DNA from: Burkholderiaceae bacterium
GTDB taxonomy: Bacteria > Pseudomonadota > Gammaproteobacteria > Burkholderiales > Burkholderiaceae_C
Direction: 5' to 3'
NCBI GenBank assembly: GCA_017992055.1
Contig: JAGOPK010000001.1
Location: forward strand, 62,001-126,000
Length of the DNA: 64,000 nt
Positions 1 to 64,000 of this stretch are shown in pieces. Numbering within the stretch: position 1 is the stretch's first letter; every line of letters starts with the position of its first letter. The translations under genes and the position numbers were made by a program. The notes under the pieces were generated by a model, which saw only the letters and a program-made list of their open reading frames with translations, searched no databases and was not told where the DNA came from.

Positions 1-1196
1 GCCTTCTGGCCGTAGACGCCCGACAGCCACTGCGCCCATTCGACGTTCTCCTGCTTCACGACGATGCCCACCTTGGCCAGCATGGCCGCGATGACCTCGC
101 CACCGGTGCGCGCATAACCGGGCGGCGGCAGGCTCAGCGTCAGGTTCAGCGGCGTCGTGATGCCGGCTTCCTTGAGCAGCGCGCGGGCCTTGTCGGGGTT
201 GTAGGCATTGACCGCGGTCAGGTCCACATAACCCACGGCACCGGGCACGTAGAAGCTGCCGATGGGCGTGCCAAAGCCGTCCACCGAGCCGTCGATCACC
301 GCCTTGCGGTCGATGGCCATGGCGATGGCGCGGCGCACGCGCACATCGTCCAGCGGCTTCTTCTTGTTGTTCATGGCCAGGATGGTCTTGGCGCGCGAGC
401 CGCCGATCAGCACCTGGAAGCGCTTGTCGGCCTTGAACTGCGCCAGGCTGCGCGCCGCGGCCACGCGCGGGAACAGGTCCACGTCGCCGGCCAGCAGCGA
501 GGCCACCTGGGCCGCGGTGTCGGCGATGAAGCGCATGCTCACGCGGCGCAGCCTGATGGCCTTGGCATCGCGGTGCCCGTCCCAGCGCGCCAGCACCAGG
601 GCCGAGCCCTTGTTCCAGCTCTCCAGCTTGTAGGGGCCACTGCCCACCGGCTGCGTGGCATTGCCGGCCGCGCTCTTGGGCTCGACGATGACGCCGGTGG
701 CCTGGCCGATCTGGAACAGGAAGTCGGGGTTGACGTTCTTCAGCGTGATCACCACCGTCAGGTCGTCGGTGGTGGCGATGTTGACGATGTTGGCGTAGAC
801 CGCCTTGTCCTTGTTCAAGCTGTCGGCCGCGGCGGCGCGCTCGAAGGACCATTTGACGGTCTGCGCATTCAGCGGCTCGCCGTTGTGGAACTTCACGCCC
901 GGGCGCAGCTTGAAGGCCCAGGTCTTGTTGTCCGGCGTCACGGTCCAGCTCTGCGCCAGCAGCGGCGCGATGTTGCTGTCGGCCTGGATCTTGGTCAGCG
1001 TCTCGAACACGTTGTACAGCACCACCTCGCCGATGGCCGAGGCGGCGCCGCTGGTCGGGTCCAGGCCCGGCGGCTCCAGCGCCATGGCCAGGGTCAGCGT
1101 GTCCTTTCTGCTGGACTGGGCCTGGGCCCAGCCCGGGGCCAGGCCCAGCGCCGCGGCGGCGGCGGGCAGGGTGATCGCGGTGCGGCGGCGCATCAT
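1..1196 (-). CDS. ABC transporter substrate-binding protein (family 5, peptide/nickel type), partial
   Basis: The reverse strand is open from an ATG at 1196 to the window edge, so only the N-terminal ~398 residues are seen. The protein begins MRRRTAITLPAAAAALGLAP, a signal peptide ending near AWAQAQ-like residues 22-26, and continues with the SBP_bac_5 pattern: an early LEPPGLDPTSG segment, SFERAAAADSL, and the FKLRPGVKFHNGEPL motif typical of DppA/OppA-type receptors. It would bind a peptide or similar solute in the periplasm for an ABC importer; the transporter partners, if linked, lie beyond the left edge. A second ATG at 1193 is equally possible. It is not closely similar by eye to the second receptor of this class in the window (58372-59949), though both belong to the same family. 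Substrate cannot be told from sequence. Confidence 0.9.
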   Translation of the reverse strand, partial: MMRRRTAITLPAAAAALGLAPGWAQAQSSRKDTLTLAMALEPPGLDPTSGAASAIGEVVLYNVFETLTKIQADSNIAPLLAQSWTVTPDNKTWAFKLRPGVKFHNGEPLNAQTVKWSFERAAAADSLNKDKAVYANIVNIATTDDLTVVITLKNVNPDFLFQIGQATGVIVEPKSAAGNATQPVGSGPYKLESWNKGSALVLARWDGHRDAKAIRLRRVSMRFIADTAAQVASLLAGDVDLFPRVAAARSLAQFKADKRFQVLIGGSRAKTILAMNNKKKPLDDVRVRRAIAMAIDRKAVIDGSVDGFGTPIGSFYVPGAVGYVDLTAVNAYNPDKARALLKEAGITTPLNLTLSLPPPGYARTGGEVIAAMLAKVGIVVKQENVEWAQWLSGVYGQK

Positions 1197-1367
1197 CGTC
1201 GGTCCTGTATGGCGTTGAACGGGGTCGGTGGGATGGGCCCATGGTAGCCAAGCCGGCGCCGCTGCCGGGCGGGGCCTTCTGCGATTTGCGCATCCGCTGC
1301 ATCGGCCAACGCACAATGCGGGCGCCGTGGCCGCTGCCGATTGCTGCCGACTGCCGCCGATTGCCCC

Positions 1368-2720
1368 ATGCCCGACCCGACGCTTCCCGTCCTGCCCCCC
1401 GACGATGGCCTGCGCGCCCTGCTGCACAACGAGGTCCATGCGCGGCCCAGCCCGCGGCTGCGCCTGCCGGCCCTGGTGCTGGCCCTGGCCGTGCGCCACG
1501 AGGTGCCGGGCGCGGCCGCCCGCCAGGCCGAGCTGGAGCATCTGCGTCGCCTGCCGGGCCAGGCCGGGCTGACCGAGCAGGACCTGGCGGCCAGCTTTCT
1601 GCGCCTGCGCTTTGCCGACCACACGCTGCACTGGGAGCGCCACACCGAGTTCAGCCGCTACCTGCTGATGCAGCCGCTGCCGGCCGGCGCCGACCTGCAG
1701 GCGGTGCAGCCCGAGCTCAGCGCCGGCCTGGTGCTGCCGCCGGGCTGGCTGGCGGCGGTGCCGGGGCGCACCGTGGCCGCGCTGCAGCTGGTGCTGCTGG
1801 AGCAGGCGCTGGACGATCCGGCCGCCTCGCTGGCTGCCGGCCAGGCCTGGCTGGGCGGCGGCAGCGTGGTGGCCTCGCTGATGGGCCGCGGCCACGGCGC
1901 CAGCGGGCGCGGCCATTCGCTGGTGGTCACCGACCTGCGGCTGCGCGACGACGGCTTCGAGCGCCTGCTGGTGCTGGCGCCGGCCGACACCAGCGCCACC
2001 CGCGCCGGCCGCGTCGCCCAGCGCCTGAGCGAGGTGGAGATCTACCGCCTGATGGCCTTGCGCGGCCTGCCGGTGGCCAAGTCGCTGTCGGCCCTGCTGG
2101 CCGACAGCGAGGCCGCGCTGGCGCAGATCACCGCGCGGCTGGAGTCGCGCCAGGGCAGCGAGGCCGAGTTGCTGGAGGCGCTGATCCACCTGGCGGCCCA
2201 GGTCGAGCGCACCACCGCCGAGCACCAGTACCGCTTTGCCGCCACCCAGGCCTATGCCACGCTGGTGGAGCAGCGCCTGGCCGAGCTGCGCGAGACGCCG
2301 ATCCCCGGCACGCAGACGCTGGGCGAGTTCATGCAGCGCCGGCTGTCGCCGGCCATGGCCACGGTGGCCGCCACCGAGCGCCGCCTGGCCTCGCTGAGCC
2401 AGCGCATCGCCCGCGCCAGCGCCCTGCTGCGCACCCGCGTGGACATCACCCGCGAGACGCAGAACCAGCAGCTGCTGGCCAAGCTGACCGAGGGCCAGGC
2501 ACTGCAGCTGAAGCTGCAGAGCACGGTGGAAGGCCTGTCCATCGCCGCCATCAGCTACTACGTCATCAGCCTGCTGCTGTACGGCGCCAAGGCGGCCAAG
2601 CTGGCCGGCCTGCCGATCCAGCCCGAGCTGGCCGCCGGCCTGGCCGTGCCGCTGGTGGTGTGGGGCGTGTGGCGCGCCACGCGGCGCATCCACGACCGGC
2701 TGCTGGGCGCCGGCCACTGA
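1368..2720 (+). CDS. DUF3422 family membrane-anchored protein
   Basis: A 450-residue protein whose N-terminus carries the LHNEVHARPSPRL signature of the DUF3422 family, a poorly characterised group common in proteobacteria. The body is soluble and probably helical, with a charged region near residues 230-370 that looks coiled-coil prone. Two hydrophobic segments close the protein (about residues 395-415 and 422-440), so it is likely a cytoplasmic domain tethered to the inner membrane by a C-terminal hairpin. An upstream in-frame ATG at 1341 exists, but the family normally starts just before the LHNEVHARP motif, which favours 1368. It stands alone, facing the convergent thioredoxin gene. Function unknown; no role in sulfur metabolism can be inferred. 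Confidence 0.88.
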   Translation: MPDPTLPVLPPDDGLRALLHNEVHARPSPRLRLPALVLALAVRHEVPGAAARQAELEHLRRLPGQAGLTEQDLAASFLRLRFADHTLHWERHTEFSRYLLMQPLPAGADLQAVQPELSAGLVLPPGWLAAVPGRTVAALQLVLLEQALDDPAASLAAGQAWLGGGSVVASLMGRGHGASGRGHSLVVTDLRLRDDGFERLLVLAPADTSATRAGRVAQRLSEVEIYRLMALRGLPVAKSLSALLADSEAALAQITARLESRQGSEAELLEALIHLAAQVERTTAEHQYRFAATQAYATLVEQRLAELRETPIPGTQTLGEFMQRRLSPAMATVAATERRLASLSQRIARASALLRTRVDITRETQNQQLLAKLTEGQALQLKLQSTVEGLSIAAISYYVISLLLYGAKAAKLAGLPIQPELAAGLAVPLVVWGVWRATRRIHDRLLGAGH

Positions 2721-2736
2721 GGCCGGTGCCGCTGCG

Positions 2737-3102
2737 TCAGTCCGGCAGCGGCTGCTGCGGCGCCAGCGCCAGCACCGCCTGGGCCATGCCCGCCGGCACC
2801 GGGCTGCCGGGCGCCAGCGCATCGTCGGCCAGCGCCTGCAGCAGGCGCTGCACCGCGCTCAGATGCGGCAGCACCGGGCCGTAGAAGCGCGGCCGGCCGG
2901 CCTGCAGCAGCAGCAGCGTCGGAAAGGTCTCGATGTCCAGCGCACCCTCGCCCAGCGCATCGCTGTGCTCCTCGATGTCGATCCAGGCCAGGCGCAGGCC
3001 GGGGCGCTGGCCGGCCAGCGTGGCCAGCGTGGCGCGGTAGGCATCGCAGGTGGTGCACCAGCCGGCGCACAGGCAGGCCAGCAGCAGGTCGTGATCGTCC
3101 AT
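2737..3102 (-). CDS. thioredoxin-family protein, cytoplasmic
   Basis: A 121-residue thioredoxin fold protein with the redox motif WCTTC (C16-C19) and the cis-proline region FPTLLL further on. No signal peptide is present, so it should act in the cytoplasm as a disulfide or persulfide reductase. C10 and C12 lie just before the active site and are unusual extra cysteines. A longer frame reaches back to 3198, but that part overlaps the upstream gene in another frame and the fold begins at 3102. It lies 28 nt downstream of the TDT exporter gene on the same strand, which indicates co-transcription from the operator-bearing promoter near 4178-4206. This placement suggests a role in sulfur handling rather than general housekeeping; that is inference. 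Confidence 0.85.
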   Translation of the reverse strand: MDDHDLLLACLCAGWCTTCDAYRATLATLAGQRPGLRLAWIDIEEHSDALGEGALDIETFPTLLLLQAGRPRFYGPVLPHLSAVQRLLQALADDALAPGSPVPAGMAQAVLALAPQQPLPD

Positions 3103-3130
3103 GGCGGCAGTCTGCCAGCCCCGGCACGGC

Positions 3131-4153
3131 TCAGGGCGCGGCCGGCACGATGGCCGCCACCGGCTCGGGCGCCAGCAGCGTGCCGTCGCGCAGGCCACGC
3201 ACGGTGGCCAGCAGCAGGCCCAGGATCACCAGGCTGGCCAGGGCCAGCAGCAGCGGGCCCAGCACCGCCAGCAGGCCGCCCGGCGTGGCCAGGCGCAGCG
3301 TCAGCGCCGCCAGCGCGGCCAGCGGAAAGCTCAGGCCCCAGTGCGTCAGCGCAAACGGCTGGTTGCGGATGCGCGGCGCCAGCAGCGCCACCCAGGCGGC
3401 GCAGAACAGCGCCATGCCCCACAGCATCCAGCCCAGCAGCAGCGGCGCGCCCAACTGCAGCGCCGACAGGCCGATCACCGCCGGCGGCGCGATGGCGATG
3501 AAGCTGGTGGGCAGCAGGCGCTCGGGCCACAGCCCCTGCTGGGCGATGCGCACCACCAGCAGCACCAGCACCACCGGCCAGAACATCAGGCCGATGCCGA
3601 ACTGCGCCGCCGCCCAGTCGGCCTGGCCCAGCGGCACGCCGGCCAGCGGCAGCAGCACATTGCCGACGATGGGCATGAACAGCGCCGGCGTCACGCCGGC
3701 CCAACTCAGCCCGCCCGCCGCGCCGCCGGCCGCACCGCCGGCCGTCGCTGGCCGCCACCAGCGGCCCAGCACCCACAGCGTGACCCACAGCTGGCCCAGC
3801 GCGCCGGCCCACCACAGCGCGCGCGCCGGGGCCGAGGCGCCGAACAGCACCACCGCCACCGTGGCCAGCAGGATCAGCGAGATCGGCAGCGCGGCGATGA
3901 AGGCATGGCGCACCGGATGGCGCCGGTCCTCGGCCCAGGCCTCGGGATGGCGCTGCCAGCGCAGCAGCGAGGCCGCGGCCAGCAGCACGAACACCACCGC
4001 CGCCAGGCCGCCCAGCACCAGGGCGATGGCGCCGGCCATCTCGCCCATCAGCGGCTGGGCGCGGTGCCAGGCCAGGGCCAGACCGGACAGGCCCATGACC
4101 AGGGCATACCAGCCGGGCAGCAGGTACTTCAGCGGATGGGCGTGGGCGGTCAT
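3131..4153 (-). CDS. TDT/SLAC1-family membrane transporter, candidate sulfite exporter
   Basis: A 340-residue protein made almost entirely of hydrophobic helices (about ten), starting MTAHAHPLKYLLPGWYALVM, with the layout of the tellurite-resistance/dicarboxylate transporter (TDT, SLAC1) family. Members of this family include the fungal sulfite pump Ssu1 and plant anion channels. Next to a complete sox cluster, which can generate sulfite and sulfate, export of sulfite or a related anion is a reasonable guess, but malate/C4-acid transport is also possible. The start at 4153 was chosen because upstream frame extensions run through the promoter. A CsoR-type palindrome lies between its -35 and -10 boxes. 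It is followed by a cytoplasmic thioredoxin gene in the same operon. Confidence 0.82.
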   Translation of the reverse strand: MTAHAHPLKYLLPGWYALVMGLSGLALAWHRAQPLMGEMAGAIALVLGGLAAVVFVLLAAASLLRWQRHPEAWAEDRRHPVRHAFIAALPISLILLATVAVVLFGASAPARALWWAGALGQLWVTLWVLGRWWRPATAGGAAGGAAGGLSWAGVTPALFMPIVGNVLLPLAGVPLGQADWAAAQFGIGLMFWPVVLVLLVVRIAQQGLWPERLLPTSFIAIAPPAVIGLSALQLGAPLLLGWMLWGMALFCAAWVALLAPRIRNQPFALTHWGLSFPLAALAALTLRLATPGGLLAVLGPLLLALASLVILGLLLATVRGLRDGTLLAPEPVAAIVPAAP

Positions 4154-4177
4154 GGCGGGGCTCGTCAGGTCAAGGTT

Positions 4178-4206
4178 CTGATACCCATCATGGTATCTTG
4201 AGGCAA
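4178..4206 (-). promoter_or_regulatory. promoter with CsoR-type operator for the TDT-thioredoxin operon
   Basis: Reading leftward, TTGCCT (4206-4201) and TATCAG (4183-4178) are separated by 17 nt and form a plausible sigma-70 promoter for the gene starting at 4153. The palindrome GATACCCATCATGGTATC (4180-4197) fills the spacer and overlaps the -10 box, an arrangement expected of a repressor site. The GATACC/GGTATC half-sites recur at the RND promoter (11360-11403). The CsoR-family protein at 16132 is the natural candidate to bind here; this is inference. Confidence 0.6.
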
Positions 4207-4241
4207 GCGGGCCAGGGCAGCGTCGCCGGCTTGCGCCCAGC

Positions 4242-4258
4242 ATACCGTTAGGGGTTTG
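4242..4258 (+). promoter_or_regulatory. degenerate CsoR-type operator upstream of arsR-soxCD
   Basis: The sequence ATACCGTTAGGGGTTTG matches 13 of 17 positions of the first RND operator (11361-11377). It lies about 65 nt before the arsR start at 4323, in the only non-coding stretch between the TDT and arsR genes. The rest of this intergenic region holds an A+T-rich promoter-like block at about 4286-4310 (TAATAT and TTATAT boxes). The match is imperfect in its right half, so binding is less sure than at the other sites. Confidence 0.4.
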
Positions 4259-4322
4259 TACCAGCTTCGTGTCAGTCTTGCGGGCTCTAATATTTGTTTG
4301 TGCTTATATCTAGATTGGACGA

Positions 4323-4658
4323 ATGACCAAGCCCGTGCCCAGCGACGCGCCCGACAGCGACGGCGTGTTCACCGCGGCGGCTGAGTTGTTCGGCCTGCTG
4401 TCGACGCCGGTGCGGCTGCGCATCGTCGTCGCCCTCGGCGAAGGAGAACTGAACGTGAGTCAGCTGCTGGAACGGGTGGACGCCACCCAGCCCAACCTGT
4501 CGCAGCACCTGGCCACGCTGTACCGCAGCGGGCTGCTGGCGCGTCGGCGCCTGGGCGCCCAGGTGCTCTACCGCCTGGCCGGCGACCGTGCGCGCATGTT
4601 GTGCGACGCGGTGCTGGCCGAGCACGACGCCGCCAGCGGCGCGACCCGCGGGCGCTGA
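4323..4658 (+). CDS. ArsR-family transcriptional regulator (single-cysteine paralog)
   Basis: A 111-residue winged-helix protein with the ArsR core: AELFGLLSTPVRLRIVVAL, then the recognition helix region QPNLSQHLATLYRSGLLARRR. It is a close paralog of the regulator at 16886-17248. ArsR proteins of sulfur oxidisers (SoxR, SqrR, BigR) sense persulfides through two cysteines. Here only C94 remains, and the position equivalent to C36 of the other paralog is glycine (G39). It therefore either senses differently or no longer senses. It is followed 38 nt later by soxC and is probably the first gene of the sox operon, consistent with autoregulation. The Shine-Dalgarno sequence is weak. Confidence 0.88.
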   Translation: MTKPVPSDAPDSDGVFTAAAELFGLLSTPVRLRIVVALGEGELNVSQLLERVDATQPNLSQHLATLYRSGLLARRRLGAQVLYRLAGDRARMLCDAVLAEHDAASGATRGR

Positions 4659-4696
4659 AGCGCCCATCCCGCCCCATCCTGCCCCGAGGAGACCCC

Positions 4697-6082
4697 GTGT
4701 CCACGGATCCCCATCGCAGCGGCCGCCTGCTCAAGGCGCCCGAGAACTTCATCGACGCCGACGGCGTGCGCACGGTGTTTGCCGAGGCCAAGGCTGGCCG
4801 GCGCGACTTCATCCGCCGTGCCTTTGCCGGCGCCGCCGGTGCGGCCGCGGTGGCTGCCGCGCCGCGTGCCCTGGCCCAGGCCAATCCGGTGCCGGCCGAA
4901 GGCGGCGACCCGGCCATCCTGAACCTGCCGGCCCACACCACCGGCCTGGGCCAGCCGGTGGCCAGCGACGGCTATGGCCGGCCGTCGAAGTACGAGGCCA
5001 ATGTGCAGCGCCGCCAGAGCCCGGGGCTGACGCAGACGGCCCAGTCCAGCGTGTCGTTCGCGCCGCTGCAAAGCCTGTTCGGCATCGTCACGCCCAGCGG
5101 CCTGCACTTCGAGCGCCACCACCAGGGCTGGTGGGACATCGACCCCAGCCAGCACCGGCTGATGCTCAACGGCAGCGATGCCCGCCTGATGAAGACGCCC
5201 AAGGTCTTCACGATGGACGAGATCATGCGCCTGCCGGCGGTGAGCCGCTTCCACTTCATCGAGTGCGGCGCCAACTCGGGCATGGAGTGGGGCAATGTGG
5301 CCGTGCCCACGGTGCAGTACACGCACGGCATGCTCAGCTGCAGCGAGTTCACCGGCGTGCCGCTGCGCCTGCTGCTCGACCAGTGCGGCGTGGACTACAA
5401 GCGCGCGCGCTATGTGCTGGCCGAAGGCGCCGACGGCTCCAGCATGACGCGCACCGTGCCGATGGAGCTGGTGGAAAGCGGCGAGGTCCTCGTCGCCTAC
5501 GGCCAGAACGGCGAGATGCTGCGGCCCGAGAACGGCTATCCGCTGCGCCTGGTGGTGCCGGGCGTGCAGGGCGTCAGCTGGGTCAAGTACCTGCGCCGCA
5601 TCGAGGTCGGCGACCAGCCCTGGGCCAGCAAGGACGAGGCCATCCACTATGTGGACCTGATGCCCGATGGCCGCCACCGCCAGTACAGCAGCCTGCAGGA
5701 GTGCAAGAGCGCCATCACCACGCCCTCGGGCGGCCAGGTGCTGCTGGACCGCGGCTTCTACAACATCAGCGGCCTGGCCTGGAGCGGGCGCGGCAAGGTG
5801 CGCAAGGTCGACGTGTCGGTGGACGGCGGCCGCAACTGGCGGCCGGCGCGGCTGGAGACGCCGGTGCTGAGCAAGGCGCTGACGCGTTTCAACATCGACT
5901 GGGTGTGGGACGGTAGGCCGGCCATCGTGCAGAGCCGCGCCACCGACGACACCGGTTATGTGCAGCCCAGCTACCGCCAGCTGCGCGCGGTGCGCGGCAC
6001 GCGCTCGATTTACCACAACAACGCCATCCAGTCCTGGCTGGTGCAGGAGAACGGCGAGGTGAAGAATGTCCAGCTGTCGTGA
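4697..6082 (+). CDS. soxC: SoxC, sulfur dehydrogenase molybdenum subunit
   Basis: SoxC is the molybdenum-cofactor subunit of Sox(CD)2, which oxidises the sulfane sulfur bound to SoxY in the periplasm. The 461-residue protein has a Tat signal (RRDFIRRAF, arginines 35-36), the sulfite-oxidase-family cofactor cysteine in FIECGANSG (C190), and the C-terminal dimerisation domain (SGLAWSGRGKVRKVDVSVDGG). Start: a GTG at 4697 preceded by GAGGAG with 5-nt spacing; upstream extension is unsupported. soxD begins 17 nt before its stop, so the two subunits are translationally coupled. Presence of soxCD predicts complete oxidation of thiosulfate to sulfate without stored sulfur globules. Confidence 0.96.
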   Translation: MSTDPHRSGRLLKAPENFIDADGVRTVFAEAKAGRRDFIRRAFAGAAGAAAVAAAPRALAQANPVPAEGGDPAILNLPAHTTGLGQPVASDGYGRPSKYEANVQRRQSPGLTQTAQSSVSFAPLQSLFGIVTPSGLHFERHHQGWWDIDPSQHRLMLNGSDARLMKTPKVFTMDEIMRLPAVSRFHFIECGANSGMEWGNVAVPTVQYTHGMLSCSEFTGVPLRLLLDQCGVDYKRARYVLAEGADGSSMTRTVPMELVESGEVLVAYGQNGEMLRPENGYPLRLVVPGVQGVSWVKYLRRIEVGDQPWASKDEAIHYVDLMPDGRHRQYSSLQECKSAITTPSGGQVLLDRGFYNISGLAWSGRGKVRKVDVSVDGGRNWRPARLETPVLSKALTRFNIDWVWDGRPAIVQSRATDDTGYVQPSYRQLRAVRGTRSIYHNNAIQSWLVQENGEVKNVQLS

Positions 6083-7166
6083 CACCGTGCTGCGCCTGGG
6101 CGCCGCGGCGCTGACCGCCGCCGCCCTGCTGGCCGCGGCCGGCAGCAGCTTTGCGCAGCCTCTGCCCGGCATCGGCCGGCCGGCCACGCCCAAGGAACTG
6201 GCGGCCTGGGACATCGACGTGCGCCCCGACTTCAAGGGCCTGCCCAAGGGCGCCGGCTCGGTGGCCCAGGGCCAGCAGGTCTGGGAGGCCAAGTGCGCCA
6301 GCTGCCACGGCATCTTCGGCGAGAGCAACGAGGTGTTCTCGCCGCTGGTCGGCGGCACCAGCGCCGACGATGTGAAGACCGGCCGCGTCGCCAAGCTGCT
6401 GGACAACGGCTTTCCCGGCCGCACCACGCTGATGAAGGTGGCCACGCTGTCCACGCTGTGGGACTACATCCACCGCGCCATGCCCTGGAATGCGCCCAAG
6501 AGCCTGAGCGCCGACGAGGTGTATGCGGTGACGGCCTTTCTGCTCAACCTGGGCGGCGTGGTGCCCGACGACTTCGTGCTGTCGGACCAGAGCATGGCCC
6601 AGGCCCAGGCGCGCCTGCCCAACCGCCACGGCATGCGCACCGACCATGGCCTGTGGCCCGGCAAGGGCCTGGGCAACGGCGGCCGGCCCGACGTCAAGGC
6701 CGTGGCCTGCATGACGGACTGCGCGGTCGAGCCCCGTGTCGCCTCGATGCTGCCGGACTTTGCCCGCAATGCCCATGGCAACCTGGCCGAGCAGAACCGC
6801 CTGGTCGGCGCCCAGCGCGGCGCCGACACCACGCGGCCGGCCGGCGCGGCGCCGGCGGCAGCGGCGGCGGCCCCGGCCGCGGTCGCAGTCGCCAAGGCCA
6901 GCCCCGAGAGCGCGGCGGTGCAGGCCCTGCTGGCCCGGCACAGCTGCACCGCCTGCCATGCCGACGCGACCAAGCTGGTCGGCCCCAGCTTCAGGGACAT
7001 CGTCGCCAAGCACGGCGCGCGCGGCGATGCCCCGGCCTATCTGAGCGCCAAGATCAAGGCCGGCGGCAGCGGCGTCTGGGGGACGGTCCCGATGCCGCCG
7101 CAGAGCTTGTCCGACGAAGATGCCCGGGCCATTGCCAGCTGGCTGGCCGCCGGGGCGCGCAAGTGA
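6066..7166 (+). CDS. soxD: SoxD, di-haem cytochrome c subunit of sulfur dehydrogenase
   Basis: SoxD carries electrons from the SoxC molybdenum centre to the respiratory chain. The 366-residue precursor has a signal peptide (to about residue 31, SSFAQ) and two haem c motifs, CASCH (77-81) and CTACH (294-298), separated by an alanine-rich linker around residues 250-275. Its first 17 nt overlap the end of soxC. The next gene, soxY, follows after 35 nt. Nothing in the sequence suggests loss of function. Confidence 0.95.
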   Translation: MSSCRDTVLRLGAAALTAAALLAAAGSSFAQPLPGIGRPATPKELAAWDIDVRPDFKGLPKGAGSVAQGQQVWEAKCASCHGIFGESNEVFSPLVGGTSADDVKTGRVAKLLDNGFPGRTTLMKVATLSTLWDYIHRAMPWNAPKSLSADEVYAVTAFLLNLGGVVPDDFVLSDQSMAQAQARLPNRHGMRTDHGLWPGKGLGNGGRPDVKAVACMTDCAVEPRVASMLPDFARNAHGNLAEQNRLVGAQRGADTTRPAGAAPAAAAAAPAAVAVAKASPESAAVQALLARHSCTACHADATKLVGPSFRDIVAKHGARGDAPAYLSAKIKAGGSGVWGTVPMPPQSLSDEDARAIASWLAAGARK

Positions 7167-7201
7167 CAACAATCCACACCTTGTCCGAAGGAGAACCGAA
7201 G

Positions 7202-7660
7202 ATGCACACCCGTCGCCAACTGCTGCAGCGCAGCGCCGCCGTGGCCGGCCTGCTGGGCGGGCTGGGCCTGCTGCCCGAGGCCGCCCAGGCTGCCTGGAAC
7301 AACGCCGCCTTCGACGCCAAGACCCTGGCCGAGCTGGCCAAGGCCCTGGGCGTCTCGGCCCCGGTCGAGAGCAAGGACGTGACCCTCACCGGCCCCGACA
7401 TCGCCGAGAACGGCGCCGTGGTGCCGGTGGGCTGCGCGTCCGCCGCCGCCGGCGTCAAGCGCCTGATGATCCTGGTCGAGAAGAACCCCAGCATGCTGTG
7501 CGGCCTCTTCGAGGTCAGCGACGCCGTCGAGGCCAACTTCTCCACCCGCGTGAAGATGGGCCAGTCGTCCAACGTCATGGCCGTGGCCGTGATGGCCGAT
7601 GGCAAGGTGCTGTACGCGCAAAAGGAAATCAAGGTCACGCTCGGCGGTTGCGGCGGGTGA
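7202..7660 (+). CDS. soxY: SoxY, sulfur-carrier subunit
   Basis: SoxY is the swinging-arm carrier on which thiosulfate and intermediates are bound covalently. The 152-residue precursor has a Tat-type signal (TRRQLLQRSAAVAG) and ends in the canonical GGCGG, with C150 as the sulfur-binding residue. The start at 7202 has AAGGAG upstream. A further internal cysteine pair (in VGCASAA and MLCGLF) is present, which is more than many SoxY have. soxZ follows at 44 nt. Confidence 0.96.
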   Translation: MHTRRQLLQRSAAVAGLLGGLGLLPEAAQAAWNNAAFDAKTLAELAKALGVSAPVESKDVTLTGPDIAENGAVVPVGCASAAAGVKRLMILVEKNPSMLCGLFEVSDAVEANFSTRVKMGQSSNVMAVAVMADGKVLYAQKEIKVTLGGCGG

Positions 7661-7704
7661 TCCCGGCCAGTCCAACCCATCGCCAACATTGAAGGAGAAA
7701 CGAC

Positions 7705-8016
7705 ATGGCAGACCCGATGCGCATCCGCGCCCAGGCCGCCGGTGACAAGGCCACCGTGCGCGTGCTGATGAGCCACGAGATGGAAACCGGCCAGCGCAAG
7801 GACTCGGCCGGCAAGACCATCCCGGCCTGGTTCATCCAGGAAGTCAGCGCCGCGCACAACGGCAAGACCGTGATGACCGCCCAGTGGGGCCCGTCGATCG
7901 CGAAGAACCCGTTCCTGCAGTTCAGCGTCAAGGGCGCCAAGGCCGGCGACAAGATCGCCATCAGCTGGATCGACAACAAGGGCGACAAGCGCACGGACGA
8001 GGCCACGGTCAGCTGA
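7705..8016 (+). CDS. soxZ: SoxZ, SoxY partner
   Basis: A 103-residue beta-sandwich protein without a signal peptide, as usual for SoxZ, which is exported together with SoxY by the Tat pathway as a heterodimer. The sequence MRIRAQAAGDKATVRVLMSH and the C-terminal ISWIDNKGDKRTDEA match the family. AAGGAGAAA precedes the ATG. The gene sits between soxY and soxA in the standard order. Confidence 0.95.
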   Translation: MADPMRIRAQAAGDKATVRVLMSHEMETGQRKDSAGKTIPAWFIQEVSAAHNGKTVMTAQWGPSIAKNPFLQFSVKGAKAGDKIAISWIDNKGDKRTDEATVS

Positions 8017-8042
8017 GCCCGGCCCACCGAGGAGACAAGCCC

Positions 8043-8846
8043 ATGCACAAGCACAAGACCCAGGCCCTGGCCGCGGCCATGGCTCTGCTGCCGGCACTGG
8101 CGCTGGCACAGAAGTCCACCAGCGACGGCATCGCCGAGTACCGCAAGATGCTCGAAGACGGCAACCCGGCCGAGCTGTTCGAGATGAAGGGCGAGGAGCT
8201 GTGGAAGCAGGCCCGTGGCCCGAAGAAGGCCACGCTGGAGCGCTGCGACCTGGGCCTGGGCCCGGGCGTGGTGCAGGGCGCCTGGGTGCAGATGCCGCGC
8301 TACTTTGCCGATACCGGCCGGGTGCAGGACCTGGAGTCGCGCCTGGTCAGCTGCATGGGCGCGCTGCAGGGCTTCAACGAGGCCGAGCTGATCAAGACCC
8401 CGTTCGGCCGCGGGGAGATGGCCAACATCACCGCGCTGGCCACCTGGATCGCCGCCCAGTCGCGTGGCCAGCGCTTCAAGCTGCCGCAGGCCCATGCCGA
8501 GGAGCGGCGCTTTTATGAGCTGGGCAAGCGCGCCTTCTTCTTCCGCGGCGGGCCGATGGACTTTTCCTGCGCCAGCTGCCATGGCGAGGACGGCAAACGC
8601 ATCCGCCTGCAGGAGCTGCCCAACCTGACCAAGAACCCCGGCGACGGCATCGGCTTCGCCGCCTGGCCGGCCTACCGCGTCAGCAACGGCCAGATGTGGA
8701 GCATGCAGCTACGGCTGAACGACTGCTACCGCCAGCAGCGCTTTCCGTACCCGGGCTTTGCCAGCGACCTGACGGTGGCCCTGGGCGTCTACATGGGCGT
8801 CAATGCCAAGGGCGCCGAATCCATCGCGCCGGCGATCAAGCGCTGA
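8043..8846 (+). CDS. soxA: SoxA, L-cysteine S-thiosulfotransferase haem subunit
   Basis: SoxAX starts the cycle by joining thiosulfate to the SoxY cysteine. This 267-residue SoxA has a signal peptide (cleaved near ALALAQ, residue 23) and one haem motif, CASCH (176-180). The persulfidated axial-ligand cysteine is C228 in NDCYRQQR. The N-terminal domain has C68 and C104 in place of a first haem motif, so this is the mono-haem SoxA type in which those cysteines form a disulfide. It starts 26 nt after soxZ with GAGGAG in front. It pairs with SoxX, encoded next. Confidence 0.95.
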   Translation: MHKHKTQALAAAMALLPALALAQKSTSDGIAEYRKMLEDGNPAELFEMKGEELWKQARGPKKATLERCDLGLGPGVVQGAWVQMPRYFADTGRVQDLESRLVSCMGALQGFNEAELIKTPFGRGEMANITALATWIAAQSRGQRFKLPQAHAEERRFYELGKRAFFFRGGPMDFSCASCHGEDGKRIRLQELPNLTKNPGDGIGFAAWPAYRVSNGQMWSMQLRLNDCYRQQRFPYPGFASDLTVALGVYMGVNAKGAESIAPAIKR

Positions 8847-8865
8847 AGCCGGGGCAGGAGCGACG

Positions 8866-9513
8866 ATGAACCACCGTACCAAGATCGCCCTGGGCCTGGG
8901 CGCCGCCGCGCTGCTGGTGGCCGGCTGTGCCACGCTGCCGGCGCCGGCCGAGCTCGATGCCCAGGCGCTGGCGATGATCAAGAGCGCCTTCCGCGACGAG
9001 GGCATTGCCAAGGTCGCGCGCCTGGACCAGGACCTGGGCCAGGCCGCCTGCTCGTCGGACCATGAGCCGCCCAAGGACGTGGCTGCGCGCGTCGAGGCCG
9101 AGGCCCTGGCCAGCATCAAGTGGCCCAGCGGCGGCCAGTACCTGGGCGACTGGCGCGAAGGCGAGAAGCTGGCGCAGAACGGCCGCGGCATGACCTGGAC
9201 CGACGCCAGCGCCGCCACCCGTGCCAATGGCGCCCAGTGCTACAACTGCCACCAGATCGGCAAGGCCGAGATCAGCTTCGGCACCATCGGCCCCAGCCTC
9301 TACAACTACGGCAAGCTGCGCGGCGTCAAGGACCCGGCCGACCCGGCCAGCGCCGCCATCGTGCAGTACACCTGGGGCAAGCTGTGGAACAGCAAGGCCT
9401 ATGCGGCCTGCAGCAACATGCCGCGCTTCGGCCACATGGCCCTGCTCGACGAAGGCCAGATCCGCCACCTGATGGCCCTGCTGCTGGACCCGAAGTCGCC
9501 GGTCAACGAGTGA
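8866..9513 (+). CDS. soxX: SoxX, haem c subunit, predicted lipoprotein
   Basis: SoxX is the small electron-accepting subunit of SoxAX. The 215-residue precursor has a lipobox LVAGC (C21), predicting a lipid-anchored SoxX. An N-terminal extension with C62 precedes the haem motif CYNCH (125-129); the methionine ligand is likely in SNMPRFG. The start at 8866 has GGAG upstream; a longer frame from 8803 would overlap soxA and lacks a signal peptide. A strong intrinsic terminator follows at 9555-9576, so soxX ends the soxCDYZAX transcript or at least attenuates it before soxB. Confidence 0.94.
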   Translation: MNHRTKIALGLGAAALLVAGCATLPAPAELDAQALAMIKSAFRDEGIAKVARLDQDLGQAACSSDHEPPKDVAARVEAEALASIKWPSGGQYLGDWREGEKLAQNGRGMTWTDASAATRANGAQCYNCHQIGKAEISFGTIGPSLYNYGKLRGVKDPADPASAAIVQYTWGKLWNSKAYAACSNMPRFGHMALLDEGQIRHLMALLLDPKSPVNE

Positions 9514-9554
9514 GCGCCGCCAGCCGCCGGCCGCCCGCACAGCCCACCCCTGCA

Positions 9555-9576
9555 GCCCGCCCCGGCGGGCTTTTTC
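9555..9576 (+). terminator. intrinsic terminator between soxX and soxB
   Basis: GCCCGC (9555-9560) pairs with GCGGGC (9565-9570) around a CCCG loop and is followed directly by TTTTTC. This is a textbook rho-independent terminator only 29 nt before the soxB start. It implies either partial read-through to soxB or a separate soxB promoter in the short remaining stretch (9577-9604), where AAACATAAGCCGATACT is the only A+T-rich sequence. Confidence 0.85.
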
Positions 9577-9604
9577 AGCCCGCAAACATAAGCCGATACT
9601 GATC

Positions 9605-11338
9605 ATGAAACTGAGCAAACGCGAGTTCCTGCAGGTGCTGGGCGCGGCCGGCGCCGCCGGCATGGCCCTGGGCCGCCATGCCGACGCCGATGCCGCCCAG
9701 GCCCAGGCCGGCCTGTACGACATCGCGCCCTTCGGCAATGTGTCGCTGCTGCACATGACCGACTGCCATGCGCAGCTCAAGCCCATCTTCTTCCGCGAGC
9801 CCAGCGTCAACCTCGGCATCGCCGGCATGCAGGGCCAGCTGCCGCACCTGGTGGGCGAGCAGCTGCTGAAGGCCGCGGGCCTGCGTCCGGGCAGCCGCGA
9901 GGCCCATGCCTACACCTTTCTGGACTTCGAGACCGCGGCGCGCCGCTACGGCCGCGTCGGTGGCTTTGCCCACCTGGCCACCCTGGTCAAGCAGCTCAAG
10001 GCCAGCCGCCCCGGCGCCCTGCTGCTGGACGGTGGCGACACCTGGCAGGGCAGCGCCACCAGCCTGTGGACGAATGCCCAGGACATGGTCGACGCCTGCA
10101 AGCTGCTGGGCGTGGACGTGATGACCGGCCACTGGGAGTTCACCTACGGCATGCAGCGGGTCAAGGAGATCGTCGACAAGGACTTTGCCGGCCAGGTCGA
10201 GTTTGTCGCGCAGAACGTCAAGACCCAGGACTTCGGCGACCCGGTGTTCAAGCCCTATGTGCTGCGCCCGATCAACGGCGTGCCGGTGGCCATCGTCGGC
10301 CAGGCCTTTCCGTACACGCCCATCGCCAACCCGCGCTACCTGGTGGCCGACTGGAGCTTCGGCATCCAGGACGAGAACATGCAGGCGGTGGTCGACGAGG
10401 CCCGCGCCAAGGGCGCGCAGCTGGTGGTGGTGCTCAGCCACAACGGCATGGACGTGGACCTGAAGATGGCCAGCCGCGTGCGTGGCATCGACGCCATCCT
10501 CGGCGGCCACACCCACGACGGCGTGCCGGTGGCAGTGCCGGTCAAGAACCCCGGCGGCACCACCCTGGTGACCAATGCCGGCAGCAATGGCAAGTTCCTG
10601 GGCCTGATGGACTTCGAGGTCAAGGGCGGCAAGCTGGTCGACTACCGCTACCGCCTGCTGCCGGTGTTTGCCAACCAGCTGAAGGCCGATGCGGCGATGG
10701 ACGCGCTGATCACCCGGGTGCGCGCGCCCTACGAGGCGCGGCTGAACGAGAAGCTGGCGGTCAGCGACGGCCTGCTGTACCGGCGCGGCAACTTCAACGG
10801 CAGCTGGGACCAGCTGATCTGCGATGCGCTGATCGACGTGCAGGGCGCCGACATCGCCTTCAGCCCCGGCTTCCGCTGGGGCACCAGCCTGCTGCCCGGC
10901 GATGCCATCACCCGCGAGCTGATGATGGACCAGCTGGCCATCACCTACCCCTATGCCACGCTGACGACGATGAGCGGCGAGATGCTCAAGAACGTGCTGG
11001 AGGACGTGGCCGACAACCTGTTCAACCCCGACCCCTATTACCAGCAGGGCGGCGACATGGTGCGCGTGGGCGGGCTCAGCTACACCTGCACGCCAGGCGC
11101 GGCCATGGGCCAGCGCATCAGCGACATGCGACTGCACGGCCGGCCCGTCGAGGCCGGCAAGAACTACAAGGTGGCGGGCTGGGCGCCGGTGGCCGAGGAG
11201 GCCAGGGCCGTGCCAGGCGTCAAGCCGGTGTGGGACGTGGTCGAGACCTGGCTCAAGTCGCAGGGCGGGCGCATCAAGCCGCGGCGCATCAATGCGCCCA
11301 GGCTGGTGGGCATGGGCGGCAACCCGGGCCTGGTCTGA
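9605..11338 (+). CDS. soxB: SoxB, S-sulfosulfanyl-L-cysteine sulfohydrolase
   Basis: SoxB is the dimanganese hydrolase that releases sulfate from SoxY-bound thiosulfate. The 577-residue protein has a SoxB-type Tat-like leader (KLSKREFLQVLGAAGAAG) and the metallophosphoesterase motifs of the 5'-nucleotidase family: HMTDCHAQLKP, DGGDTWQGS, TGHWEFTYG, LSHNGMDVD and LGGHTHDGVP. The C-terminal 5'-nucleotidase domain follows from about residue 400. The leader has only one arginine next to a lysine (KR), an accepted variant of the twin-arginine motif. It is downstream of the terminator at 9555-9576 and is followed by the RND promoter. Confidence 0.96.
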   Translation: MKLSKREFLQVLGAAGAAGMALGRHADADAAQAQAGLYDIAPFGNVSLLHMTDCHAQLKPIFFREPSVNLGIAGMQGQLPHLVGEQLLKAAGLRPGSREAHAYTFLDFETAARRYGRVGGFAHLATLVKQLKASRPGALLLDGGDTWQGSATSLWTNAQDMVDACKLLGVDVMTGHWEFTYGMQRVKEIVDKDFAGQVEFVAQNVKTQDFGDPVFKPYVLRPINGVPVAIVGQAFPYTPIANPRYLVADWSFGIQDENMQAVVDEARAKGAQLVVVLSHNGMDVDLKMASRVRGIDAILGGHTHDGVPVAVPVKNPGGTTLVTNAGSNGKFLGLMDFEVKGGKLVDYRYRLLPVFANQLKADAAMDALITRVRAPYEARLNEKLAVSDGLLYRRGNFNGSWDQLICDALIDVQGADIAFSPGFRWGTSLLPGDAITRELMMDQLAITYPYATLTTMSGEMLKNVLEDVADNLFNPDPYYQQGGDMVRVGGLSYTCTPGAAMGQRISDMRLHGRPVEAGKNYKVAGWAPVAEEARAVPGVKPVWDVVETWLKSQGGRIKPRRINAPRLVGMGGNPGLV

Positions 11339-11357
11339 GCCCGAGCCGCCAGGGGTC

Positions 11358-11403
11358 TTGATACCGGTAGGGGGTATGCGCTAAGATACCCCCTATGGGT
11401 ATC
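11358..11403 (+). promoter_or_regulatory. RND operon promoter with tandem CsoR-type operators
   Basis: TTGATA (11358-11363) and TAAGAT (11382-11387) with an 18-nt spacer form a likely promoter. Two palindromes overlap it: ATACCGGTAGGGGGTAT (11361-11377) in the spacer, and GATACCCCCTATGGGTATC (11385-11403) over the -10, the start site and the ATG at 11395. TACC/GGTA halves flanking G/C tracts are the general form of CsoR/CstR operators. The expected transcription start (about 11394-11395) coincides with the ATG, so the message may be leaderless. Confidence 0.65.
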
Positions 11404-12513
11404 TACACCACTCCGTATTCCGGCCGGGCGCGGCAGTTGCCGGCCTGGCTGGCCTGGATTCCGGCCACCGCGGCCGGCCTGCTCATGGCCGGCGCGCAGG
11501 CGGCCGCGCCGGTGCCCACAGTGCTGGCCCAGGCCGGTGGCGCTGCCACCAGCGCGGCGCTGGACGGCGTGCTGCAGCCGCAGCGCCAGGCCACGCTGGC
11601 GGCCCAGCTGGGCGGCAGCGTGCTGGCGCTGGCGGTCAAGGCCGGCGACCGCGTGCGCGCCGGCCAGGTGCTGGCGCGCATCGACGAGCGCGACACCCAG
11701 GCCGGCCTGCAGCGCAGCGACGCCGGCCTGGCCCAGGCCGAGGCCGAGGCGCGCAATGCCCGGCTGCAGGCCGAGCGCCTGCGCGAGCTGCGTGGCCAGG
11801 GCTTTGTCAGCCAGGCCGCGCTGGACCAGGCCGAAACCGCGCTGAAGGCCGCCCAGTCGGGCGTGGACCAGGCCCGCGCCGGCCGCCAGCAGGCGCTGCT
11901 GGCGCGGGGCTTTGCCAGCGTGCTGGCGCCCTTCGATGCCGTGGTGCTGGCCACCCATGTGGAAGCCGGCGACCTGGCGGCGCCGGGCCGGGCGGTGGCC
12001 ACCGTGTATGCGCCGGGCGCGCTGCGCGCCGTGGTGCAGGTGCCGGCCTCGCAGGCGGCCGCGGCCCGGGCGGCGCGCAGCGTCAGCATCGAGCTGCCCG
12101 ACGGCCGGCGCATCACGCCGGCCACGCGCCAGCTGATGCCCGGCACCGATGCGGTGTCGCAGACCGTCGAATGGCGGCTGGACCTGGCCGCCGCCGACGT
12201 GACGGCGGGCCTGCTGCCCGGCCAGGCCGTGCGCGTGCAGTTCGATGCCCCGGCCACCACCGCGGCCACGGCGGCCACCGCAACCACTGTCCCCACCAAG
12301 GCGCCGCTGCTGCTGCCGGCCGCGGCCCTGCTGCGCCGCGGCGAGCTGACCGCGGTGTATGTGCAGCAGGGCCCGCGCTTCGTGCTGCGCGCCGTGCGCG
12401 CCGGCGCCGCGCGGGGTGGCAGCGTCGAGGTGCTGGCCGGATTGAAGGCTGGCGAGCGCGTGGCCGCCGATGCGGTGGCCGCCGGCCTGGCCGGCGCCCA
12501 GCCCGCGCCTTGA
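11395..12513 (+). CDS. RND efflux periplasmic adaptor (membrane fusion protein)
   Basis: A 372-residue HlyD/AcrA-type adaptor with a signal peptide (AWLAWIPATAAGLLMAGAQA), biotinyl-lipoyl halves (around LAAQLGGSVLALAVKAGDRV and FDAVVLATHVEAGDLA), an alpha-hairpin between them, and a C-terminal beta domain. It would link the permease encoded next to an outer-membrane channel, but no TolC-type gene is in this operon. The ATG lies inside an operator palindrome and no Shine-Dalgarno sequence precedes it; the next in-frame ATG (11485) would destroy the signal peptide, so 11395 is retained. The permease gene follows after 17 nt. Confidence 0.9.
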   Translation: MGIYTTPYSGRARQLPAWLAWIPATAAGLLMAGAQAAAPVPTVLAQAGGAATSAALDGVLQPQRQATLAAQLGGSVLALAVKAGDRVRAGQVLARIDERDTQAGLQRSDAGLAQAEAEARNARLQAERLRELRGQGFVSQAALDQAETALKAAQSGVDQARAGRQQALLARGFASVLAPFDAVVLATHVEAGDLAAPGRAVATVYAPGALRAVVQVPASQAAAARAARSVSIELPDGRRITPATRQLMPGTDAVSQTVEWRLDLAAADVTAGLLPGQAVRVQFDAPATTAATAATATTVPTKAPLLLPAAALLRRGELTAVYVQQGPRFVLRAVRAGAARGGSVEVLAGLKAGERVAADAVAAGLAGAQPAP

Positions 12514-12530
12514 ACGGGGGCCGCCGCACC

Positions 12531-15500
12531 ATGTCCGACGTCCCTTCGCCCCTGGCCGCCCCGGCGCCGCGCCTGGGCCTGTCCGGCCGCCTGGCCGCGA
12601 TGTTCCAGAGCCATGCGCTGACGCCGCTGCTGGCCCTGGTGGCCCTGCTGCTGGGCCTGTTTGCGGTGCTGGTCACGCCACGCGAGGAAGAGCCGCAGAT
12701 CAATGTCACGATGGCCAATGTGCTGATCCCCTTCCCGGGGGCCAGCGCGGCCGATGTGCAGTCCATGGTCGCGCGGCCGGCCGAGGCCGTGCTGGGCCAG
12801 ATCGCCGGCATCGAGCACACCTATTCGGTGTCCCGTCCGGGCCTGGCGGTGCTGACGGTGCAGTTCCAGGTCGGCGTGCCGCGCACCGAGGCCCTGGTGC
12901 GGCTGTACGACGTGCTCAATGCCCACCAGGACTGGCTGCCGGCCGGCCTGGGCGTGCTGGCGCCCATCGTCAAGCCCAAGGGCATCGACGACGTGCCGGT
13001 GCTGGCGCTGACGCTGTGGGCCGACGACGCCCGCCCGGCGCTGGAGCTGGAGCGTGTGGCCCATGCGCTGGAGACCGAGCTCAAGCGCGTGCCCGGCGCC
13101 CGCGAGGTGAGCACCCTGGGCGGCCCGGGCCGCGTGGTCGAGGTGCTGCTGCAGCCGCAGCGGCTGCGCGAGCGTGGGGTGGACCTGGGGCGGCTGAAGT
13201 CGGCGCTGGCCGCGGCCAATGTCGGCGGGCCCTCGGGCGCGGTGATGGGCGGCGACGGCCGGCTGCTGACGGTGCAGACCGGCGAGTTCCTGGCCTCGGC
13301 CGACGACGTGGCCCAGCTCATCGTCGGCAGCCATGGCGGCCGGCCGGTGTTCCTCAGCGAGGTGGCCGAGGTGCGCGACGGCGCGGCCCAGGCGCAGCGC
13401 CATGTCTGGCACATGCAGGGCGCGGGCGCCGCGGCGTCGTCCGCCGCGGCCTCGGCGCCGCCGGGCGTGCCCCATCCGGCGGTCACGCTGACCCTGACCA
13501 AGAAGCCCGGCCAGAACGCGGTGGACGTGGCCGCCGCCGCCCGCGCTCGCGTGGACGAGCTGCGCAACAGCCTGCTGCCCGAGGGCGTGCAGGTCACCCT
13601 CAGCCGCGACTACGGCCAGACCGCGGCCGAGAAGGCCAACCAGCTGATGCAGAAGCTGGCCTTCGCCACCGCCTCGGTGATCCTGCTGGTCGGCCTGGCC
13701 CTGGGCCGGCGCGAGGCGGTGATCGTCGGCGCGGCGGTGATCCTGACGCTGACGGCCACGCTGTTTGCCAGCTGGGCCTGGGGCTTCACGCTCAACCGCG
13801 TGAGCCTGTTCGCGCTGATCTTCTCCATCGGCATCCTGGTCGACGATGCCATCGTGGTGGTCGAGAACATCCACCGCCACCAGCAGCTGGCGCCGGGGCG
13901 GCCGCTGCGCGAGATCATTCCCGAGGCCGTCGACGAGGTGGGCGGCCCGACCATCCTGGCCACGCTGACGGTGATCGCGGCCCTGCTGCCGATGGCCTTC
14001 GTCAGCGGCCTGATGGGGCCGTACATGGCGCCGATCCCGATCAACTCCAGCCTGGGCATGGCGCTGTCGCTGGCGATTGCCTTCACCGTCACGCCCTGGC
14101 TGGCGGCGCGGCTGATGAAGCCCCATGCAGCCGGTGCCGACACCGGCCACGGCGCGCCGGCCGCCGCCGGGGGCCGCCTGCAGCGCGTGGCCGAGGCCGT
14201 GCTGCGCCCGCTGCTGGCCAGCGCGCGCAAGCGCTGGCTGCTGGCCGCCGGCATCGCCGCGGCGCTGCTGCTGTCGGTGGGCCTGGCGGTGGTTCAGTGG
14301 GTGGTGCTGAAGATGCTGCCCTTCGACAACAAGAGCGAGTTCCAGGTGGTCGTCGAGATGCCGGCCGGCACGCCGCTGGAGGACACGTCGGCGACGCTGC
14401 AGGCCCTGGCCGCCCACCTGGCGCAGCAGCCCGAGGTCGCTCACCTGCAGGGCCATGCCGGCACGGCCAGCCCCATCACCTTCAACGGCCTGGTGCGCCA
14501 GTACTTTCTGCGCGCCGATCCCGAGCAGGGCGACCTGCAGGTCAACCTGGTGCACAAGAAGCAGCGCCACGAGCAAAGCCATGCCATCGCCCAGCGCCTG
14601 CGCCCGGCGCTGGCGCAGATCGCCGCCGCCCATGGCGCGCGCATCCAGGTGGTGGAGGTGCCGCCCGGCCCGCCGGTGATGAGCCCGCTGGTGGCCGAGG
14701 TCTACGGCCCCGACGAGGCCGGCCGCCAGCGTGTGGCGGCCCAGGTGGCGCGCGCCTTTGCCGCCACGCCGGGCATCGTCGGCGTCGAGACCACGCTGGA
14801 GGAGGACGCGCCGCGGGCCTTTGTGCGCGTGCAGCGCCAGCGCGCCGAGGCCCTGGGCATCCCGGTGGCCGAGGTCGCCCGCGCGGTGCAGGGTGCGCTG
14901 TCGGGCAGCGATGCGGCCTGGCTGCACGACGGCAGCACCTACCCGGTGCCGGTGCGGCTGCAGCTGCCGCGCGAGGCCCAGGTCGGGCTGGAGGCGCTGC
15001 TGGCCCTGCCGCTGACCGCGGCCAACGGCCAGCTGGTGCCGCTGTCGGAGCTGGTGCGCGTGGAGCGCGGCGTCATCGACAAGCCGCTCTACACCAAGGA
15101 CCTGCAAGGCCTCAGCCAGGTGTTTGCCGATGTGGGGGCCGGCGCCGGCATCCCCGACTCGCCGCTGTACGGCCTGGCCGCCATCCGCCCGGCGCTGGCC
15201 GGCCTGGAGCTGGGCGAATACTGGATCCGCCAGCCCTCCGACCCCTTCCGCGCCTATGCGCTGAAGTGGGACGGCGAATGGCAGATCACCTACGAGACCT
15301 TCCGCGACATGGGCGCCGCCTATGGCGTGGGCCTGGTGCTGATCTACCTGCTGGTGGTGGCGCAGTTCCGCAGCTATCTGACGCCGCTGATCATCATGGC
15401 GCCGATCCCGCTGACGGTGATCGGCGTGATGCCCGGCCATGCGCTGCTGGGCGCGCCCTTCACCGCCACCAGCATGATCGGCATGATCGCGCTGGCCGGC

Positions 15501-15809
15501 ATCATCGTGCGCAACTCCATCCTGCTGGTCGACTTCATCGAGCTGCAGCTGCGCCAGGGCCTGGGCTTCCAGGATGCGGTGGTGGCCTCGGCCGCGGTGC
15601 GCGCCCAGCCGATCGCGCTGACGGCGCTGGCGGCCATGGTCGGTGCCTTCTTCATCCTCGACGACCCCATCTTCAACGGCCTGGCGGTGGCGCTGATCTT
15701 CGGCATCCTGGTGTCCACGCTGCTGACCCTGGTGGTCATCCCGGTGCTGTATTACGCCGTCTACCACCGCCGCCTCGAACGGCTTTCTTCCGCCAACCCC
15801 CAGGAGTGA
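12531..15809 (+). CDS. RND efflux permease (AcrB/HAE family)
   Basis: A 1092-residue inner-membrane proton antiporter. It has the first helix near residues 30-50, the large periplasmic loop (PGASAADVQSMVARPAEAVL), the helix 4 motif FSIGILVDDAIVVVEN with the two adjacent aspartates of the proton relay, the second loop, and the C-terminal helix block (MIGMIALAGIIVRNSILLVDF). This class exports hydrophobic or anionic small molecules. Its place between soxB and sulfur-linked genes, under CsoR-type operators, suggests a sulfur-related substrate, but substrate type cannot be read from the sequence. No outer-membrane factor is encoded nearby. The start at 12531 follows the adaptor stop directly. Confidence 0.92.
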   Translation: MSDVPSPLAAPAPRLGLSGRLAAMFQSHALTPLLALVALLLGLFAVLVTPREEEPQINVTMANVLIPFPGASAADVQSMVARPAEAVLGQIAGIEHTYSVSRPGLAVLTVQFQVGVPRTEALVRLYDVLNAHQDWLPAGLGVLAPIVKPKGIDDVPVLALTLWADDARPALELERVAHALETELKRVPGAREVSTLGGPGRVVEVLLQPQRLRERGVDLGRLKSALAAANVGGPSGAVMGGDGRLLTVQTGEFLASADDVAQLIVGSHGGRPVFLSEVAEVRDGAAQAQRHVWHMQGAGAAASSAAASAPPGVPHPAVTLTLTKKPGQNAVDVAAAARARVDELRNSLLPEGVQVTLSRDYGQTAAEKANQLMQKLAFATASVILLVGLALGRREAVIVGAAVILTLTATLFASWAWGFTLNRVSLFALIFSIGILVDDAIVVVENIHRHQQLAPGRPLREIIPEAVDEVGGPTILATLTVIAALLPMAFVSGLMGPYMAPIPINSSLGMALSLAIAFTVTPWLAARLMKPHAAGADTGHGAPAAAGGRLQRVAEAVLRPLLASARKRWLLAAGIAAALLLSVGLAVVQWVVLKMLPFDNKSEFQVVVEMPAGTPLEDTSATLQALAAHLAQQPEVAHLQGHAGTASPITFNGLVRQYFLRADPEQGDLQVNLVHKKQRHEQSHAIAQRLRPALAQIAAAHGARIQVVEVPPGPPVMSPLVAEVYGPDEAGRQRVAAQVARAFAATPGIVGVETTLEEDAPRAFVRVQRQRAEALGIPVAEVARAVQGALSGSDAAWLHDGSTYPVPVRLQLPREAQVGLEALLALPLTAANGQLVPLSELVRVERGVIDKPLYTKDLQGLSQVFADVGAGAGIPDSPLYGLAAIRPALAGLELGEYWIRQPSDPFRAYALKWDGEWQITYETFRDMGAAYGVGLVLIYLLVVAQFRSYLTPLIIMAPIPLTVIGVMPGHALLGAPFTATSMIGMIALAGIIVRNSILLVDFIELQLRQGLGFQDAVVASAAVRAQPIALTALAAMVGAFFILDDPIFNGLAVALIFGILVSTLLTLVVIPVLYYAVYHRRLERLSSANPQE

Positions 15810-15814
15810 ATCCC

Positions 15815-16039
15815 ATGACCATCGAACGCTGGATCCGTGTCATCGCCGGCAGCTTCATCCTCATCTCGCTGGCGCTGGGCGCGCCGGGCTCGCCGCTGTT
15901 CGTCAGCCCCTGGTTCCTGGCCTTCACCGCCTTCGTCGGCGCCAACCTGCTGCAGTTCGGCTTCAGCAACGTCTGCCCGCTGGGCCTGATCCTGAAGAAG
16001 CTGGGCGTGCCCGAATCGGCCGCGTCCTGCGGCCGCTGA
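15815..16039 (+). CDS. DUF2892 small membrane protein (YgaP-like transmembrane domain)
   Basis: A 74-residue protein with two hydrophobic helices and the family start MTIERWIRVIAGSFILISLALG. DUF2892 forms the membrane part of the E. coli rhodanese YgaP and often stands alone beside sulfurtransferase or sulfide-oxidation genes. C54 (SNVCPLG) and C72 (near the C-terminus) are well placed for thiol chemistry at the membrane surface. It starts 5 nt after the permease stop with CAGGAG, so it is part of the RND operon. No rhodanese domain is attached here. Confidence 0.87.
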   Translation: MTIERWIRVIAGSFILISLALGAPGSPLFVSPWFLAFTAFVGANLLQFGFSNVCPLGLILKKLGVPESAASCGR

Positions 16040-16131
16040 CACCCCATGCGCGCCAGGTCCACCGCGGCACGGTGACAATGCACAGCTCCACGAACACCCC
16101 GACGCCTGCCGGCGCGCCCGAGGTCTGCACC

Positions 16132-16422
16132 ATGGCCCAGCTCACCGACGAAAGCAACCGCACCGACCTGCTCAACCGCCTGAAGCGCGCCGAAGGCCAG
16201 CTGCGTGGCATCCAGCGCATGATCGAGGCCGGCGAGCCCTGCCTGGACATCGCCGGCCAGATGGCCGCGGTGCGCAAGGCCCTGGACAGCGCCTATGTGC
16301 GCATGACCGTGTGCTTCATGCAGCAGGAGCTGCAGGCGCGGCTGGCGCCGGATGCCAAGCGTGAACTGGAGCTGGCGGCGGTGCTGGACGATGTGCAGAC
16401 CCTGCTGGGCAAGGTGCGCTGA
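16132..16422 (+). CDS. CsoR/RcnR-family repressor with non-canonical cysteine pair
   Basis: A 96-residue all-helical DUF156 repressor (LLNRLKRAEGQLRGIQRMIE). Family members use a conserved Cys near position 36 plus ligands 25 and 29 residues later (His/Cys in CsoR, His/His in RcnR, Cys at +29 in persulfide-sensing CstR). Here C37 is kept, but the +25 and +29 positions are F62 and E66, and a second cysteine is at C61 (+24). Copper or nickel sensing is therefore unlikely, and a thiol switch more likely. The start at 16132 has GAGGT 7 nt upstream and gives family-like numbering; alternatives are ATG 16078 and GTG 16072. It is the probable repressor of the operators at 4180, 4242 and 11360-11403. 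Confidence 0.88.
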   Translation: MAQLTDESNRTDLLNRLKRAEGQLRGIQRMIEAGEPCLDIAGQMAAVRKALDSAYVRMTVCFMQQELQARLAPDAKRELELAAVLDDVQTLLGKVR

Positions 16423-16436
16423 ACAAGGAAGCCGAG

Positions 16437-16883
16437 ATGAGCGATTCCACCCCCGACGTCAGCCTCAGCCAGCACCATGGCTACCAGTTCGACAACCACT
16501 TCGGCCCCGGCATCGCGCCGTTGCGCAGCGACGAGCCGCCGCCGCTGGGCCAGGGCCAGGGGCCGTCGCCGGTGCAGCTGCTGGCCGCCGCGGTGGGCAA
16601 CTGCCTGACGGCCTCGTTCAACTTTGCCTGTGCCAAGTACAAGCAGGACCCGGCGCCGCTGGCCTGCGAGGTCTCGGCCGAGGTCGGCCGCAATGCCGAC
16701 AAGCGCATGCGCGTGCTGGGACTGAGCGCGCGGCTGAGCCTGGGCGTGCCCGGCGACACCATCGAGCACATCGAGCGTGTGCTGGCCAGCTTCGAGGACT
16801 ACTGCACCGTCACCGCCAGCGTGCGCGCGGCCATCCCGGTCGAGGTGCAGGTGTTCGACGCGCATGGCGCGCGCCTGAAGTAG
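16437..16883 (+). CDS. OsmC-family protein
   Basis: A 148-residue OsmC/Ohr-fold protein. The family helix reads LLAAAVGNCLTASF with C56 as peroxidatic-type cysteine, and C123 in FEDYCTV is the likely partner; C65 and C77 are additional. OsmC/Ohr enzymes reduce organic hydroperoxides, and YhfA-type members of unknown function occur next to sulfur genes. In this context a role with organic persulfides or thiosulfonates is conceivable but unproven. It follows the CsoR-family gene by 14 nt and ends the RND operon; the next gene is convergent. Confidence 0.88.
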   Translation: MSDSTPDVSLSQHHGYQFDNHFGPGIAPLRSDEPPPLGQGQGPSPVQLLAAAVGNCLTASFNFACAKYKQDPAPLACEVSAEVGRNADKRMRVLGLSARLSLGVPGDTIEHIERVLASFEDYCTVTASVRAAIPVEVQVFDAHGARLK

Positions 16884-16885
16884 TT

Positions 16886-17248
16886 TCAGCGCACGCCGGC
16901 GGGGAGCAGCCGGTCGCCCGGAGGCAGCTCGGCCTGCGGGTCCATCTCGATGGCCACCTGGGTGCACACGGCGCGGCACAGCGTGGCCACGCGCTCGCTT
17001 TCCAGCCGGTAGTAGATCTGCGTGCTGTCGCGGCGCTTGCCCAGCACGCCGGCGCGGTACAGCACCGACAGGTGCTGCGACATATTGGGCTGGGTGGTGT
17101 CAATCTCGCCCAGCAGCTGCGACACGTTCTTCTCGCCGTGGCACAGCGCGCCGATGATCTTCAGCCGTATCGGCGTGGACAGCAGCGAAAACAGCTCGGC
17201 CACCGACTCGAACACGGCATCGGCGGACTCGGTGTGGGGCTCGGTCAC
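16886..17248 (-). CDS. ArsR-family regulator, candidate persulfide sensor
   Basis: A 120-residue ArsR protein (ELFSLLSTPIRLKIIGALCHGEKN; QPNMSQHLSVLYRAGVL). Cysteines are C36 at the end of the first core helix and C91/C95 in the last helix (VATLCRAVCTQV). A cysteine in each of these two regions is the arrangement used by SqrR/BigR/SoxR-type persulfide sensors. The start is a GTG at 17248 with AGGAG 6 nt before it. It is the last gene of the leftward operon that starts at 19159, and so likely regulates that operon and the divergent fccAB unit. It abuts the convergent OsmC gene (2 nt). Confidence 0.88.
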   Translation of the reverse strand: MTEPHTESADAVFESVAELFSLLSTPIRLKIIGALCHGEKNVSQLLGEIDTTQPNMSQHLSVLYRAGVLGKRRDSTQIYYRLESERVATLCRAVCTQVAIEMDPQAELPPGDRLLPAGVR

Positions 17249-17314
17249 GCGCGGCTCCTGCGGTTCAGACGTGTGCGGATTCTATGCGTAAGCACCGATG
17301 GAAGCTCTGGCGCC

Positions 17315-17659
17315 TCACTTGAAGCGGTAGTGGTCGCGCTGCAGCACCGCGGCAATGGCCGCCACGTCCTCGGGAAACAGGCCCAGGTTCAGCTCGACGC
17401 TGCAGCGCTCGACCATGCTCAGCAGGGCCGCGAGCCGGCCCACGCGGCCCGCCGGCCGGTAGATGGCGCTGCCATCGCCACCCACCTTGCGCTGGTGGCA
17501 CTCACTGCAGCGGTGTTCCTTGATCAGGCGCTCGCCCAGCGCCAGGTCGGCGCCGCGGAACTCGGGCGGGCCTTCGGCGGCCCGTGCCGCCATGCCGGCG
17601 GCCAGCAGGATCGCGATGGCCGGGAACAGCGCCCAGCGCCCCCACCGGTGTGCATGCAT
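17315..17659 (-). CDS. small periplasmic c-type cytochrome
   Basis: A 114-residue mono-haem cytochrome with a signal peptide (LFPAIAILLAAGMAARAAEG) and the haem motif CSECH after about residue 50. The rest is short, and a further cysteine (ERCSVEL) follows the haem domain. It lies 19 nt after the TlpA-like gene and upstream of the ArsR gene, all on one strand. It probably carries electrons from a periplasmic sulfur enzyme; partner unknown. Confidence 0.86.
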   Translation of the reverse strand: MHAHRWGRWALFPAIAILLAAGMAARAAEGPPEFRGADLALGERLIKEHRCSECHQRKVGGDGSAIYRPAGRVGRLAALLSMVERCSVELNLGLFPEDVAAIAAVLQRDHYRFK

Positions 17660-17678
17660 GCTGCGGCTCCTTGCCCGT

Positions 17679-18185
17679 TCAGGCCCGCGCCCAGCGCGCC
17701 AGGCCCATCACATCGTCTTCGCTCATCTCGCCGGGGATGACTTCGCGCAGCCGGCCACCGCGGTCGATCACGCAGGTCAGCGGCGTGATGCGGCGCGGGC
17801 TCAGCGCCGCATGCAGCGGCCGCTCGTCCAGCGTGAAGCGCAGCCGGTCCAGGCCCAGGCGCTGGCCATGCTGGCGCACCGCCCGGGCATCGCGGTCGTG
17901 GGCCACGCCCAGCGCCAGCAGCGCTGCGCCGGCCGGGCTGGCGGCCAGGGCCTGCACCCGCGGCAGGTGGCGGTGGCAGTAGCTGCAATCGGTGCTGAAG
18001 AACACCAGCAGCGTGGCCAGGCCCTGCTGCCAGGGCGCCTCGATGGCCTGGCCGTCCAGGCCGCGTGGCCGCGGCCAGGCCACGGCCTCGCCCAAGGCGG
18101 GTGCCGGCGCCGCGGCCAGCGCCGCCAGCGGCAGGCCGCCGGCCAGCAGCAGCGGCGGGCGGGCCAGCAGGGCGCGCCTCGTCAT
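17679..18185 (-). CDS. periplasmic TlpA/SoxW-like thioredoxin-fold protein
   Basis: A 168-residue thioredoxin-fold protein with an N-terminal signal (TRRALLARPPLLLAGGLPLAAL, possibly Tat) and the redox motif CSYC (C67-C70, FFSTDCSYCH). The ALSPRRITPLTCVID segment contains the cis-Pro loop. It resembles periplasmic SoxW/SoxS-type reductases that keep SoxY and other Sox thiols reduced; this role is inferred from context. Its ATG overlaps the stop of the preceding metallohydrolase gene (TGATG), so the two are translationally coupled. Confidence 0.86.
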   Translation of the reverse strand: MTRRALLARPPLLLAGGLPLAALAAAPAPALGEAVAWPRPRGLDGQAIEAPWQQGLATLLVFFSTDCSYCHRHLPRVQALAASPAGAALLALGVAHDRDARAVRQHGQRLGLDRLRFTLDERPLHAALSPRRITPLTCVIDRGGRLREVIPGEMSEDDVMGLARWARA

Positions 18186-19159
18186 CACGGCGGCTCCCGC
18201 TCCATCAGCAGATAGGTGTTGTAGGCATTCATGCGGTTGGCGGCGGCAAACAGCGGCAGGTCGCGGAAGCGCGACCAGTCGGTGCGATCGTAAGCCTCGT
18301 CGAAGGGCTGCATGTCGCGCGCCGCCGCGCCCATGGTCTGGCGCAGATAGGCCAGGTAGTCGCGCGTCAGCCGCAGGTCGGCCAGCGGGTCCTGCGACAC
18401 CGGACCATGGCCGGGCAGCAGCAGGCGCGGCTGCAGCGCCAGGATGCGGTCCAGCGCGGCCAGCCAGTGCCGGCTGTCGGCGCTGCCAACAAAAGGGATG
18501 CGGCCGCGGAAGACGATGTCGCCGGCAAACAGCACGCCGGTCTGGCGGTCCAGCAGCACCAGGTCTTCGGGCGTGTGCGCCGGCCCGGCATGCAGCACCT
18601 GCCAGCGTGGGCGGCCCGGCAGCAGTTCGGCGCCGGCCGGGCCTTCGGCGCTCAGCCAGCGGTCGGGCGTGACCAGGCGCGTGTGCTCGTCGATCCACGG
18701 AAACAGCTCGTCGCGGCTGGCCTGCAGGCGCAGCCGCGCGGTGTCGGAGGCCAGGTAGTCGCGGCAGCCCGGATGGGCCACGATCTGCGCCCCGGCCTGC
18801 TGCAGCACCTGCAGGCCGTAGAGGTGGTCGGCATGGCAGTGCGTGACCAGCACCCATTTCACCGGCAGCGGCGTCTGCTGGCGGATCAGCCCCAGCAGCT
18901 GGCGCGCCAGCGCCGGCGAGCCCAGGCCATCGACCACCAGCACGCCGTCGTCGGCGACCACGAAGCCGGCATTGGAGATGAAGTTGCGGTTGGCCGCCGA
19001 GCCCAGCGCGGCCAGGCCCTGCACGAACCAGGTGCCCTCGGCCACGGCCTGGACGCGCATGGCCGGATGGCCGGCGTCCACATCCGCGGCCTGGGCCCCG
19101 GCCATGCCGCCGGCCAGCGCCAGCAGCGCGGCCACGCCTAGGGATAACGCTACATGCAT
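18185..19159 (-). CDS. MBL-fold metallohydrolase, SoxH-like
   Basis: A 324-residue exported metallo-beta-lactamase-fold protein (signal MHVALSLGVAALLALAGG). The zinc motif is THCHADH, with later ligands in PAHTPEDL and LLPGHGP. It matches the SoxH / quinoprotein-relay metallohydrolase type, proteins found beside sox or methanol-oxidation genes with unsettled reaction. The start at 19159 has no Shine-Dalgarno sequence; a TATCAT box (19170-19165) lies so close that the ATG may be at the transcription start. It heads the leftward operon metallohydrolase-TlpA-cytochrome-ArsR and is divergent from fccAB. Confidence 0.87.
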   Translation of the reverse strand: MHVALSLGVAALLALAGGMAGAQAADVDAGHPAMRVQAVAEGTWFVQGLAALGSAANRNFISNAGFVVADDGVLVVDGLGSPALARQLLGLIRQQTPLPVKWVLVTHCHADHLYGLQVLQQAGAQIVAHPGCRDYLASDTARLRLQASRDELFPWIDEHTRLVTPDRWLSAEGPAGAELLPGRPRWQVLHAGPAHTPEDLVLLDRQTGVLFAGDIVFRGRIPFVGSADSRHWLAALDRILALQPRLLLPGHGPVSQDPLADLRLTRDYLAYLRQTMGAAARDMQPFDEAYDRTDWSRFRDLPLFAAANRMNAYNTYLLMEREPP

Positions 19160-19258
19160 ATTCAATGATATTTGCCAGACACTATAGCCGCGCCCTGGTC
19201 GGGGTGACAAGTCGCCGCCCGGCCCGAGCCTGCATCGTCCACCCAGCACAGGCCGACC
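19160..19258. promoter_or_regulatory. divergent promoter region between SoxH-like and fccAB operons
   Basis: This 99-bp gap is A+T-rich only next to the leftward gene. Rightward, TTCAAT (19161-19166) and TATAGC (19183-19188) with a 16-nt spacer make a possible promoter. Leftward, TATCAT (19170-19165) is a -10 candidate. ATATTCAATGATAT (19158-19171) contains two ATAT blocks and could be an ArsR-type site covering both. The remaining bases show nothing recognisable. Confidence 0.4.
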
Positions 19259-19612
19259 ATGAAGCTTTCCGCATCGACTCGCACCGCATCGCTGCTGCTG
19301 GGCCTGTGCCTGGCCGCCGGCGCGGCTGCAGCGCAGACCTCCGCCCAGACCGCCGCTGCACCGGACGCCGCCAAGCGCCTGTACCAGCGCTCGCTGGCCG
19401 CCACCTGCGCGCATTGCCATGGCACCGATGGCCGGGCGGTGGAGGGCGAGGCGCTGATCCGCCTGGCCGGCCTGTCCAGGGAGTACCTGCTGACCCAGCT
19501 GCTGGCCTTTCGCACCGGCGACCGCAAGGCCACCATCATGCACCAGATCACCCGCGGCTATTCCGAGGAGCAGCTGGAGCTGGTGGCGGCCTATTTCGCC
19601 GCGCAGCAATGA
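19259..19612 (+). CDS. c-type cytochrome partner of sulfide dehydrogenase (FccA-like)
   Basis: A 117-residue mono-haem cytochrome with a signal peptide (to about AAAAQT, residue 26) and the haem motif CAHCH around residues 50-54. The later MHQITRGYSEEQL segment likely supplies the methionine ligand. It is directly upstream of, and overlaps by ATGA with, an FccB-type flavoprotein, so it is most likely the electron-accepting subunit of flavocytochrome c sulfide dehydrogenase. Only one haem is present; some FccA proteins have two. Confidence 0.86.
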   Translation: MKLSASTRTASLLLGLCLAAGAAAAQTSAQTAAAPDAAKRLYQRSLAATCAHCHGTDGRAVEGEALIRLAGLSREYLLTQLLAFRTGDRKATIMHQITRGYSEEQLELVAAYFAAQQ

Positions 19613-20907
19613 ACCCGGAGCACCCGCAGATGCCCATGCACCGCAGACAAGTCTTGAAGGGCCTGGCCACGCTGGCCGGCGGGGCCTCGCTGGCCGGCTG
19701 CGCCAGCCTGGGCGGCGCCCGTCCGCAGGTGGTGGTGGTGGGCGCCGGCTGGGGTGGCAGCACGGTGTCCAAGTACATCCGCCTGCTGTCCGACCAACGG
19801 GTGGACGTGACCCTGGTCGAGCCCAATCCGGCCTTCGTGTCCTGCCCGATCAGCAATCTGCTGCTGTCGGGCCGGCGCACGCTGGCCGACATCACCCACG
19901 GCTACGACAACCTGGTCGCCCGCCATGGCGTGAAGCTGCTGCGCGGCCGTGTGGCCGCGGTGGATGCCGGCAAGCGCCAGCTGCGTCTGGCCGACGGCGC
20001 CACGCTGGGCTACGACAAGCTGGTGCTGGCGCCCGGCATCGATATGATGTGGGACAGCGTCGAGGGCCTCCAGGCGGCCCATGCCGAGGGCCGCATCCTG
20101 CACGCCTGGAAGGCCGGCGCCGAGACCGTGGCCCTGCGCCGCCAGCTCGAAGCCATGCGCGATGGCGGCACCTATGCCATCGTGATCCCCGAGGCGCCCT
20201 ACCGCTGCCCGCCCGGGCCCTATGAGCGCGCCAGCGTGGTGGCCGCGTACTTCAAGCGCGAGAAGCCGCGCAGCAAGGTGCTGATCCTGGACGCCAATCC
20301 CGATGTCACCAGCAAGGGCCCGCTGTTCAAGAAGGCCTGGGCCGAGCTGTACGGCGGCATGGTCGAGTACCGCGGCCAGCACAAGGCGGTGGCGGTGGAC
20401 GCGCGCAGCAACACCGTCCGGTTCGAGGTGCAGGACGATGTGCGCGCCGATGTGCTGAACGTGCTGCCGACCATGCGCGCCGGCGAGCTGGTGGTGCAGG
20501 CCGGCCTGGCCAATGCCAATGCGCGCTGGTGCCATGTGGACTTTCTGAACTTCGAGTCCACCGCGGCCAAGAACGTGCACGTCATCGGCGACGCGATCCA
20601 GATCGCCCAGGGCATGCCCAAGTCGGGTCACATGGCCAACTCGCATGCCAAGGTGGCGGCGGCGGCCATCGTCGCCGAGCTGACCGGCCTGCCGGTCAAC
20701 CCGCACCCGATGCTGACCAATGTGTGCATGAGCTTCGTCGACGACAGCCACGTCATCCACGTCGCCAGCGTGCACGAGTACGTGCCCACGCAGAAGACCT
20801 TCCGTACCATCGGCGGCTCGGGCGGTGTGTCCGATGTGCGCTCGGACCTGGAGGCCGTCTACACCCAGGGCTGGGCGCGCAACATCTGGAACGACATGCT
20901 CGGCTGA
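19609..20907 (+). CDS. fccB: flavocytochrome c sulfide dehydrogenase flavoprotein subunit
   Basis: A 432-residue FAD protein that oxidises sulfide (SoxF/FccB). A Tat leader (HRRQVLKGLATLAGG) runs into a lipobox-like LAGC (C31), so it may be a Tat-exported lipoprotein. The FAD-binding motif is VVVVGAGWGGS. The three characteristic cysteines are present: C79 in FVSCPISN (covalent flavin site), C200 in YRCPPGPYE and C373 in NVCMSF (redox disulfide). The C-terminal FCSD domain is complete. The ATG at 19609 overlaps the cytochrome stop (ATGA); starts at 19630 or 19636 are also possible and keep the leader. Confidence 0.94.
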   Translation: MNPEHPQMPMHRRQVLKGLATLAGGASLAGCASLGGARPQVVVVGAGWGGSTVSKYIRLLSDQRVDVTLVEPNPAFVSCPISNLLLSGRRTLADITHGYDNLVARHGVKLLRGRVAAVDAGKRQLRLADGATLGYDKLVLAPGIDMMWDSVEGLQAAHAEGRILHAWKAGAETVALRRQLEAMRDGGTYAIVIPEAPYRCPPGPYERASVVAAYFKREKPRSKVLILDANPDVTSKGPLFKKAWAELYGGMVEYRGQHKAVAVDARSNTVRFEVQDDVRADVLNVLPTMRAGELVVQAGLANANARWCHVDFLNFESTAAKNVHVIGDAIQIAQGMPKSGHMANSHAKVAAAAIVAELTGLPVNPHPMLTNVCMSFVDDSHVIHVASVHEYVPTQKTFRTIGGSGGVSDVRSDLEAVYTQGWARNIWNDMLG

Positions 20908-20916
20908 GGAGATCCC

Positions 20917-21348
20917 ATGCAAACACGCCGCCTGCTGCTGGCCCTGGGCACCCTGGCCCTGGCCGGCCCCGCCGTCCGGGCCCAGGAGGGCGCGGGCGTG
21001 AACGTGGTCTACCACCTCAGCGAGGGCGTGCAGCAGGCCTCGCGCGCCATCGGCAACATCCGCAACCACCTGGCGGCCGAGCCGGCGACCCGGATCGTCG
21101 TGGTCACGCATGGCCCGGGCATCGACTTCCTGCTCGAAGGCGCGCAGGACGCGCAGAACCGGCCCTTTGCCGGCGCCATCGGCGATCTGGCTGGCAAGGG
21201 CGTGGAGTTCCGCGTCTGCAACAACACGCTGACGGCGCGCCGCATCCCCAAGGAGCAGGTGGTGATGGAGGCCAGGGTCGTGCCCTCGGGCGTGGCCGAG
21301 GTGGCGCGGCTGCAGGCCCGCGAGCGCTTCGTCTACCTGCGCCCCTGA
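20917..21348 (+). CDS. exported DsrE-family protein
   Basis: A 143-residue protein with a signal peptide (TRRLLLALGTLALAGPAVRAQ) followed by a DsrE/DsrF-like domain (NVVYHLSEGVQQASRAIGNIRNH). One conserved cysteine is in EFRVCNNTL. Cytoplasmic DsrE proteins relay sulfane sulfur; this exported version in the fccAB unit may accept sulfur from the sulfide dehydrogenase in the periplasm. It starts 9 nt after fccB with GAGGAG. Confidence 0.88.
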   Translation: MQTRRLLLALGTLALAGPAVRAQEGAGVNVVYHLSEGVQQASRAIGNIRNHLAAEPATRIVVVTHGPGIDFLLEGAQDAQNRPFAGAIGDLAGKGVEFRVCNNTLTARRIPKEQVVMEARVVPSGVAEVARLQARERFVYLRP

Positions 21349-21392
21349 TCCAGCGCAAGGACGGCGGCCCGCCGGGCGGCGCATGATCGAAA

Positions 21393-21410
21393 AATCAGCA
21401 TTGACTGATT
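21393..21410. promoter_or_regulatory. inverted repeat in the thiosulfate-importer promoter
   Basis: AATCAG (21393-21398) and CTGATT (21405-21410) form a perfect 6-bp inverted repeat with a 6-bp spacer, in the only A+T-rich stretch of the gap between the DsrE and YeeE genes. It lies 26 bp before the start at 21437. The symmetric layout suits a dimeric regulator; which one is unknown. Confidence 0.4.
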
Positions 21411-21436
21411 GATCTGTCATCCAGCGCCGCGCGACC

Positions 21437-22552
21437 ATGTTCGAGTTCCTGATCCAGCGCTTTGGCGAGGGGGGTGCCGCCGCCCTGCTGGGCGCGCTGA
21501 TCGGCCTGTGCTTCGGCTTCTTTGCCCACCGCTCGCGCTTCTGCCTGCGCTCGGCGGTGATCGAGTTTGCGCGGGGCACACACGAGGGCAAGCTCACCGT
21601 CTGGCTGTTCACCTTTGCCAGCGCGGTGACGCTGACGCAGGCGCTGATCCTGGCCGGTGCGCTGGACGTGCGCGATGCGCGCCAGCTGTCGGCGCGTGGC
21701 AGCCTGTCGGGCGCGCTGATCGGCGGCCTGATGTTCGGCGCCGGCATGGTGCTGGCGCGTGGCTGCTCCAGCCGCATGCTGGTGCTGGCGGCCCAGGGCA
21801 ATCTGCGCGCCGGGCTGTCGGGGCTGGTGTTTGCCGTCACCGCCCAGTCGGCCGGCAGCGGCCTGCTGTCGCCGCTGCGCCTGCAGATCTCGCAGTGGTG
21901 GACGGTCGAGGCCGCGCAGCGCGATGTGCTGGCCGGCAGCGGCCTGGGCCACTGGGGCGGCCTGGCCTTCGGCCTGCTGTGGCTGGCCGCGGCCCTGCTG
22001 TGGGGCTGGCGCCAGCGTGTGCGCCTGTGGGGCTGGGTCGGCGGCATTGGCGTGGGCCTGATGGTGGCGCTGGCCTGGTGGGCCACCGACCGCCTGCACC
22101 GCGAGGCCTTCGACAGCGTGCTGCCGGTGCAGAGCCTGAGCTTCACCGGGCCCGCCGCCGAGGCCCTGATGCGCGTGCTGTCGCCGCCAGGCCAGCCCTT
22201 CAGCTTCGACCTGGGCCTGGTGCCCGGCGTGTTTGTCGGCGCCCTGGTCTCGGCCCTGCTGTGGCGCGAATGGAAGCTGGAAGGCTTCCAGGGCGGCCAG
22301 GCGATGCGCCGCTACATCGCCGGCGCGCTGCTGATGGGCTTTGGCGGCATGCTGGCCGGCGGCTGCGCGGTCGGTGCCGGCGTCTCGGGCGCGGCGGTGT
22401 TCACGCTCACCGCCTTCGTCACGCTGGCCGGCATCTGGGCCGCTGCCGCGCTGACCGATGCCTGGATCGACCGCCGCGCCGAACTGCACCCGGCGCGCGA
22501 GCCCGGCCGCAGCGTCGGCCCCGGGGTCGAGCCGCACTACGCCCAGCCCTGA
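21437..22552 (+). CDS. TsuA/YeeE-family thiosulfate transporter
   Basis: A 371-residue integral membrane protein of the YeeE/YedE family, which imports thiosulfate through a pathway lined by cysteines. Three signature cysteines are seen: C36 in SRFCLRSA, C110 in LARGCSSRM, and C310 in LAGGCAVGAGVSG. The two halves of the fold (each with a GxG...C motif) are fused in one chain. Length fits single-chain TsuA. It closes the sulfur island and suggests thiosulfate is also brought into the cytoplasm, for assimilation or signalling, besides periplasmic oxidation. It is convergent with the phosphatase gene. Confidence 0.9.
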   Translation: MFEFLIQRFGEGGAAALLGALIGLCFGFFAHRSRFCLRSAVIEFARGTHEGKLTVWLFTFASAVTLTQALILAGALDVRDARQLSARGSLSGALIGGLMFGAGMVLARGCSSRMLVLAAQGNLRAGLSGLVFAVTAQSAGSGLLSPLRLQISQWWTVEAAQRDVLAGSGLGHWGGLAFGLLWLAAALLWGWRQRVRLWGWVGGIGVGLMVALAWWATDRLHREAFDSVLPVQSLSFTGPAAEALMRVLSPPGQPFSFDLGLVPGVFVGALVSALLWREWKLEGFQGGQAMRRYIAGALLMGFGGMLAGGCAVGAGVSGAAVFTLTAFVTLAGIWAAAALTDAWIDRRAELHPAREPGRSVGPGVEPHYAQP

Positions 22553-22576
22553 GCCTAGGGGCCCAGCGGCTCAGGG
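22547..22576. terminator. inverted repeat spanning two convergent stops
   Basis: CCCTGAGC (22547-22554) and GCTCAGGG (22569-22576) form a perfect 8-bp inverted repeat with a 14-nt loop that contains the palindrome GGGCCC. The repeat includes the stop codons of both convergent genes. There is no T-tract on either side, so it is at best a weak bidirectional terminator or an mRNA 3'-end hairpin. Confidence 0.4.
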
Positions 22577-23251
22577 CGAGGTGCGCAGCGGGTCGCTGGT
22601 CTGGGCCGTGCTGGGCTGCTCGGGCAGGCCGGCCAGGTGCTCGGCCTCGGCCCAGCGCAGGATGTCCAGGCGCTGGCCGGTCCAGCGCAGCCGGTTGATG
22701 CCGGTGTTGGGAATGGCGCAGGTGCGCGGGCCCGACAGCGGCTGGCCGGTGACCTCGCGCCACAGCATGTCCAGCACGCCGCCATGCGCCACCACCACGA
22801 TGCGGGCGCCGGCGTGGGCCGCCACCACCGCATGCAGCGCCGCCATCACCCGCGCATGGAAGTGCAGATTGCTCTCGCCGCCGCCGGGCAGGGCGTAGTC
22901 GGCCTCATGGCGTATCCAGCGCTCCCACAGCTCGGGGTGGCGGGCGCGGATGGTCGGCACGTCCAGGCCCTCCAGCACGCCGAAGGCCTGCTCGCGCCAC
23001 AGCGGCTCGGGCAGCGGCGCCAACTCAGGGGCCCGGCCGCGCTGGGCCGTGGCAATGGCCAGGGCCGTGGTGTGGGCGCGCTGCAGGTCGCTGCTGACCA
23101 GCACGTCGATGGCCTCGTCGTGCAGGCGCTGGCCCAGGCGCTGGGCCTGCTGCAGGCCCATGGCATTCAGCGGCACATCGATCTGGCCCTGGAAGCGGTG
23201 GGCGCGGTTCCAGTCGGTTTCGCCATGGCGGATCACGATCAGCTCGGTCAT
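22571..23251 (-). CDS. histidine phosphatase family protein (phosphoglycerate-mutase-like)
   Basis: A 226-residue member of the histidine phosphatase superfamily. The catalytic RHG motif is in LIVIRHGETDWN at the N-terminus; the second histidine is in VVVAHGGVLDML. The FQGQIDVPLN segment is typical of GpmB/CobC-type enzymes, which dephosphorylate small phosphate esters. The true substrate cannot be assigned. The start at 23251 places RHG at residues 8-10; a longer frame to 23380 has no supporting similarity. It stands alone. Confidence 0.9.
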   Translation of the reverse strand: MTELIVIRHGETDWNRAHRFQGQIDVPLNAMGLQQAQRLGQRLHDEAIDVLVSSDLQRAHTTALAIATAQRGRAPELAPLPEPLWREQAFGVLEGLDVPTIRARHPELWERWIRHEADYALPGGGESNLHFHARVMAALHAVVAAHAGARIVVVAHGGVLDMLWREVTGQPLSGPRTCAIPNTGINRLRWTGQRLDILRWAEAEHLAGLPEQPSTAQTSDPLRTSP

Positions 23252-23361
23252 GGCCACATTGTCCGGTGTCGCGCTGACGACAGACGTCGCCAAGGTGCGC
23301 TCACACGCTGGCAGCCCCCTGCCACAACCCACACCCGGCCCACCGGGAGGAGACAGCGCCC

Positions 23362-24699
23362 ATGGTTCCGACCCCCGCATCCACCCGCGCCCGGCCCTGG
23401 CGCCGACACCTGCTGGGCGCCGCCTGCGCCCTGCTGCTGGCCGCTGGCCTGCCGCTGCCCGAGGCCGCGGCCCAGGGCCTGCCCATCGTGCGGCCGGAGG
23501 CGGCCGGGCTGTCGTCCGAGCGGCTCACGCGCGTCAGCGACTGGCTGCGCGCCGAGGTCGCGGCCAAGCGTGTGCCCGGCGCCGTGGTGCTGGTGCTGCG
23601 CGGCGGCAAGGTGGCCTATCTGGACGCCGTGGGCCAGCGCGACCCGGCCCGGCCCGGCGCGATGAAGGCCGACGACATCTTCCGCATCTACTCGATGACC
23701 AAGCCCATCGTCAGCCTGGCGGCGATGATGCTGGCCGAAGAAGGCAAGCTGCTGCTGGAGGCGCCGATCGCGCGCTACATCCCGGCCTTTGCCGATGTGA
23801 AGGTGGGCGTGGAGAAGACCGATGTCCAGGGCAAGCCGGTGCTGGAGCTGGTGGCGCCGCGCCGCCCGCCCACGGTGCAGGACCTGCTGCGCCACACCGC
23901 CGGCCTGACCTATGGCTTCTTCGGCAGCGGCCTGGTCAAGCAGGCCTACCAGCAAGCCAACATCTCGGCCGGCGGCGACATCACGAATGCCGAGTTCGCC
24001 GAGCGCATCGCCAGGATGCCGCTCATCGCCCAGCCCGGCGCGATGTGGGACTACAGCAATGCCACCGATGTGCTGGGCCGCGTGGTCGAGGTGGCCAGCG
24101 GCCAGAGCCTGGGCGCCTTTCTGAAGGCGCGGCTGTTCGATCCGCTGGGCATGAAGGACACCAGCTTCTACGTGCCCGAGGCCGAGCGCCAGGCGCGCAT
24201 CGCCGAGCCCTTTGCCGATGACCGCACCATCGGCGTGGGCGCGATGTTCAACGACCCGCGCGTGGTGCAGAAGATGGAGTCGGGCGGCGGCGGCCTGGTC
24301 AGCACGGCGCCCGACTACGCCCGCTTCCTGGCCATGCTGCAGGGCGGCGGCGCGCTGGACGGCCGGCGCTACATCAGCCCGGCCACGCTGGCCTACATGA
24401 GCGCCGACCACCTGGGCCCCACGGTGCAGCGCACGCCGCTGTACCTGCCGGGCCCCGGCTACGGCTTCGGCCTGGGCTTTGCGGTGCGCACCACGGCCGG
24501 CGAGGCGGCCTATCCGGCCTCGGTGGGCGAGCTGTACTGGGGCGGCGCCGGCGGCACCTACATGTGGCTGGACCCGGCCCAGGAGCTGGCCGTGGTGTTC
24601 ATGATGCAGAGCCCCAAGATGCGCGTGCCCTACCGCTCGCTGCTGCGCAACCTGGTGGCCGGCGCCGTCAACGAGCTGAAGCCGGCGGCTGGGCGCTGA
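23362..24699 (+). CDS. exported serine hydrolase (class C beta-lactamase fold)
   Basis: A 445-residue precursor with a signal peptide (HLLGAACALLLAAGLPLPEAAAQ) and the beta-lactamase/transpeptidase-like fold. The catalytic SMTK tetrad is S111-K114 and the Y-x-N motif is Y231-N233 (DYSNAT). The family covers carboxylesterases, D-aminopeptidases and true beta-lactamases; nothing here favours resistance over esterase activity. GGGAGGAGA precedes the ATG. Downstream, TGCTGCG (24721-24727) and CGCAGCA (24737-24743) form an inverted repeat that may end the transcript. Confidence 0.9.
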   Translation: MVPTPASTRARPWRRHLLGAACALLLAAGLPLPEAAAQGLPIVRPEAAGLSSERLTRVSDWLRAEVAAKRVPGAVVLVLRGGKVAYLDAVGQRDPARPGAMKADDIFRIYSMTKPIVSLAAMMLAEEGKLLLEAPIARYIPAFADVKVGVEKTDVQGKPVLELVAPRRPPTVQDLLRHTAGLTYGFFGSGLVKQAYQQANISAGGDITNAEFAERIARMPLIAQPGAMWDYSNATDVLGRVVEVASGQSLGAFLKARLFDPLGMKDTSFYVPEAERQARIAEPFADDRTIGVGAMFNDPRVVQKMESGGGGLVSTAPDYARFLAMLQGGGALDGRRYISPATLAYMSADHLGPTVQRTPLYLPGPGYGFGLGFAVRTTAGEAAYPASVGELYWGGAGGTYMWLDPAQELAVVFMMQSPKMRVPYRSLLRNLVAGAVNELKPAAGR

Positions 24700-24849
24700 G
24701 CCTGCGCCGGCCCGCGCCGTTGCTGCGGATACACCTCGCAGCAGTTCTCCCCTTCAGTTCGGGGACCGGGGCGCCGATGATGATCGTGTCGGGCGGCGAC
24801 AATCCCGGGGCTTTTCGCAGTCCCAGGGGAAGCACTCGATGAAGTGTTG

Positions 24850-24935
24850 TTCTGCAAAGGGCAAACCGCGCGAAAGCGCGGGACGCAAAGTCAACGGTCT
24901 AACGGGCCCCCAGGCTCCATGACGGCAGGACTGCC
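24850..24935 (+). ncRNA. cyclic di-GMP-I riboswitch (GEMM-I class)
   Basis: The core reads GGGCAAACC (24859-24867), a CCGCGC-GAAA-GCGCGG hairpin (24866-24881), GGACGCAAAG (24881-24890), then GTCA (24890-24893) closing with TGAC (24920-24923). The outer helix pairs TTCTGC (24850-24855) with GCAGGA (24925-24930). The GGGCAAACC...GAAA...GACGCAAAG string and the GAAA tetraloop are diagnostic of GEMM-I. GGCA-GGAC-TGCC (24924-24935) can form a hairpin that would compete with the outer helix. A strong hairpin GAAGCGC/GCGCTTC (24947-24965) without a T-tract follows. The subtilase ATG is about 120 nt further on, so the switch probably controls that gene. Confidence 0.9.
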
Positions 24936-25055
24936 AGACGCCACCCGAAGCGCCGCGTGCGCTTCGCCTTGCCAGGCGCGCCCTCGGGCTGCGCTGCGGA
25001 CATCGTCTGACGCCAGTTCCTGCCCATGGCGGGGGTCGTGCCTCAGAGGATGTCG

Positions 25056-26825
25056 ATGGTTTCCAGTCTTCCCCGCCCGCGCCGCACCGGCGCTCTGGCC
25101 GCCCGCCGGTTGCGCCTCACCGCCGCCCTGGCCGGCCTGTGCATCTCGACCGGCGCCATCGCGCAGGCACAGGACTGGGCACCCGGCCGCCTGCTGGTGA
25201 TGCCGCGTGCCGGTCTGTCCAATGCCGACTTTGGCAAGGCGCTCAAGCCCCATGGCGGCAGTGCGCGCAAGCTGGGCGCCGACAACCTGCACTTGCTGCA
25301 ACTGCCGGCCGGTGCGTCCGAAGTCGCCGTGCTGGCGCAGCTCAAGGGCCATCCCCATCTGAAGTTTGCCGAGCTGGATCGGCGTGTGCCCAGCAGCCTG
25401 GTCGCCAACGATCCCTACCTGGGCAGCCAGTGGCACCTTGGCCGCATCCAGGCGCCTGGCGCCTGGGATTCGACCCAGGGCCGCGGCGTGGTCATCGCCA
25501 TCCTCGATTCCGGGGTGCTGCCCACCCATCCCGACCTGGTCCAGGTGGCCGGCTGGAACATGGTGGACAACAACGCCAACACCGCCGATGTCTACGGCCA
25601 TGGCACGGCGGTGGCCGGCTCGGCCGCCGCCCTCACCAACAACGGCAGCGGCGTGGCCGGCGTGGCCGGTGCGGCCAGCATCATGCCGATCCGTGTGTCC
25701 GACAGCACCGGCTATGCCTACTACAGCACCATCGCCAGCGGCCTGACCTGGGCCGCCGACCGCGGCGCCCGCGTCGCCAACGCCAGCTTCAGCGGCGTCT
25801 ACTCCAGCTCCGCGGTGCAGAGCGCGGCGCAGTACTTCCGCAGCAAGGGCGGCCTGGTGGTGGTGTCGGCCGGCAACTCCGGCAGCAACGACGGCGCACC
25901 GGCCGTCGCCTCGATGATCCCGGTGTCGGCCACCGACAGCGGCGACCTGCGGGCCAGCTGGTCCAGCTACGGCAGCTATGTCGCGGTGGCCGCACCGGGC
26001 GTGGGCATCTGGACCACCTCGTCGGATGGCAGCTATCGCGCGGCCTCCGGCACCTCGTTCTCGGCGCCGGTCACCGCCGGCGTGCTGGCGCTGATGATGG
26101 CTGCCAACCCGGCCCTGAGCCCGGCCCAGGTCGAGAGCCTGCTGTACTCGACCGCCGTCGACCTGGGCACGGCCGGCCGCGACATCTACTACGGCCATGG
26201 CCGCATCGATGCCTTGGCCGCGGTGGCCGCGGCCAAGGCGGCGGTCGCCGTGGACAGCGTGGCGCCGACGGTGGCCATCACCTCGCCGCTGGGCGGCGGC
26301 ACGCTGGTCGGCATCGCGACCATCGACGTGCAGGCCAGCGACAACGTGGGCGTGACCCGTGTCGACCTGAAGGTCAACGGCAAGGTCGTGGCGTCCGACA
26401 GCGCCGCGCCCTACCAGTTCGCGTGGGACTCGGCGACCCTGGTCAACGGCGGCGCCACCCTGGTGGCCGATGCCTATGACGCCGCCGGCAATCGGGCCTC
26501 GTCCGCCAGCGTCGGTGTCAACGTGTCCAACACATCGCTGGTCGCCGATGCCACCGCACCGTTGGTGGCCATCACCAAGCCCGCCAACAACAGCAAGGTC
26601 TCGGGCACGGTGGCGGTCGCGGTCAGCGCCAGCGACAACCTGGGCGCGACGGGTCTGAGCCAGTCCCTCTACCTTGATGATGTGCTGGTGGCCAGCGGCG
26701 CCGGCGGCAGCCTGTCGTACAACTGGAATACGCGCAAGGCGGCCAGCGGCACGCACATCCTGAAGGCCGTGGCACGCGATGCCGCCGGCAATGTGTCGAC
26801 CAGCCTGATCACCGTCAGCAAGTAG
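25056..26825 (+). CDS. secreted subtilisin-like serine protease with C-terminal Ig-like repeats
   Basis: A 589-residue S8 peptidase. Order: signal peptide (about 1-38, ending AIAQAQ), an inhibitor-like propeptide (about 40-115), the catalytic domain with D151 (AILDSGV), H182 (YGHGTAVAG), oxyanion N274 (SAGNSGS) and S334 (GTSFSAPV), then two bacterial Ig-like (Big_7-type) repeats from about residue 405 (APTVAITSPL; APLVAITKPA). The repeats suggest attachment to polymers or the cell surface. The ATG at 25056 has AGAGG with 6-nt spacing; ATGs at 25026 and 25050 are less well placed. It is preceded by a c-di-GMP riboswitch, which ties its expression to the motile/sessile switch. Confidence 0.93.
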   Translation: MVSSLPRPRRTGALAARRLRLTAALAGLCISTGAIAQAQDWAPGRLLVMPRAGLSNADFGKALKPHGGSARKLGADNLHLLQLPAGASEVAVLAQLKGHPHLKFAELDRRVPSSLVANDPYLGSQWHLGRIQAPGAWDSTQGRGVVIAILDSGVLPTHPDLVQVAGWNMVDNNANTADVYGHGTAVAGSAAALTNNGSGVAGVAGAASIMPIRVSDSTGYAYYSTIASGLTWAADRGARVANASFSGVYSSSAVQSAAQYFRSKGGLVVVSAGNSGSNDGAPAVASMIPVSATDSGDLRASWSSYGSYVAVAAPGVGIWTTSSDGSYRAASGTSFSAPVTAGVLALMMAANPALSPAQVESLLYSTAVDLGTAGRDIYYGHGRIDALAAVAAAKAAVAVDSVAPTVAITSPLGGGTLVGIATIDVQASDNVGVTRVDLKVNGKVVASDSAAPYQFAWDSATLVNGGATLVADAYDAAGNRASSASVGVNVSNTSLVADATAPLVAITKPANNSKVSGTVAVAVSASDNLGATGLSQSLYLDDVLVASGAGGSLSYNWNTRKAASGTHILKAVARDAAGNVSTSLITVSK

Positions 26826-26859
26826 GCGCCGACCGAGCACCGCAGGCCACAAAAGGCGA

Positions 26860-26881
26860 AAGGCCCGCATCCGCGGGCCTT
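26860..26881. terminator. bidirectional intrinsic terminator
   Basis: AAGGCCCGC (26860-26868) and GCGGGCCTT (26873-26881) form a perfect 9-bp stem with an ATCC loop between the convergent subtilase and PEP-CTERM genes. Read leftward it is followed by a T-rich run (TTTCGCCTTTT), making a good terminator for the PEP-CTERM gene. Read rightward the tail TTGTCGTTG is weaker. Confidence 0.8.
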
Positions 26882-26902
26882 GTCGTTGCTCGGCGGTGGC
26901 CG

Positions 26903-27598
26903 TCAGGCCTGCGGACGCCGGCGGCGCATCACCGCGCCCAAGCCCAGCAGCGCCAGGCCGGTCAGCGCGATCGAGCCGGGCTCGGGCACCTCGTTGGAGC
27001 CACCGCCACCGCCGCCACCACCGCAGCCCGGCGTGCCGCTGATGCAGCCGGCGAACTCATACGACTCGCCGGAGTTGCCGACCGACTGGAACTTCACGCC
27101 ATAGGGGCTGGTGAAGGTGACACCATTGGTCAGGAAGTTGCCGGTGGTGCTCAACGTCAGCTGGAAGCTGGACAAGCCACCTTCGACCATGCCGTCACTG
27201 ACATCACCGCCGGTGCATCCGTTGGAGGCATACACACAGAGATCCACCTTCTGGAAGGTGGGCAGGGTCTCGTTCAGCACCGAATCCCAGCTTGCCGAGT
27301 TGTCGCTGACGCCGCTGAGTTCCGGCGACACCACGTCGATGCCCATGGACATCAGCACGTTCTGGCCCGGACCGGACGAATTGTTGGTGATCGTGACGTT
27401 GAAGACGGCGGTATTGGCCGTGATGGAGGTCAGCGTGAAGCCGGCCGAAGCATCCAGCGTCGCACCATCCCACAGGGTCTTGAACAGCAGCGAGCCGCTG
27501 TTGCCGGCGGACGAGAAGGTCAGGCTCGCGGCCTGGGCCGACCCCGCCAGCAGGCCCAGCGCCAGCGCCAATCCACCCAACCTCGTCATCGTGCGCAC
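26903..27598 (-). CDS. PEP-CTERM surface protein
   Basis: A 231-residue exported protein (signal RLGGLALALGLLAGSAQAA). The C-terminal sorting signal comprises VPEPGS, a hydrophobic helix (ALTGLALLGLGAVM) and an RRRR basic tail, as recognised and cleaved by exosortase. The middle is a Ser/Thr/Gly-rich beta-type domain with two cysteine pairs, and a polyglycine run (CGGGGGGGGS) sits just before the sorting motif. Such proteins are usually carried to the surface or exopolysaccharide matrix. The GTG start at 27598 has GGGAG 6 nt upstream; ATG 27589 is too far from it. No exosortase gene is in the window. Confidence 0.88.
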   Translation of the reverse strand: MRTMTRLGGLALALGLLAGSAQAASLTFSSAGNSGSLLFKTLWDGATLDASAGFTLTSITANTAVFNVTITNNSSGPGQNVLMSMGIDVVSPELSGVSDNSASWDSVLNETLPTFQKVDLCVYASNGCTGGDVSDGMVEGGLSSFQLTLSTTGNFLTNGVTFTSPYGVKFQSVGNSGESYEFAGCISGTPGCGGGGGGGGSNEVPEPGSIALTGLALLGLGAVMRRRRPQA

Positions 27599-27867
27599 GG
27601 CAATCTCCCAACAATCACAGATTCAACCAGACCGAAAGCAGGATTCGCGCCGAAGCCGAAAAATCCAGACATGACAACGGATTGGCGGTGATCGCCGGCG
27701 ATTCTCAACCGCGCGCCGCTGGCTGCGTGTCAGAAATTCCGACGCCGTTTACAGCCGGCTCGCCAAGCCCCGCCGGACCGACGGGCTGATATACGCTCGG
27801 GCGATGGCTCGCCACCCGGCCAGTTCAGAAAGGCCCGGACGGTGCATGCCTTGCTGCTGGAGGTTGG
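27599..27867. other. divergent intergenic region, no clear element
   Basis: This 269-bp gap separates the divergent PEP-CTERM and TPR lipoprotein genes. It is less G+C-rich near 27615-27680. GATATACG (27787-27794) is a possible -10 for the rightward gene, but no matching -35 is evident. I looked for a sigma-54 site of the kind used by PrsR-controlled PEP-CTERM genes and did not find a convincing one. Confidence 0.4.
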
Positions 27868-30800
27868 GTGTCCCATTGCCGTCGGATTCTGAACATGCTG
27901 CTCATACTCGCCCTGGCGGCTCTGGGTGGCTGCGGTGAACGACCTGCCGACGCCGATGCCGATGCGGTCAGGGCCGCGCGGCCCACACCGGCCGCTGCCG
28001 GCCCGGCGGCCAGCGCCGTGGCCGCGGCCAAGCGGGCGGTGGATGCGGACCCGGAGTCGGCCCCGGCCCGCCTGCAACTGGGTTCTGCCCTACTGGCCAA
28101 CGGCGACGCCGCGGCGGCCGAGATCGAGCTGAACCGGGCCCGGTCGCTGGGCCAGCCGGCCGACGATGTGTTGCCGCCGTTGGCCGAGGCCTTGCTGGCG
28201 CAGCGCAAGTTCGACCTTCTGCTGGGCGCTTTTGCGCAGCAGCTGCCGAGCCGGCCCGAGGCGAAGGCTAGCATGCTGCGGCACCTGGCCGAGGCCCAGG
28301 CCATGCGCGGCGATCGCGCTGCCGCGCGCCAGTTGCTGGCGCGTGCGCTCGAGGCCCAGCCTCGCCACCTGGGGGCCCGCTTGCTCGAGGCTCGTCTGAG
28401 CGCCGCCGACGGCCAGCCGCAGCAAGCCCTGGAGCGCCTGGAGGTGCTGCTGACCGAGGCCGCTGACCAACCCGACCTCTGGCTGCTCAAGGCCGAGGTG
28501 CTGGCGCTGCTGCGTGCCCCTGAGGCGCCGCGCAAAGAAGCGCTGGAACAGGCGCTGGCGCTGCGGCCCGACATGGCCGCGGCACATGCCGGGCTGATCT
28601 CGCTGGCCCTGCAGCGCGGTGACGTGGCTGGCGCCCAGGCCCGACACGGCAGGCTGGCCAAGGTCCTGCCCCAGCACTCCACGACGCTGTACTTCGAGGC
28701 GGTGCTGGCCGAGCAGACCGGTGACGGCGCCCGTGCGCGTGGCCTGGCCCAGGAGCTGGTGCGTCGCCTGCCCAACGACACCGCGGTGCTGATGCTGGCG
28801 GGGCGGGCGGCCATGAATGCCGGCACCTACGGCCAGGCCGCGGCGCTGCTGAACCGGGCCACCCAGCTGGCCCCGGGGGATGCCGGACCCAGACGCTTGC
28901 TGGCCGAGGCCTCGCTGCGCACCGGCTGGCCGGACAAGGCCCTGGAGGCGCTGCGACCGTTCACCGGTGCCGAGGCGCGTGATGCCGAGGCGTTGCTGCT
29001 GGCCAGTCGTGCCCTGCGCCTGAAGGGCGATGCGGCAGGGGCCACGGCCCTGGCCCGCCGGGCCCTGGCCCTGCGTCCCGACGATGTGGTGCTGCGTCTG
29101 GCCGTCGGCCTGTGGCTCAGCGGTCGTGTGCGCGAGGCGACGACGGTTGATCCGCTGGAGCCGTCCAATGCCGACCCGACGACCGGCGGCCTGCCGGCGC
29201 TGGTCCGCCTGCAGATCGCGGCGCGTGACCTGGGCGGTGCACAGCGTCTGCTGGACCGGCTTGGCAGCGAGCGTGCCGATGCCCCCGTCATGCTGGAGTT
29301 GCGCGCCCGCCTGGCCCTGGCCCAAGGAGACCGCCCGGCAGCCCGGGCCCTGCTGGAGCGGGTCCAGCCGTCTCCATCCTCACCGCCGCACGGGGCCGTG
29401 CCCTATGCGGTGGTGGCCCTGCTGGCCCGGCTGGACCTGGACGACAAGCGGCCCGATGCGGCGCTGGCCCGGCTCGATGCCCACCTGCTGCGCGTGCCCC
29501 GCCACCTCGAGGCCAGGCTGGCCAAGGCCGTCGTACTGCAGCGCACCGCTGCCGACCCGGCCCAGGTCCTGGCCGTGTTGGGCGAAGCCGTGCGTCAGCA
29601 TCCGTACGATCCCAAGGCCCATCTGGCGCTGATCGACGCACTGGACGGCGCACGCCGCTGGGAGGCCATGCTGGTCGCCGCCCAGGCCGCCACCAGCGCC
29701 GTGCCCGACCATGTGGACTTGATGGACCGTCTGGCCCGTGCGCAGCTGGCCCGCCATGAGCTGCTGCAGGCCGAGTCCTCGTTCAAGCGGCTGGCCGCGC
29801 TGATGGATGGGCGTGCCTATCCCTATGTGCGCCTGGCCGAGGTGCAGCTGATGCGCGCCCAGGTCGATAGCGCGCGCGCCAGCCTGCGCCAGGCGCGCCT
29901 GTTCGAGCCCGACGACGTGGACGCACTGCGTGCCTCGGTGGCGATGGCGCTGCGCGACGGCCGCAACGCCGAGGCGCTGGAGCTGGCGAAGGAGGCCCGC
30001 AGGCGCTGGCCCGGGCTGGTGCTGGCGCCCCTGCTCGATGCCGACATTGCCGCCGCCTCGCAGCAATGGGCCCAGGCTGCGCAGGCCTACCGCGAGGCGC
30101 TGGCGCTGCAGCCGGCGTCGGCCGAGATCACGCAACGCCTGCACGATGCGCTGCGGGCGGCTGGCCAGGCCGAGGCCGCGGCCAGGCTGTTGGCCGCCTG
30201 GCAGGGCGCCCATCCCGGCGACACCGTGCTGCTGCAGCACCTGGCCTCGGCCAGCCTGGCGCGACAGGACTGGGCCACGGCCGAGGCCCGTTACCGCCAG
30301 CTGCTGGCCCAGCTGCCCGATGACGTGCTGGTGCTGAACAACCTGGCGGTGGCCCTGGCGCGCCAGCACAAGCCCGAAGCGGTGGCGGTGGCCGAACGGG
30401 CGCTGGCACGTGCGCCCAACGAGCCCCAGGTGATGGATACGCTGGCCATGGCCCATGCAGAGCAGGCCCAGTGGGCGCGGGCCATCGAACTGCAGCGCCG
30501 CGCCGCGGCGCTGTCGCCACTGGATCGTGGCCTGCTGCTGAACCTGGCCACGCTGCAGTTCCGCGCCGGCGACCTCGACGCGGCCCGCGAGTCCTTTGTG
30601 CTGCTGACCCGCATCGGCCTGGGCACCCCGCTGGGCGCCGATGCCGAGAAGCTGCGCCAGCAGCTGGGCCTGCCGGCTGGCAGCGTGCTGCTTGGCAACG
30701 AGGCCTGGCAGGCCTCGTCGCCCGGCCGGCCCAGCGTGTCCGTGCCCGTGGCCGACACCGCCGCGCAGCCTGCACCAAGCCGACGTGAGCTTGTCGAGGC

Positions 30801-31368
30801 CGTGCTCTGGGGGGCCGTGGCCCTGCTGGGCCTGGGCTTGGGAGCGCTGTTGCTGCACGTCGCCAGCCGGCCGCCCTTTGTGCACGTAGAGCGGCGCATC
30901 GGCCTCGCCGTGGCGCCGGAGGCTGTGCGCGCCTGGCTGGAGGATCTGCGCCGGTGGGAGCCGTGGAGCGGTCTGCCGGCCTTTGCGGCTGGCGCCACGC
31001 GACGCTATGAGCCGGCGGCGCCATCACCGGCCATGCGCTGTCGCTGGCAAGGGCCGGACGGCCGTGCCGGTGGCACGCTGGAGCTGCTGCCGGCGCCGGA
31101 GCCCGGCCATGTGCTGGTGGAGAGCCTGCTGGCCGGGGCGGACGGCGAGCGCCAGCTGTGGAGCTTTGTGCCCGCCGCGGCACCCGACGGCGGCACCCTG
31201 CTGGCCTGGAGCGTGCACGAGCCAGCCGATTTTGGACGCCGTCTGCGGCATCTGCTGCTGCGTCACGAGCGTCGCATCGCCGCCCATCTGCAGGCCGATC
31301 TGGCACGACTGAAGGGCCGGGCCGAGGCCGGCGCTGTCAACGAGGCGCCGCCGCCGGCCGGGCGCTGA
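27868..31368 (+). CDS. PrsT-like TPR lipoprotein fused to a TM-SRPBCC module
   Basis: An 1166-residue protein. It starts with a lipoprotein signal (LILALAALGGC, C22), followed by about 900 residues of tetratricopeptide-like helical repeats rich in A, L and R, similar to the TPR lipoprotein PrsT of PEP-CTERM/exopolysaccharide systems. Near residues 977-998 is a clear transmembrane helix (AVLWGAVALLGLGLGALLL). From about 1004 to 1152 an SRPBCC (START/polyketide-cyclase-like) domain follows, beginning VHVERRIGLAVAPEAVRAWL and with RRWEPWSG. PrsT alone normally ends with the TPRs, so the tail is an unusual fusion. The GTG start (27868) has GGAGG 4 nt upstream and gives a basic n-region; ATG 27895 would not. 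Confidence 0.85.
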   Translation: MSHCRRILNMLLILALAALGGCGERPADADADAVRAARPTPAAAGPAASAVAAAKRAVDADPESAPARLQLGSALLANGDAAAAEIELNRARSLGQPADDVLPPLAEALLAQRKFDLLLGAFAQQLPSRPEAKASMLRHLAEAQAMRGDRAAARQLLARALEAQPRHLGARLLEARLSAADGQPQQALERLEVLLTEAADQPDLWLLKAEVLALLRAPEAPRKEALEQALALRPDMAAAHAGLISLALQRGDVAGAQARHGRLAKVLPQHSTTLYFEAVLAEQTGDGARARGLAQELVRRLPNDTAVLMLAGRAAMNAGTYGQAAALLNRATQLAPGDAGPRRLLAEASLRTGWPDKALEALRPFTGAEARDAEALLLASRALRLKGDAAGATALARRALALRPDDVVLRLAVGLWLSGRVREATTVDPLEPSNADPTTGGLPALVRLQIAARDLGGAQRLLDRLGSERADAPVMLELRARLALAQGDRPAARALLERVQPSPSSPPHGAVPYAVVALLARLDLDDKRPDAALARLDAHLLRVPRHLEARLAKAVVLQRTAADPAQVLAVLGEAVRQHPYDPKAHLALIDALDGARRWEAMLVAAQAATSAVPDHVDLMDRLARAQLARHELLQAESSFKRLAALMDGRAYPYVRLAEVQLMRAQVDSARASLRQARLFEPDDVDALRASVAMALRDGRNAEALELAKEARRRWPGLVLAPLLDADIAAASQQWAQAAQAYREALALQPASAEITQRLHDALRAAGQAEAAARLLAAWQGAHPGDTVLLQHLASASLARQDWATAEARYRQLLAQLPDDVLVLNNLAVALARQHKPEAVAVAERALARAPNEPQVMDTLAMAHAEQAQWARAIELQRRAAALSPLDRGLLLNLATLQFRAGDLDAARESFVLLTRIGLGTPLGADAEKLRQQLGLPAGSVLLGNEAWQASSPGRPSVSVPVADTAAQPAPSRRELVEAVLWGAVALLGLGLGALLLHVASRPPFVHVERRIGLAVAPEAVRAWLEDLRRWEPWSGLPAFAAGATRRYEPAAPSPAMRCRWQGPDGRAGGTLELLPAPEPGHVLVESLLAGADGERQLWSFVPAAAPDGGTLLAWSVHEPADFGRRLRHLLLRHERRIAAHLQADLARLKGRAEAGAVNEAPPPAGR

Positions 31369-31370
31369 AA

Positions 31371-31383
31371 CCCGCCCGGCGGG
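31371..31383 (-). terminator. possible terminator after metY
   Basis: CCCGC (31371-31375) and GCGGG (31379-31383) can form a short stem which, read leftward from the metY stop at 31392, is followed by TTT. Stem and T-tract are both short, so efficiency is doubtful. Confidence 0.4.
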
Positions 31384-31391
31384 GCTCCAGG

Positions 31392-32705
31392 TCAAACCGA
31401 GGCCAGCGCCTGGTCCAGGTCGGCGCGCAAATCATCGATGTGCTCGATGCCCACGCACAGCCGCACCGTGTCCTCGCCGACGCCGCTCTTGGCCAGTTCC
31501 TCGGGTGAGAGCTGGCGGTGCGTGGTGCTGGCCGGGTGCGTGGCCAGGCTCTTGGCATCGCCGATGTTGACCAGGCGGGTGAACAGCTGCAGCGCGTCCA
31601 GAAAGCGCGCGCCGGCCTTGCGGCCGCCGTCGCCATCGCCGGCGGCGGGCTTCAGGCCGAAGGTCAGCAGGCCCGAGGCGCGGCCGCCCATCAGCTTTTG
31701 CGCCAGGCCATGGTCCGGGTGCTCGGGCAGGCCGGCATAGTTGACCCAGGCCACCTTGGCATGCTGCTGCAGGTGGCGGGCCACGGCCAGGGTGTTGTCG
31801 CAGATGCGGTCCATGCGCAGCGCCAGCGTCTCCACGCCCTGCAGGATCAGGAAGGCGTTGAACGGCGAGATCGCCGCGCCCATGTTGCGCAGCGGCACCA
31901 CGCGCGCACGGCCGATGTAGGCCGCCGGGCCCAGGGCCTCGGTGTAGACCACGCCGTGGTAGCTGACATCGGGCTCGTTCAGCCGCGGAAAGCGCTGCTT
32001 GTGCTGGGCCCAGGGGAACTTGCCTGAGTCGACGATGGCCCCGCCGATGCTGGTGCCGTGGCCGCCCAGGTACTTGGTCAGGCTGTGCACCACGATGTCG
32101 GCGCCATGCTCGATGGGCCGGCACAGATAGGGGCTGGGCACGGTGTTGTCGACGATCAGCGGCACGCCATGGCGGTGGGCGATGGCGGCAATGGCGGCGA
32201 TGTCGGTGATGTTGCCCTGCGGATTGCCCAGGCTTTCCACGTACACGGCCTTGGTGCGCGCATCGATCAGCGGCTCGAAGCTGGCCGGATCGCGGTAGTC
32301 GGCAAAACGCGTCTGGATGCCGTACTGCGGCAGCGTGTGCGCAAACAGGTTGTAGGTGCCGCCGTACAGCGCGCTGGAGCTGACGATGTTGTCGCCGGCC
32401 TCGGCAATGGTCTGGATGGCATAGGTCACCGCCGCCTGGCCCGAGGCCAGGGCCAGCGCGGCGATGCCACCTTCCAGCGCCGCCACCCGCTCCTCCAGCA
32501 CCGCCTGGGTCGGGTTCATGATGCGGGTGTAAATGTTGCCCGCCACCTTCAGGTCGAACAGGTCGGCGCCATGCTGGGCGCTGTCGAAGCTGTAGGCCGC
32601 GGTCTGGTAGATCGGCACGGCCACCGCATGGGTGGTGGGCTCGGGCGTGTAGCCGCTGTGCACGCTCTTGGTCTCGAAGCGCCAGGCGCTGGTGTCGCGG
32701 GTCAT
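31392..32705 (-). CDS. metY: O-acetylhomoserine sulfhydrylase (MetY)
   Basis: A 437-residue PLP enzyme of the Cys/Met metabolism family that makes homocysteine from O-acetylhomoserine and sulfide, the direct sulfhydrylation route to methionine. Landmarks: [16 protein letters not shown] at the N-terminus, [13 protein letters not shown], and the PLP-lysine motif [15 protein letters not shown]. Length is normal for MetY (longer than MetB/MetC). Its use of sulfide links the assimilatory pathway to an organism rich in reduced sulfur. The 272-bp inverted-repeat element ends 35 bp upstream of its ATG, so the native promoter must lie inside or beyond that element. Confidence 0.94.
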
Positions 32706-32740
32706 TCGGGTCTCCTTGGGTTCGCGGGGCCGGCCAGTCT

Positions 32741-33012
32741 AGGAGGCTGTCGGGCTTTGGGACGGCCCCGCGTTCGGTCAGCAAAGGGCCGGATGCAAGG
32801 CGGCGGTGCGCAGCCGGACTGTACGTCCGGCAAGCGCCGCCAACGCCGCAGCGGGCCCTTTGCTGGCCGAACCCGCAGGGCCGGGGCGATTCAGGGCGCC
32901 ATCCGTCGTTGCCAGCTCGTTGTGTGGCTCCACCACACGGCCTCGCCGGCGCCTCGTCTGTCGCCCTGACCTCGCCCCGGCGTGGGGCCGTCCCAAAGCC
33001 CGACAGCCTCCT
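32741..33012. mobile_element. 272-bp MITE-like structured element with 29-bp perfect terminal inverted repeats
   Basis: The ends 32741-32769 and 32984-33012 are perfect 29-bp inverted copies (AGGAGGCTGTCGGG... at the left edge). Inside are two further folded arms. Arm A (32779-32865) has helices of 12, 7 and 7 bp, ending in GCCGGAC-TGTAC-GTCCGGC. Arm B (32880-32981) has helices of 10, 8 and 6 bp, ending in GTGTGG-CTCCA-CCACAC. As RNA or single-stranded DNA the whole forms a three-way junction. No reading frame with recognisable function is inside and no clear target-site duplication flanks it. It could be a non-autonomous transposable element, a genome-wide intergenic repeat, or a structured RNA. 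It occupies the divergent promoter space of metY and the transglycosylase gene. Confidence 0.8.
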
Positions 33013-33156
33013 TGGCGCCCCAGGGACGTGCGTTTTGCGCGTTTTTTGCAGATCCAAGTGGGTTGTCTGCGGTCTTTCCCCTTGAACTGGGGAGCCCTGC
33101 CCAGGCCGCGGCGGCCGGCCCTGGCTAAAGTGCCGGTTTCGCCCGCCCTGCCGCCG

Positions 33157-34245
33157 ATGATCCGCCCCCCGTCCCTGTTGCCCAGCGCCCTGGCGCTGCT
33201 GCTGGCCCTGCTGGCCGCGTCCGCGCCGGCCAGCACCCTGCCCGGCGCGGCCTCGGTGGACGACGCGCTGAATGCCAGCCTGCCGGTGGCTGCCGCGCCG
33301 CTGGTCATCCCGCGCGCGCCGCTGGGCACGGTGGTGCCGTCGACGGTGCAGCGCTGGCGCGACGAGGCGATTGCGCTGGAGCATGGCGACAACGGCATGC
33401 CGCGCGATCCCGGCCGTGCCGCCACGCTGTACTGCCAGGCGGCGCGCCATGGCGATGCCGAGGCGCAGTTCAACCTGGCCTGGATGCTGGCCAATGGCCG
33501 CGGCGTCGAGCGCGACGACGTGGCCGCCGCGCACCTGTTTGCCGCCGCCGCCGAGCAGGGCCTGCCCCAGGCCCTGCGCATGGCCCAGGCCATCGGCACG
33601 CCGCGGGGAGAGCCGCCGGCCTGCCTGCGCCAGCCCGAGGCCGAGCCTCCGCCGCCCAGGCTGCAGCTGGCCGGCGCGCCGCGCCTGCCGCTCGGTGGTG
33701 CCGGGCCGCAGGCCCTGCCGCAGCCGCCGCGCGTGGCGGTGGTGGCACCGGCGCCCACGCACCGCTTGTTCGACGAGGCGCCCAAGCCGATTGCCGACTT
33801 CGTCAAGATCGTCGCGCCCGAGTACCAGATCGCGCCGCAGTACGTGCTGGCCATCATCGCCGCCGAATCGGGCTTCAACCCGAACGCGGTATCGCCCAAG
33901 AACGCCCAGGGCCTGATGCAGCTGATCCCGGACACGGCCAAGCGCTTCAATGTGCGCAACATCATGGACCCGGCGCAGAACATCCGTGGCGGCATGGCCT
34001 ATCTGCGCTGGCTGCTGGCGTTTTTCGAAGGCGACCTGGCCCTGGTCACCGCCGCCTACAACGCCGGCGAGGGCGCGGTGGTGCGCTACCGCGGCGTGCC
34101 GCCCTATGCCGAGACACGCGCCTATGTGCGCAAGGTGCTGGCCCTGCTGGGCGAGGGCACGCGCCATCCCTTCGACGCGAAGATCACCGCGCCGACGCCG
34201 CAGCTGCCGCTGCTGGTGGGCGCCGGCGGCGTGCTGCGGCGCTGA
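33157..34245 (+). CDS. lytic transglycosylase with Sel1 repeats
   Basis: A 362-residue exported protein (signal LLPSALALLLALLAASAPAS). A Sel1-type repeat region (AEAQFNLAWMLANGRGVERDD, about 90-140) is followed by a proline-rich linker and a C-terminal SLT domain with catalytic E237 (AAESGFNPNAVSPKNAQGLMQLIP) and the AAYNAGEGAV motif. It cleaves the glycan strands of peptidoglycan, and Sel1 repeats usually mediate protein contacts, so it may be targeted to an envelope complex. The start at 33157 gives the signal peptide; longer frames run back into the inverted-repeat element and are rejected. Confidence 0.9.
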   Translation: MIRPPSLLPSALALLLALLAASAPASTLPGAASVDDALNASLPVAAAPLVIPRAPLGTVVPSTVQRWRDEAIALEHGDNGMPRDPGRAATLYCQAARHGDAEAQFNLAWMLANGRGVERDDVAAAHLFAAAAEQGLPQALRMAQAIGTPRGEPPACLRQPEAEPPPPRLQLAGAPRLPLGGAGPQALPQPPRVAVVAPAPTHRLFDEAPKPIADFVKIVAPEYQIAPQYVLAIIAAESGFNPNAVSPKNAQGLMQLIPDTAKRFNVRNIMDPAQNIRGGMAYLRWLLAFFEGDLALVTAAYNAGEGAVVRYRGVPPYAETRAYVRKVLALLGEGTRHPFDAKITAPTPQLPLLVGAGGVLRR

Positions 34246-34260
34246 GCCGGCCGTCGTCGG

Positions 34261-35391
34261 CTACAGCGTCTTCAGAAAGGCCTCCAGGTCGTCCATCTCC
34301 TGGCGCGTGAGCTGCAGGCGCTGGATCAGCGGCGTCGGGCCGGGCAGCGGCGGATCACGCTGCGGCGGCGCCACCATGCCGGCGTTGTACAGGTCCACCA
34401 CCTGGCGCAGCGTGGCCAGGATGCCCTGGTGCATGTAGGGCGCGGTGCGCGACAGCCCACGCAGCGAGGGCGTGCGGAAGCTGCCCAGGCCCTCGGTGCG
34501 GCCGGTTACCGCCTGGCGCCCCTTGTCCTCGCGCGGCCGGCCCAGGAAGCTGATGCCGATCTGGTGGAACTCGTGCTGCGTCAGCTCGGGGCCGCTGTGG
34601 CAGTTCATGCAGCGTGCGCGGGTGCGGAACAGGTGCAGGCCACGCAGCTCGGTCTCGGTCAGCACCTCGCGCTGGCCCTCGATGAAGGCGTCGAAGCGGC
34701 TGCGCGGGGCGGCGATGGTGCGCTGGAAGGCGGCCAGGGCCTGGCCCAGGCGCTCCACCGTCACGGCATCGTCGGCGAACACGCTGCGAAAGCGCGCCGC
34801 ATAGGCCGCATCGCGGCCCAGTCGCTGCAGCAGCGTGGGCAGGTCCATGGCCATCTCCAGCGGGTTGGTGATAGGCAGAACGGCCTGGCGCTCCAGGTCG
34901 GCGGCGCGGCCGTCCCACATCAGCGCCTGGGCCGGCACCTGGCCCACGCCCAGCAGATGGGGCGTGTGGCGCGGGCCCACCGCGGCCTCGTGGCCCTGGG
35001 CCAGGCGGCGGCCGTCGGCAAAGCCCAGGTGCGGCGCATGGCAGCTGGCGCAGCTGAGGTCGTGGTGGCGCGACAGCGCGCGCTCGAAGAACAGCTGCTC
35101 GCCCAGCGCCACCAGGGCCGGCGGCTGGGGCGGCAGCGGCCGGCGCGGCGCCAGCTCCTGCCAGCGCACGCCGGCGTCCACGGTGGGCGCCGGCCAGTGC
35201 TGGCTGGGGCCGTGGTAGACGCGGCGCAGGCACTCGGCATGCAGCCGCTCGCCGCCGGGCTGGGCCAGGCGCTGCAGGCAGTCGGCCGGCGGGCTGGGCG
35301 CGGCCGCCAGCGGCATCAGCGAGGCCAGGCCGCAGCCCAGGGCGACGGCGAGGGTGCGGGCAAGCCTGCCGGACACGGCGTCAGAACTCAT
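34261..35391 (-). CDS. di-haem cytochrome c peroxidase / MauG-family protein
   Basis: A 376-residue exported protein (signal around residues 10-32) with two haem c motifs, CASCH (114-118) and CMNCH (261-265), in the layout of the CcpA/MauG family. Members reduce hydrogen peroxide or carry out oxidative modification of partner proteins. Its ATG at 35391 overlaps the last 11 nt of the TonB-receptor gene, so it is translationally coupled to that receptor and belongs to the Fur/FecI-controlled unit. That linkage suggests a role in iron or haem acquisition rather than general peroxide defence. It has an N-terminal extension of about 60 residues with C38 and C54. Confidence 0.9.
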   Translation of the reverse strand: MSSDAVSGRLARTLAVALGCGLASLMPLAAAPSPPADCLQRLAQPGGERLHAECLRRVYHGPSQHWPAPTVDAGVRWQELAPRRPLPPQPPALVALGEQLFFERALSRHHDLSCASCHAPHLGFADGRRLAQGHEAAVGPRHTPHLLGVGQVPAQALMWDGRAADLERQAVLPITNPLEMAMDLPTLLQRLGRDAAYAARFRSVFADDAVTVERLGQALAAFQRTIAAPRSRFDAFIEGQREVLTETELRGLHLFRTRARCMNCHSGPELTQHEFHQIGISFLGRPREDKGRQAVTGRTEGLGSFRTPSLRGLSRTAPYMHQGILATLRQVVDLYNAGMVAPPQRDPPLPGPTPLIQRLQLTRQEMDDLEAFLKTL

Positions 35392-38203
35392 GGCCCAGCT
35401 GCAGCGAGGCGCTGCGCCCACGCTCATAGGTGGCCCAGGTGCCGCTGGTGACCAGGTTGCGGCGGTTGCCCAGGTTCTCCACCGTCAGCGTGACGAAGGG
35501 CCGGTGGCGGCCCAGCCGCGGCTGCCAGGTTAGCGACAGGTCCCAGGAGAAGGTGGACGGCAGCGGCCGTGCTTCGTAGGCGTCGAGGCTGACGCCTTCG
35601 TGCAGCACGTCGCCGACCTGCACGATCTGGCGGTAGCCCGCCTGCCAGCGGGCGAAGTGCACCAGCGTGAGGTTGGCCGCCGGCCAGGTGGAGCTGAGGC
35701 TGGCGCGGCCGGTCCAGGGACGGTTGTAGTTGTCGGCCGGGCGCTCGCTGTAGCGCAGGATGCGGCCGCGCCAGCTCACCAGGCGGTCGCTGTCGGCGTC
35801 GGTCAGCGAGTCCTCGTAGTCGGCGTGGTTGCTGCGCACCTGGCTGCGGCTGAACGACAGGCCCCATTGGTGGCGGCCCTGGGCAAAGGCCCAGGGCCGG
35901 TGGCCCTGCAGCTCCAGGCTCAGCGTATCGGCGCTGCCGCTGCCGTGGTTGTTGTAGACATAGCAGCGGTTGCTGGTGCTGCAGCGGGTGTCGGTGACGG
36001 TCTGGCGGGTGATCTGGCGGCGCGACTCGCGGTGCACCCACTTGGCGCTCAGCCGCGCCGGGCCCCAGCGGTGGCTGGCGCCGAGCATGGCCTCGTCGTC
36101 GTAGGGCACGTCCAGCTCGTCCAGCCGGTTCAGCGGCTTGGCCACGGTGCCGCCGGTCCAGTTCCACTGCGCGTCGCGGGTCTGGGCGCTGAGCTTCAGC
36201 GTCTCGCGCCGCTCGCGCAGCGCGGCATTGAACAGGCTGCGGCCATGGTAGCGGTTGAGGCCGGCGTTCAGCGCAGTGTCGCGGGCCGCGTCCAGGGTCC
36301 AGGTGGCGGCCAGGCGCGGCGACAGCACGGTCTGGTCGTAGACCTCGTCGTGGTCGGCGCGCAGGCCCAGGCGCAGGCTGACGGCCGACCAGCGCAGCTC
36401 TTCTTCCAGCCACAGCGCGGCCTGGGCCGCGCGCAGCGAGAACTCGCCGGCGCGGTAGACGTCGCGGCTGCGGAAGTACTGGCCGCTGCCGGTGTGGCGC
36501 AGGCTGGGCGCCAGCGAGCAGTTTTCGCTGTCCACCACGCCCAGCGGCGAGGTGCAGGTGCTGGTGGCCACGCGGTAGCTGGGCAGGTAGACATGGTGGT
36601 CGTTGGGCCGGGCATAGCGGGCCTCGCGCTGGCCCAGGTCCAGGCCCCAGTCCAGCCGCTGGCTGGCGCCGGCCAGCGTGGGCAGCGACTTCAGCTGCGC
36701 CTGCAGGCTGTAGCCCAGGTTGCGCTGCTCGGTGTCCACATTGCCCCAGGCGCCCTCGACGCTGATCGAGTTGGCGCCGCGGTTGCCGGCGCCCCAGTTC
36801 TTGTCGTCGGCCGACCACGACCAGGTGCGCAGATAGGGCACGACGCCGCGCCGCGACTGGCGCATCTCGGAGGCCTGCAGCCGGTGCGTGAGGTCCATGC
36901 CCCACAGCGCATGGCGCCAGCCGGCCGCCGCCGACTGGCCGCCGCCCTGGATGTCGAACTCGGAATCGCGCGCATTGGTGATGAAGTAGCGGTCGTCCAG
37001 CGGCTGGTGGCGCAGCGTCAGCCAGGCGTGGTGGCCGGCCAGCGGCCGCCAGTCCAGCTTGACCAGGGCGTCCAGGTTCTGCCGCGTCTGGGTCTTGGAC
37101 AGCAGGCTGGCATCGCTGGGCGTCTGCGAGGAGACAAAGCCGCGCAGCGGGATCTCCGAGCGGCGCAGGCCGAGCTGGGCGGTGATGCCCAGGCTGTCGG
37201 CGGGCCGGGCCTGCAGGCTCAGCGTCAGCGCCTCCTTGCGCCAGGTGGGCTGCATGCCGGCATCGTCGGACAGGCGGAATTCGCTCTCGCGCGAGGGGTC
37301 GACGAACAGCGTGGTCCAGGGCTCGCGCGCCAGGCTGTAGCCAAGGCGGCCGTGCAGCTCGCGGCGCTGCGGCTCGCACAGCTCGCCCTGCACCACGCCG
37401 CCCTGGAAATTGCCGTGGCGGGCCGAGACATTGCTGTCGTGCACCTCCACCCAGCACACCAGGTTGCGGTCCAGCGGCATGCCCTGGGCGGCGCCGGGCA
37501 CGTCGGCATAGTGGTTGGTGCTCTTGAAGCCCGGGTCGAGGTCGTTGTTCAGCACCACGCCGTCGAGCAGGAACAGGTTCTGGTAGGGCTTGGCGCCGTT
37601 GATCGAGATGTCGGCCGCGGCGATCTCGCCCTGGGTCAGCGAGGACAGCTGGGCATTGTCGAACTGCACCTGCGGGTTGAGCTTGAGCACGCTGGTGACG
37701 TCGCCATTGGCGGTGGGAAAGCGGCGCAGCTCGGTGCCGCCCAGCACCTGGGAGCCGCCATGGTCATGCAGCCGGCTGGCGCGGGCATACACCGGCGGCA
37801 GCTGGATCGGCGCGCGTTCGGCGGGGCTGTCACCGGCCGAGGCCGGGGCGCCGGCCGCCGCGGCCGGCGCCGGGCGCAGCGTATAGCCCGCCGGCGTGGC
37901 CACCAGGGCCAGGCCGCTGCCACGCAGCAGCCGCTCGAAGCCTTCCAGCAGGCCGTAGCGGCCGCGCAGGCCGGGGCTGCTGCGGCCCTGCAGCAGGGCC
38001 GGGTCGAACACCAGCTGCACGCCGGTGGCCGCGGCATAACGTGCCAGCAGCTCGGCCAGCGGGCCGGCCGGCAGCTCGTGCTGGCGTGCCGTGGCCGCGG
38101 CTGCGGGCTGGGCGAGGCTCGGCAGCGTCAGGCCGAGCCCTGCGCAGCACAGCAGCAGCGACAGCGTGGTGCGGCCTGCGCGGCCGGGGAAGGGGCGGTA
38201 CAT
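35381..38203 (-). CDS. TonB-dependent transducer-type receptor (FecA-like)
   Basis: A 940-residue outer-membrane receptor with signal peptide (TTLSLLLCCAGLGLTLPSLA), an N-terminal secretin/TonB signalling (STN) domain (about 42-115, HELPAGPLAELLARYAAATGVQLVF), a plug domain from about 150, and a 22-strand-type barrel ending in HEF with an aromatic last residue. The STN domain is what contacts FecR, so this receptor reports ligand binding to the sigma factor encoded upstream. The plug has an unusual VTSVLKLNPQVQFDNAQ start and cysteines in VCWVEVHDS and ELCEPQRR. Ligand unknown: ferric siderophore, haem, or another metal complex. Confidence 0.9.
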   Translation of the reverse strand: MYRPFPGRAGRTTLSLLLCCAGLGLTLPSLAQPAAAATARQHELPAGPLAELLARYAAATGVQLVFDPALLQGRSSPGLRGRYGLLEGFERLLRGSGLALVATPAGYTLRPAPAAAAGAPASAGDSPAERAPIQLPPVYARASRLHDHGGSQVLGGTELRRFPTANGDVTSVLKLNPQVQFDNAQLSSLTQGEIAAADISINGAKPYQNLFLLDGVVLNNDLDPGFKSTNHYADVPGAAQGMPLDRNLVCWVEVHDSNVSARHGNFQGGVVQGELCEPQRRELHGRLGYSLAREPWTTLFVDPSRESEFRLSDDAGMQPTWRKEALTLSLQARPADSLGITAQLGLRRSEIPLRGFVSSQTPSDASLLSKTQTRQNLDALVKLDWRPLAGHHAWLTLRHQPLDDRYFITNARDSEFDIQGGGQSAAAGWRHALWGMDLTHRLQASEMRQSRRGVVPYLRTWSWSADDKNWGAGNRGANSISVEGAWGNVDTEQRNLGYSLQAQLKSLPTLAGASQRLDWGLDLGQREARYARPNDHHVYLPSYRVATSTCTSPLGVVDSENCSLAPSLRHTGSGQYFRSRDVYRAGEFSLRAAQAALWLEEELRWSAVSLRLGLRADHDEVYDQTVLSPRLAATWTLDAARDTALNAGLNRYHGRSLFNAALRERRETLKLSAQTRDAQWNWTGGTVAKPLNRLDELDVPYDDEAMLGASHRWGPARLSAKWVHRESRRQITRQTVTDTRCSTSNRCYVYNNHGSGSADTLSLELQGHRPWAFAQGRHQWGLSFSRSQVRSNHADYEDSLTDADSDRLVSWRGRILRYSERPADNYNRPWTGRASLSSTWPAANLTLVHFARWQAGYRQIVQVGDVLHEGVSLDAYEARPLPSTFSWDLSLTWQPRLGRHRPFVTLTVENLGNRRNLVTSGTWATYERGRSASLQLGHEF

Positions 38204-38237
38204 CGGGCTGAAATCTCCAGGACATCGGAAAGCGGGT

Positions 38238-38268
38238 CTGCGCACGGCACAGGTCGCGCCGTGCGCAG
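38238..38268 (-). other. hairpin between fecR and the receptor gene
   Basis: CTGCGCACGGC (38238-38248) and GCCGTGCGCAG (38258-38268) form a perfect 11-bp stem with a 9-nt loop in the 101-bp gap between fecR and the receptor gene. There is no T-tract on the transcribed strand, so it is more likely an mRNA-stability or processing element than a terminator. Confidence 0.6.
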
Positions 38269-38304
38269 CGATTCCCGGTACACCGGACGAGCCGCAAAAA
38301 GTGA

Positions 38305-39276
38305 TCAGCGCCGGCGCAGCAGCGGCGGTCCGTCGGCCGGCCGGTCCAGCCGCAGCGGCAGCGTCTGCAGCAGCAGGGCCACGCCGTCGTCGGGCCGGTC
38401 CAGCGACAGCGCGCCGGTGACGCGCAGCTCGGCCACCTCGGGCGCGCAGGCCAGGCCGCCGGCGCGGTGGCGGGCCAGCTCGGCCACCACCTCGGCCAGG
38501 CGCATGTCGCGCGCCAGCAGCATGCCCTGCTGCCACAGCGTGGCGCTGTCGTCCAGCGCACGCAGCGGCGCAAAGCCGTCGGCCGCGAAGTCCAGGCCCT
38601 GGCCGGCCTGCAGGCGGCGCGGCGGCGCCGACCGCGGCCGCACCAGCACCGCATGCTGGTGCACGCCCACGCGCACCCGGCCGGCATCGAGCAGGCGCAC
38701 CGAGAAGCGCGTGCCCAGGGCCTGCACCTCGCCCACCGGCGTGCTCACGACAAACGGCCGCGCCGGGCTGGCCCGGTCGGGCCGGGTGCCGATCAGCACC
38801 TCGCCGGCCAGCAGGCGCAAGCGGCGCAGGCGGTCGTCGAACTCCACGCGCACGGCGCTGCCGGTGTTCAGCGTCAGCCGCGAGCCATCGGGCAGCTCGT
38901 GGCTGCGCCGCTCGCCCACCGCGGTGGACAGCACCAGCACCGCGGCGGCCTCGGGCCGCGAGCGCCAGGCCAGCCAGGCCACCGGCGCCGCCAGCGCCAG
39001 CAGACCCAGGCCGCCCAGCAGGCCCAGGTGGCTGCGGCGGCGGCGGCGCTGGCCGCCCAGCGCCTGCAGCGCCGGACGGGCCAGCGAGGCCGGCAGCGGC
39101 TCGAACAGGCCCAGCACCGCCTGCGCCCGGCGCCAGGCCTCGGCATGGGCCGGGCTCTGCCGGCACCACTGCTCCAGCTGCTGCTGGCCGGCTGCATCGA
39201 GCGGGCCCTGCTGGCGGGCCAGGGCCCAGTCGGCGGCCTGCTCCAGCAGGGCCGGATCGGGCAGGGCGCTGCTCAT
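38305..39276 (-). CDS. FecR-family anti-sigma regulator
   Basis: A 323-residue inner-membrane regulator. The N-terminal cytoplasmic domain has the FecR pattern (AADWALARQQ...WCRQSPAHAEAWRRAQAV). One transmembrane helix lies at about residues 83-103 (LGLLGGLGLLALAAPVAWLAW). The periplasmic FecR domain (LSTAVGERRSHELPDGSRLTLNTGSAVRV) senses the receptor STN domain. It passes the signal to the sigma factor encoded 13 nt upstream. Standard organisation FecI-FecR-receptor. Confidence 0.93.
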   Translation of the reverse strand: MSSALPDPALLEQAADWALARQQGPLDAAGQQQLEQWCRQSPAHAEAWRRAQAVLGLFEPLPASLARPALQALGGQRRRRRSHLGLLGGLGLLALAAPVAWLAWRSRPEAAAVLVLSTAVGERRSHELPDGSRLTLNTGSAVRVEFDDRLRRLRLLAGEVLIGTRPDRASPARPFVVSTPVGEVQALGTRFSVRLLDAGRVRVGVHQHAVLVRPRSAPPRRLQAGQGLDFAADGFAPLRALDDSATLWQQGMLLARDMRLAEVVAELARHRAGGLACAPEVAELRVTGALSLDRPDDGVALLLQTLPLRLDRPADGPPLLRRR

Positions 39277-39289
39277 GCCGGGCGCCCGG

Positions 39290-39805
39290 TCAGAGCGCCG
39301 ACATGCAGGCCACCAGGGCGCGCTGGATGTGGCGGCGCACGCTGATCACCGGCAGGCCGGTGCGCTCGGCGATCTGCTGCAGCGTCAGTCCGTCGAGCTG
39401 GGCCAGCAGGAACACCTGGCGCGACAGCGGCGGCAGGCCGTCGAGCAGGCGGTCGATCTGCAGCAGGGTCTCGACGATGATGGCCTGGGTTTCCGGCGAC
39501 GGCACCTGGGGCGCCGGCAGCCGGGCGATGGCCTCCAGGCAGGCCTGCTGCACCTGCTGGCGGCGCCAGTGGTCGACCACCAGGCCCTTGGCGATATGGG
39601 TCAGCAGGGCCCGCGGCTGCGCGCCCAGGCTGTCGTGCGGGCGGTCGCGGCGCCCGGCCAGCAGGCGCACAAAGGTGTCGTGGGCCAGGTCGGCGGCGGT
39701 GGCGGCATCGCCCAGGCGGCCGCGCAGCCAGGCCTGCAGCCACCGGTGGTGGTCGGTGTAGAGCAGGCGGACTTCGCGGTGCAGCGTGAGTTCGGCGGCC
39801 GACAT
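39290..39805 (-). CDS. FecI-type ECF sigma factor
   Basis: A 171-residue ECF sigma factor with region 2 (LTLHREVRLLYTDHHRWLQAWL; DLAHDTFVRLLAG) and region 4 (PPLSRQVFLLAQLDGLTLQQIAERTG, VISVRRHIQRAL). It directs RNA polymerase to the receptor promoter when FecR is activated. The ATG at 39805 fits the normal FecI N-terminus; the frame extends to 39844 only through the Fur box. A Fur box overlaps its promoter, giving control by iron starvation. Confidence 0.93.
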   Translation of the reverse strand: MSAAELTLHREVRLLYTDHHRWLQAWLRGRLGDAATAADLAHDTFVRLLAGRRDRPHDSLGAQPRALLTHIAKGLVVDHWRRQQVQQACLEAIARLPAPQVPSPETQAIIVETLLQIDRLLDGLPPLSRQVFLLAQLDGLTLQQIAERTGLPVISVRRHIQRALVACMSAL

Positions 39806-39826
39806 GGCAAGGCGGGGCGACTTATT

Positions 39827-39845
39827 AATGAGAATCAATCTCATT
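39827..39845 (-). promoter_or_regulatory. Fur box of the fecI promoter
   Basis: AATGAGAATCAATCTCATT (39827-39845) is a 19-bp inverted repeat in the classic NATGAGAAT form of the Fur box. It stands in a short A+T-rich stretch 21 bp before the fecI ATG. It predicts repression of the fecI-fecR-receptor-peroxidase unit when iron is plentiful. Confidence 0.85.
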
Positions 39846-39907
39846 CTATAGTCGTCGGGACCGGTCCGCCGGCCCTTCCTCCCCCCGACCCGGGGCGCGC
39901 CGCGCCC

Positions 39908-42379
39908 TCAGTGCAGCTGGGCCAGCACCGCCTGGGTGCTGCCGGCCAGGGTCTGCGGCGGCACCACCTGCCAGGCCGCGCACCAGTCCATGAAGCCGTC
40001 CAGCGGCAGCGGCTTGCTCATGTGGTAGCCCTGGCCTTCGTCGCAGTGCAGGTCGTGCAGCAGGCGCAGGATGGGCTCGTTCTCCACGCCCTCGGCGACC
40101 ACGCTGAGGCCCAGGTTGTGCGCCAGGTCGATGGTCGAGCGCACGATGGTGGCGTCGCCGGTGTTGCGCTCCATGCCCATCACGAAGCTCTTGTCGATCT
40201 TCAGCTCGCTGACCGGCAGCCGGCGCAGATAGGCCAGCGACGAGTAGCCGGTGCCGAAGTCGTCGATGGACAGCTTGTAGCCGCGCTCGGACAGCCGGTT
40301 CAGCGTGGCCTCGGCGCGCTCGGGGTCGTCCATGATGGCGCTTTCGGTGATCTCCAGGCAGTAGCCCTCGGCGCGCGCGCCGTGGCGGCGCAGGATGGCC
40401 TCCAGCTTCTCGGGCAGCTCCTGGTCCATCAGGTCGCGGGTCGACAGGTTCACCGCCACGCGGCGCACGCCGGCCTTGGCCAGCGCCGATTGCGACTGCG
40501 CCACCTGCTCGAACATCCACAGCGTCAGCTGGCGGATGAAGCCGGTCTGCTCGGCAAACGGGATGAACTGCAGCGGCGGCACCAGGCCGCGCTGCGGATG
40601 CTGCCAGCGCACCAGGGCCTCGGCGCCGCAGACCAGGCCGGTGCCGATGTCGATCTTGGGCTGCAGGAACAGGCGCAGCTCGTTGCATTCCACGGCCCGG
40701 CGCAGCTGGCTCAGCAGCGACAGGGTCTGGGCGCTGGCGGTGTCCACCGCCGGGTCGTAGACCTGGGCGCCGCCGGTGCGGCGCTTGGCCGCCGACATCG
40801 CCACCTCGGCATGCGACAGCAGGGTGTCGGCGGCCAGCGCATGGCTGGGCCACAGTGCGATGCCGATGCCGGCGCTCAGGTCCACCGTCTGGTCGTCCAG
40901 CGTCACCGGCTGCTCGAAGCACTGCACCAGGCGCTGGGCCACGCGCTGCGCCTCCTCCAGCCCGGCATCGTGCAGCAGCAGCGCAAACTCGTCGCCGCCC
41001 AGACGCGCCAGGTGGTCGCCGTCGCGCACCAGGCCACGCAGTCGATCGGCCACGCTGCACAGCACGCGGTCGCCGAAGGCATAGCCCAGCACGTCGTTGA
41101 CATGCTTGAAGCGGTCCAGCCCCAGCATCAGCACCGCCAGCCGCTGCTGCGACGGGTCGGCCGCGTCGATGGCGGCGGCCGCATGGTCGCGCAAGGCCAC
41201 GCGGTTGGGCAGGCCGGTCAGACGGTCGTGGAAGGCCAGCTGGCGCAGCGCCTGCTGCTGGTCGGCCAGGCCCTGGCGCATGTGCTCGAAGCTGCGCGTC
41301 AGCTCGCCCACCTCGTCGTGCGCGCCGCCATGCACCAGCGGCTTTTCCCAGTCGCCGCGGGCCAGGGCCTCGCTGGCGCGGGCCAGCTGGCGCAACGGCC
41401 GGGTGACGCGCTGCGCCACCCAGTGGCTGGCCAGGCCGAACAGCACCAGGCCCAGCAGCGTGACGCCGGCCAGCAGCCACTGCAGGCGCTGGTAGGGGGC
41501 GACCGCGGCATCCAGCGAGCCGGACAGGCGCAGCGTCAGCCGGCCCTCGGGGCCCGAGGCCAGCGACACCGTGCGCACCAAATGCTGCTCGTCGCCGAGC
41601 AGCAGATCGCCGTCGGCCAGCTGGCTGGCCAGGGCCTGGGCCTGCTCGGGCTCCAGGCTGCTGGCCAGGCTGCGTGGCGCGGCGCGCATCGGCTGGGCCA
41701 GCAGCGTGGCCTGCAGGCCCGACAGCGCCGCCATCTCGCGCGCCAGCCGGTCGTCCAGCGGAAAGCCCATCGCCACCCAGCCCACCACCACCGGCGCGCG
41801 CACCGGCACCATCACCCATTGCACGGCCTGGCCGTTGACCAGGGCCACCAGGCCGCGGCTGGCCTGGGGCTCACGCTGGGCCGCCGGGCCAGGCGCTGCC
41901 GCCGGGGCTGCCGGGGCTGCCGGGGATGCCAGTTGCGGCGCCAGCTGCTCCAGCGCCGCGGTCAGCGCCGGTAGCGCGCCCTCGTGGGTGGCCACCACCT
42001 TCAGATTCGTGTCCAGCAGCGCGGCCTGGCCGGCGGCGATGCGCTGGCGGTGGTTGTCCAGCGCCGAGGCCAGGGTTTCGCGGTCGTGGCTGGCCAGGGC
42101 CTCGCGGAAGCCGTAGTCCGCCGCCAGCACCGTGGCGCCCTGCTGCAGCCGGCTGGCGCGCTGGTCCAGCAGCTGGGCCCAGACGCGGCCGCCGAGCGCG
42201 ATGCGCTGGTCCAGCTGCTGGTGGGCATTGACCATGATGCTTTCGCGGATCAGCGCAAAGCCCGCCGCCTGCACCAGCAGCAGCACCAGCAGCGACATGC
42301 TGACCAGGCGCGCCACCAGGCGGCGGCCTCCCCACCAGCTGCGCCAGCGCTGCCAGGACGTGGCCAGGCCGCGGCTCAT
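39908..42379 (-). CDS. membrane GGDEF-EAL protein (c-di-GMP turnover)
   Basis: An 823-residue signalling protein. It has an N-terminal transmembrane helix (VSMSLLVLLLVQAAGFALI), a periplasmic sensor of about 250 residues, a second helix (LLAGVTLLGLVLFGLASHWVAQ), HAMP, GGDEF (intact, 461-465) and EAL (intact, 587-589, with DDFGTGYSS and the later KIDKSF motif). Both domains look catalytically competent, though such hybrids often use one. Its ATG overlaps the stop of the upstream cupredoxin-like gene (ATGA), so the periplasmic sensor may respond to that partner. With the riboswitch at 24850 it forms a possible local c-di-GMP circuit. Confidence 0.92.
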   Translation of the reverse strand: MSRGLATSWQRWRSWWGGRRLVARLVSMSLLVLLLVQAAGFALIRESIMVNAHQQLDQRIALGGRVWAQLLDQRASRLQQGATVLAADYGFREALASHDRETLASALDNHRQRIAAGQAALLDTNLKVVATHEGALPALTAALEQLAPQLASPAAPAAPAAAPGPAAQREPQASRGLVALVNGQAVQWVMVPVRAPVVVGWVAMGFPLDDRLAREMAALSGLQATLLAQPMRAAPRSLASSLEPEQAQALASQLADGDLLLGDEQHLVRTVSLASGPEGRLTLRLSGSLDAAVAPYQRLQWLLAGVTLLGLVLFGLASHWVAQRVTRPLRQLARASEALARGDWEKPLVHGGAHDEVGELTRSFEHMRQGLADQQQALRQLAFHDRLTGLPNRVALRDHAAAAIDAADPSQQRLAVLMLGLDRFKHVNDVLGYAFGDRVLCSVADRLRGLVRDGDHLARLGGDEFALLLHDAGLEEAQRVAQRLVQCFEQPVTLDDQTVDLSAGIGIALWPSHALAADTLLSHAEVAMSAAKRRTGGAQVYDPAVDTASAQTLSLLSQLRRAVECNELRLFLQPKIDIGTGLVCGAEALVRWQHPQRGLVPPLQFIPFAEQTGFIRQLTLWMFEQVAQSQSALAKAGVRRVAVNLSTRDLMDQELPEKLEAILRRHGARAEGYCLEITESAIMDDPERAEATLNRLSERGYKLSIDDFGTGYSSLAYLRRLPVSELKIDKSFVMGMERNTGDATIVRSTIDLAHNLGLSVVAEGVENEPILRLLHDLHCDEGQGYHMSKPLPLDGFMDWCAAWQVVPPQTLAGSTQAVLAQLH

Positions 42380-42990
42380 CCACCAACCCCCAGGCGCAGG
42401 CTGGCGCGGCCGGCGGCGGCGCCCTGGCTCAGCGCCTGCTCGGCCGCCGGCGCGCCGGGCGGCAGGGCCGGATGCCAGACGCGCAGCGTGTGCGCGCCGG
42501 CCGGCACCTCGGCCAGCGTGGCCAGGCCGTCGGCGCCGCTGCGCGCATGCCAGGGCGATTCCAGCACCACCACCCAGGCGGTCATCTGGTCGTGGATGTT
42601 GCAGCCCAGCACGGCGATGCCGGGCTTGTCGAACACCACCGGCGCCGCCGGCGTGCCCACATAGAGCTTGATCTCGAACTTCTTCACCGGCGAGAACGAG
42701 TACACATGGTGGCGCACCGTGTCCTCGTTGGGAAAGCTCACCGAGCTGCCGGTGGTGACCACGCTGACCGCCGGCTGGAACTGGCGCTGGCGCTGGGTGA
42801 TGGCCACGCCGGGCAGCGGCCGGGCGGCGGCGCGTGCGGCGGCCGAGTCGACCCACACCACCGCGTCGGGCAGCGGCCGGCCCTGGGCATCGCTGACCTG
42901 CACCTGCAGCGGTGCGGCGCCGGCCTGCGTGGCGGCGGCCAGCAGCAGGGTCAGGCCGCAGGCGGCGGGGGCGAGGGGCAGGGCGGGCAT
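42376..42990 (-). CDS. cupredoxin-like periplasmic protein (methylamine-utilisation-protein type)
   Basis: A 204-residue exported protein (signal ACGLTLLLAAATQAGA). A cupredoxin-type core has candidate metal ligands in VSFPNEDTVRHHVYSFS and in GCNIHDQMTAW (Cys, His, Met), the pattern of a type I copper site. Homologs annotated as methylamine utilisation protein commonly precede GGDEF/EAL genes in Burkholderiales. It probably binds copper or acts as an electron-transfer or sensory partner. No methylamine dehydrogenase genes are nearby, so the family name should not be taken literally. Confidence 0.82.
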   Translation of the reverse strand: MPALPLAPAACGLTLLLAAATQAGAAPLQVQVSDAQGRPLPDAVVWVDSAAARAAARPLPGVAITQRQRQFQPAVSVVTTGSSVSFPNEDTVRHHVYSFSPVKKFEIKLYVGTPAAPVVFDKPGIAVLGCNIHDQMTAWVVVLESPWHARSGADGLATLAEVPAGAHTLRVWHPALPPGAPAAEQALSQGAAAGRASLRLGVGG

Positions 42991-43045
42991 GGTGATCGGT
43001 GTCCTGCAGCCATTTCGGCCGCCCGCCGGCCCGACTTGAGCTGGC

Positions 43046-44182
43046 TCAGCCGCCGCCCGGGCCGCCAGGGCCGTCCAGCGCCTGGGCCGCGGCGATCACG
43101 CCGCCGCCCAGGCAGACCTCGCCGTCATAGAGCACGGCCGACTGGCCCGGCGTCACCGCCCATTGCGGCTGCTCGAAGACCAGGCGGAAGCCGCCCTCGC
43201 CCAGCGCCTGCAGGCGGCAGGCGGCGTCGGCCTGGCGGTAGCGCGACTTGGCGGCCAGCGCGCCGTCGGCCGGTGCCGATCCGGCCACCCAGGAGGCGTC
43301 GCCGAAGTCCAGCGCCGCCGATTGCAGCCAGGCATGGCCATGGCCCTGCACCACCACCAGGCGGTTGCGCGCCAGGTCCTTGCGTGCCACGAACCAGGGC
43401 TCGTGCTCGCCGCCGCCACGTGGCGCGCCCTTGGCCTTGAGGCCGCCGATGCCCAGCCCCTGGCGCTGGCCCAGGGTGTAGAAGCTCAGGCCCATGTGCT
43501 CGCCGATGCGGCGGCCGCGCTCGTCGACGATGTCGCCCGGCGCCTGGCTCAGGTAGCGGTTGAGGAACTCGCGGAACGGCCGCTCGCCGATGAAGCAGAT
43601 GCCGGTGGAGTCCTTCTTCTTCGCATTCGGCAGGCCGATCTCGGCGGCCAGGCGGCGCACCTCGGTCTTGGGCAGCTCGCCCACCGGAAACAGCGTCTTG
43701 CCCAGCTGGGCCTGGTTGAGCCGGTGCAGAAAGTAGCTCTGGTCCTTCAGCGGGTCCAGGCCCTTCAGCAACTGGAAGGCGCCACCCCGCTCGCGCACCC
43801 GCGCATAGTGGCCGGTGGCGATCTTCTCGGCACCCAGGCGCATGGCATGGTCGAGAAAGGCCTTGAACTTGATCTCGGCATTGCACAGCACGTCGGGGTT
43901 GGGCGTGCGGCCGGCCTGGTATTCGCGCAGGAACTCGGCGAACACCCGGTCCTTGTATTCGGCGGCGAAGTTGACGTGCTCGATCTCGATGCCGATCACG
44001 TCGGCCACCGCCGCGGCATCGACGAAATCGATGTTGCTGGAGCAGTACTCGCCGCCGTCGTCGTCTTCCCAGTTCTTCATGAAGATGCCGACGACCTCGT
44101 GGCCCTGCTGCTTGAGCAGCCAGGCCGAGACCGCGGAATCCACGCCGCCGGACAGGCCGACGACCACACGTTGCGCTTTCAT
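43046..44182 (-). CDS. mnmA: tRNA 2-thiouridylase MnmA
   Basis: A 378-residue enzyme that thiolates U34 of Lys, Glu and Gln tRNAs. It has the PP-loop SGGVDS at residues 10-15, the two catalytic cysteines in [10 protein letters not shown] and [12 protein letters not shown], and the C-terminal beta-barrel. Length is normal; the C-terminus ends in a Gly/Pro-rich tail (DGPGGPGGG). Housekeeping gene, not linked functionally to its neighbours. Confidence 0.96.
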
Positions 44183-44260
44183 GGCGCGATTGTCGGTGGC
44201 CGGGCCCGGTGCCCGGCCGTCACAGGGCTTTCATCGTCGGCAGACAGCATCGCGGCCGCT

Positions 44261-44278
44261 GCGTGAACTTGTTCACGC
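44261..44278. promoter_or_regulatory. perfect palindrome, CRP/FNR-like, before the PhoX-like gene
   Basis: GCGTGAAC-TT-GTTCACGC (44261-44278) is an 18-bp perfect palindrome centred 54 bp before the start at 44324. Its GTGA-N6-TCAC core matches the centre of CRP/FNR-family sites (TGTGA-N6-TCACA). It is probably a regulator site for the 44324-46476 unit; the regulator is not encoded in the window. Confidence 0.55.
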
Positions 44279-44323
44279 TCTGCCGTTTTGCCCCAGACCT
44301 CGCCCCCTGCCAGGAACCCCACG

Positions 44324-45859
44324 ATGACCTCTCTCGACACCACCCGCCGCGGCCTGCTGATGGGCAGCGGCGCCGCCGTCGCCGCCGCCTTTGGCGGCCC
44401 GCTCGCCGCGCTGGCCAGCCGCCATGCCGCCGCCGCCTCGGGCGACCAGTGCGCCGCCGCCGACGCCTCGGTGCTGGTCGACAGCCCCTACGGACCGGTG
44501 GCCCCGGTCAACGACCAGACCACCGGCCTGCCGCTGATCCAGCTGCCGCCGGACTTCAGCTACAAGAGCCACGGCTGGACCGGCGACGCCATGAGCGACG
44601 GCCTGGCCACGCCCGGCAACCACGATGGCATGGGCGTGGTGGTGTCGCGCCGCGTCGGCCGCAGCCAGGAAATCATCCTGGTGCGCAACCACGAGCGCAG
44701 CACCAGCTCCAACGCCGCCAACATCATCGGCGCCAGCCGCAGCAACGTCGCCAAGTACGACACCGGCACCACCAGCGGCGCCTACCAGATCGGCGGCAAC
44801 AGCAACCTGGTGTGGCGCGATGGCCAGTGGGTCGGCAGCTATGCCAGCCTGGGCGGCCTGTACCGGCCCTGCGCCGGCGGCGCCAGCAGCTGGGGCTCGT
44901 GGCTGTCGAATGAAGAAATCCGCAGCAACGGCGTCAGCAGCACCGGCAAGAAGCACGGCTATGTGTTCGAGGTGCCGGCCGATACCAGCCTGAACGCGGC
45001 CAATGCCACGCCCATCGTGGCCATGGGCCGCATGGCCCACGAGGCCAGCGCGCTGGACCTGCGCACCGGCTACTGGTACCTGACCGAGGACCAGGGCAAT
45101 GCCAACACCCTGTACCGCTTCCGGCCCAGCAACCTGGTCGGTGCCCTGAACTCGCTGCACGCCGGTGGCACGCTGCAGGGCCTGAAGGTGCGTAACCAGC
45201 CGAATGCCGACCTGCGCTTCCCGACGCTGTGCCAGGAGTTCGCGGTCGAGTGGGTGGACATCGCCAACCCCGACCTGGACGGCGCCACGCTGGCCTCGGT
45301 GGTGGGCAATGTCTCGGCCAGCGGCCCCTACCGCCAGGCCTATGCCAACGGCGCGGCCATCTTCGGCGCCACCGAAGGCTGCTGGGTGGCCGACGGCGTC
45401 GTCTACTTCACCGACAAGGCCACCGGCACCAGCCCGGTGGCGCGCGCCGGCGTGATCTGGGCCCTGCACCTGGACAGCATGGTGCTGAAGGCCATCTTCG
45501 TCAGCCGCGACCGCGTGGTCGGCAACTCGCCCGACAACATCTGCGTCAGCCCGCGTGGCGGCCTGCTGTTCAACGAGGACGGCGGCAACAGCGCGCCGCA
45601 GAGCGCCCAGATCGAGTCGCAGCACCTGAAGGTGCTGACGCCGCAGGGCAGCAGCTACATCTTCGCCAAGCACAACTTCAACTTCACGGCCGCCCAGCTG
45701 TCGGGCGCCGGCAAGTCGACCAGCCTGGCCGGCGACCACCGCGACAGCGAATGGGCCGGCTCGGTGTTCAGCCCCGATGGCCGCGTGCTGTTCGTCAACC
45801 TCTACACCCCCGGCATCACGCTGGCCATCACCGGCCCGTGGAGCCGCGGCCACCTGTGA
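44324..45859 (+). CDS. PhoX-like (DUF839) exported phosphatase
   Basis: A 511-residue Tat substrate (TTRRGLLMGSGAAVAAA) with the DUF839/PhoX beta-propeller pattern: PGNHDGMGVV, ILVRNHE, WGSWLSNEE, DNICVSPRGGLLFNEDGG, and a final GSVFSPDGRVLFVNLYTPG. PhoX enzymes are Ca/Fe-dependent alkaline phosphatases. No PHO box was recognised upstream; instead a CRP-like palindrome is there, so phosphate control is uncertain. The ATG at 44324 has AGGA 8 nt before it. A PEP-CTERM gene follows after 17 nt. Confidence 0.87.
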   Translation: MTSLDTTRRGLLMGSGAAVAAAFGGPLAALASRHAAAASGDQCAAADASVLVDSPYGPVAPVNDQTTGLPLIQLPPDFSYKSHGWTGDAMSDGLATPGNHDGMGVVVSRRVGRSQEIILVRNHERSTSSNAANIIGASRSNVAKYDTGTTSGAYQIGGNSNLVWRDGQWVGSYASLGGLYRPCAGGASSWGSWLSNEEIRSNGVSSTGKKHGYVFEVPADTSLNAANATPIVAMGRMAHEASALDLRTGYWYLTEDQGNANTLYRFRPSNLVGALNSLHAGGTLQGLKVRNQPNADLRFPTLCQEFAVEWVDIANPDLDGATLASVVGNVSASGPYRQAYANGAAIFGATEGCWVADGVVYFTDKATGTSPVARAGVIWALHLDSMVLKAIFVSRDRVVGNSPDNICVSPRGGLLFNEDGGNSAPQSAQIESQHLKVLTPQGSSYIFAKHNFNFTAAQLSGAGKSTSLAGDHRDSEWAGSVFSPDGRVLFVNLYTPGITLAITGPWSRGHL

Positions 45860-45876
45860 TCCCAAGGAGTATCCCG

Positions 45877-46476
45877 ATGTCCCTGCCCCCCCTGCTCAGC
45901 CGCGGCGCTGCCGCCGCCGCCCTGATCCTGGCCGCCGCCCTGCCGGCCCAGGCCCTGACCTTCGAAGGCGCCAGCACCGCCGGCGCCACCGTGGCCACCG
46001 ACTACAGCGCCCTGGGCCTGGTGTCGTTCGACCTCGACCTGGCCAGCGCCGCCGCGGCCACGCTGACCTGGCGTGTCGACGAGGCCGACCTGGAAGGCGG
46101 CGCCACCACGCTGGCCTTCAATGCCATCCTGCGCAACTACATCGGCAGCGGCCTGGAGGCGGTGACGCTGACGCTGGACCTGGGCAGCTTCGCCAGCGTG
46201 GGCAGCGTGACACGCCAGTTCGGCGGCAGCACCACGGTCAGCGCCGGCAGCAGCAGCGTGACGCTGGACTTCACGCCGGCCGAGTACCTGGACCTGGAAC
46301 TGGGCGACGCCCTGGGCAGCACCAGCGGCGCGGCCAACTGGACCCTGGCCGGCCTGCAGGCCGGCGACCGCTTCAGCCTGAGCGTGACCCCGGCCGTGCC
46401 CGAGCCCGGCACCTGGGCGCTGATGGCCGCCGGTCTGCTGGGCGTGGGCGCGCTGGCGCGCCGCCGCCGCGGCTGA
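45877..46476 (+). CDS. PEP-CTERM surface protein
   Basis: A 199-residue exported protein (signal GAAAAALILAAALPAQA) of mostly beta-strand, Ala/Thr/Ser-rich sequence. The end has the sorting signal VPEPGTWALM, helix AAGLLGVGALA and RRRRG. AAGGAG precedes the ATG, and the 17-nt distance to the PhoX-like gene suggests one transcript. The domain (TFEGASTAGATVATDYSALG) resembles other choice-of-anchor PEP-CTERM proteins. Function unknown. Confidence 0.87.
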   Translation: MSLPPLLSRGAAAAALILAAALPAQALTFEGASTAGATVATDYSALGLVSFDLDLASAAAATLTWRVDEADLEGGATTLAFNAILRNYIGSGLEAVTLTLDLGSFASVGSVTRQFGGSTTVSAGSSSVTLDFTPAEYLDLELGDALGSTSGAANWTLAGLQAGDRFSLSVTPAVPEPGTWALMAAGLLGVGALARRRRG

Positions 46477-46480
46477 AGGC

Positions 46481-46975
46481 TCAGCGCCAGACCGAGGCGT
46501 CGACCGTCAACGCGTCCAGCGGCAGCCGGCGCCCGGCCAGGTGGTCCTCGATGCAGCGCAGCACCAGCGGGCTGCGGTGGCGCGCGGCGCTGTCGCGGAT
46601 CTCCTGCGGCGTCAGCCACAGCGTGCGCACGATGGGCGCATCCAGGCCGCGGCCCGGGTCGGCCTCGCCGACCGTGCCGCAGAAGGCGAAGCGCAGGTAG
46701 GTGATGTCCTCGCCGCCACGCTGCAGGCGCGCCAGGTACACGCCCAGCAGGGCCTGCGGCGCAAAGTCGCAGGCCGTCTCTTCCAGGCATTCGCGCACCG
46801 CGGCCTGCTGCGGTGATTCGCCGGGGTCCAGGTGGCCCGCGGGATTGTTCAGCCTCAGCCCCTCGGGCGTCATCTCCTCCACCAGCAGGTAGCGCGGGCC
46901 GTCGGCATCGTCGCGCACGGCGATGGCGGCCACGGTGACGCTGGGCTTCCAGCGCGGCTCGGCGGGCGTGTTCAT
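46481..46975 (-). CDS. NUDIX hydrolase
   Basis: A 164-residue NUDIX protein. The box G-x5-E-x7-REUxEExGU is recognisable in GHLDPGESPQQAAVRECLEETAC, though the final G-U is A-C. The N-terminus KPSVTVAAIAVRDD is typical of phosphatase NudJ-type enzymes acting on nucleotides or thiamine pyrophosphate. The start at 46975 is the natural domain start; the frame to 47038 extends into the pntA upstream region. It is convergent with the PEP-CTERM gene (4-nt gap). Confidence 0.9.
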   Translation of the reverse strand: MNTPAEPRWKPSVTVAAIAVRDDADGPRYLLVEEMTPEGLRLNNPAGHLDPGESPQQAAVRECLEETACDFAPQALLGVYLARLQRGGEDITYLRFAFCGTVGEADPGRGLDAPIVRTLWLTPQEIRDSAARHRSPLVLRCIEDHLAGRRLPLDALTVDASVWR

Positions 46976-47083
46976 GCCGGCGATGATGCATCGCCGCCAC
47001 AGGCCGGCGTCTATCACGCCAGCGACGGTGGGGGGCATGAACTTGGGTAAGCTTCGCCGGAATCAAACCGGAGGAGTGATTTC

Positions 47084-48673
47084 ATGGCCTTGTTGATCGG
47101 CATCCCGAGGGAGACTGCCGCCGGCGAAAAACGCGTGGCCACCGTGCCCGAGGTGGTGGCCAAGCTGGTCAAGCTGGGCTTTGCGGTGGCGGTGCAGCGC
47201 GGCGCCGGCGATGCCGCCAACTGCGGCGACGACAGCTATGCCGAGGCCGGCGCCGAGCTGCTGCCCGATGCGGCCTCGCTGTTCGCCCGCGCCGACATCG
47301 TCTTCAAGGTGCGCCCGCCCACGCTGGACGAGGTGGCCCTGCTGCGCGAGGGCGCCACGCTGATCGGCTTTGTCTGGCCGGCGCAGAACCCCGAGCTGAT
47401 GGCCGCGCTGCAGGCCAAGCGCGCCACCGTGCTGGCCATCGACTGCCTGCCGCGCCAGCTGAGCCGGGCGCAGAAGATGGACGCGCTGACCTCGCAGGCC
47501 GGCGTCAGCGGCTACCGCGCCGTGATCGAGGCGGCCAATGCCTTCGGCCGCTTCTTCAACGGCCAGATCACCGCCGCCGGCAAGGTGCCGCCGGCCAAGG
47601 TGTTCATCGCCGGCGCCGGCGTGGCCGGCCTGGCGGCCATCGGCACCGCGGCCAACCTGGGCGCCATCGTGCGCGCCAACGACACCCGCGCCGAGGTGGC
47701 CGACCAGGTGGTGTCGCTGGGCGGCGAGTTCGTGAAGGTCGACTACGAGGAAGAAGGCTCGGGCGGCGGCGGTTATGCCAAGGTCATGAGCGAAGGCTTC
47801 CAGGCCGCGCAGCGGGCCATGTACGCCCAGCAGGCGCGCGAGGTCGACATCATCATCACCACCGCGCTGATCCCGGGCAAGCCGGCGCCCAAGCTGATCA
47901 GCGCCGAGATGGTGGCCAGCATGAAGCCCGGCAGCGTGATCGTCGACATGGCCGCCGAGCAGGGCGGCAACTGCGAGCTGACCGTGCCCGGCGAGGCGGT
48001 GGTGCGCCACGGCGTGACCATCGTCGGCTACACCGATCTGGCGAGCCGCCTGGCCAAGCAGAGCAGCACGCTGTATGCCAACAACCTGCTGCGCCTGACC
48101 GAGGAGCTGTGCAAGACCAAGGATGGGCAGATCGACGTCAACTTCGACGACCAGGCCATCCGCGGGCTGACGGTCGTCAAGGCCGGCGAGCTGAGCTGGC
48201 CGGCGCCGCCGATCCAGCTGCCCGCGCCGCCCAAGCCCAAGGCGGCCGCGGTGGCCGCACCCAAGGCCTCGGCCCATGGCCATGGCGCCGGCGAGCCGAT
48301 GTCGGCCAAGAGCCTGGCCATCGTCTTCGGCGTCGGCGCGGCGCTGTTCGCGCTGGTCGGCCTGTATGCACCGGCCAGCTTTCTGGCGCACTTCACGGTG
48401 TTCGTGCTGGCCTGCTTCGTCGGCTACATGGTGGTGTGGAACGTCACGCCCAGCCTGCACACGCCGCTGATGAGCGTGACCAATGCCATCAGCTCCATCA
48501 TCGCCATCGGCGCCCTGGTGCAGGTGGCGCCGCCGCTGGATGCGGCCGGCGCGGCCAACCGGCCGAATGCGCTGATCCTGGGCCTGGCGGTGTTCGCCCT
48601 GGTGCTGACGGCCGTCAACATGTTCGGCGGCTTTGCGGTCACGCGGCGCATGCTGGCGATGTTCCGCAAGTGA
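47084..48673 (+). CDS. pntA: NAD(P) transhydrogenase subunit alpha
   Basis: A 529-residue alpha subunit of the proton-translocating transhydrogenase, which makes NADPH from NADH at the expense of the proton gradient. The N-terminal NAD(H)-binding domain I contains IGIPRETAAGEKRVATVPEVV and the Rossmann motif GAGVAGLAAIGTAANLG; the C-terminus has the transmembrane helices of domain II (about 430-525). It is the fused E. coli-like form (alpha1 and alpha2 in one chain). GGAGGAG precedes the ATG. pntB follows after 25 nt. Confidence 0.95.
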   Translation: MALLIGIPRETAAGEKRVATVPEVVAKLVKLGFAVAVQRGAGDAANCGDDSYAEAGAELLPDAASLFARADIVFKVRPPTLDEVALLREGATLIGFVWPAQNPELMAALQAKRATVLAIDCLPRQLSRAQKMDALTSQAGVSGYRAVIEAANAFGRFFNGQITAAGKVPPAKVFIAGAGVAGLAAIGTAANLGAIVRANDTRAEVADQVVSLGGEFVKVDYEEEGSGGGGYAKVMSEGFQAAQRAMYAQQAREVDIIITTALIPGKPAPKLISAEMVASMKPGSVIVDMAAEQGGNCELTVPGEAVVRHGVTIVGYTDLASRLAKQSSTLYANNLLRLTEELCKTKDGQIDVNFDDQAIRGLTVVKAGELSWPAPPIQLPAPPKPKAAAVAAPKASAHGHGAGEPMSAKSLAIVFGVGAALFALVGLYAPASFLAHFTVFVLACFVGYMVVWNVTPSLHTPLMSVTNAISSIIAIGALVQVAPPLDAAGAANRPNALILGLAVFALVLTAVNMFGGFAVTRRMLAMFRK

Positions 48674-48698
48674 TGCATAACAAGAAAAAGGAACGGAC

Positions 48699-50114
<1,416 letters not shown>

Positions 50115-51056
50115 TCAGGCCGGCGCCGGCCGCGCCTCGAAGTCCCGCGGCTGCTGCGGCACGGCGCTGCCCTCGGTGGTCATGCGCAGCTGCAGCCGCC
50201 CACCGACCAGGCGGCCCTGGTAGCGGTGGGTCAGCTCGCGCTGCGCGGCGCCCAGCTGTTCCAGGCTGCGCGTGGCAAAGCTCAGGCGGCCGTCGGCCTC
50301 GATGCGGCCCTCGACCAGGGTGCGCGGCACGCGCAGGAACGAGGCGCTGCCCTGCAGCAGCAGGCCTTCGCCCGAGAACTCGAAGCGCTCGACCAGCGGC
50401 CCGGCCAGCCAGTCGTAGCGCAGCTCGGCCTGCCAGCGGCCATTGACCGCCGGGCGGGCCGCGGGCCCGATCATCGCGGCCGTGCTCCGGCCGCGCCACC
50501 ACCACAGCCCCGCGCCCAGCGCCGTTGCGGCGGCCGCGCCGCCCACCGCCGTCAGGGCCAGCAGCCGGCGGCGGCCGGGCCGGGCCGGCGCGCCCAGCGT
50601 GGCCTCCAGCACGCCCACCAGCCGCGCCATGTCGGCGGCAAAGCGTGCATGGTCGATGGCCAGGGCCTGGCGCTTGGCCAGCGGCTGCAGCGTGGCCGGC
50701 AGGGCCTCGGCGGCCGGCATGGCCGCGCCGTCCAGCAGCAGCGGGATGATCTGCAGCCCGCCGCGCAGGGCAGATTCCAGCTCCTGGCGCACCACGTCCT
50801 GGTCCTCGTGCAGCCGCGGCCGGCCGGCGCCGTCGGGCACGGCCAGCCAGCGCCGGCCGATCAGCACCAGCAGCACCCGCGCCTGGTCCATGGCCTGGCG
50901 GATGCTCTGGTCGAAGGCCTGGCCGGCGCCGATGTCGTCGACATCGATGAACACCTGGTCGGCGCCGAAGCGCCGCGCCAGCGCCTCGCCGATGGCCCGT
51001 GCATGGCCGGCGCTGTCGTCGCGGCGGTAGCTGAGGAAGATGCGGGCCGGCGTCAT
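50115..51056 (-). CDS. TIR-domain membrane protein
   Basis: A 313-residue protein. The N-terminal TIR domain (about 3-150) has RIFLSYRRDDS, the VFIDVDDIGAGQ loop and LLVLIGRRWL, with E92 in the VVRQELESAL helix as the likely NADase glutamate. One transmembrane helix is at about 164-186. The C-terminal ~125 residues form a small beta-rich domain of unknown type (NGRWQAELRYDWLAGPLVERFEF). Bacterial TIR proteins cleave NAD, often in anti-phage defence, but this architecture alone does not prove it. The gene is single, not next to recognised defence genes, and its 3' end meets pntB exactly. Confidence 0.87.
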   Translation of the reverse strand: MTPARIFLSYRRDDSAGHARAIGEALARRFGADQVFIDVDDIGAGQAFDQSIRQAMDQARVLLVLIGRRWLAVPDGAGRPRLHEDQDVVRQELESALRGGLQIIPLLLDGAAMPAAEALPATLQPLAKRQALAIDHARFAADMARLVGVLEATLGAPARPGRRRLLALTAVGGAAAATALGAGLWWWRGRSTAAMIGPAARPAVNGRWQAELRYDWLAGPLVERFEFSGEGLLLQGSASFLRVPRTLVEGRIEADGRLSFATRSLEQLGAAQRELTHRYQGRLVGGRLQLRMTTEGSAVPQQPRDFEARPAPA

Positions 51057-51087
51057 GGCCGGCGCAGCATAGCGCCGCCGGGCCGGC

Positions 51088-52884
51088 TCAGCGCCGGCGG
51101 CGGCGCAGTGCGGTGGCCAGCAGGGCCCCACCGGCCAGCAGCAGGGCCCAGGACTGCGGCTCGGGCACGCTGCTGACCAGGGCCGTGCGCAGCACGGCCT
51201 CGCTGCCGTCGGTGAAGATCACGCTGAAGGCAAACTGGCCGGCGTTGTTGAGGCCGTCGTCCAGCGCGGTGATGCGCGTGTCCATCAGCTCGTGCAGGCC
51301 GGTGTCGAGGTTGCCGACGGTCTTGAACAGGCCTGGCAGCACCTCGATCTGCTGGCCCTCGACCACCAGCAGCTGCAGGTCGGCCGCATCGTGGCCGTAC
51401 CACAGGCCCTGGCGGCCTTCAGCGCCGGTCAGCGTGGCGCTGAACACCACCAGGCCGCCGTGGTTGAGCGTCACGTCGTGGAACTTGGCAAAGCTGGCAT
51501 CGGCGCCCGGCGCCGCACCGGCGGTGATGCTGCCGCTGGCGGCCAGGGTGTGGAAGCTGCCGTCGGCGTCCACCGTGAACACGCCGTAGCCCGCTGCCGC
51601 CGGCGCCGCGGTGATGGCGCTGACGAAGGCCACCGTGCCGGCGTCGTTGAGCGCCAGGCCGCGGGCCGAGTCCAGCACCAGGTTGTCCGGCAGCATCGAC
51701 AGCGGCGACAGGCTGCCGCCGCTGTCGGGCAGCAGCTTGTGGCCGAAGCTGACCGGGGTGAAGCTGGACGACAGCAGGCCCGGCACCGTCGCGCCAGGCA
51801 GGGCCAGCACCGACAGCTGGCCCTCAGCCGCCGTGGCGCCGGCGTCGTAGCGCAGCAGGGCGCCGCCCAGCTTGCGCTGGTCGGTGGTGTTGCGGCCGAA
51901 GTCGCCACGGAACACCAGGCTGCCCTGGGCATTGCTGGCGAACTGCGCCTGGCCGGCGCTGATGCCCTGGAACGGCAGGGCCACGCCCGGCACGCTGCTG
52001 CCCGGGTGCAGGATGGACACCGCGCTGCCATCGGCACGCAGCTCGACCAGGTTGCTGCGGTGCTGGGCGCCGTCGACCATCAGGCCGCTGCCGGCCTGCA
52101 GCCCGTACAGGAAGCTGCGGCCGCTGGCATCGCCGCCCACCGCCTGCACACTGGCCCAGCTGCGATTGGCGGCCGGCGTGGCCACGCCGGCGATGGCCGT
52201 GCCCGGCAGGGCCAGCAGGCGCGGGCTGCTGCTGCTGCTGCTGCTGCCGCTGCCGGTGCGCACCTGCACGCCATACACGCCGCCGCTGGCATCGAGCCGG
52301 CCGGCCTCGAAGCTGGCGCCATTGCTGCTGGCCGCATGCACCAGCTGCTGGCCATCGGCCAGCAGCTCGAAGCCGATGCTGCCCGAGCGGTTGTAGACCG
52401 CGGTGTTGACCGCCGTCACGCCGCCCGGCGCCACGCCGGTGCTGGGCGTGGCCAGCAGGCTGGTGCCCAGGGCGCCGGCCTGGCCCACCCAGTGGCGGTC
52501 GATGGCGGCGCTGCCGCTGTAGCCCAGGGTCAGCGACACCGACTGGCCATCGCCCACGCGCATGCTGCGCAGCATGCCCAGGCCCTGGCCGCCGGGCAGG
52601 CTGTCGCCGCTGCCGATCACGCGCCGCACCTCGCCGGGCTGGCCGACCATGAAGGCCGAGATCGCCGAGCTGCTGCCCGGCGCAAAGCCGACCCAGCCGT
52701 CCTCTGCCAGCGTTGGCGCGCGCAGGCCGATGGCATAGCTGCTGGAGGCGCCGCTGGCAAAGGGCAGGCCGATCTGGCCCGACAGCGCGATGGCCTCGAA
52801 ATCCAGCGCCTGGGCGGGCAAGGCCAGGCAGGCCAGGGCCAGGGCGGACAGCTTCAGGGTCTTCAGGCTCAACTGCGTCGGCAC
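51088..52884 (-). CDS. large PEP-CTERM protein with NxxG-type repeats
   Basis: A 598-residue exported protein (signal LKLSALALACLALPAQALD) ending VPEPQSWALLLAGGALLATALRRRRR, an exosortase signal. The body has spaced motifs such as LNDAGTVAFVS, NHGGLVVFSA and NNAGQFAFSV, the tandem NxxGxxxF pattern of choice-of-anchor proteins, probably a beta-propeller. A GTG at 52884 with GGAG 6 nt upstream is the best start; ATG 52917 has none. A run of seven serines is encoded by a perfect seven-copy triplet repeat (52225-52245), prone to slippage by whole codons. Confidence 0.87.
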   Translation of the reverse strand: MPTQLSLKTLKLSALALACLALPAQALDFEAIALSGQIGLPFASGASSSYAIGLRAPTLAEDGWVGFAPGSSSAISAFMVGQPGEVRRVIGSGDSLPGGQGLGMLRSMRVGDGQSVSLTLGYSGSAAIDRHWVGQAGALGTSLLATPSTGVAPGGVTAVNTAVYNRSGSIGFELLADGQQLVHAASSNGASFEAGRLDASGGVYGVQVRTGSGSSSSSSSPRLLALPGTAIAGVATPAANRSWASVQAVGGDASGRSFLYGLQAGSGLMVDGAQHRSNLVELRADGSAVSILHPGSSVPGVALPFQGISAGQAQFASNAQGSLVFRGDFGRNTTDQRKLGGALLRYDAGATAAEGQLSVLALPGATVPGLLSSSFTPVSFGHKLLPDSGGSLSPLSMLPDNLVLDSARGLALNDAGTVAFVSAITAAPAAAGYGVFTVDADGSFHTLAASGSITAGAAPGADASFAKFHDVTLNHGGLVVFSATLTGAEGRQGLWYGHDAADLQLLVVEGQQIEVLPGLFKTVGNLDTGLHELMDTRITALDDGLNNAGQFAFSVIFTDGSEAVLRTALVSSVPEPQSWALLLAGGALLATALRRRRR

Positions 52885-53070
52885 GGGCGGCTCCGTTGGG
52901 TGGGGGTTCAGCGGCATACGCCAGCGCGGCGCGGCGCAGGGCTCACCACCGCCCGCCGCGCCCCCCGACCGCGGGGTCCACGCCGGGCCCGGGCTGTAGG
53001 GAGCTTCCCCCAGGCGCGCTAGCGCCAACCCTGAGGCTGGCCGTGTCAGGAATCCGCAAGAATCCGCCCC

Positions 53071-54750
53071 ATGGACAAGATCTGGCTCAAACACTATCCC
53101 GCGGGCGTGCCGGCGGACATCCCGACCGACGTCTATCCCTCGCTGGTGGCGCTGCTGGACGAGAGCTTCACCAAGTACCGCGACAAGCCGGCCTACAGCT
53201 TCATGGGCCGCACGGTCACGTTTGGCGAGGTCGACGAGGCCTCGCGGGCCCTGGCGGCCTGGCTGCAGGCCAGCGGCCTGGAGCGGGGCGACCGCGTCGC
53301 CATCATGATGCCCAATGTGCCGCAGTACCCGGTGGCGGTGGCCGGCATCCTGCGTGCCGGCCTGGTGGTGGTCAACGTCAACCCGCTGTACACGCCGCGC
53401 GAGCTGGAGCACCAGCTCAAGGACTCGGGCGCCAAGGCCATCGTCATCCTCGAGAACTTTGCCGCCACGCTGCAGCAGGTGATCGACCATGTGCCGACCA
53501 AGAAGGTGCTGCTGGCCTCGATGGGCGACATGCTGGGCCTGGTCAAGGGCGCCATCGTCAACCATGTGGTGCGCCGGGTGAAGAAGATGGTGCCGGCCTT
53601 CAGCCTGCCCCAGGCCGTGCGCTACAAGGATGCGCTGGCCCAGGGCCGCGGCAAGACCTACACGCCGGCCAAGCAGGGCCCGGACGACATCGCCGTGCTG
53701 CAGTACACCGGCGGCACCACCGGCGTCAGCAAGGGCGCGGTGCTGCTGCACCGCAACCTGGTGGCCAATGTGCTGCAGGCCGAGGCCTGGTACCAGCCGG
53801 CGCTGAAGAAGATCCCCGCCGGCGAGCAGATCGTCACCGTCTGCGCGCTGCCGCTGTACCACATCTTCGGCTTCACGGCCAACATGATGCTGGGCATGCG
53901 CATGGGCGGCTGCAACATCCTGATTCCCAATCCGCGCGACATCCCGGCCGTGCTCAAGGAGCTGAGCGCGCAGCGCTTCCACAGCTTCCCGGCGGTCAAT
54001 ACGCTGTTCACCGCGCTGGCCAACCATCCCGACTTCGACAAGGTCGACTGGAGCCATCTGAAGATCAGCGTCGGCGGCGGCATGGCCGTCACCGCCGGCA
54101 CCGCGCGGCTGTGGCTGGAGAAGACCGGCTGCCCGATCTGCGAAGGCTATGGCCTGTCCGAGACCAGCCCCTCGGCCACCTGTAACCCGGTGGACACCAC
54201 GGCCTACAGCGGCACCATCGGCCTGCCCATGCCCGGCACCGAACTGGCCCTGCTCGATGACGACGGCCGCGAGGTCGGCGCCGGCCAGGCCGGCGAGATC
54301 GCCATCCGCGGCCCGCAGGTCATGGCCGGCTACTGGCAGCGGCCCGACGAGACGGCCAAGGTGATGACCGCCGACGGCTTCTTCCGCACCGGCGACGTGG
54401 GCATGGTCGACGAGCGCGGCTACTTCCGCATCGTCGACCGCAAGAAGGACATGATCCTGGTGTCGGGCTTCAACGTCTATCCGAACGAGGTCGAGGACGT
54501 GCTGAGCCAGATGCCCGGCGTGCTCGAATGCGCCGCCGTCGGCGTGGCCGATGCCAAGGCCGGCGAGGCGGTCAAGGTGGTCATCGTCAAGAAGGACCCG
54601 GCGCTGACCGAGGCCGATGTGCGCGCCTACTGCGAGGCCAACCTCACCGGCTACAAGCGGCCCAAGCTGGTGGAGTTCCGCACCGACCTGCCCAAGACCA
54701 CGGTGGGCAAGATCCTGCGCCGCGAGCTGCGCGACACGGCCGCGCGCTGA
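53071..54750 (+). CDS. fadD: long-chain fatty acid-CoA ligase
   Basis: A 559-residue adenylate-forming enzyme that activates fatty acids for beta-oxidation. Motifs: YTGGTTGVSKGA (P-loop), EGYGLSETSP, and the hinge GYFRIVDRKKDMILVSGFNVYPNEVE; the C-terminal PKTTVGKILRRELR contains the catalytic lysine. Full length. Upstream (52981-53070) only a short GGCGC/GCGCC hairpin (53013-53026) is seen. Its stop abuts the stop of the convergent regulator gene. Confidence 0.94.
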   Translation: MDKIWLKHYPAGVPADIPTDVYPSLVALLDESFTKYRDKPAYSFMGRTVTFGEVDEASRALAAWLQASGLERGDRVAIMMPNVPQYPVAVAGILRAGLVVVNVNPLYTPRELEHQLKDSGAKAIVILENFAATLQQVIDHVPTKKVLLASMGDMLGLVKGAIVNHVVRRVKKMVPAFSLPQAVRYKDALAQGRGKTYTPAKQGPDDIAVLQYTGGTTGVSKGAVLLHRNLVANVLQAEAWYQPALKKIPAGEQIVTVCALPLYHIFGFTANMMLGMRMGGCNILIPNPRDIPAVLKELSAQRFHSFPAVNTLFTALANHPDFDKVDWSHLKISVGGGMAVTAGTARLWLEKTGCPICEGYGLSETSPSATCNPVDTTAYSGTIGLPMPGTELALLDDDGREVGAGQAGEIAIRGPQVMAGYWQRPDETAKVMTADGFFRTGDVGMVDERGYFRIVDRKKDMILVSGFNVYPNEVEDVLSQMPGVLECAAVGVADAKAGEAVKVVIVKKDPALTEADVRAYCEANLTGYKRPKLVEFRTDLPKTTVGKILRRELRDTAAR

Positions 54751-56850
<2,100 letters not shown>

Positions 56851-56874
56851 AACCCACCCGCAGGAGTCCGACAC

Positions 56875-58332
56875 ATGCGCGTGTTCACCGCCTCGCTGGC
56901 CACCGAGACCAATACCTTTGCGCCGCTGCCCACCGGCATGGCCACCTTCCGCGACCGCGGCTACTTCAAGGCCGGCACGCATCCGCCGTTCATGACCTTC
57001 TTTGCCGGCCCGCTGTGGGCGGCGCGCGAGCGTGGCCGCGAGCGCGGCTGGACCGTCATCGAGGGCCTGGTGGCCGCGGCCCAGCCGAGTGGCACCACCA
57101 CCCGTGCCGCCTACGAGGGCCTGCGCGACGAGCTGCTGGACGACCTGCGCGCCGCGCTGCCGGTGGACATGGTGGTGCTGGGCCTGCACGGCGCGATGGT
57201 CGCCGACGGCTACGACGACTGCGAAGGCGATCTGCTGGCCCGCGTGCGTGCCCTGGTCGGCCCGGCCACGGTGATCGGCGCCGAGCTGGACCCGCACAAC
57301 CACCTCAGCGCGGCCATGGTCGCCAACGCCGACCTGCTGATCGCCTACAAGGAATATCCGCACACCGACATCCGCGAGCGCGCGGTGGAGCTGGTGGACC
57401 TGTGCGCGGCCCAGGTCGAGGGACGCATCCGGCCGGTGGTCGCCGTGGTGGACTGCGAGATGATCGTCACCATCCACACCACGCGCGAGCCGGCGCGCAG
57501 CTATGTGGACCGCTTGAGCGCGCTGGAGGGCAAGGACGGCATCGTCTCGATCAGCGTCACCCACGGCTTTGCCTGGGGCGACGTGCCCGACATGGGCACC
57601 AAGCTGCTGGTCTATGCCGATGGCGACGCGGCCAAGGCTGAATCGCTGGCGCGGCGCCTGGCCGACGAGCTGATCGCCATGCGCGAGCAGCTGTCGCCGG
57701 TCTACCCCGATGTGGACGCGGCACTCGACCAGGCCCTGGCGGTGGACGGCGGTCCGGTGGTCATTGCCGACGCCGCCGACAACCCCGGCGGCGGTGCCGC
57801 CGGCGATTCCACCTTCGTGCTGCGCCGCCTGGTCGAGCGCGGCATCGCCAATGTGGCGCTGGGCCCGCTGTGGGACCCGGTGGCCGTGGGCATCTGCTTC
57901 GACGCCGGCCTGGGCGCCACGCTGCCGCTGCGCATCGGCGGCAAGATCAGCCCGCTGTCGGGCGACCCCATCGACCTGGTGGTGACGGTCAAGGCCCTGC
58001 AGCGCGACCTGGTGATGACCGGCCTGTCCGGTGCGCCCACGCCGCTGGGCGATGCCGCGCTGGTGGAGGTGGCCGGCATCGCCATCGTGCTGATCACGCT
58101 GCGCGGCCAGGCCATGGGCACCGACATGTTCAGCCAGCTGGGCTGCGAGCTGGCGACCAAGAAAATCATCGTCGTCAAGTCGTCGCAGCACTTCTATGCT
58201 TCGTATGCGCCGATCGCGCGCCAGGTGCTCTACACCGCCGCACCGGGCTCGGTGACGCTGGACCTGGGCAGCCTGCCATACCGCAAGATCCGCCGGCCGC
58301 TGTGGCCGCTGGACAGGCCCTTGGATCGCTGA
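56875..58332 (+). CDS. M81-family metallopeptidase (MlrC-like)
   Basis: A 485-residue protein matching the MlrC family, named for the enzyme that completes degradation of the cyclic peptide microcystin. Signature segments: FTASLATETNTFAPLPTG, GLHGAMVADGYDDCEGD, ELDPHNHLSAAMV and YPHTDIRERA, which hold the zinc ligands, and the C-terminal DNPGGGAAGDSTFVLRRL domain. Many relatives have nothing to do with microcystin and sit, as here, in peptide-transport operons. It likely cleaves a small peptide or amide taken up by the transporter encoded downstream. Confidence 0.9.
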   Translation: MRVFTASLATETNTFAPLPTGMATFRDRGYFKAGTHPPFMTFFAGPLWAARERGRERGWTVIEGLVAAAQPSGTTTRAAYEGLRDELLDDLRAALPVDMVVLGLHGAMVADGYDDCEGDLLARVRALVGPATVIGAELDPHNHLSAAMVANADLLIAYKEYPHTDIRERAVELVDLCAAQVEGRIRPVVAVVDCEMIVTIHTTREPARSYVDRLSALEGKDGIVSISVTHGFAWGDVPDMGTKLLVYADGDAAKAESLARRLADELIAMREQLSPVYPDVDAALDQALAVDGGPVVIADAADNPGGGAAGDSTFVLRRLVERGIANVALGPLWDPVAVGICFDAGLGATLPLRIGGKISPLSGDPIDLVVTVKALQRDLVMTGLSGAPTPLGDAALVEVAGIAIVLITLRGQAMGTDMFSQLGCELATKKIIVVKSSQHFYASYAPIARQVLYTAAPGSVTLDLGSLPYRKIRRPLWPLDRPLDR

Positions 58333-58371
58333 GCCCCGAACTTCCGAGTCCACCCCGCAGGAGAACCCGCG

Positions 58372-59949
58372 ATGAACCGAATCCTGTCCACCGTCGCCTC
58401 GGCCGCGCTGCTGGCCGGCGCCCTGGCCGGCGCCGCCCCCGCGCTGGCCCAGACCAAGACGCTGCGCATCGTCGCCCATGCCGACCTGAAGATCGTCGAC
58501 CCCAGCTTCACCACCGCCTACATCACGCGCAACTTCGGCTACCTGGTCTACGACACGCTGTTTGCGCAGGACGCCAGCGGCACGCCGCGGCCGCAGATGG
58601 TGGACAAGTACACCACTTCCAAAGACGGCAGGCAGTGGAGCTTCACGCTGCGCCCGGGGCTGAAGTTCAGCGACGGCAGCCCGGTCACCGCGGCCGATGC
58701 CGTGGCCTCGGTCCAGCGCTGGATGAGCCGCGACGGCATCGGCCGCATCCTGGCCGCGGCCGGCGCCGAATGGCAGGCCAGCGGCCCGGCCAGCTTCACG
58801 CTGACGCTGAAGGAGCCGGTGGGCGTGGTGCTGGATGGCCTGGCCAAGCCTTCGGGCTTTCCGCTGGTGGTGATGCCCGAGCGCCTGGCCAAGCTGCCGA
58901 CCACGGCACCGCTGACCGAGGTGCTGGGCTCGGGCCCGTTTGTCTTCAAGCGCGACGAATGGGTGCCCGGCAACAAGATGGTGGTGGTGAAGAACCCGCA
59001 CTACGTGGGCCGCGCCGAGCCGCCCAGCGGCCTGTCGGGCAACAAGACGCCCAAGGTCGACCGCATCGAGTGGCTGTACCTGCCCGACGCCAACAGCGCC
59101 ATCAATGCGCTCAAGGCCGGCGAGGTGGACCTGATCGAGCAGGTGCCACCCGACTACATCACGCCGCTGCGCGGCGATGCCAATGTCAAGCTGGGCACCA
59201 ATGGCAGCTACCAGGGTTGGATCGTGCTGAACCAGCTGCACCCGCCCTTCGACAACCCCAAGGTGCGCCAGGCCCTGCTGTATGCGGTGCAGCAGGACAA
59301 GTTCCTGGCCGGCATGGGCTATCCGCTGGACATGCGGCTGAACTACTGCGCCACCTTCTTCGTCTGCGGCAGCCCCAACGACACCGCCGCCGGCGCCGAC
59401 CCCTTCCGCGGCCCCAGCGTGGCCAAGGGCAAGGAGGCGCTGGCCAGGTCGGGCTACAAGGGCGAGAAGGTCACGGTGCTGCTGCCCACCGACGTCAGCT
59501 ACCTCAATGCCGCGGCCCTGGTGACCATCCAGACCATGAAGAACATCGGCTTCAACGTCGAAGTGCAGAGCATGGACTGGTCGACGCTGGCCGGCCGCCG
59601 CGCCAAGAAGGACGCGCCGGCCGCCGGTGGCTGGAACGTCTATGTCACGGTGGCCGGCGAGTTCGACGCCAACTCGCCGATCACCAATGCCTACCTCAGC
59701 GCGGCCTGCGGCAACAGCCTGCCCGGCTGGGTCTGCGACAAGCCGCTGGACGAGCTGCGCACGGCCTGGGTCAAGGAGACGCAGCCGGCCAGGCGCCGCG
59801 CCCTGCTCGACCAGATCCAGCAGCGCGCCTACGAGGTGGCGCCCTATGTGCCCTTCGGCCAGTACTCGCCGGCCTATGCGGTGCGCAAGACGGTCAAGGG
59901 CGTGGACAAGCTCTGGAGCATTCCCAACGCCTGGGTGCTGGACAAGTGA
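58372..59949 (+). CDS. ABC transporter substrate-binding protein (DppA/OppA family)
   Basis: A 525-residue periplasmic receptor (signal [24 protein letters not shown]) of the SBP_bac_5 family: TLRPGLKFSDGSPVTAADAV near residues 90-110, then FNVEVQSMDWSTL toward the end. It delivers a peptide-like solute to the permeases encoded next. GGAG precedes the ATG. A disulfide-capable cysteine pair (CATFFVC) is in the second lobe. Substrate unknown; linkage to M81 and D-aminoacylase-like genes points to modified or D-residue-containing peptides. Confidence 0.93.
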   Translation: MNRILSTVASAALLAGALAGAAPALAQTKTLRIVAHADLKIVDPSFTTAYITRNFGYLVYDTLFAQDASGTPRPQMVDKYTTSKDGRQWSFTLRPGLKFSDGSPVTAADAVASVQRWMSRDGIGRILAAAGAEWQASGPASFTLTLKEPVGVVLDGLAKPSGFPLVVMPERLAKLPTTAPLTEVLGSGPFVFKRDEWVPGNKMVVVKNPHYVGRAEPPSGLSGNKTPKVDRIEWLYLPDANSAINALKAGEVDLIEQVPPDYITPLRGDANVKLGTNGSYQGWIVLNQLHPPFDNPKVRQALLYAVQQDKFLAGMGYPLDMRLNYCATFFVCGSPNDTAAGADPFRGPSVAKGKEALARSGYKGEKVTVLLPTDVSYLNAAALVTIQTMKNIGFNVEVQSMDWSTLAGRRAKKDAPAAGGWNVYVTVAGEFDANSPITNAYLSAACGNSLPGWVCDKPLDELRTAWVKETQPARRRALLDQIQQRAYEVAPYVPFGQYSPAYAVRKTVKGVDKLWSIPNAWVLDK

Positions 59950-59991
59950 GGCGCGGCGGGCGCCGGGGCTGAGCAAAGGATCTGATCGACC

Positions 59992-60927
<936 letters not shown>

Positions 60928-60935
60928 CCGCCAAC

Positions 60936-61808
60936 GTGAGCGCCATCACCCTCCAACCCCATGCGCCGCCGCGGCGCGGCCGTGCCGCACGCTGGCTGCA
61001 CAAGCACCCCACGCTGATCATCGGCGGCCTGCTGCTGCTGCTGGTCAGCGCGCTGTCGCTGGCCGCCCCCTGGCTGGCCACCCACGACCCGCAGGAGATC
61101 GACCCGCTGGCGCGCATGCAGCCGGCCTCGGCCGAGCACTGGCTGGGCACCGACGCGCTGGGCCGCGATCTGTTCAGCCGCACCGTCTGGGGCGGCCGCG
61201 TGTCGCTGACCGTGGGCCTGACGGTGGCCGTGCTGTCCACCGTGCTGGGCGTTCTGCTGGGCCTGATCGCCGGCTTCGTGCGCTGGGCCGACGGCCCCAT
61301 CATGCGCGTGATGGACGGGCTGATGGCCATCCCCGGCATCCTGCTGGCGATTGCGCTGATGGCCGTCACCCGCGCCAGCCTGACCACGGTCATCGTGGCC
61401 ATCACCGTGCCCGAGCTGCCGCGTGTGGTGCGCCTGGTGCGCTCGCTGGCGCTGACGCTGCGCGAGCAGCTGTATGTGGAGGCGGCGCGCGCCGTGGGCA
61501 CGCGGCTGCCGGCCATCCTGGGCCGCCATGTGCTGCCCAATATGCTGGCGCCGCTGGTGGTGCAGGCCACCTTCATCGCCGCCTCGGCGGTGCTGATCGA
61601 GGCCTCGCTGTCCTTCCTGGGCGTGGGCGTGCCGCCCCAGGTGCCCAGCTGGGGCAACATGATGGCCGAGGGCCGCAACTTCGTCAGCGTGGCCTTCCAC
61701 ATCATCCTGTACCCCGGGCTGATGCTGGCGGCCACGGTGCTGGCCATCAACCTGCTGGGCGACGGGCTGCGCGATGCGCTCGATCCACGCCTGGCGCGGC
61801 AGCTGTGA
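60936..61808 (+). CDS. ABC transporter permease (DppC family)
   Basis: A 290-residue permease starting with GTG at 60936, 8 nt after the dppB-like stop. It carries the DppC N-terminal pattern ([36 protein letters not shown]) and the EAA loop [23 protein letters not shown]. Normal length for the family. Seven bases separate it from the first ATPase gene. Confidence 0.93.
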
Positions 61809-61815
61809 GGCGGCG

Positions 61816-62813
<998 letters not shown>

Positions 62814-62817
<4 letters not shown>

Positions 62818-63797
62818 CGATCACCGCGCCGCTGCTCGAGGTCACCGACCTGAAGAAGCACTTTGCCGGCAGCCGCCGCTGGTTCGGCGCCCAGCCGCCC
62901 GTGGTGCAGGCGGTGGACGGCGTGAGCTTCACGCTGGCGCGGGGCGAGACGCTGTCCCTGGTGGGCGAGTCCGGCTGCGGCAAGACCACCACCGCCAAGT
63001 CGGTGCTGCGCCTGATCGAGCCCACCTCGGGCAGCGTCAGGCTCAATGGCGAGGAGCTGACCACGCTGTCGCCCGAACAGATGCGGCTGCGCCGGCGCGA
63101 TCTGCAGATCATCTTCCAGGACCCGTATGCCTCGCTGAACCCGCGCCTGCCGGCCGGCGACATCGTCGCCGAGCCGCTGCGCAACTACGGCATGGCCGAC
63201 AAGGGCCAGCGCGCGGCGCGCGCCGCCGAGCTGTTCGCCAAGGTCGGGCTGCGGCCCGAGGCGGTGCACAAGTATCCGCACGAGTTCTCCGGCGGCCAGC
63301 GCCAGCGGCTGGGCATCGCCCGCGCGCTGGCGCTCAACCCGCAGCTGATCGTCTGCGACGAGCCGGTGTCGGCACTCGACGTGTCGGTGCAGGCCCAGGT
63401 CATCAACCTGCTGATGGACCTGCAGCAGGAGCTGGGCATCGCCTACCTGTTCGTGGCCCACGACCTGGCCGTGGTGCGCCACATCAGCCACCGCGTGGCG
63501 GTGATGTACCTGGGCCGCATCGTCGAGATCGCCGACCGCGACACGCTGTTCAGCCGGCCTCAGCACCCCTACACCCAGGTGCTGCTGTCGGCCGCGCCGG
63601 TGCCCGATCCGCGCCGGCCGCCGCTGCGCCTGCTGCTGGAGGGCGACCCGCCCAGCCCGGCGCGGCCGCCCTCGGGCTGCCGCTTCCACACCCGCTGCCC
63701 GCGCGCCCAGGCGCGCTGCCGCGACGAGGCGCCGCCGCTGACCGAGCGGCCCGTGCCCGGCGGCGGCAGCCAGTGGGTGGCCTGCCACGTGATCTGA
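62814..63797 (+). CDS. ABC transporter ATP-binding protein (DppF family)
   Basis: A 327-residue ATPase with Walker A GESGCGKT, signature [17 protein letters not shown], Walker [14 protein letters not shown], and a C-terminal extension with [14 protein letters not shown] cysteines. Second ATPase of the pair. Overlaps the preceding gene by 4 nt and is followed after 31 nt by the amidohydrolase gene. Confidence 0.95.
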
Positions 63798-63828
63798 GCG
63801 TCCAACCCGCATCCAACGGAGCCCTGCC

Positions 63829-64000
63829 ATGCCCGACCACGACCTGATCATCCGCGGCGGCACCGTCATCGACGGCAGCCGCGCGCCCCGCTTCGAGGCC
63901 GACGTGGCGATCTCCGGCGGCCGCATCGTCGCCGTCGGCGACCTGGGCCCGGCCACCGCCGCCGACGAGCTGGACGCGCGCGGCCTGATCGTCGCGCCCG
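63829..64000 (+). CDS. amidohydrolase, N-acyl-D-amino-acid deacylase type, partial
   Basis: Only the first 57 residues are in the window: MPDHDLIIRGGTVIDGSRAP, then FEADVAISGGRIVAVGDL. This is the N-terminal beta-sandwich of the amidohydrolase superfamily, and the DGSRAPRFEADVAI wording is typical of D-aminoacylases and related enzymes. The metal-binding HxH motif would follow beyond the edge. GGAG lies 8 nt before the ATG. As last visible gene of the operon it suggests the imported compound yields an N-acyl-D-amino acid or similar amide. Confidence 0.8.
   Translation, partial: MPDHDLIIRGGTVIDGSRAPRFEADVAISGGRIVAVGDLGPATAADELDARGLIVAP

What the first reader, a model, noticed from the sequence alone, without database searches (positions are those of the whole stretch)
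24850..26825. Cyclic di-GMP-I riboswitch controlling a secreted subtilase
The leader at 24850-24935 contains the GEMM-I core (GGGCAAACC, a GAAA-capped hairpin, GACGCAAAG) and all helices can be drawn. An overlapping hairpin (24924-24935) would exclude the outer helix, giving a simple on/off platform, and a second hairpin (24947-24965) follows. GEMM-I switches are known to control motility, adhesion and exoenzyme genes; here the target is a protease with Ig-like repeats, next to PEP-CTERM and TPR surface-export genes. This suggests that c-di-GMP sets release or turnover of matrix proteins.
Basis: partly seen in the sequence, partly recalled or inferred. Interest (0 to 1): 0.75.

Follow-up and report, generated by a model that had tools for sequence, protein, structure and literature searches.

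The report
c-di-GMP riboswitch before secreted subtilase
An RNA sensor for the bacterial signal c-di-GMP sits in front of a gene for a secreted protein-cutting enzyme and appears built so that high signal shuts the enzyme off, an arrangement that recurs in related bacteria.

Summary
The aptamer is real: 24850-24938 matches Rfam c-di-GMP-I over its whole length (70 bits, cut-off 35), the only one found in this genome. Behind it lies a secreted S8 subtilase, probably starting at ATG 25056. The linkage recurs: such aptamers precede 10 of the 13 closest subtilase relatives in named genomes, mostly betaproteobacteria, with repeated losses; 42 of 125 aptamers surveyed precede an S8 subtilase. The better-conserved competitor is long-range: the aptamer's 3' strand pairs with 25006-25029, an element overlapping an arm that can hide the ribosome-binding site. 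Forcing the bound aptamer raises that site's opening cost by over 1 kcal/mol in 21 of 24 leaders and 5 of 7 further ones, beyond shuffled controls overall. I infer a co-transcriptional, translational OFF switch: protease made at low c-di-GMP, the logic of C. difficile ZmpI/PPEP-1 with another protease and no terminator. The PEP-CTERM neighbours are absent beside the subtilase in 8 of 8 relatives examined. Ligand binding and regulation were not measured.

The parts
24850..24938 (+). c-di-GMP-I (GEMM-I) riboswitch aptamer
   Evidence: RF01051, 70 bits, full length; only one found in the genome
24851..24854 (+). P1 5' strand UCUG, pairs with CAGA 24935-24938
   Evidence: pairs listed; pairing kept with changed letters in relatives, e.g. 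CUCUG/CAGGG in G018 and CCUG/CAGG in G087 (sequences)
24866..24881 (+). P2 stem with GAAA loop 24872-24875
   Evidence: alignment
24889..24932 (+). P3 helix (outer pairs 24889-24892 with 24929-24932)
   Evidence: alignment
24917..24938 (+). aptamer 3' strand that can instead pair with 25006-25029
   Evidence: minimum-energy fold of the RNA ending before the ribosome-binding site; that fold also pairs 24905-24911 with 25031-25037
25006..25029 (+). anti-aptamer element (core UCUGACGCCAGUUCCUGCC)
   Evidence: shares bases with the anti-SD element in 18 of 24 leaders; own partner better than swapped partners, 8 of 20000 permutations as good
24999..25013 (+). anti-SD arm, pairs with 25040-25054
   Evidence: SD:UTR own partner better than swapped partners, 0 of 20000 permutations as good
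25045..25050 (+). Shine-Dalgarno sequence AGAGGA, inside the sequestering helix strand 25040-25054
   Evidence: read from the sequence
25056..26825 (+). secreted S8 subtilase (589 aa) with Ig-like domains; S8 domain at residues 142-382
   Evidence: Pfam PF00082 2.7e-44, PF17957 2.9e-29; nearest solved chain thermitase 1thm; signal sequence judged by eye

Best explanation
A c-di-GMP-I riboswitch in the 5' leader of a secreted subtilase gene works as a translational OFF switch. With little c-di-GMP, the 3' strand of the aptamer pairs, while the RNA is still being made, with an element about 70 bases downstream (25006-25029); this traps the arm that would otherwise hide the ribosome-binding site, so the protease is made. 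With much c-di-GMP, the aptamer closes (P1 and P3 form), the downstream arm is set free and pairs with the AGAGGA ribosome-binding site, and translation stops. Shown here: the aptamer, its gene, the recurring linkage, and more complementarity than chance for both competing helices over the set of leaders. Inferred: ligand binding, direction, co-transcriptional timing, and the protease's role (secreted when cells leave the sessile state, perhaps trimming surface or matrix proteins).
For: Full-length RF01051 match. Linkage: aptamer upstream in 10 of the 13 closest relatives in named genomes, 5 of 7 subtilases in the genus, 10 of 28 places in the family, 9 of 14 further places in the order; 25 of 49 tree rows, clustered more than shuffled labels (12 changes against a mean of 16.6, 5 of 500 shuffles as low). 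Platform: bound-minus-free SD opening energy above 1 kcal/mol in 21 of 24 leaders, mean z 2.9 against shuffled UTRs; window +5.65, reached by 6 of 1000 shuffles, or +7.20 with P3 alone, reached by 0 of 1000. Other riboswitch leaders as control, P3 alone: 13 of 13 of this clade, 18 of 28 other S8, 22 of 77 non-S8 above 1 kcal/mol, p 1.3e-6 (clade against non-S8); with P1 and P3: 12 of 13, 19 of 28, 37 of 77, p 2.2e-4. Swap test. Shared bases of the two elements in 18 of 24. Seven leaders not used to find the rule: 5 of 7 shift by more than 1 kcal/mol. No terminator-like site. GGDEF proteins are many in the genome (44 matches).
Against: In the full-length window RNA the ribosome-binding site is predicted paired in both states (P unpaired about 0.02 at most of its positions), so equilibrium folding alone gives no ON state; kinetic trapping must be assumed. 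Three of 24 leaders (Nitrosomonas, gamma MAG, G007) and 2 of 7 new ones (L252, L257) show no shift, and in four more of the 24 (Pvio1, Nitrotoga, RBC049, G192) 5 to 12 of 60 shuffles do as well. 37 of 77 non-S8 leaders also pass 1 kcal/mol when P1 is forced. A U-rich tail follows the anti-aptamer element in 6 of 24 leaders, which would suit a terminator in those. 18 of 28 family relatives lack the aptamer, and the Nitrosomonas one only just passes the cut-off (36.2 bits). Tertiary contacts and ligand energy were not modelled; leaders share ancestry; shared base composition may help the swap test.
Confidence: 0.68

Rival explanations
1. ON switch at transcription: without ligand the long-range helix (aptamer 3' strand with 25006-25029) ends transcription; ligand prevents it and the protease is made at high c-di-GMP.
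For: A U-rich stretch follows the anti-aptamer element in 6 of 24 related leaders.
Against: No such stretch after the element and no terminator-like site in the window; it does not explain why the UTR is complementary to the ribosome-binding site beyond chance.
Confidence: 0.1
2. OFF switch through Rho: the ligand-bound leader exposes a Rho site, or loss of translation lets Rho end the transcript.
For: GC-rich leader without a terminator-like site; translational repression often brings Rho termination (general knowledge).
Against: Not tested; the SD complementarity explains repression without it.
Confidence: 0.12
3. The aptamer binds but the leader no longer regulates, or the RNA is a relic.
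For: Many relatives lack the aptamer; a review reports 11 functional of 16 c-di-GMP riboswitches in C. difficile (PMC6366702, passage).
Against: Complete aptamer with intact core; platform complementarity kept in this leader.
Confidence: 0.07
4. The ligand is another cyclic dinucleotide, e.g. 3',3'-cGAMP.
For: A G20A form of this riboswitch class binds cGAMP (PMC7288161, passage).
Against: The base that I map to G20 (24860) is G; of the 12 contact bases listed in that passage 11 are the same here (A in place of C17). The mapping is mine and rests on recalled V. cholerae numbering.
Confidence: 0.03

Closest known systems
Rfam RF01051 c-di-GMP-I riboswitch (GEMM-I); clan sister RF03167 c-di-GMP-I-GGC
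   Same: Full-length covariance match, core bases and stems. Five relatives of this subtilase carry the GGC sister aptamer in the same place: L127, L130, L135, L248, L259.
   Different: Nothing in the aptamer itself; the target gene and the platform are what is less usual.
C. difficile zmpI / PPEP-1 with class I c-di-GMP riboswitch
   Same: A class I c-di-GMP riboswitch in front of a secreted protease, negative control by c-di-GMP (reported there, predicted here) (PMC6366702 and PMC6447587, passages).
   Different: There a zinc metalloprotease, OFF by transcription termination, in a Gram-positive with known adhesin substrates. Here a serine subtilase, no terminator found, SD sequestration predicted, Gram-negative, substrate unknown.
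LapD/LapG periplasmic proteolysis
   Same: Low c-di-GMP lets a protease outside the cytoplasm act on surface adhesins (abstract starts in the listing).
   Different: LapG is held by a c-di-GMP receptor protein; here control would be at synthesis, through RNA. LapD and LapG were not sought in this genome.
Thermitase/subtilisin-type S8 proteases
   Same: S8 catalytic domain; best solved relative 1thm, E 1.3e-53.
   Different: C-terminal Ig-like domains; c-di-GMP leader.

Membership tests
RF01051 c-di-GMP-I riboswitch | Covariance-model score above the curated cut-off over the whole model | tested here: met
   70 bits vs 35, model 1-87/87
RF01051 c-di-GMP-I riboswitch | Ligand-contact bases, G at position 20 (c-di-GMP type rather than cGAMP type) | tested here: met
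   11 of the 12 bases listed in PMC7288161 (passage) identical by my own mapping; 24860 is G
RF01051 c-di-GMP-I riboswitch | Binds c-di-GMP | not testable with these tools
   needs in-line probing or ITC
RF01051 c-di-GMP-I riboswitch | Lies in the 5' leader of a gene on the same strand, with an expression platform | tested here: met
   117 nt between aptamer and ATG 25056; competing helices predicted; no transcript start was mapped
ZmpI/PPEP-1-type control | Class I aptamer in the leader of a secreted protease | tested here: met
   signal sequence judged by eye
ZmpI/PPEP-1-type control | Intrinsic terminator as platform | tested here: not met
   0 terminator-like sites in 24650-25100
ZmpI/PPEP-1-type control | Zinc metalloprotease of the PPEP family | tested here: not met
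   Peptidase S8
ZmpI/PPEP-1-type control | Surface-protein substrate regulated in the opposite sense by c-di-GMP | not tested
   only one c-di-GMP-I aptamer found in the genome; class II was not searched genome-wide
Peptidase S8 | Asp-His-Ser triad | tested here: met
   D151, H182, S334 (and N274) invariant in the alignment of 11 sequences; their roles assigned from general knowledge

The most novel reading that the evidence does not exclude
Betaproteobacteria hold an old c-di-GMP-I 'protease regulon': riboswitches in front of secreted subtilases, kept since before the split of Nitrosomonas-like and Burkholderia-like lineages, which shut protease translation at high c-di-GMP by freeing an arm that hides the ribosome-binding site. 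It would be a Gram-negative, translation-level counterpart, arisen independently, of the C. difficile ZmpI switch, and would make secreted proteolysis a general low-c-di-GMP trait of these bacteria.
Probability: 0.45. Interest if true: 0.65.

Novelty: new member of a known kind. Interest (0 to 1): 0.5.

Why it matters
[quoted passage not shown] A recurring riboswitch-protease pair with a predicted direction gives a directly testable case of c-di-GMP setting extracellular proteolysis through RNA alone, and would be a further, independent instance of the 'protease off when sessile' logic known from C. difficile and from LapD/LapG.

Tried and rejected
It is not excluded for the window itself. Intrinsic terminator: none found in the window. 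The second hairpin (24947-24965) lies between the two arms of the long-range pairing; relatives have unlike hairpins there, and I found no role for it.

PEP-CTERM tie: the PEP-cistern gene (26903-27598 -) and PrsT (27868-31368 +) were sought by tblastn (E up to 1e-10) in 15.8-19.4 kb around the subtilase in 8 genomes (6 with the aptamer, 2 without); 0 of 8 had either. The gene 22571-23380 - (phosphoglycerate-mutase-like by eye, not scanned) lay near it in 3 of 8. So the PEP-CTERM pair looks like a local insertion.

Energy tests: a first version covered 17 of 24 leaders, 7 skipped by my script; the second covers all 24 and is the one used. Start codons of the 24 leaders were chosen by hand before any energy was computed. 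In the survey of 125 aptamers dropped before the test were 3 without a chosen ORF (L012, L103, L115), 2 whose core my pattern missed (L079, L087), 1 overlapping (L105) and 1 duplicate copy (L074b), leaving 118; starts there were chosen by script except L030, set by hand (91 instead of 43). In one search two of the nine order-level loci with an aptamer were left out because already used (G087, G075), and the start chosen for L259 is doubtful (no signal-like sequence follows).

The 125 aptamers are no random sample: 64 loci (best-scoring places, and all 17 genus places) and 60 fetched down the ranked family list, one place skipped (G398:C158, at a contig end); that list was itself cut off. Of the 80 loci, 20 at most were scanned for aptamers (18 of them, with L208 and L209; L129, L134 and L136 again); the other 62 were not. 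My first ORF survey treated all loci as plus-oriented, wrong for minus-strand hits; redone.

Paper searches: c-di-GMP + riboswitch + subtilisin gave 3 papers, + extracellular protease 17, riboswitch + subtilase + cyclic di-GMP 1, 'c-di-GMP riboswitch' + serine protease 3, + Betaproteobacteria 3, + Burkholderiales 1, GEMM-I + riboswitch + protease 7, RF01051 17. I saw titles and abstract starts of these, and passages of PMC6366702, PMC6447587, PMC7288161 and PMC3766115; what I saw does not name this linkage. The library lacks most subscription journals, so this is weak evidence that it is unpublished.

Full report
Observation. The window was scanned against all 4227 Rfam families; the only match at or above a gathering score is RF01051 (c-di-GMP-I) at 24850-24938 +, 70 bits against a cut-off of 35, full model length. 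In the whole genome (5.9 Mb, 99% complete) the same model finds this place alone, and none in 14 control genomes. By my mapping, which rests on recalled V. cholerae numbering, the base corresponding to G20 is G (24860), and 11 of the 12 ligand-contact bases listed in PMC7288161 (passage) are the same; a G20A form binds cGAMP, so the c-di-GMP type is expected. The genome has 44 GGDEF matches over the cut-off, two of which look like halves of one domain.

The gene. The protein read from ATG 25056 has a signal-like N-terminus (by eye), an S8 domain at residues 142-382 (Pfam, 152 bits) and Big_7 Ig-like domains. The nearest solved chain is thermitase (1thm, E 1.3e-53). The triad positions are invariant in an alignment of 11 sequences. 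The genome has 7 S8 matches; the single aptamer stands before one of them. ATG 25056 has AGAGGA with five bases between; ATG 25026, where the longest listed ORF starts, has no such site.

Is the linkage real? In the genus, 14 of 21 genomes have a c-di-GMP-I aptamer and 7 of 21 have a close relative of the subtilase (E up to 1e-60); 5 of these 7 have the aptamer directly upstream. In 399 genomes of the family there are 28 such subtilases in 25 genomes (E up to 1e-80), 10 with the aptamer and 18 without. In 300 genomes of the order there are 14 places besides the window, 9 with RF01051 or its sister RF03167 upstream; of the five without, one (L258) starts at the edge of its contig and four are of one genus. 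Of the 13 closest of the 80 loci returned from named genomes, 10 have one: Herminiimonas, Pseudoduganella violacea, Thiobacillus, Telluria, Nitrotoga, Massilia, Nitrosomonas (only 36.2 bits), an uncultured proteobacterium, Accumulibacter and a gamma MAG; Rubrivivax gelatinosus, a Chromatiaceae MAG and Thiohalobacter do not. Five more distant loci scanned had none on the gene's strand. These sets overlap in a few genomes (G087, G075). P. violacea has two subtilases in a row, each with its own aptamer; genome G315 has three copies, two with aptamers. On a tree of 49 rows the label 'aptamer' (25 rows) needs at least 12 changes (5 forced by well-supported branches; shuffled labels need 16.6 on average, 5 of 500 as few), and the Nitrosomonas/Nitrotoga/Thiobacillus rows, Accumulibacter and the five Oxalobacteraceae rows all carry it. 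I read this as an old linkage lost many times; repeated gain is not excluded.

From the aptamer side: of 125 aptamers (124 loci; best-scoring and genus places, not a random sample) 42 stand before an S8 subtilase: 14 of the window's clade and 28 others (two of the 42, L051 and L096, were assigned by hand, L051 because its place is subtilase L226, L096 from its likeness to L097). Pfam confirmed S8 in all 8 of these scanned and in all 10 scanned; the other 24 rest on phmmer or BLAST likeness or on the hand assignments. Other recurring genes are an uncharacterised lipoprotein family (27), M12-like metallopeptidases (7) and PacR-like proteins (7).

How it works. Reading 24 leaders of the window's clade side by side showed a common plan: aptamer, a variable stretch with local hairpins, an element complementary to the aptamer's 3' strand, then the Shine-Dalgarno (SD) sequence. 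In the window GACAUCGUCUGA (24999-25010) pairs with UCAGAGGAUGUC (25043-25054), with one G-G mismatch, and UCUGACGCCAGUUCCUGCC (25006-25025) pairs with 24921-24938, with small bulges. Among relatives the letters change while pairing stays: GACAUC/GAUGUC in the window, GACACC/GGUGUC in G020, GACGCC/GGUGUC in G053.

Tests. (a) Duplex energies against 200 dinucleotide shuffles of the UTR: mean z -1.17 for aptamer-3':UTR and -1.28 for UTR:SD over 24 leaders; z below -1 in 14 and 15 of 24. (b) Swap test without shuffles: own partners pair better than permuted partners, 8 of 20000 permutations as good for aptamer-3':UTR, 0 of 20000 for SD:UTR; own stronger than expected in 19 and 20 of 24. Shared base composition could add to this. 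(c) Switch test: forcing the bound aptamer (P1 and P3) raises the SD opening energy by more than 1 kcal/mol in 21 of 24 leaders, mean z 2.9 against 60 shuffles each; 13 of 24 exceed all their shuffles; no shift in the Nitrosomonas, gamma-MAG and G007 leaders, and in Pvio1, Nitrotoga, RBC049 and G192 5 to 12 of 60 shuffles do as well. For the window the shift is 5.65 kcal/mol, reached by 6 of 1000 shuffles; with P3 alone 7.20, reached by 0 of 1000. (d) Control on other riboswitch leaders, P3 alone: above 1 kcal/mol in 13 of 13 of this clade, 18 of 28 other S8, 22 of 77 non-S8; p 1.3e-6 for clade against non-S8. With P1 and P3 the contrast is weaker: 12 of 13, 19 of 28, 37 of 77; p 2.2e-4. (e) Seven leaders fetched after the rule was found: 5 of 7 shift by more than 1 kcal/mol, 2 (L252, L257) do not; mean z 1.8, or 3.1 with P3 alone; the start of L259 is doubtful. 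(f) The anti-aptamer and anti-SD elements share bases in 18 of 24 leaders.

Direction. In RNA that ends before the SD, the aptamer's 3' strand is predicted to pair downstream (maximum P above 0.5 in 23 of 24 leaders), so without ligand the arm that could hide the SD is occupied when the SD emerges. With ligand the arm is free. This gives OFF at high c-di-GMP. A weakness: in the complete window RNA the SD is predicted paired in both states, so the ON state must be kinetic. The ON/terminator rival has a U-rich tail in 6 of 24 leaders for it and nothing in the window.

What is known. C. difficile zmpI (PPEP-1) has a class I c-di-GMP riboswitch, is repressed by c-di-GMP and cleaves surface adhesins; the seven functional class I switches there act by transcription termination, and the two of V. 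cholerae do not (PMC6366702, passages; PMC6447587, passages). LapD/LapG gives the same logic through proteins (abstract starts in the listing). So a c-di-GMP-I switch before a secreted protease is a known kind; the subtilase target, the SD-sequestering platform and the spread in betaproteobacteria did not turn up in what I saw of my searches, which cover open-access papers only. A survey of RNA regulons notes polysaccharide-degradation genes and many unknowns under GEMM (PMC3766115, passage).

The PEP-CTERM idea. The next gene (26903-27598 -) is a cistern-family PEP-CTERM protein and the one after (27868-31368 +) is PrsT of the XrtA system; the genome has two exosortase matches. But neither gene was found beside the subtilase in 8 other genomes examined, so proximity gives no support for a shared function. 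What the protease cuts is unknown.

Verdict. An ordinary, well-supported c-di-GMP-I aptamer in a recurrent setting that I did not find described; a predicted translational OFF switch with good comparative support; physiological role open.

Noticed in passing
L002, L005, L006, L023, L040-L041, L043-L050, L053, L056-L059, L062-L063, L077, L079, L083-L084, L104, L116 (downstream of the aptamers): An uncharacterised lipoprotein family is the most frequent non-protease gene behind the c-di-GMP-I aptamers surveyed (27 of 125; 26 by BLAST cluster, L005 added by eye). None of the seven members scanned reached a Pfam cut-off (several were cut short by the locus end).
   Followed up: partly
L027, L033-L037, L117: Aptamers before M12/reprolysin-like metallopeptidases (7 of 125; Pfam seen for L033 and L035). 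Five of them (L033-L037, all in the window's genus) are low-scoring (35-44 bits) and long (99-104 nt): another secreted protease type behind the same switch.
   Followed up: partly
L003, L010, L011, L013, L017, L026, L029: Aptamers before PacR-like (NF058594) proteins in seven families of the order; NCBIfam was run on three cut-short proteins, all below its cut-off.
   Followed up: no
L126 1508-1594 and 3680-3769; L074: Neighbouring subtilase copies each keep their own riboswitch (Pseudoduganella violacea; two of three copies in genome G315): the switch-gene unit seems to duplicate as a whole.
   Followed up: partly
L139 2121-2207 -: A c-di-GMP-II-GAG aptamer lies, on the opposite strand, upstream of a distant subtilase relative in a Coriobacteriia MAG.
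   Followed up: no
window 26903-31368: PEP-cistern and PrsT genes sit next to the subtilase here but were found beside it in 0 of 8 relatives: probably a local insertion.
   Followed up: yes
L224 3144-3205 -: A match to RF02278 (Betaproteobacteria toxic small RNA) near a subtilase relative that lacks the riboswitch.
   Followed up: no
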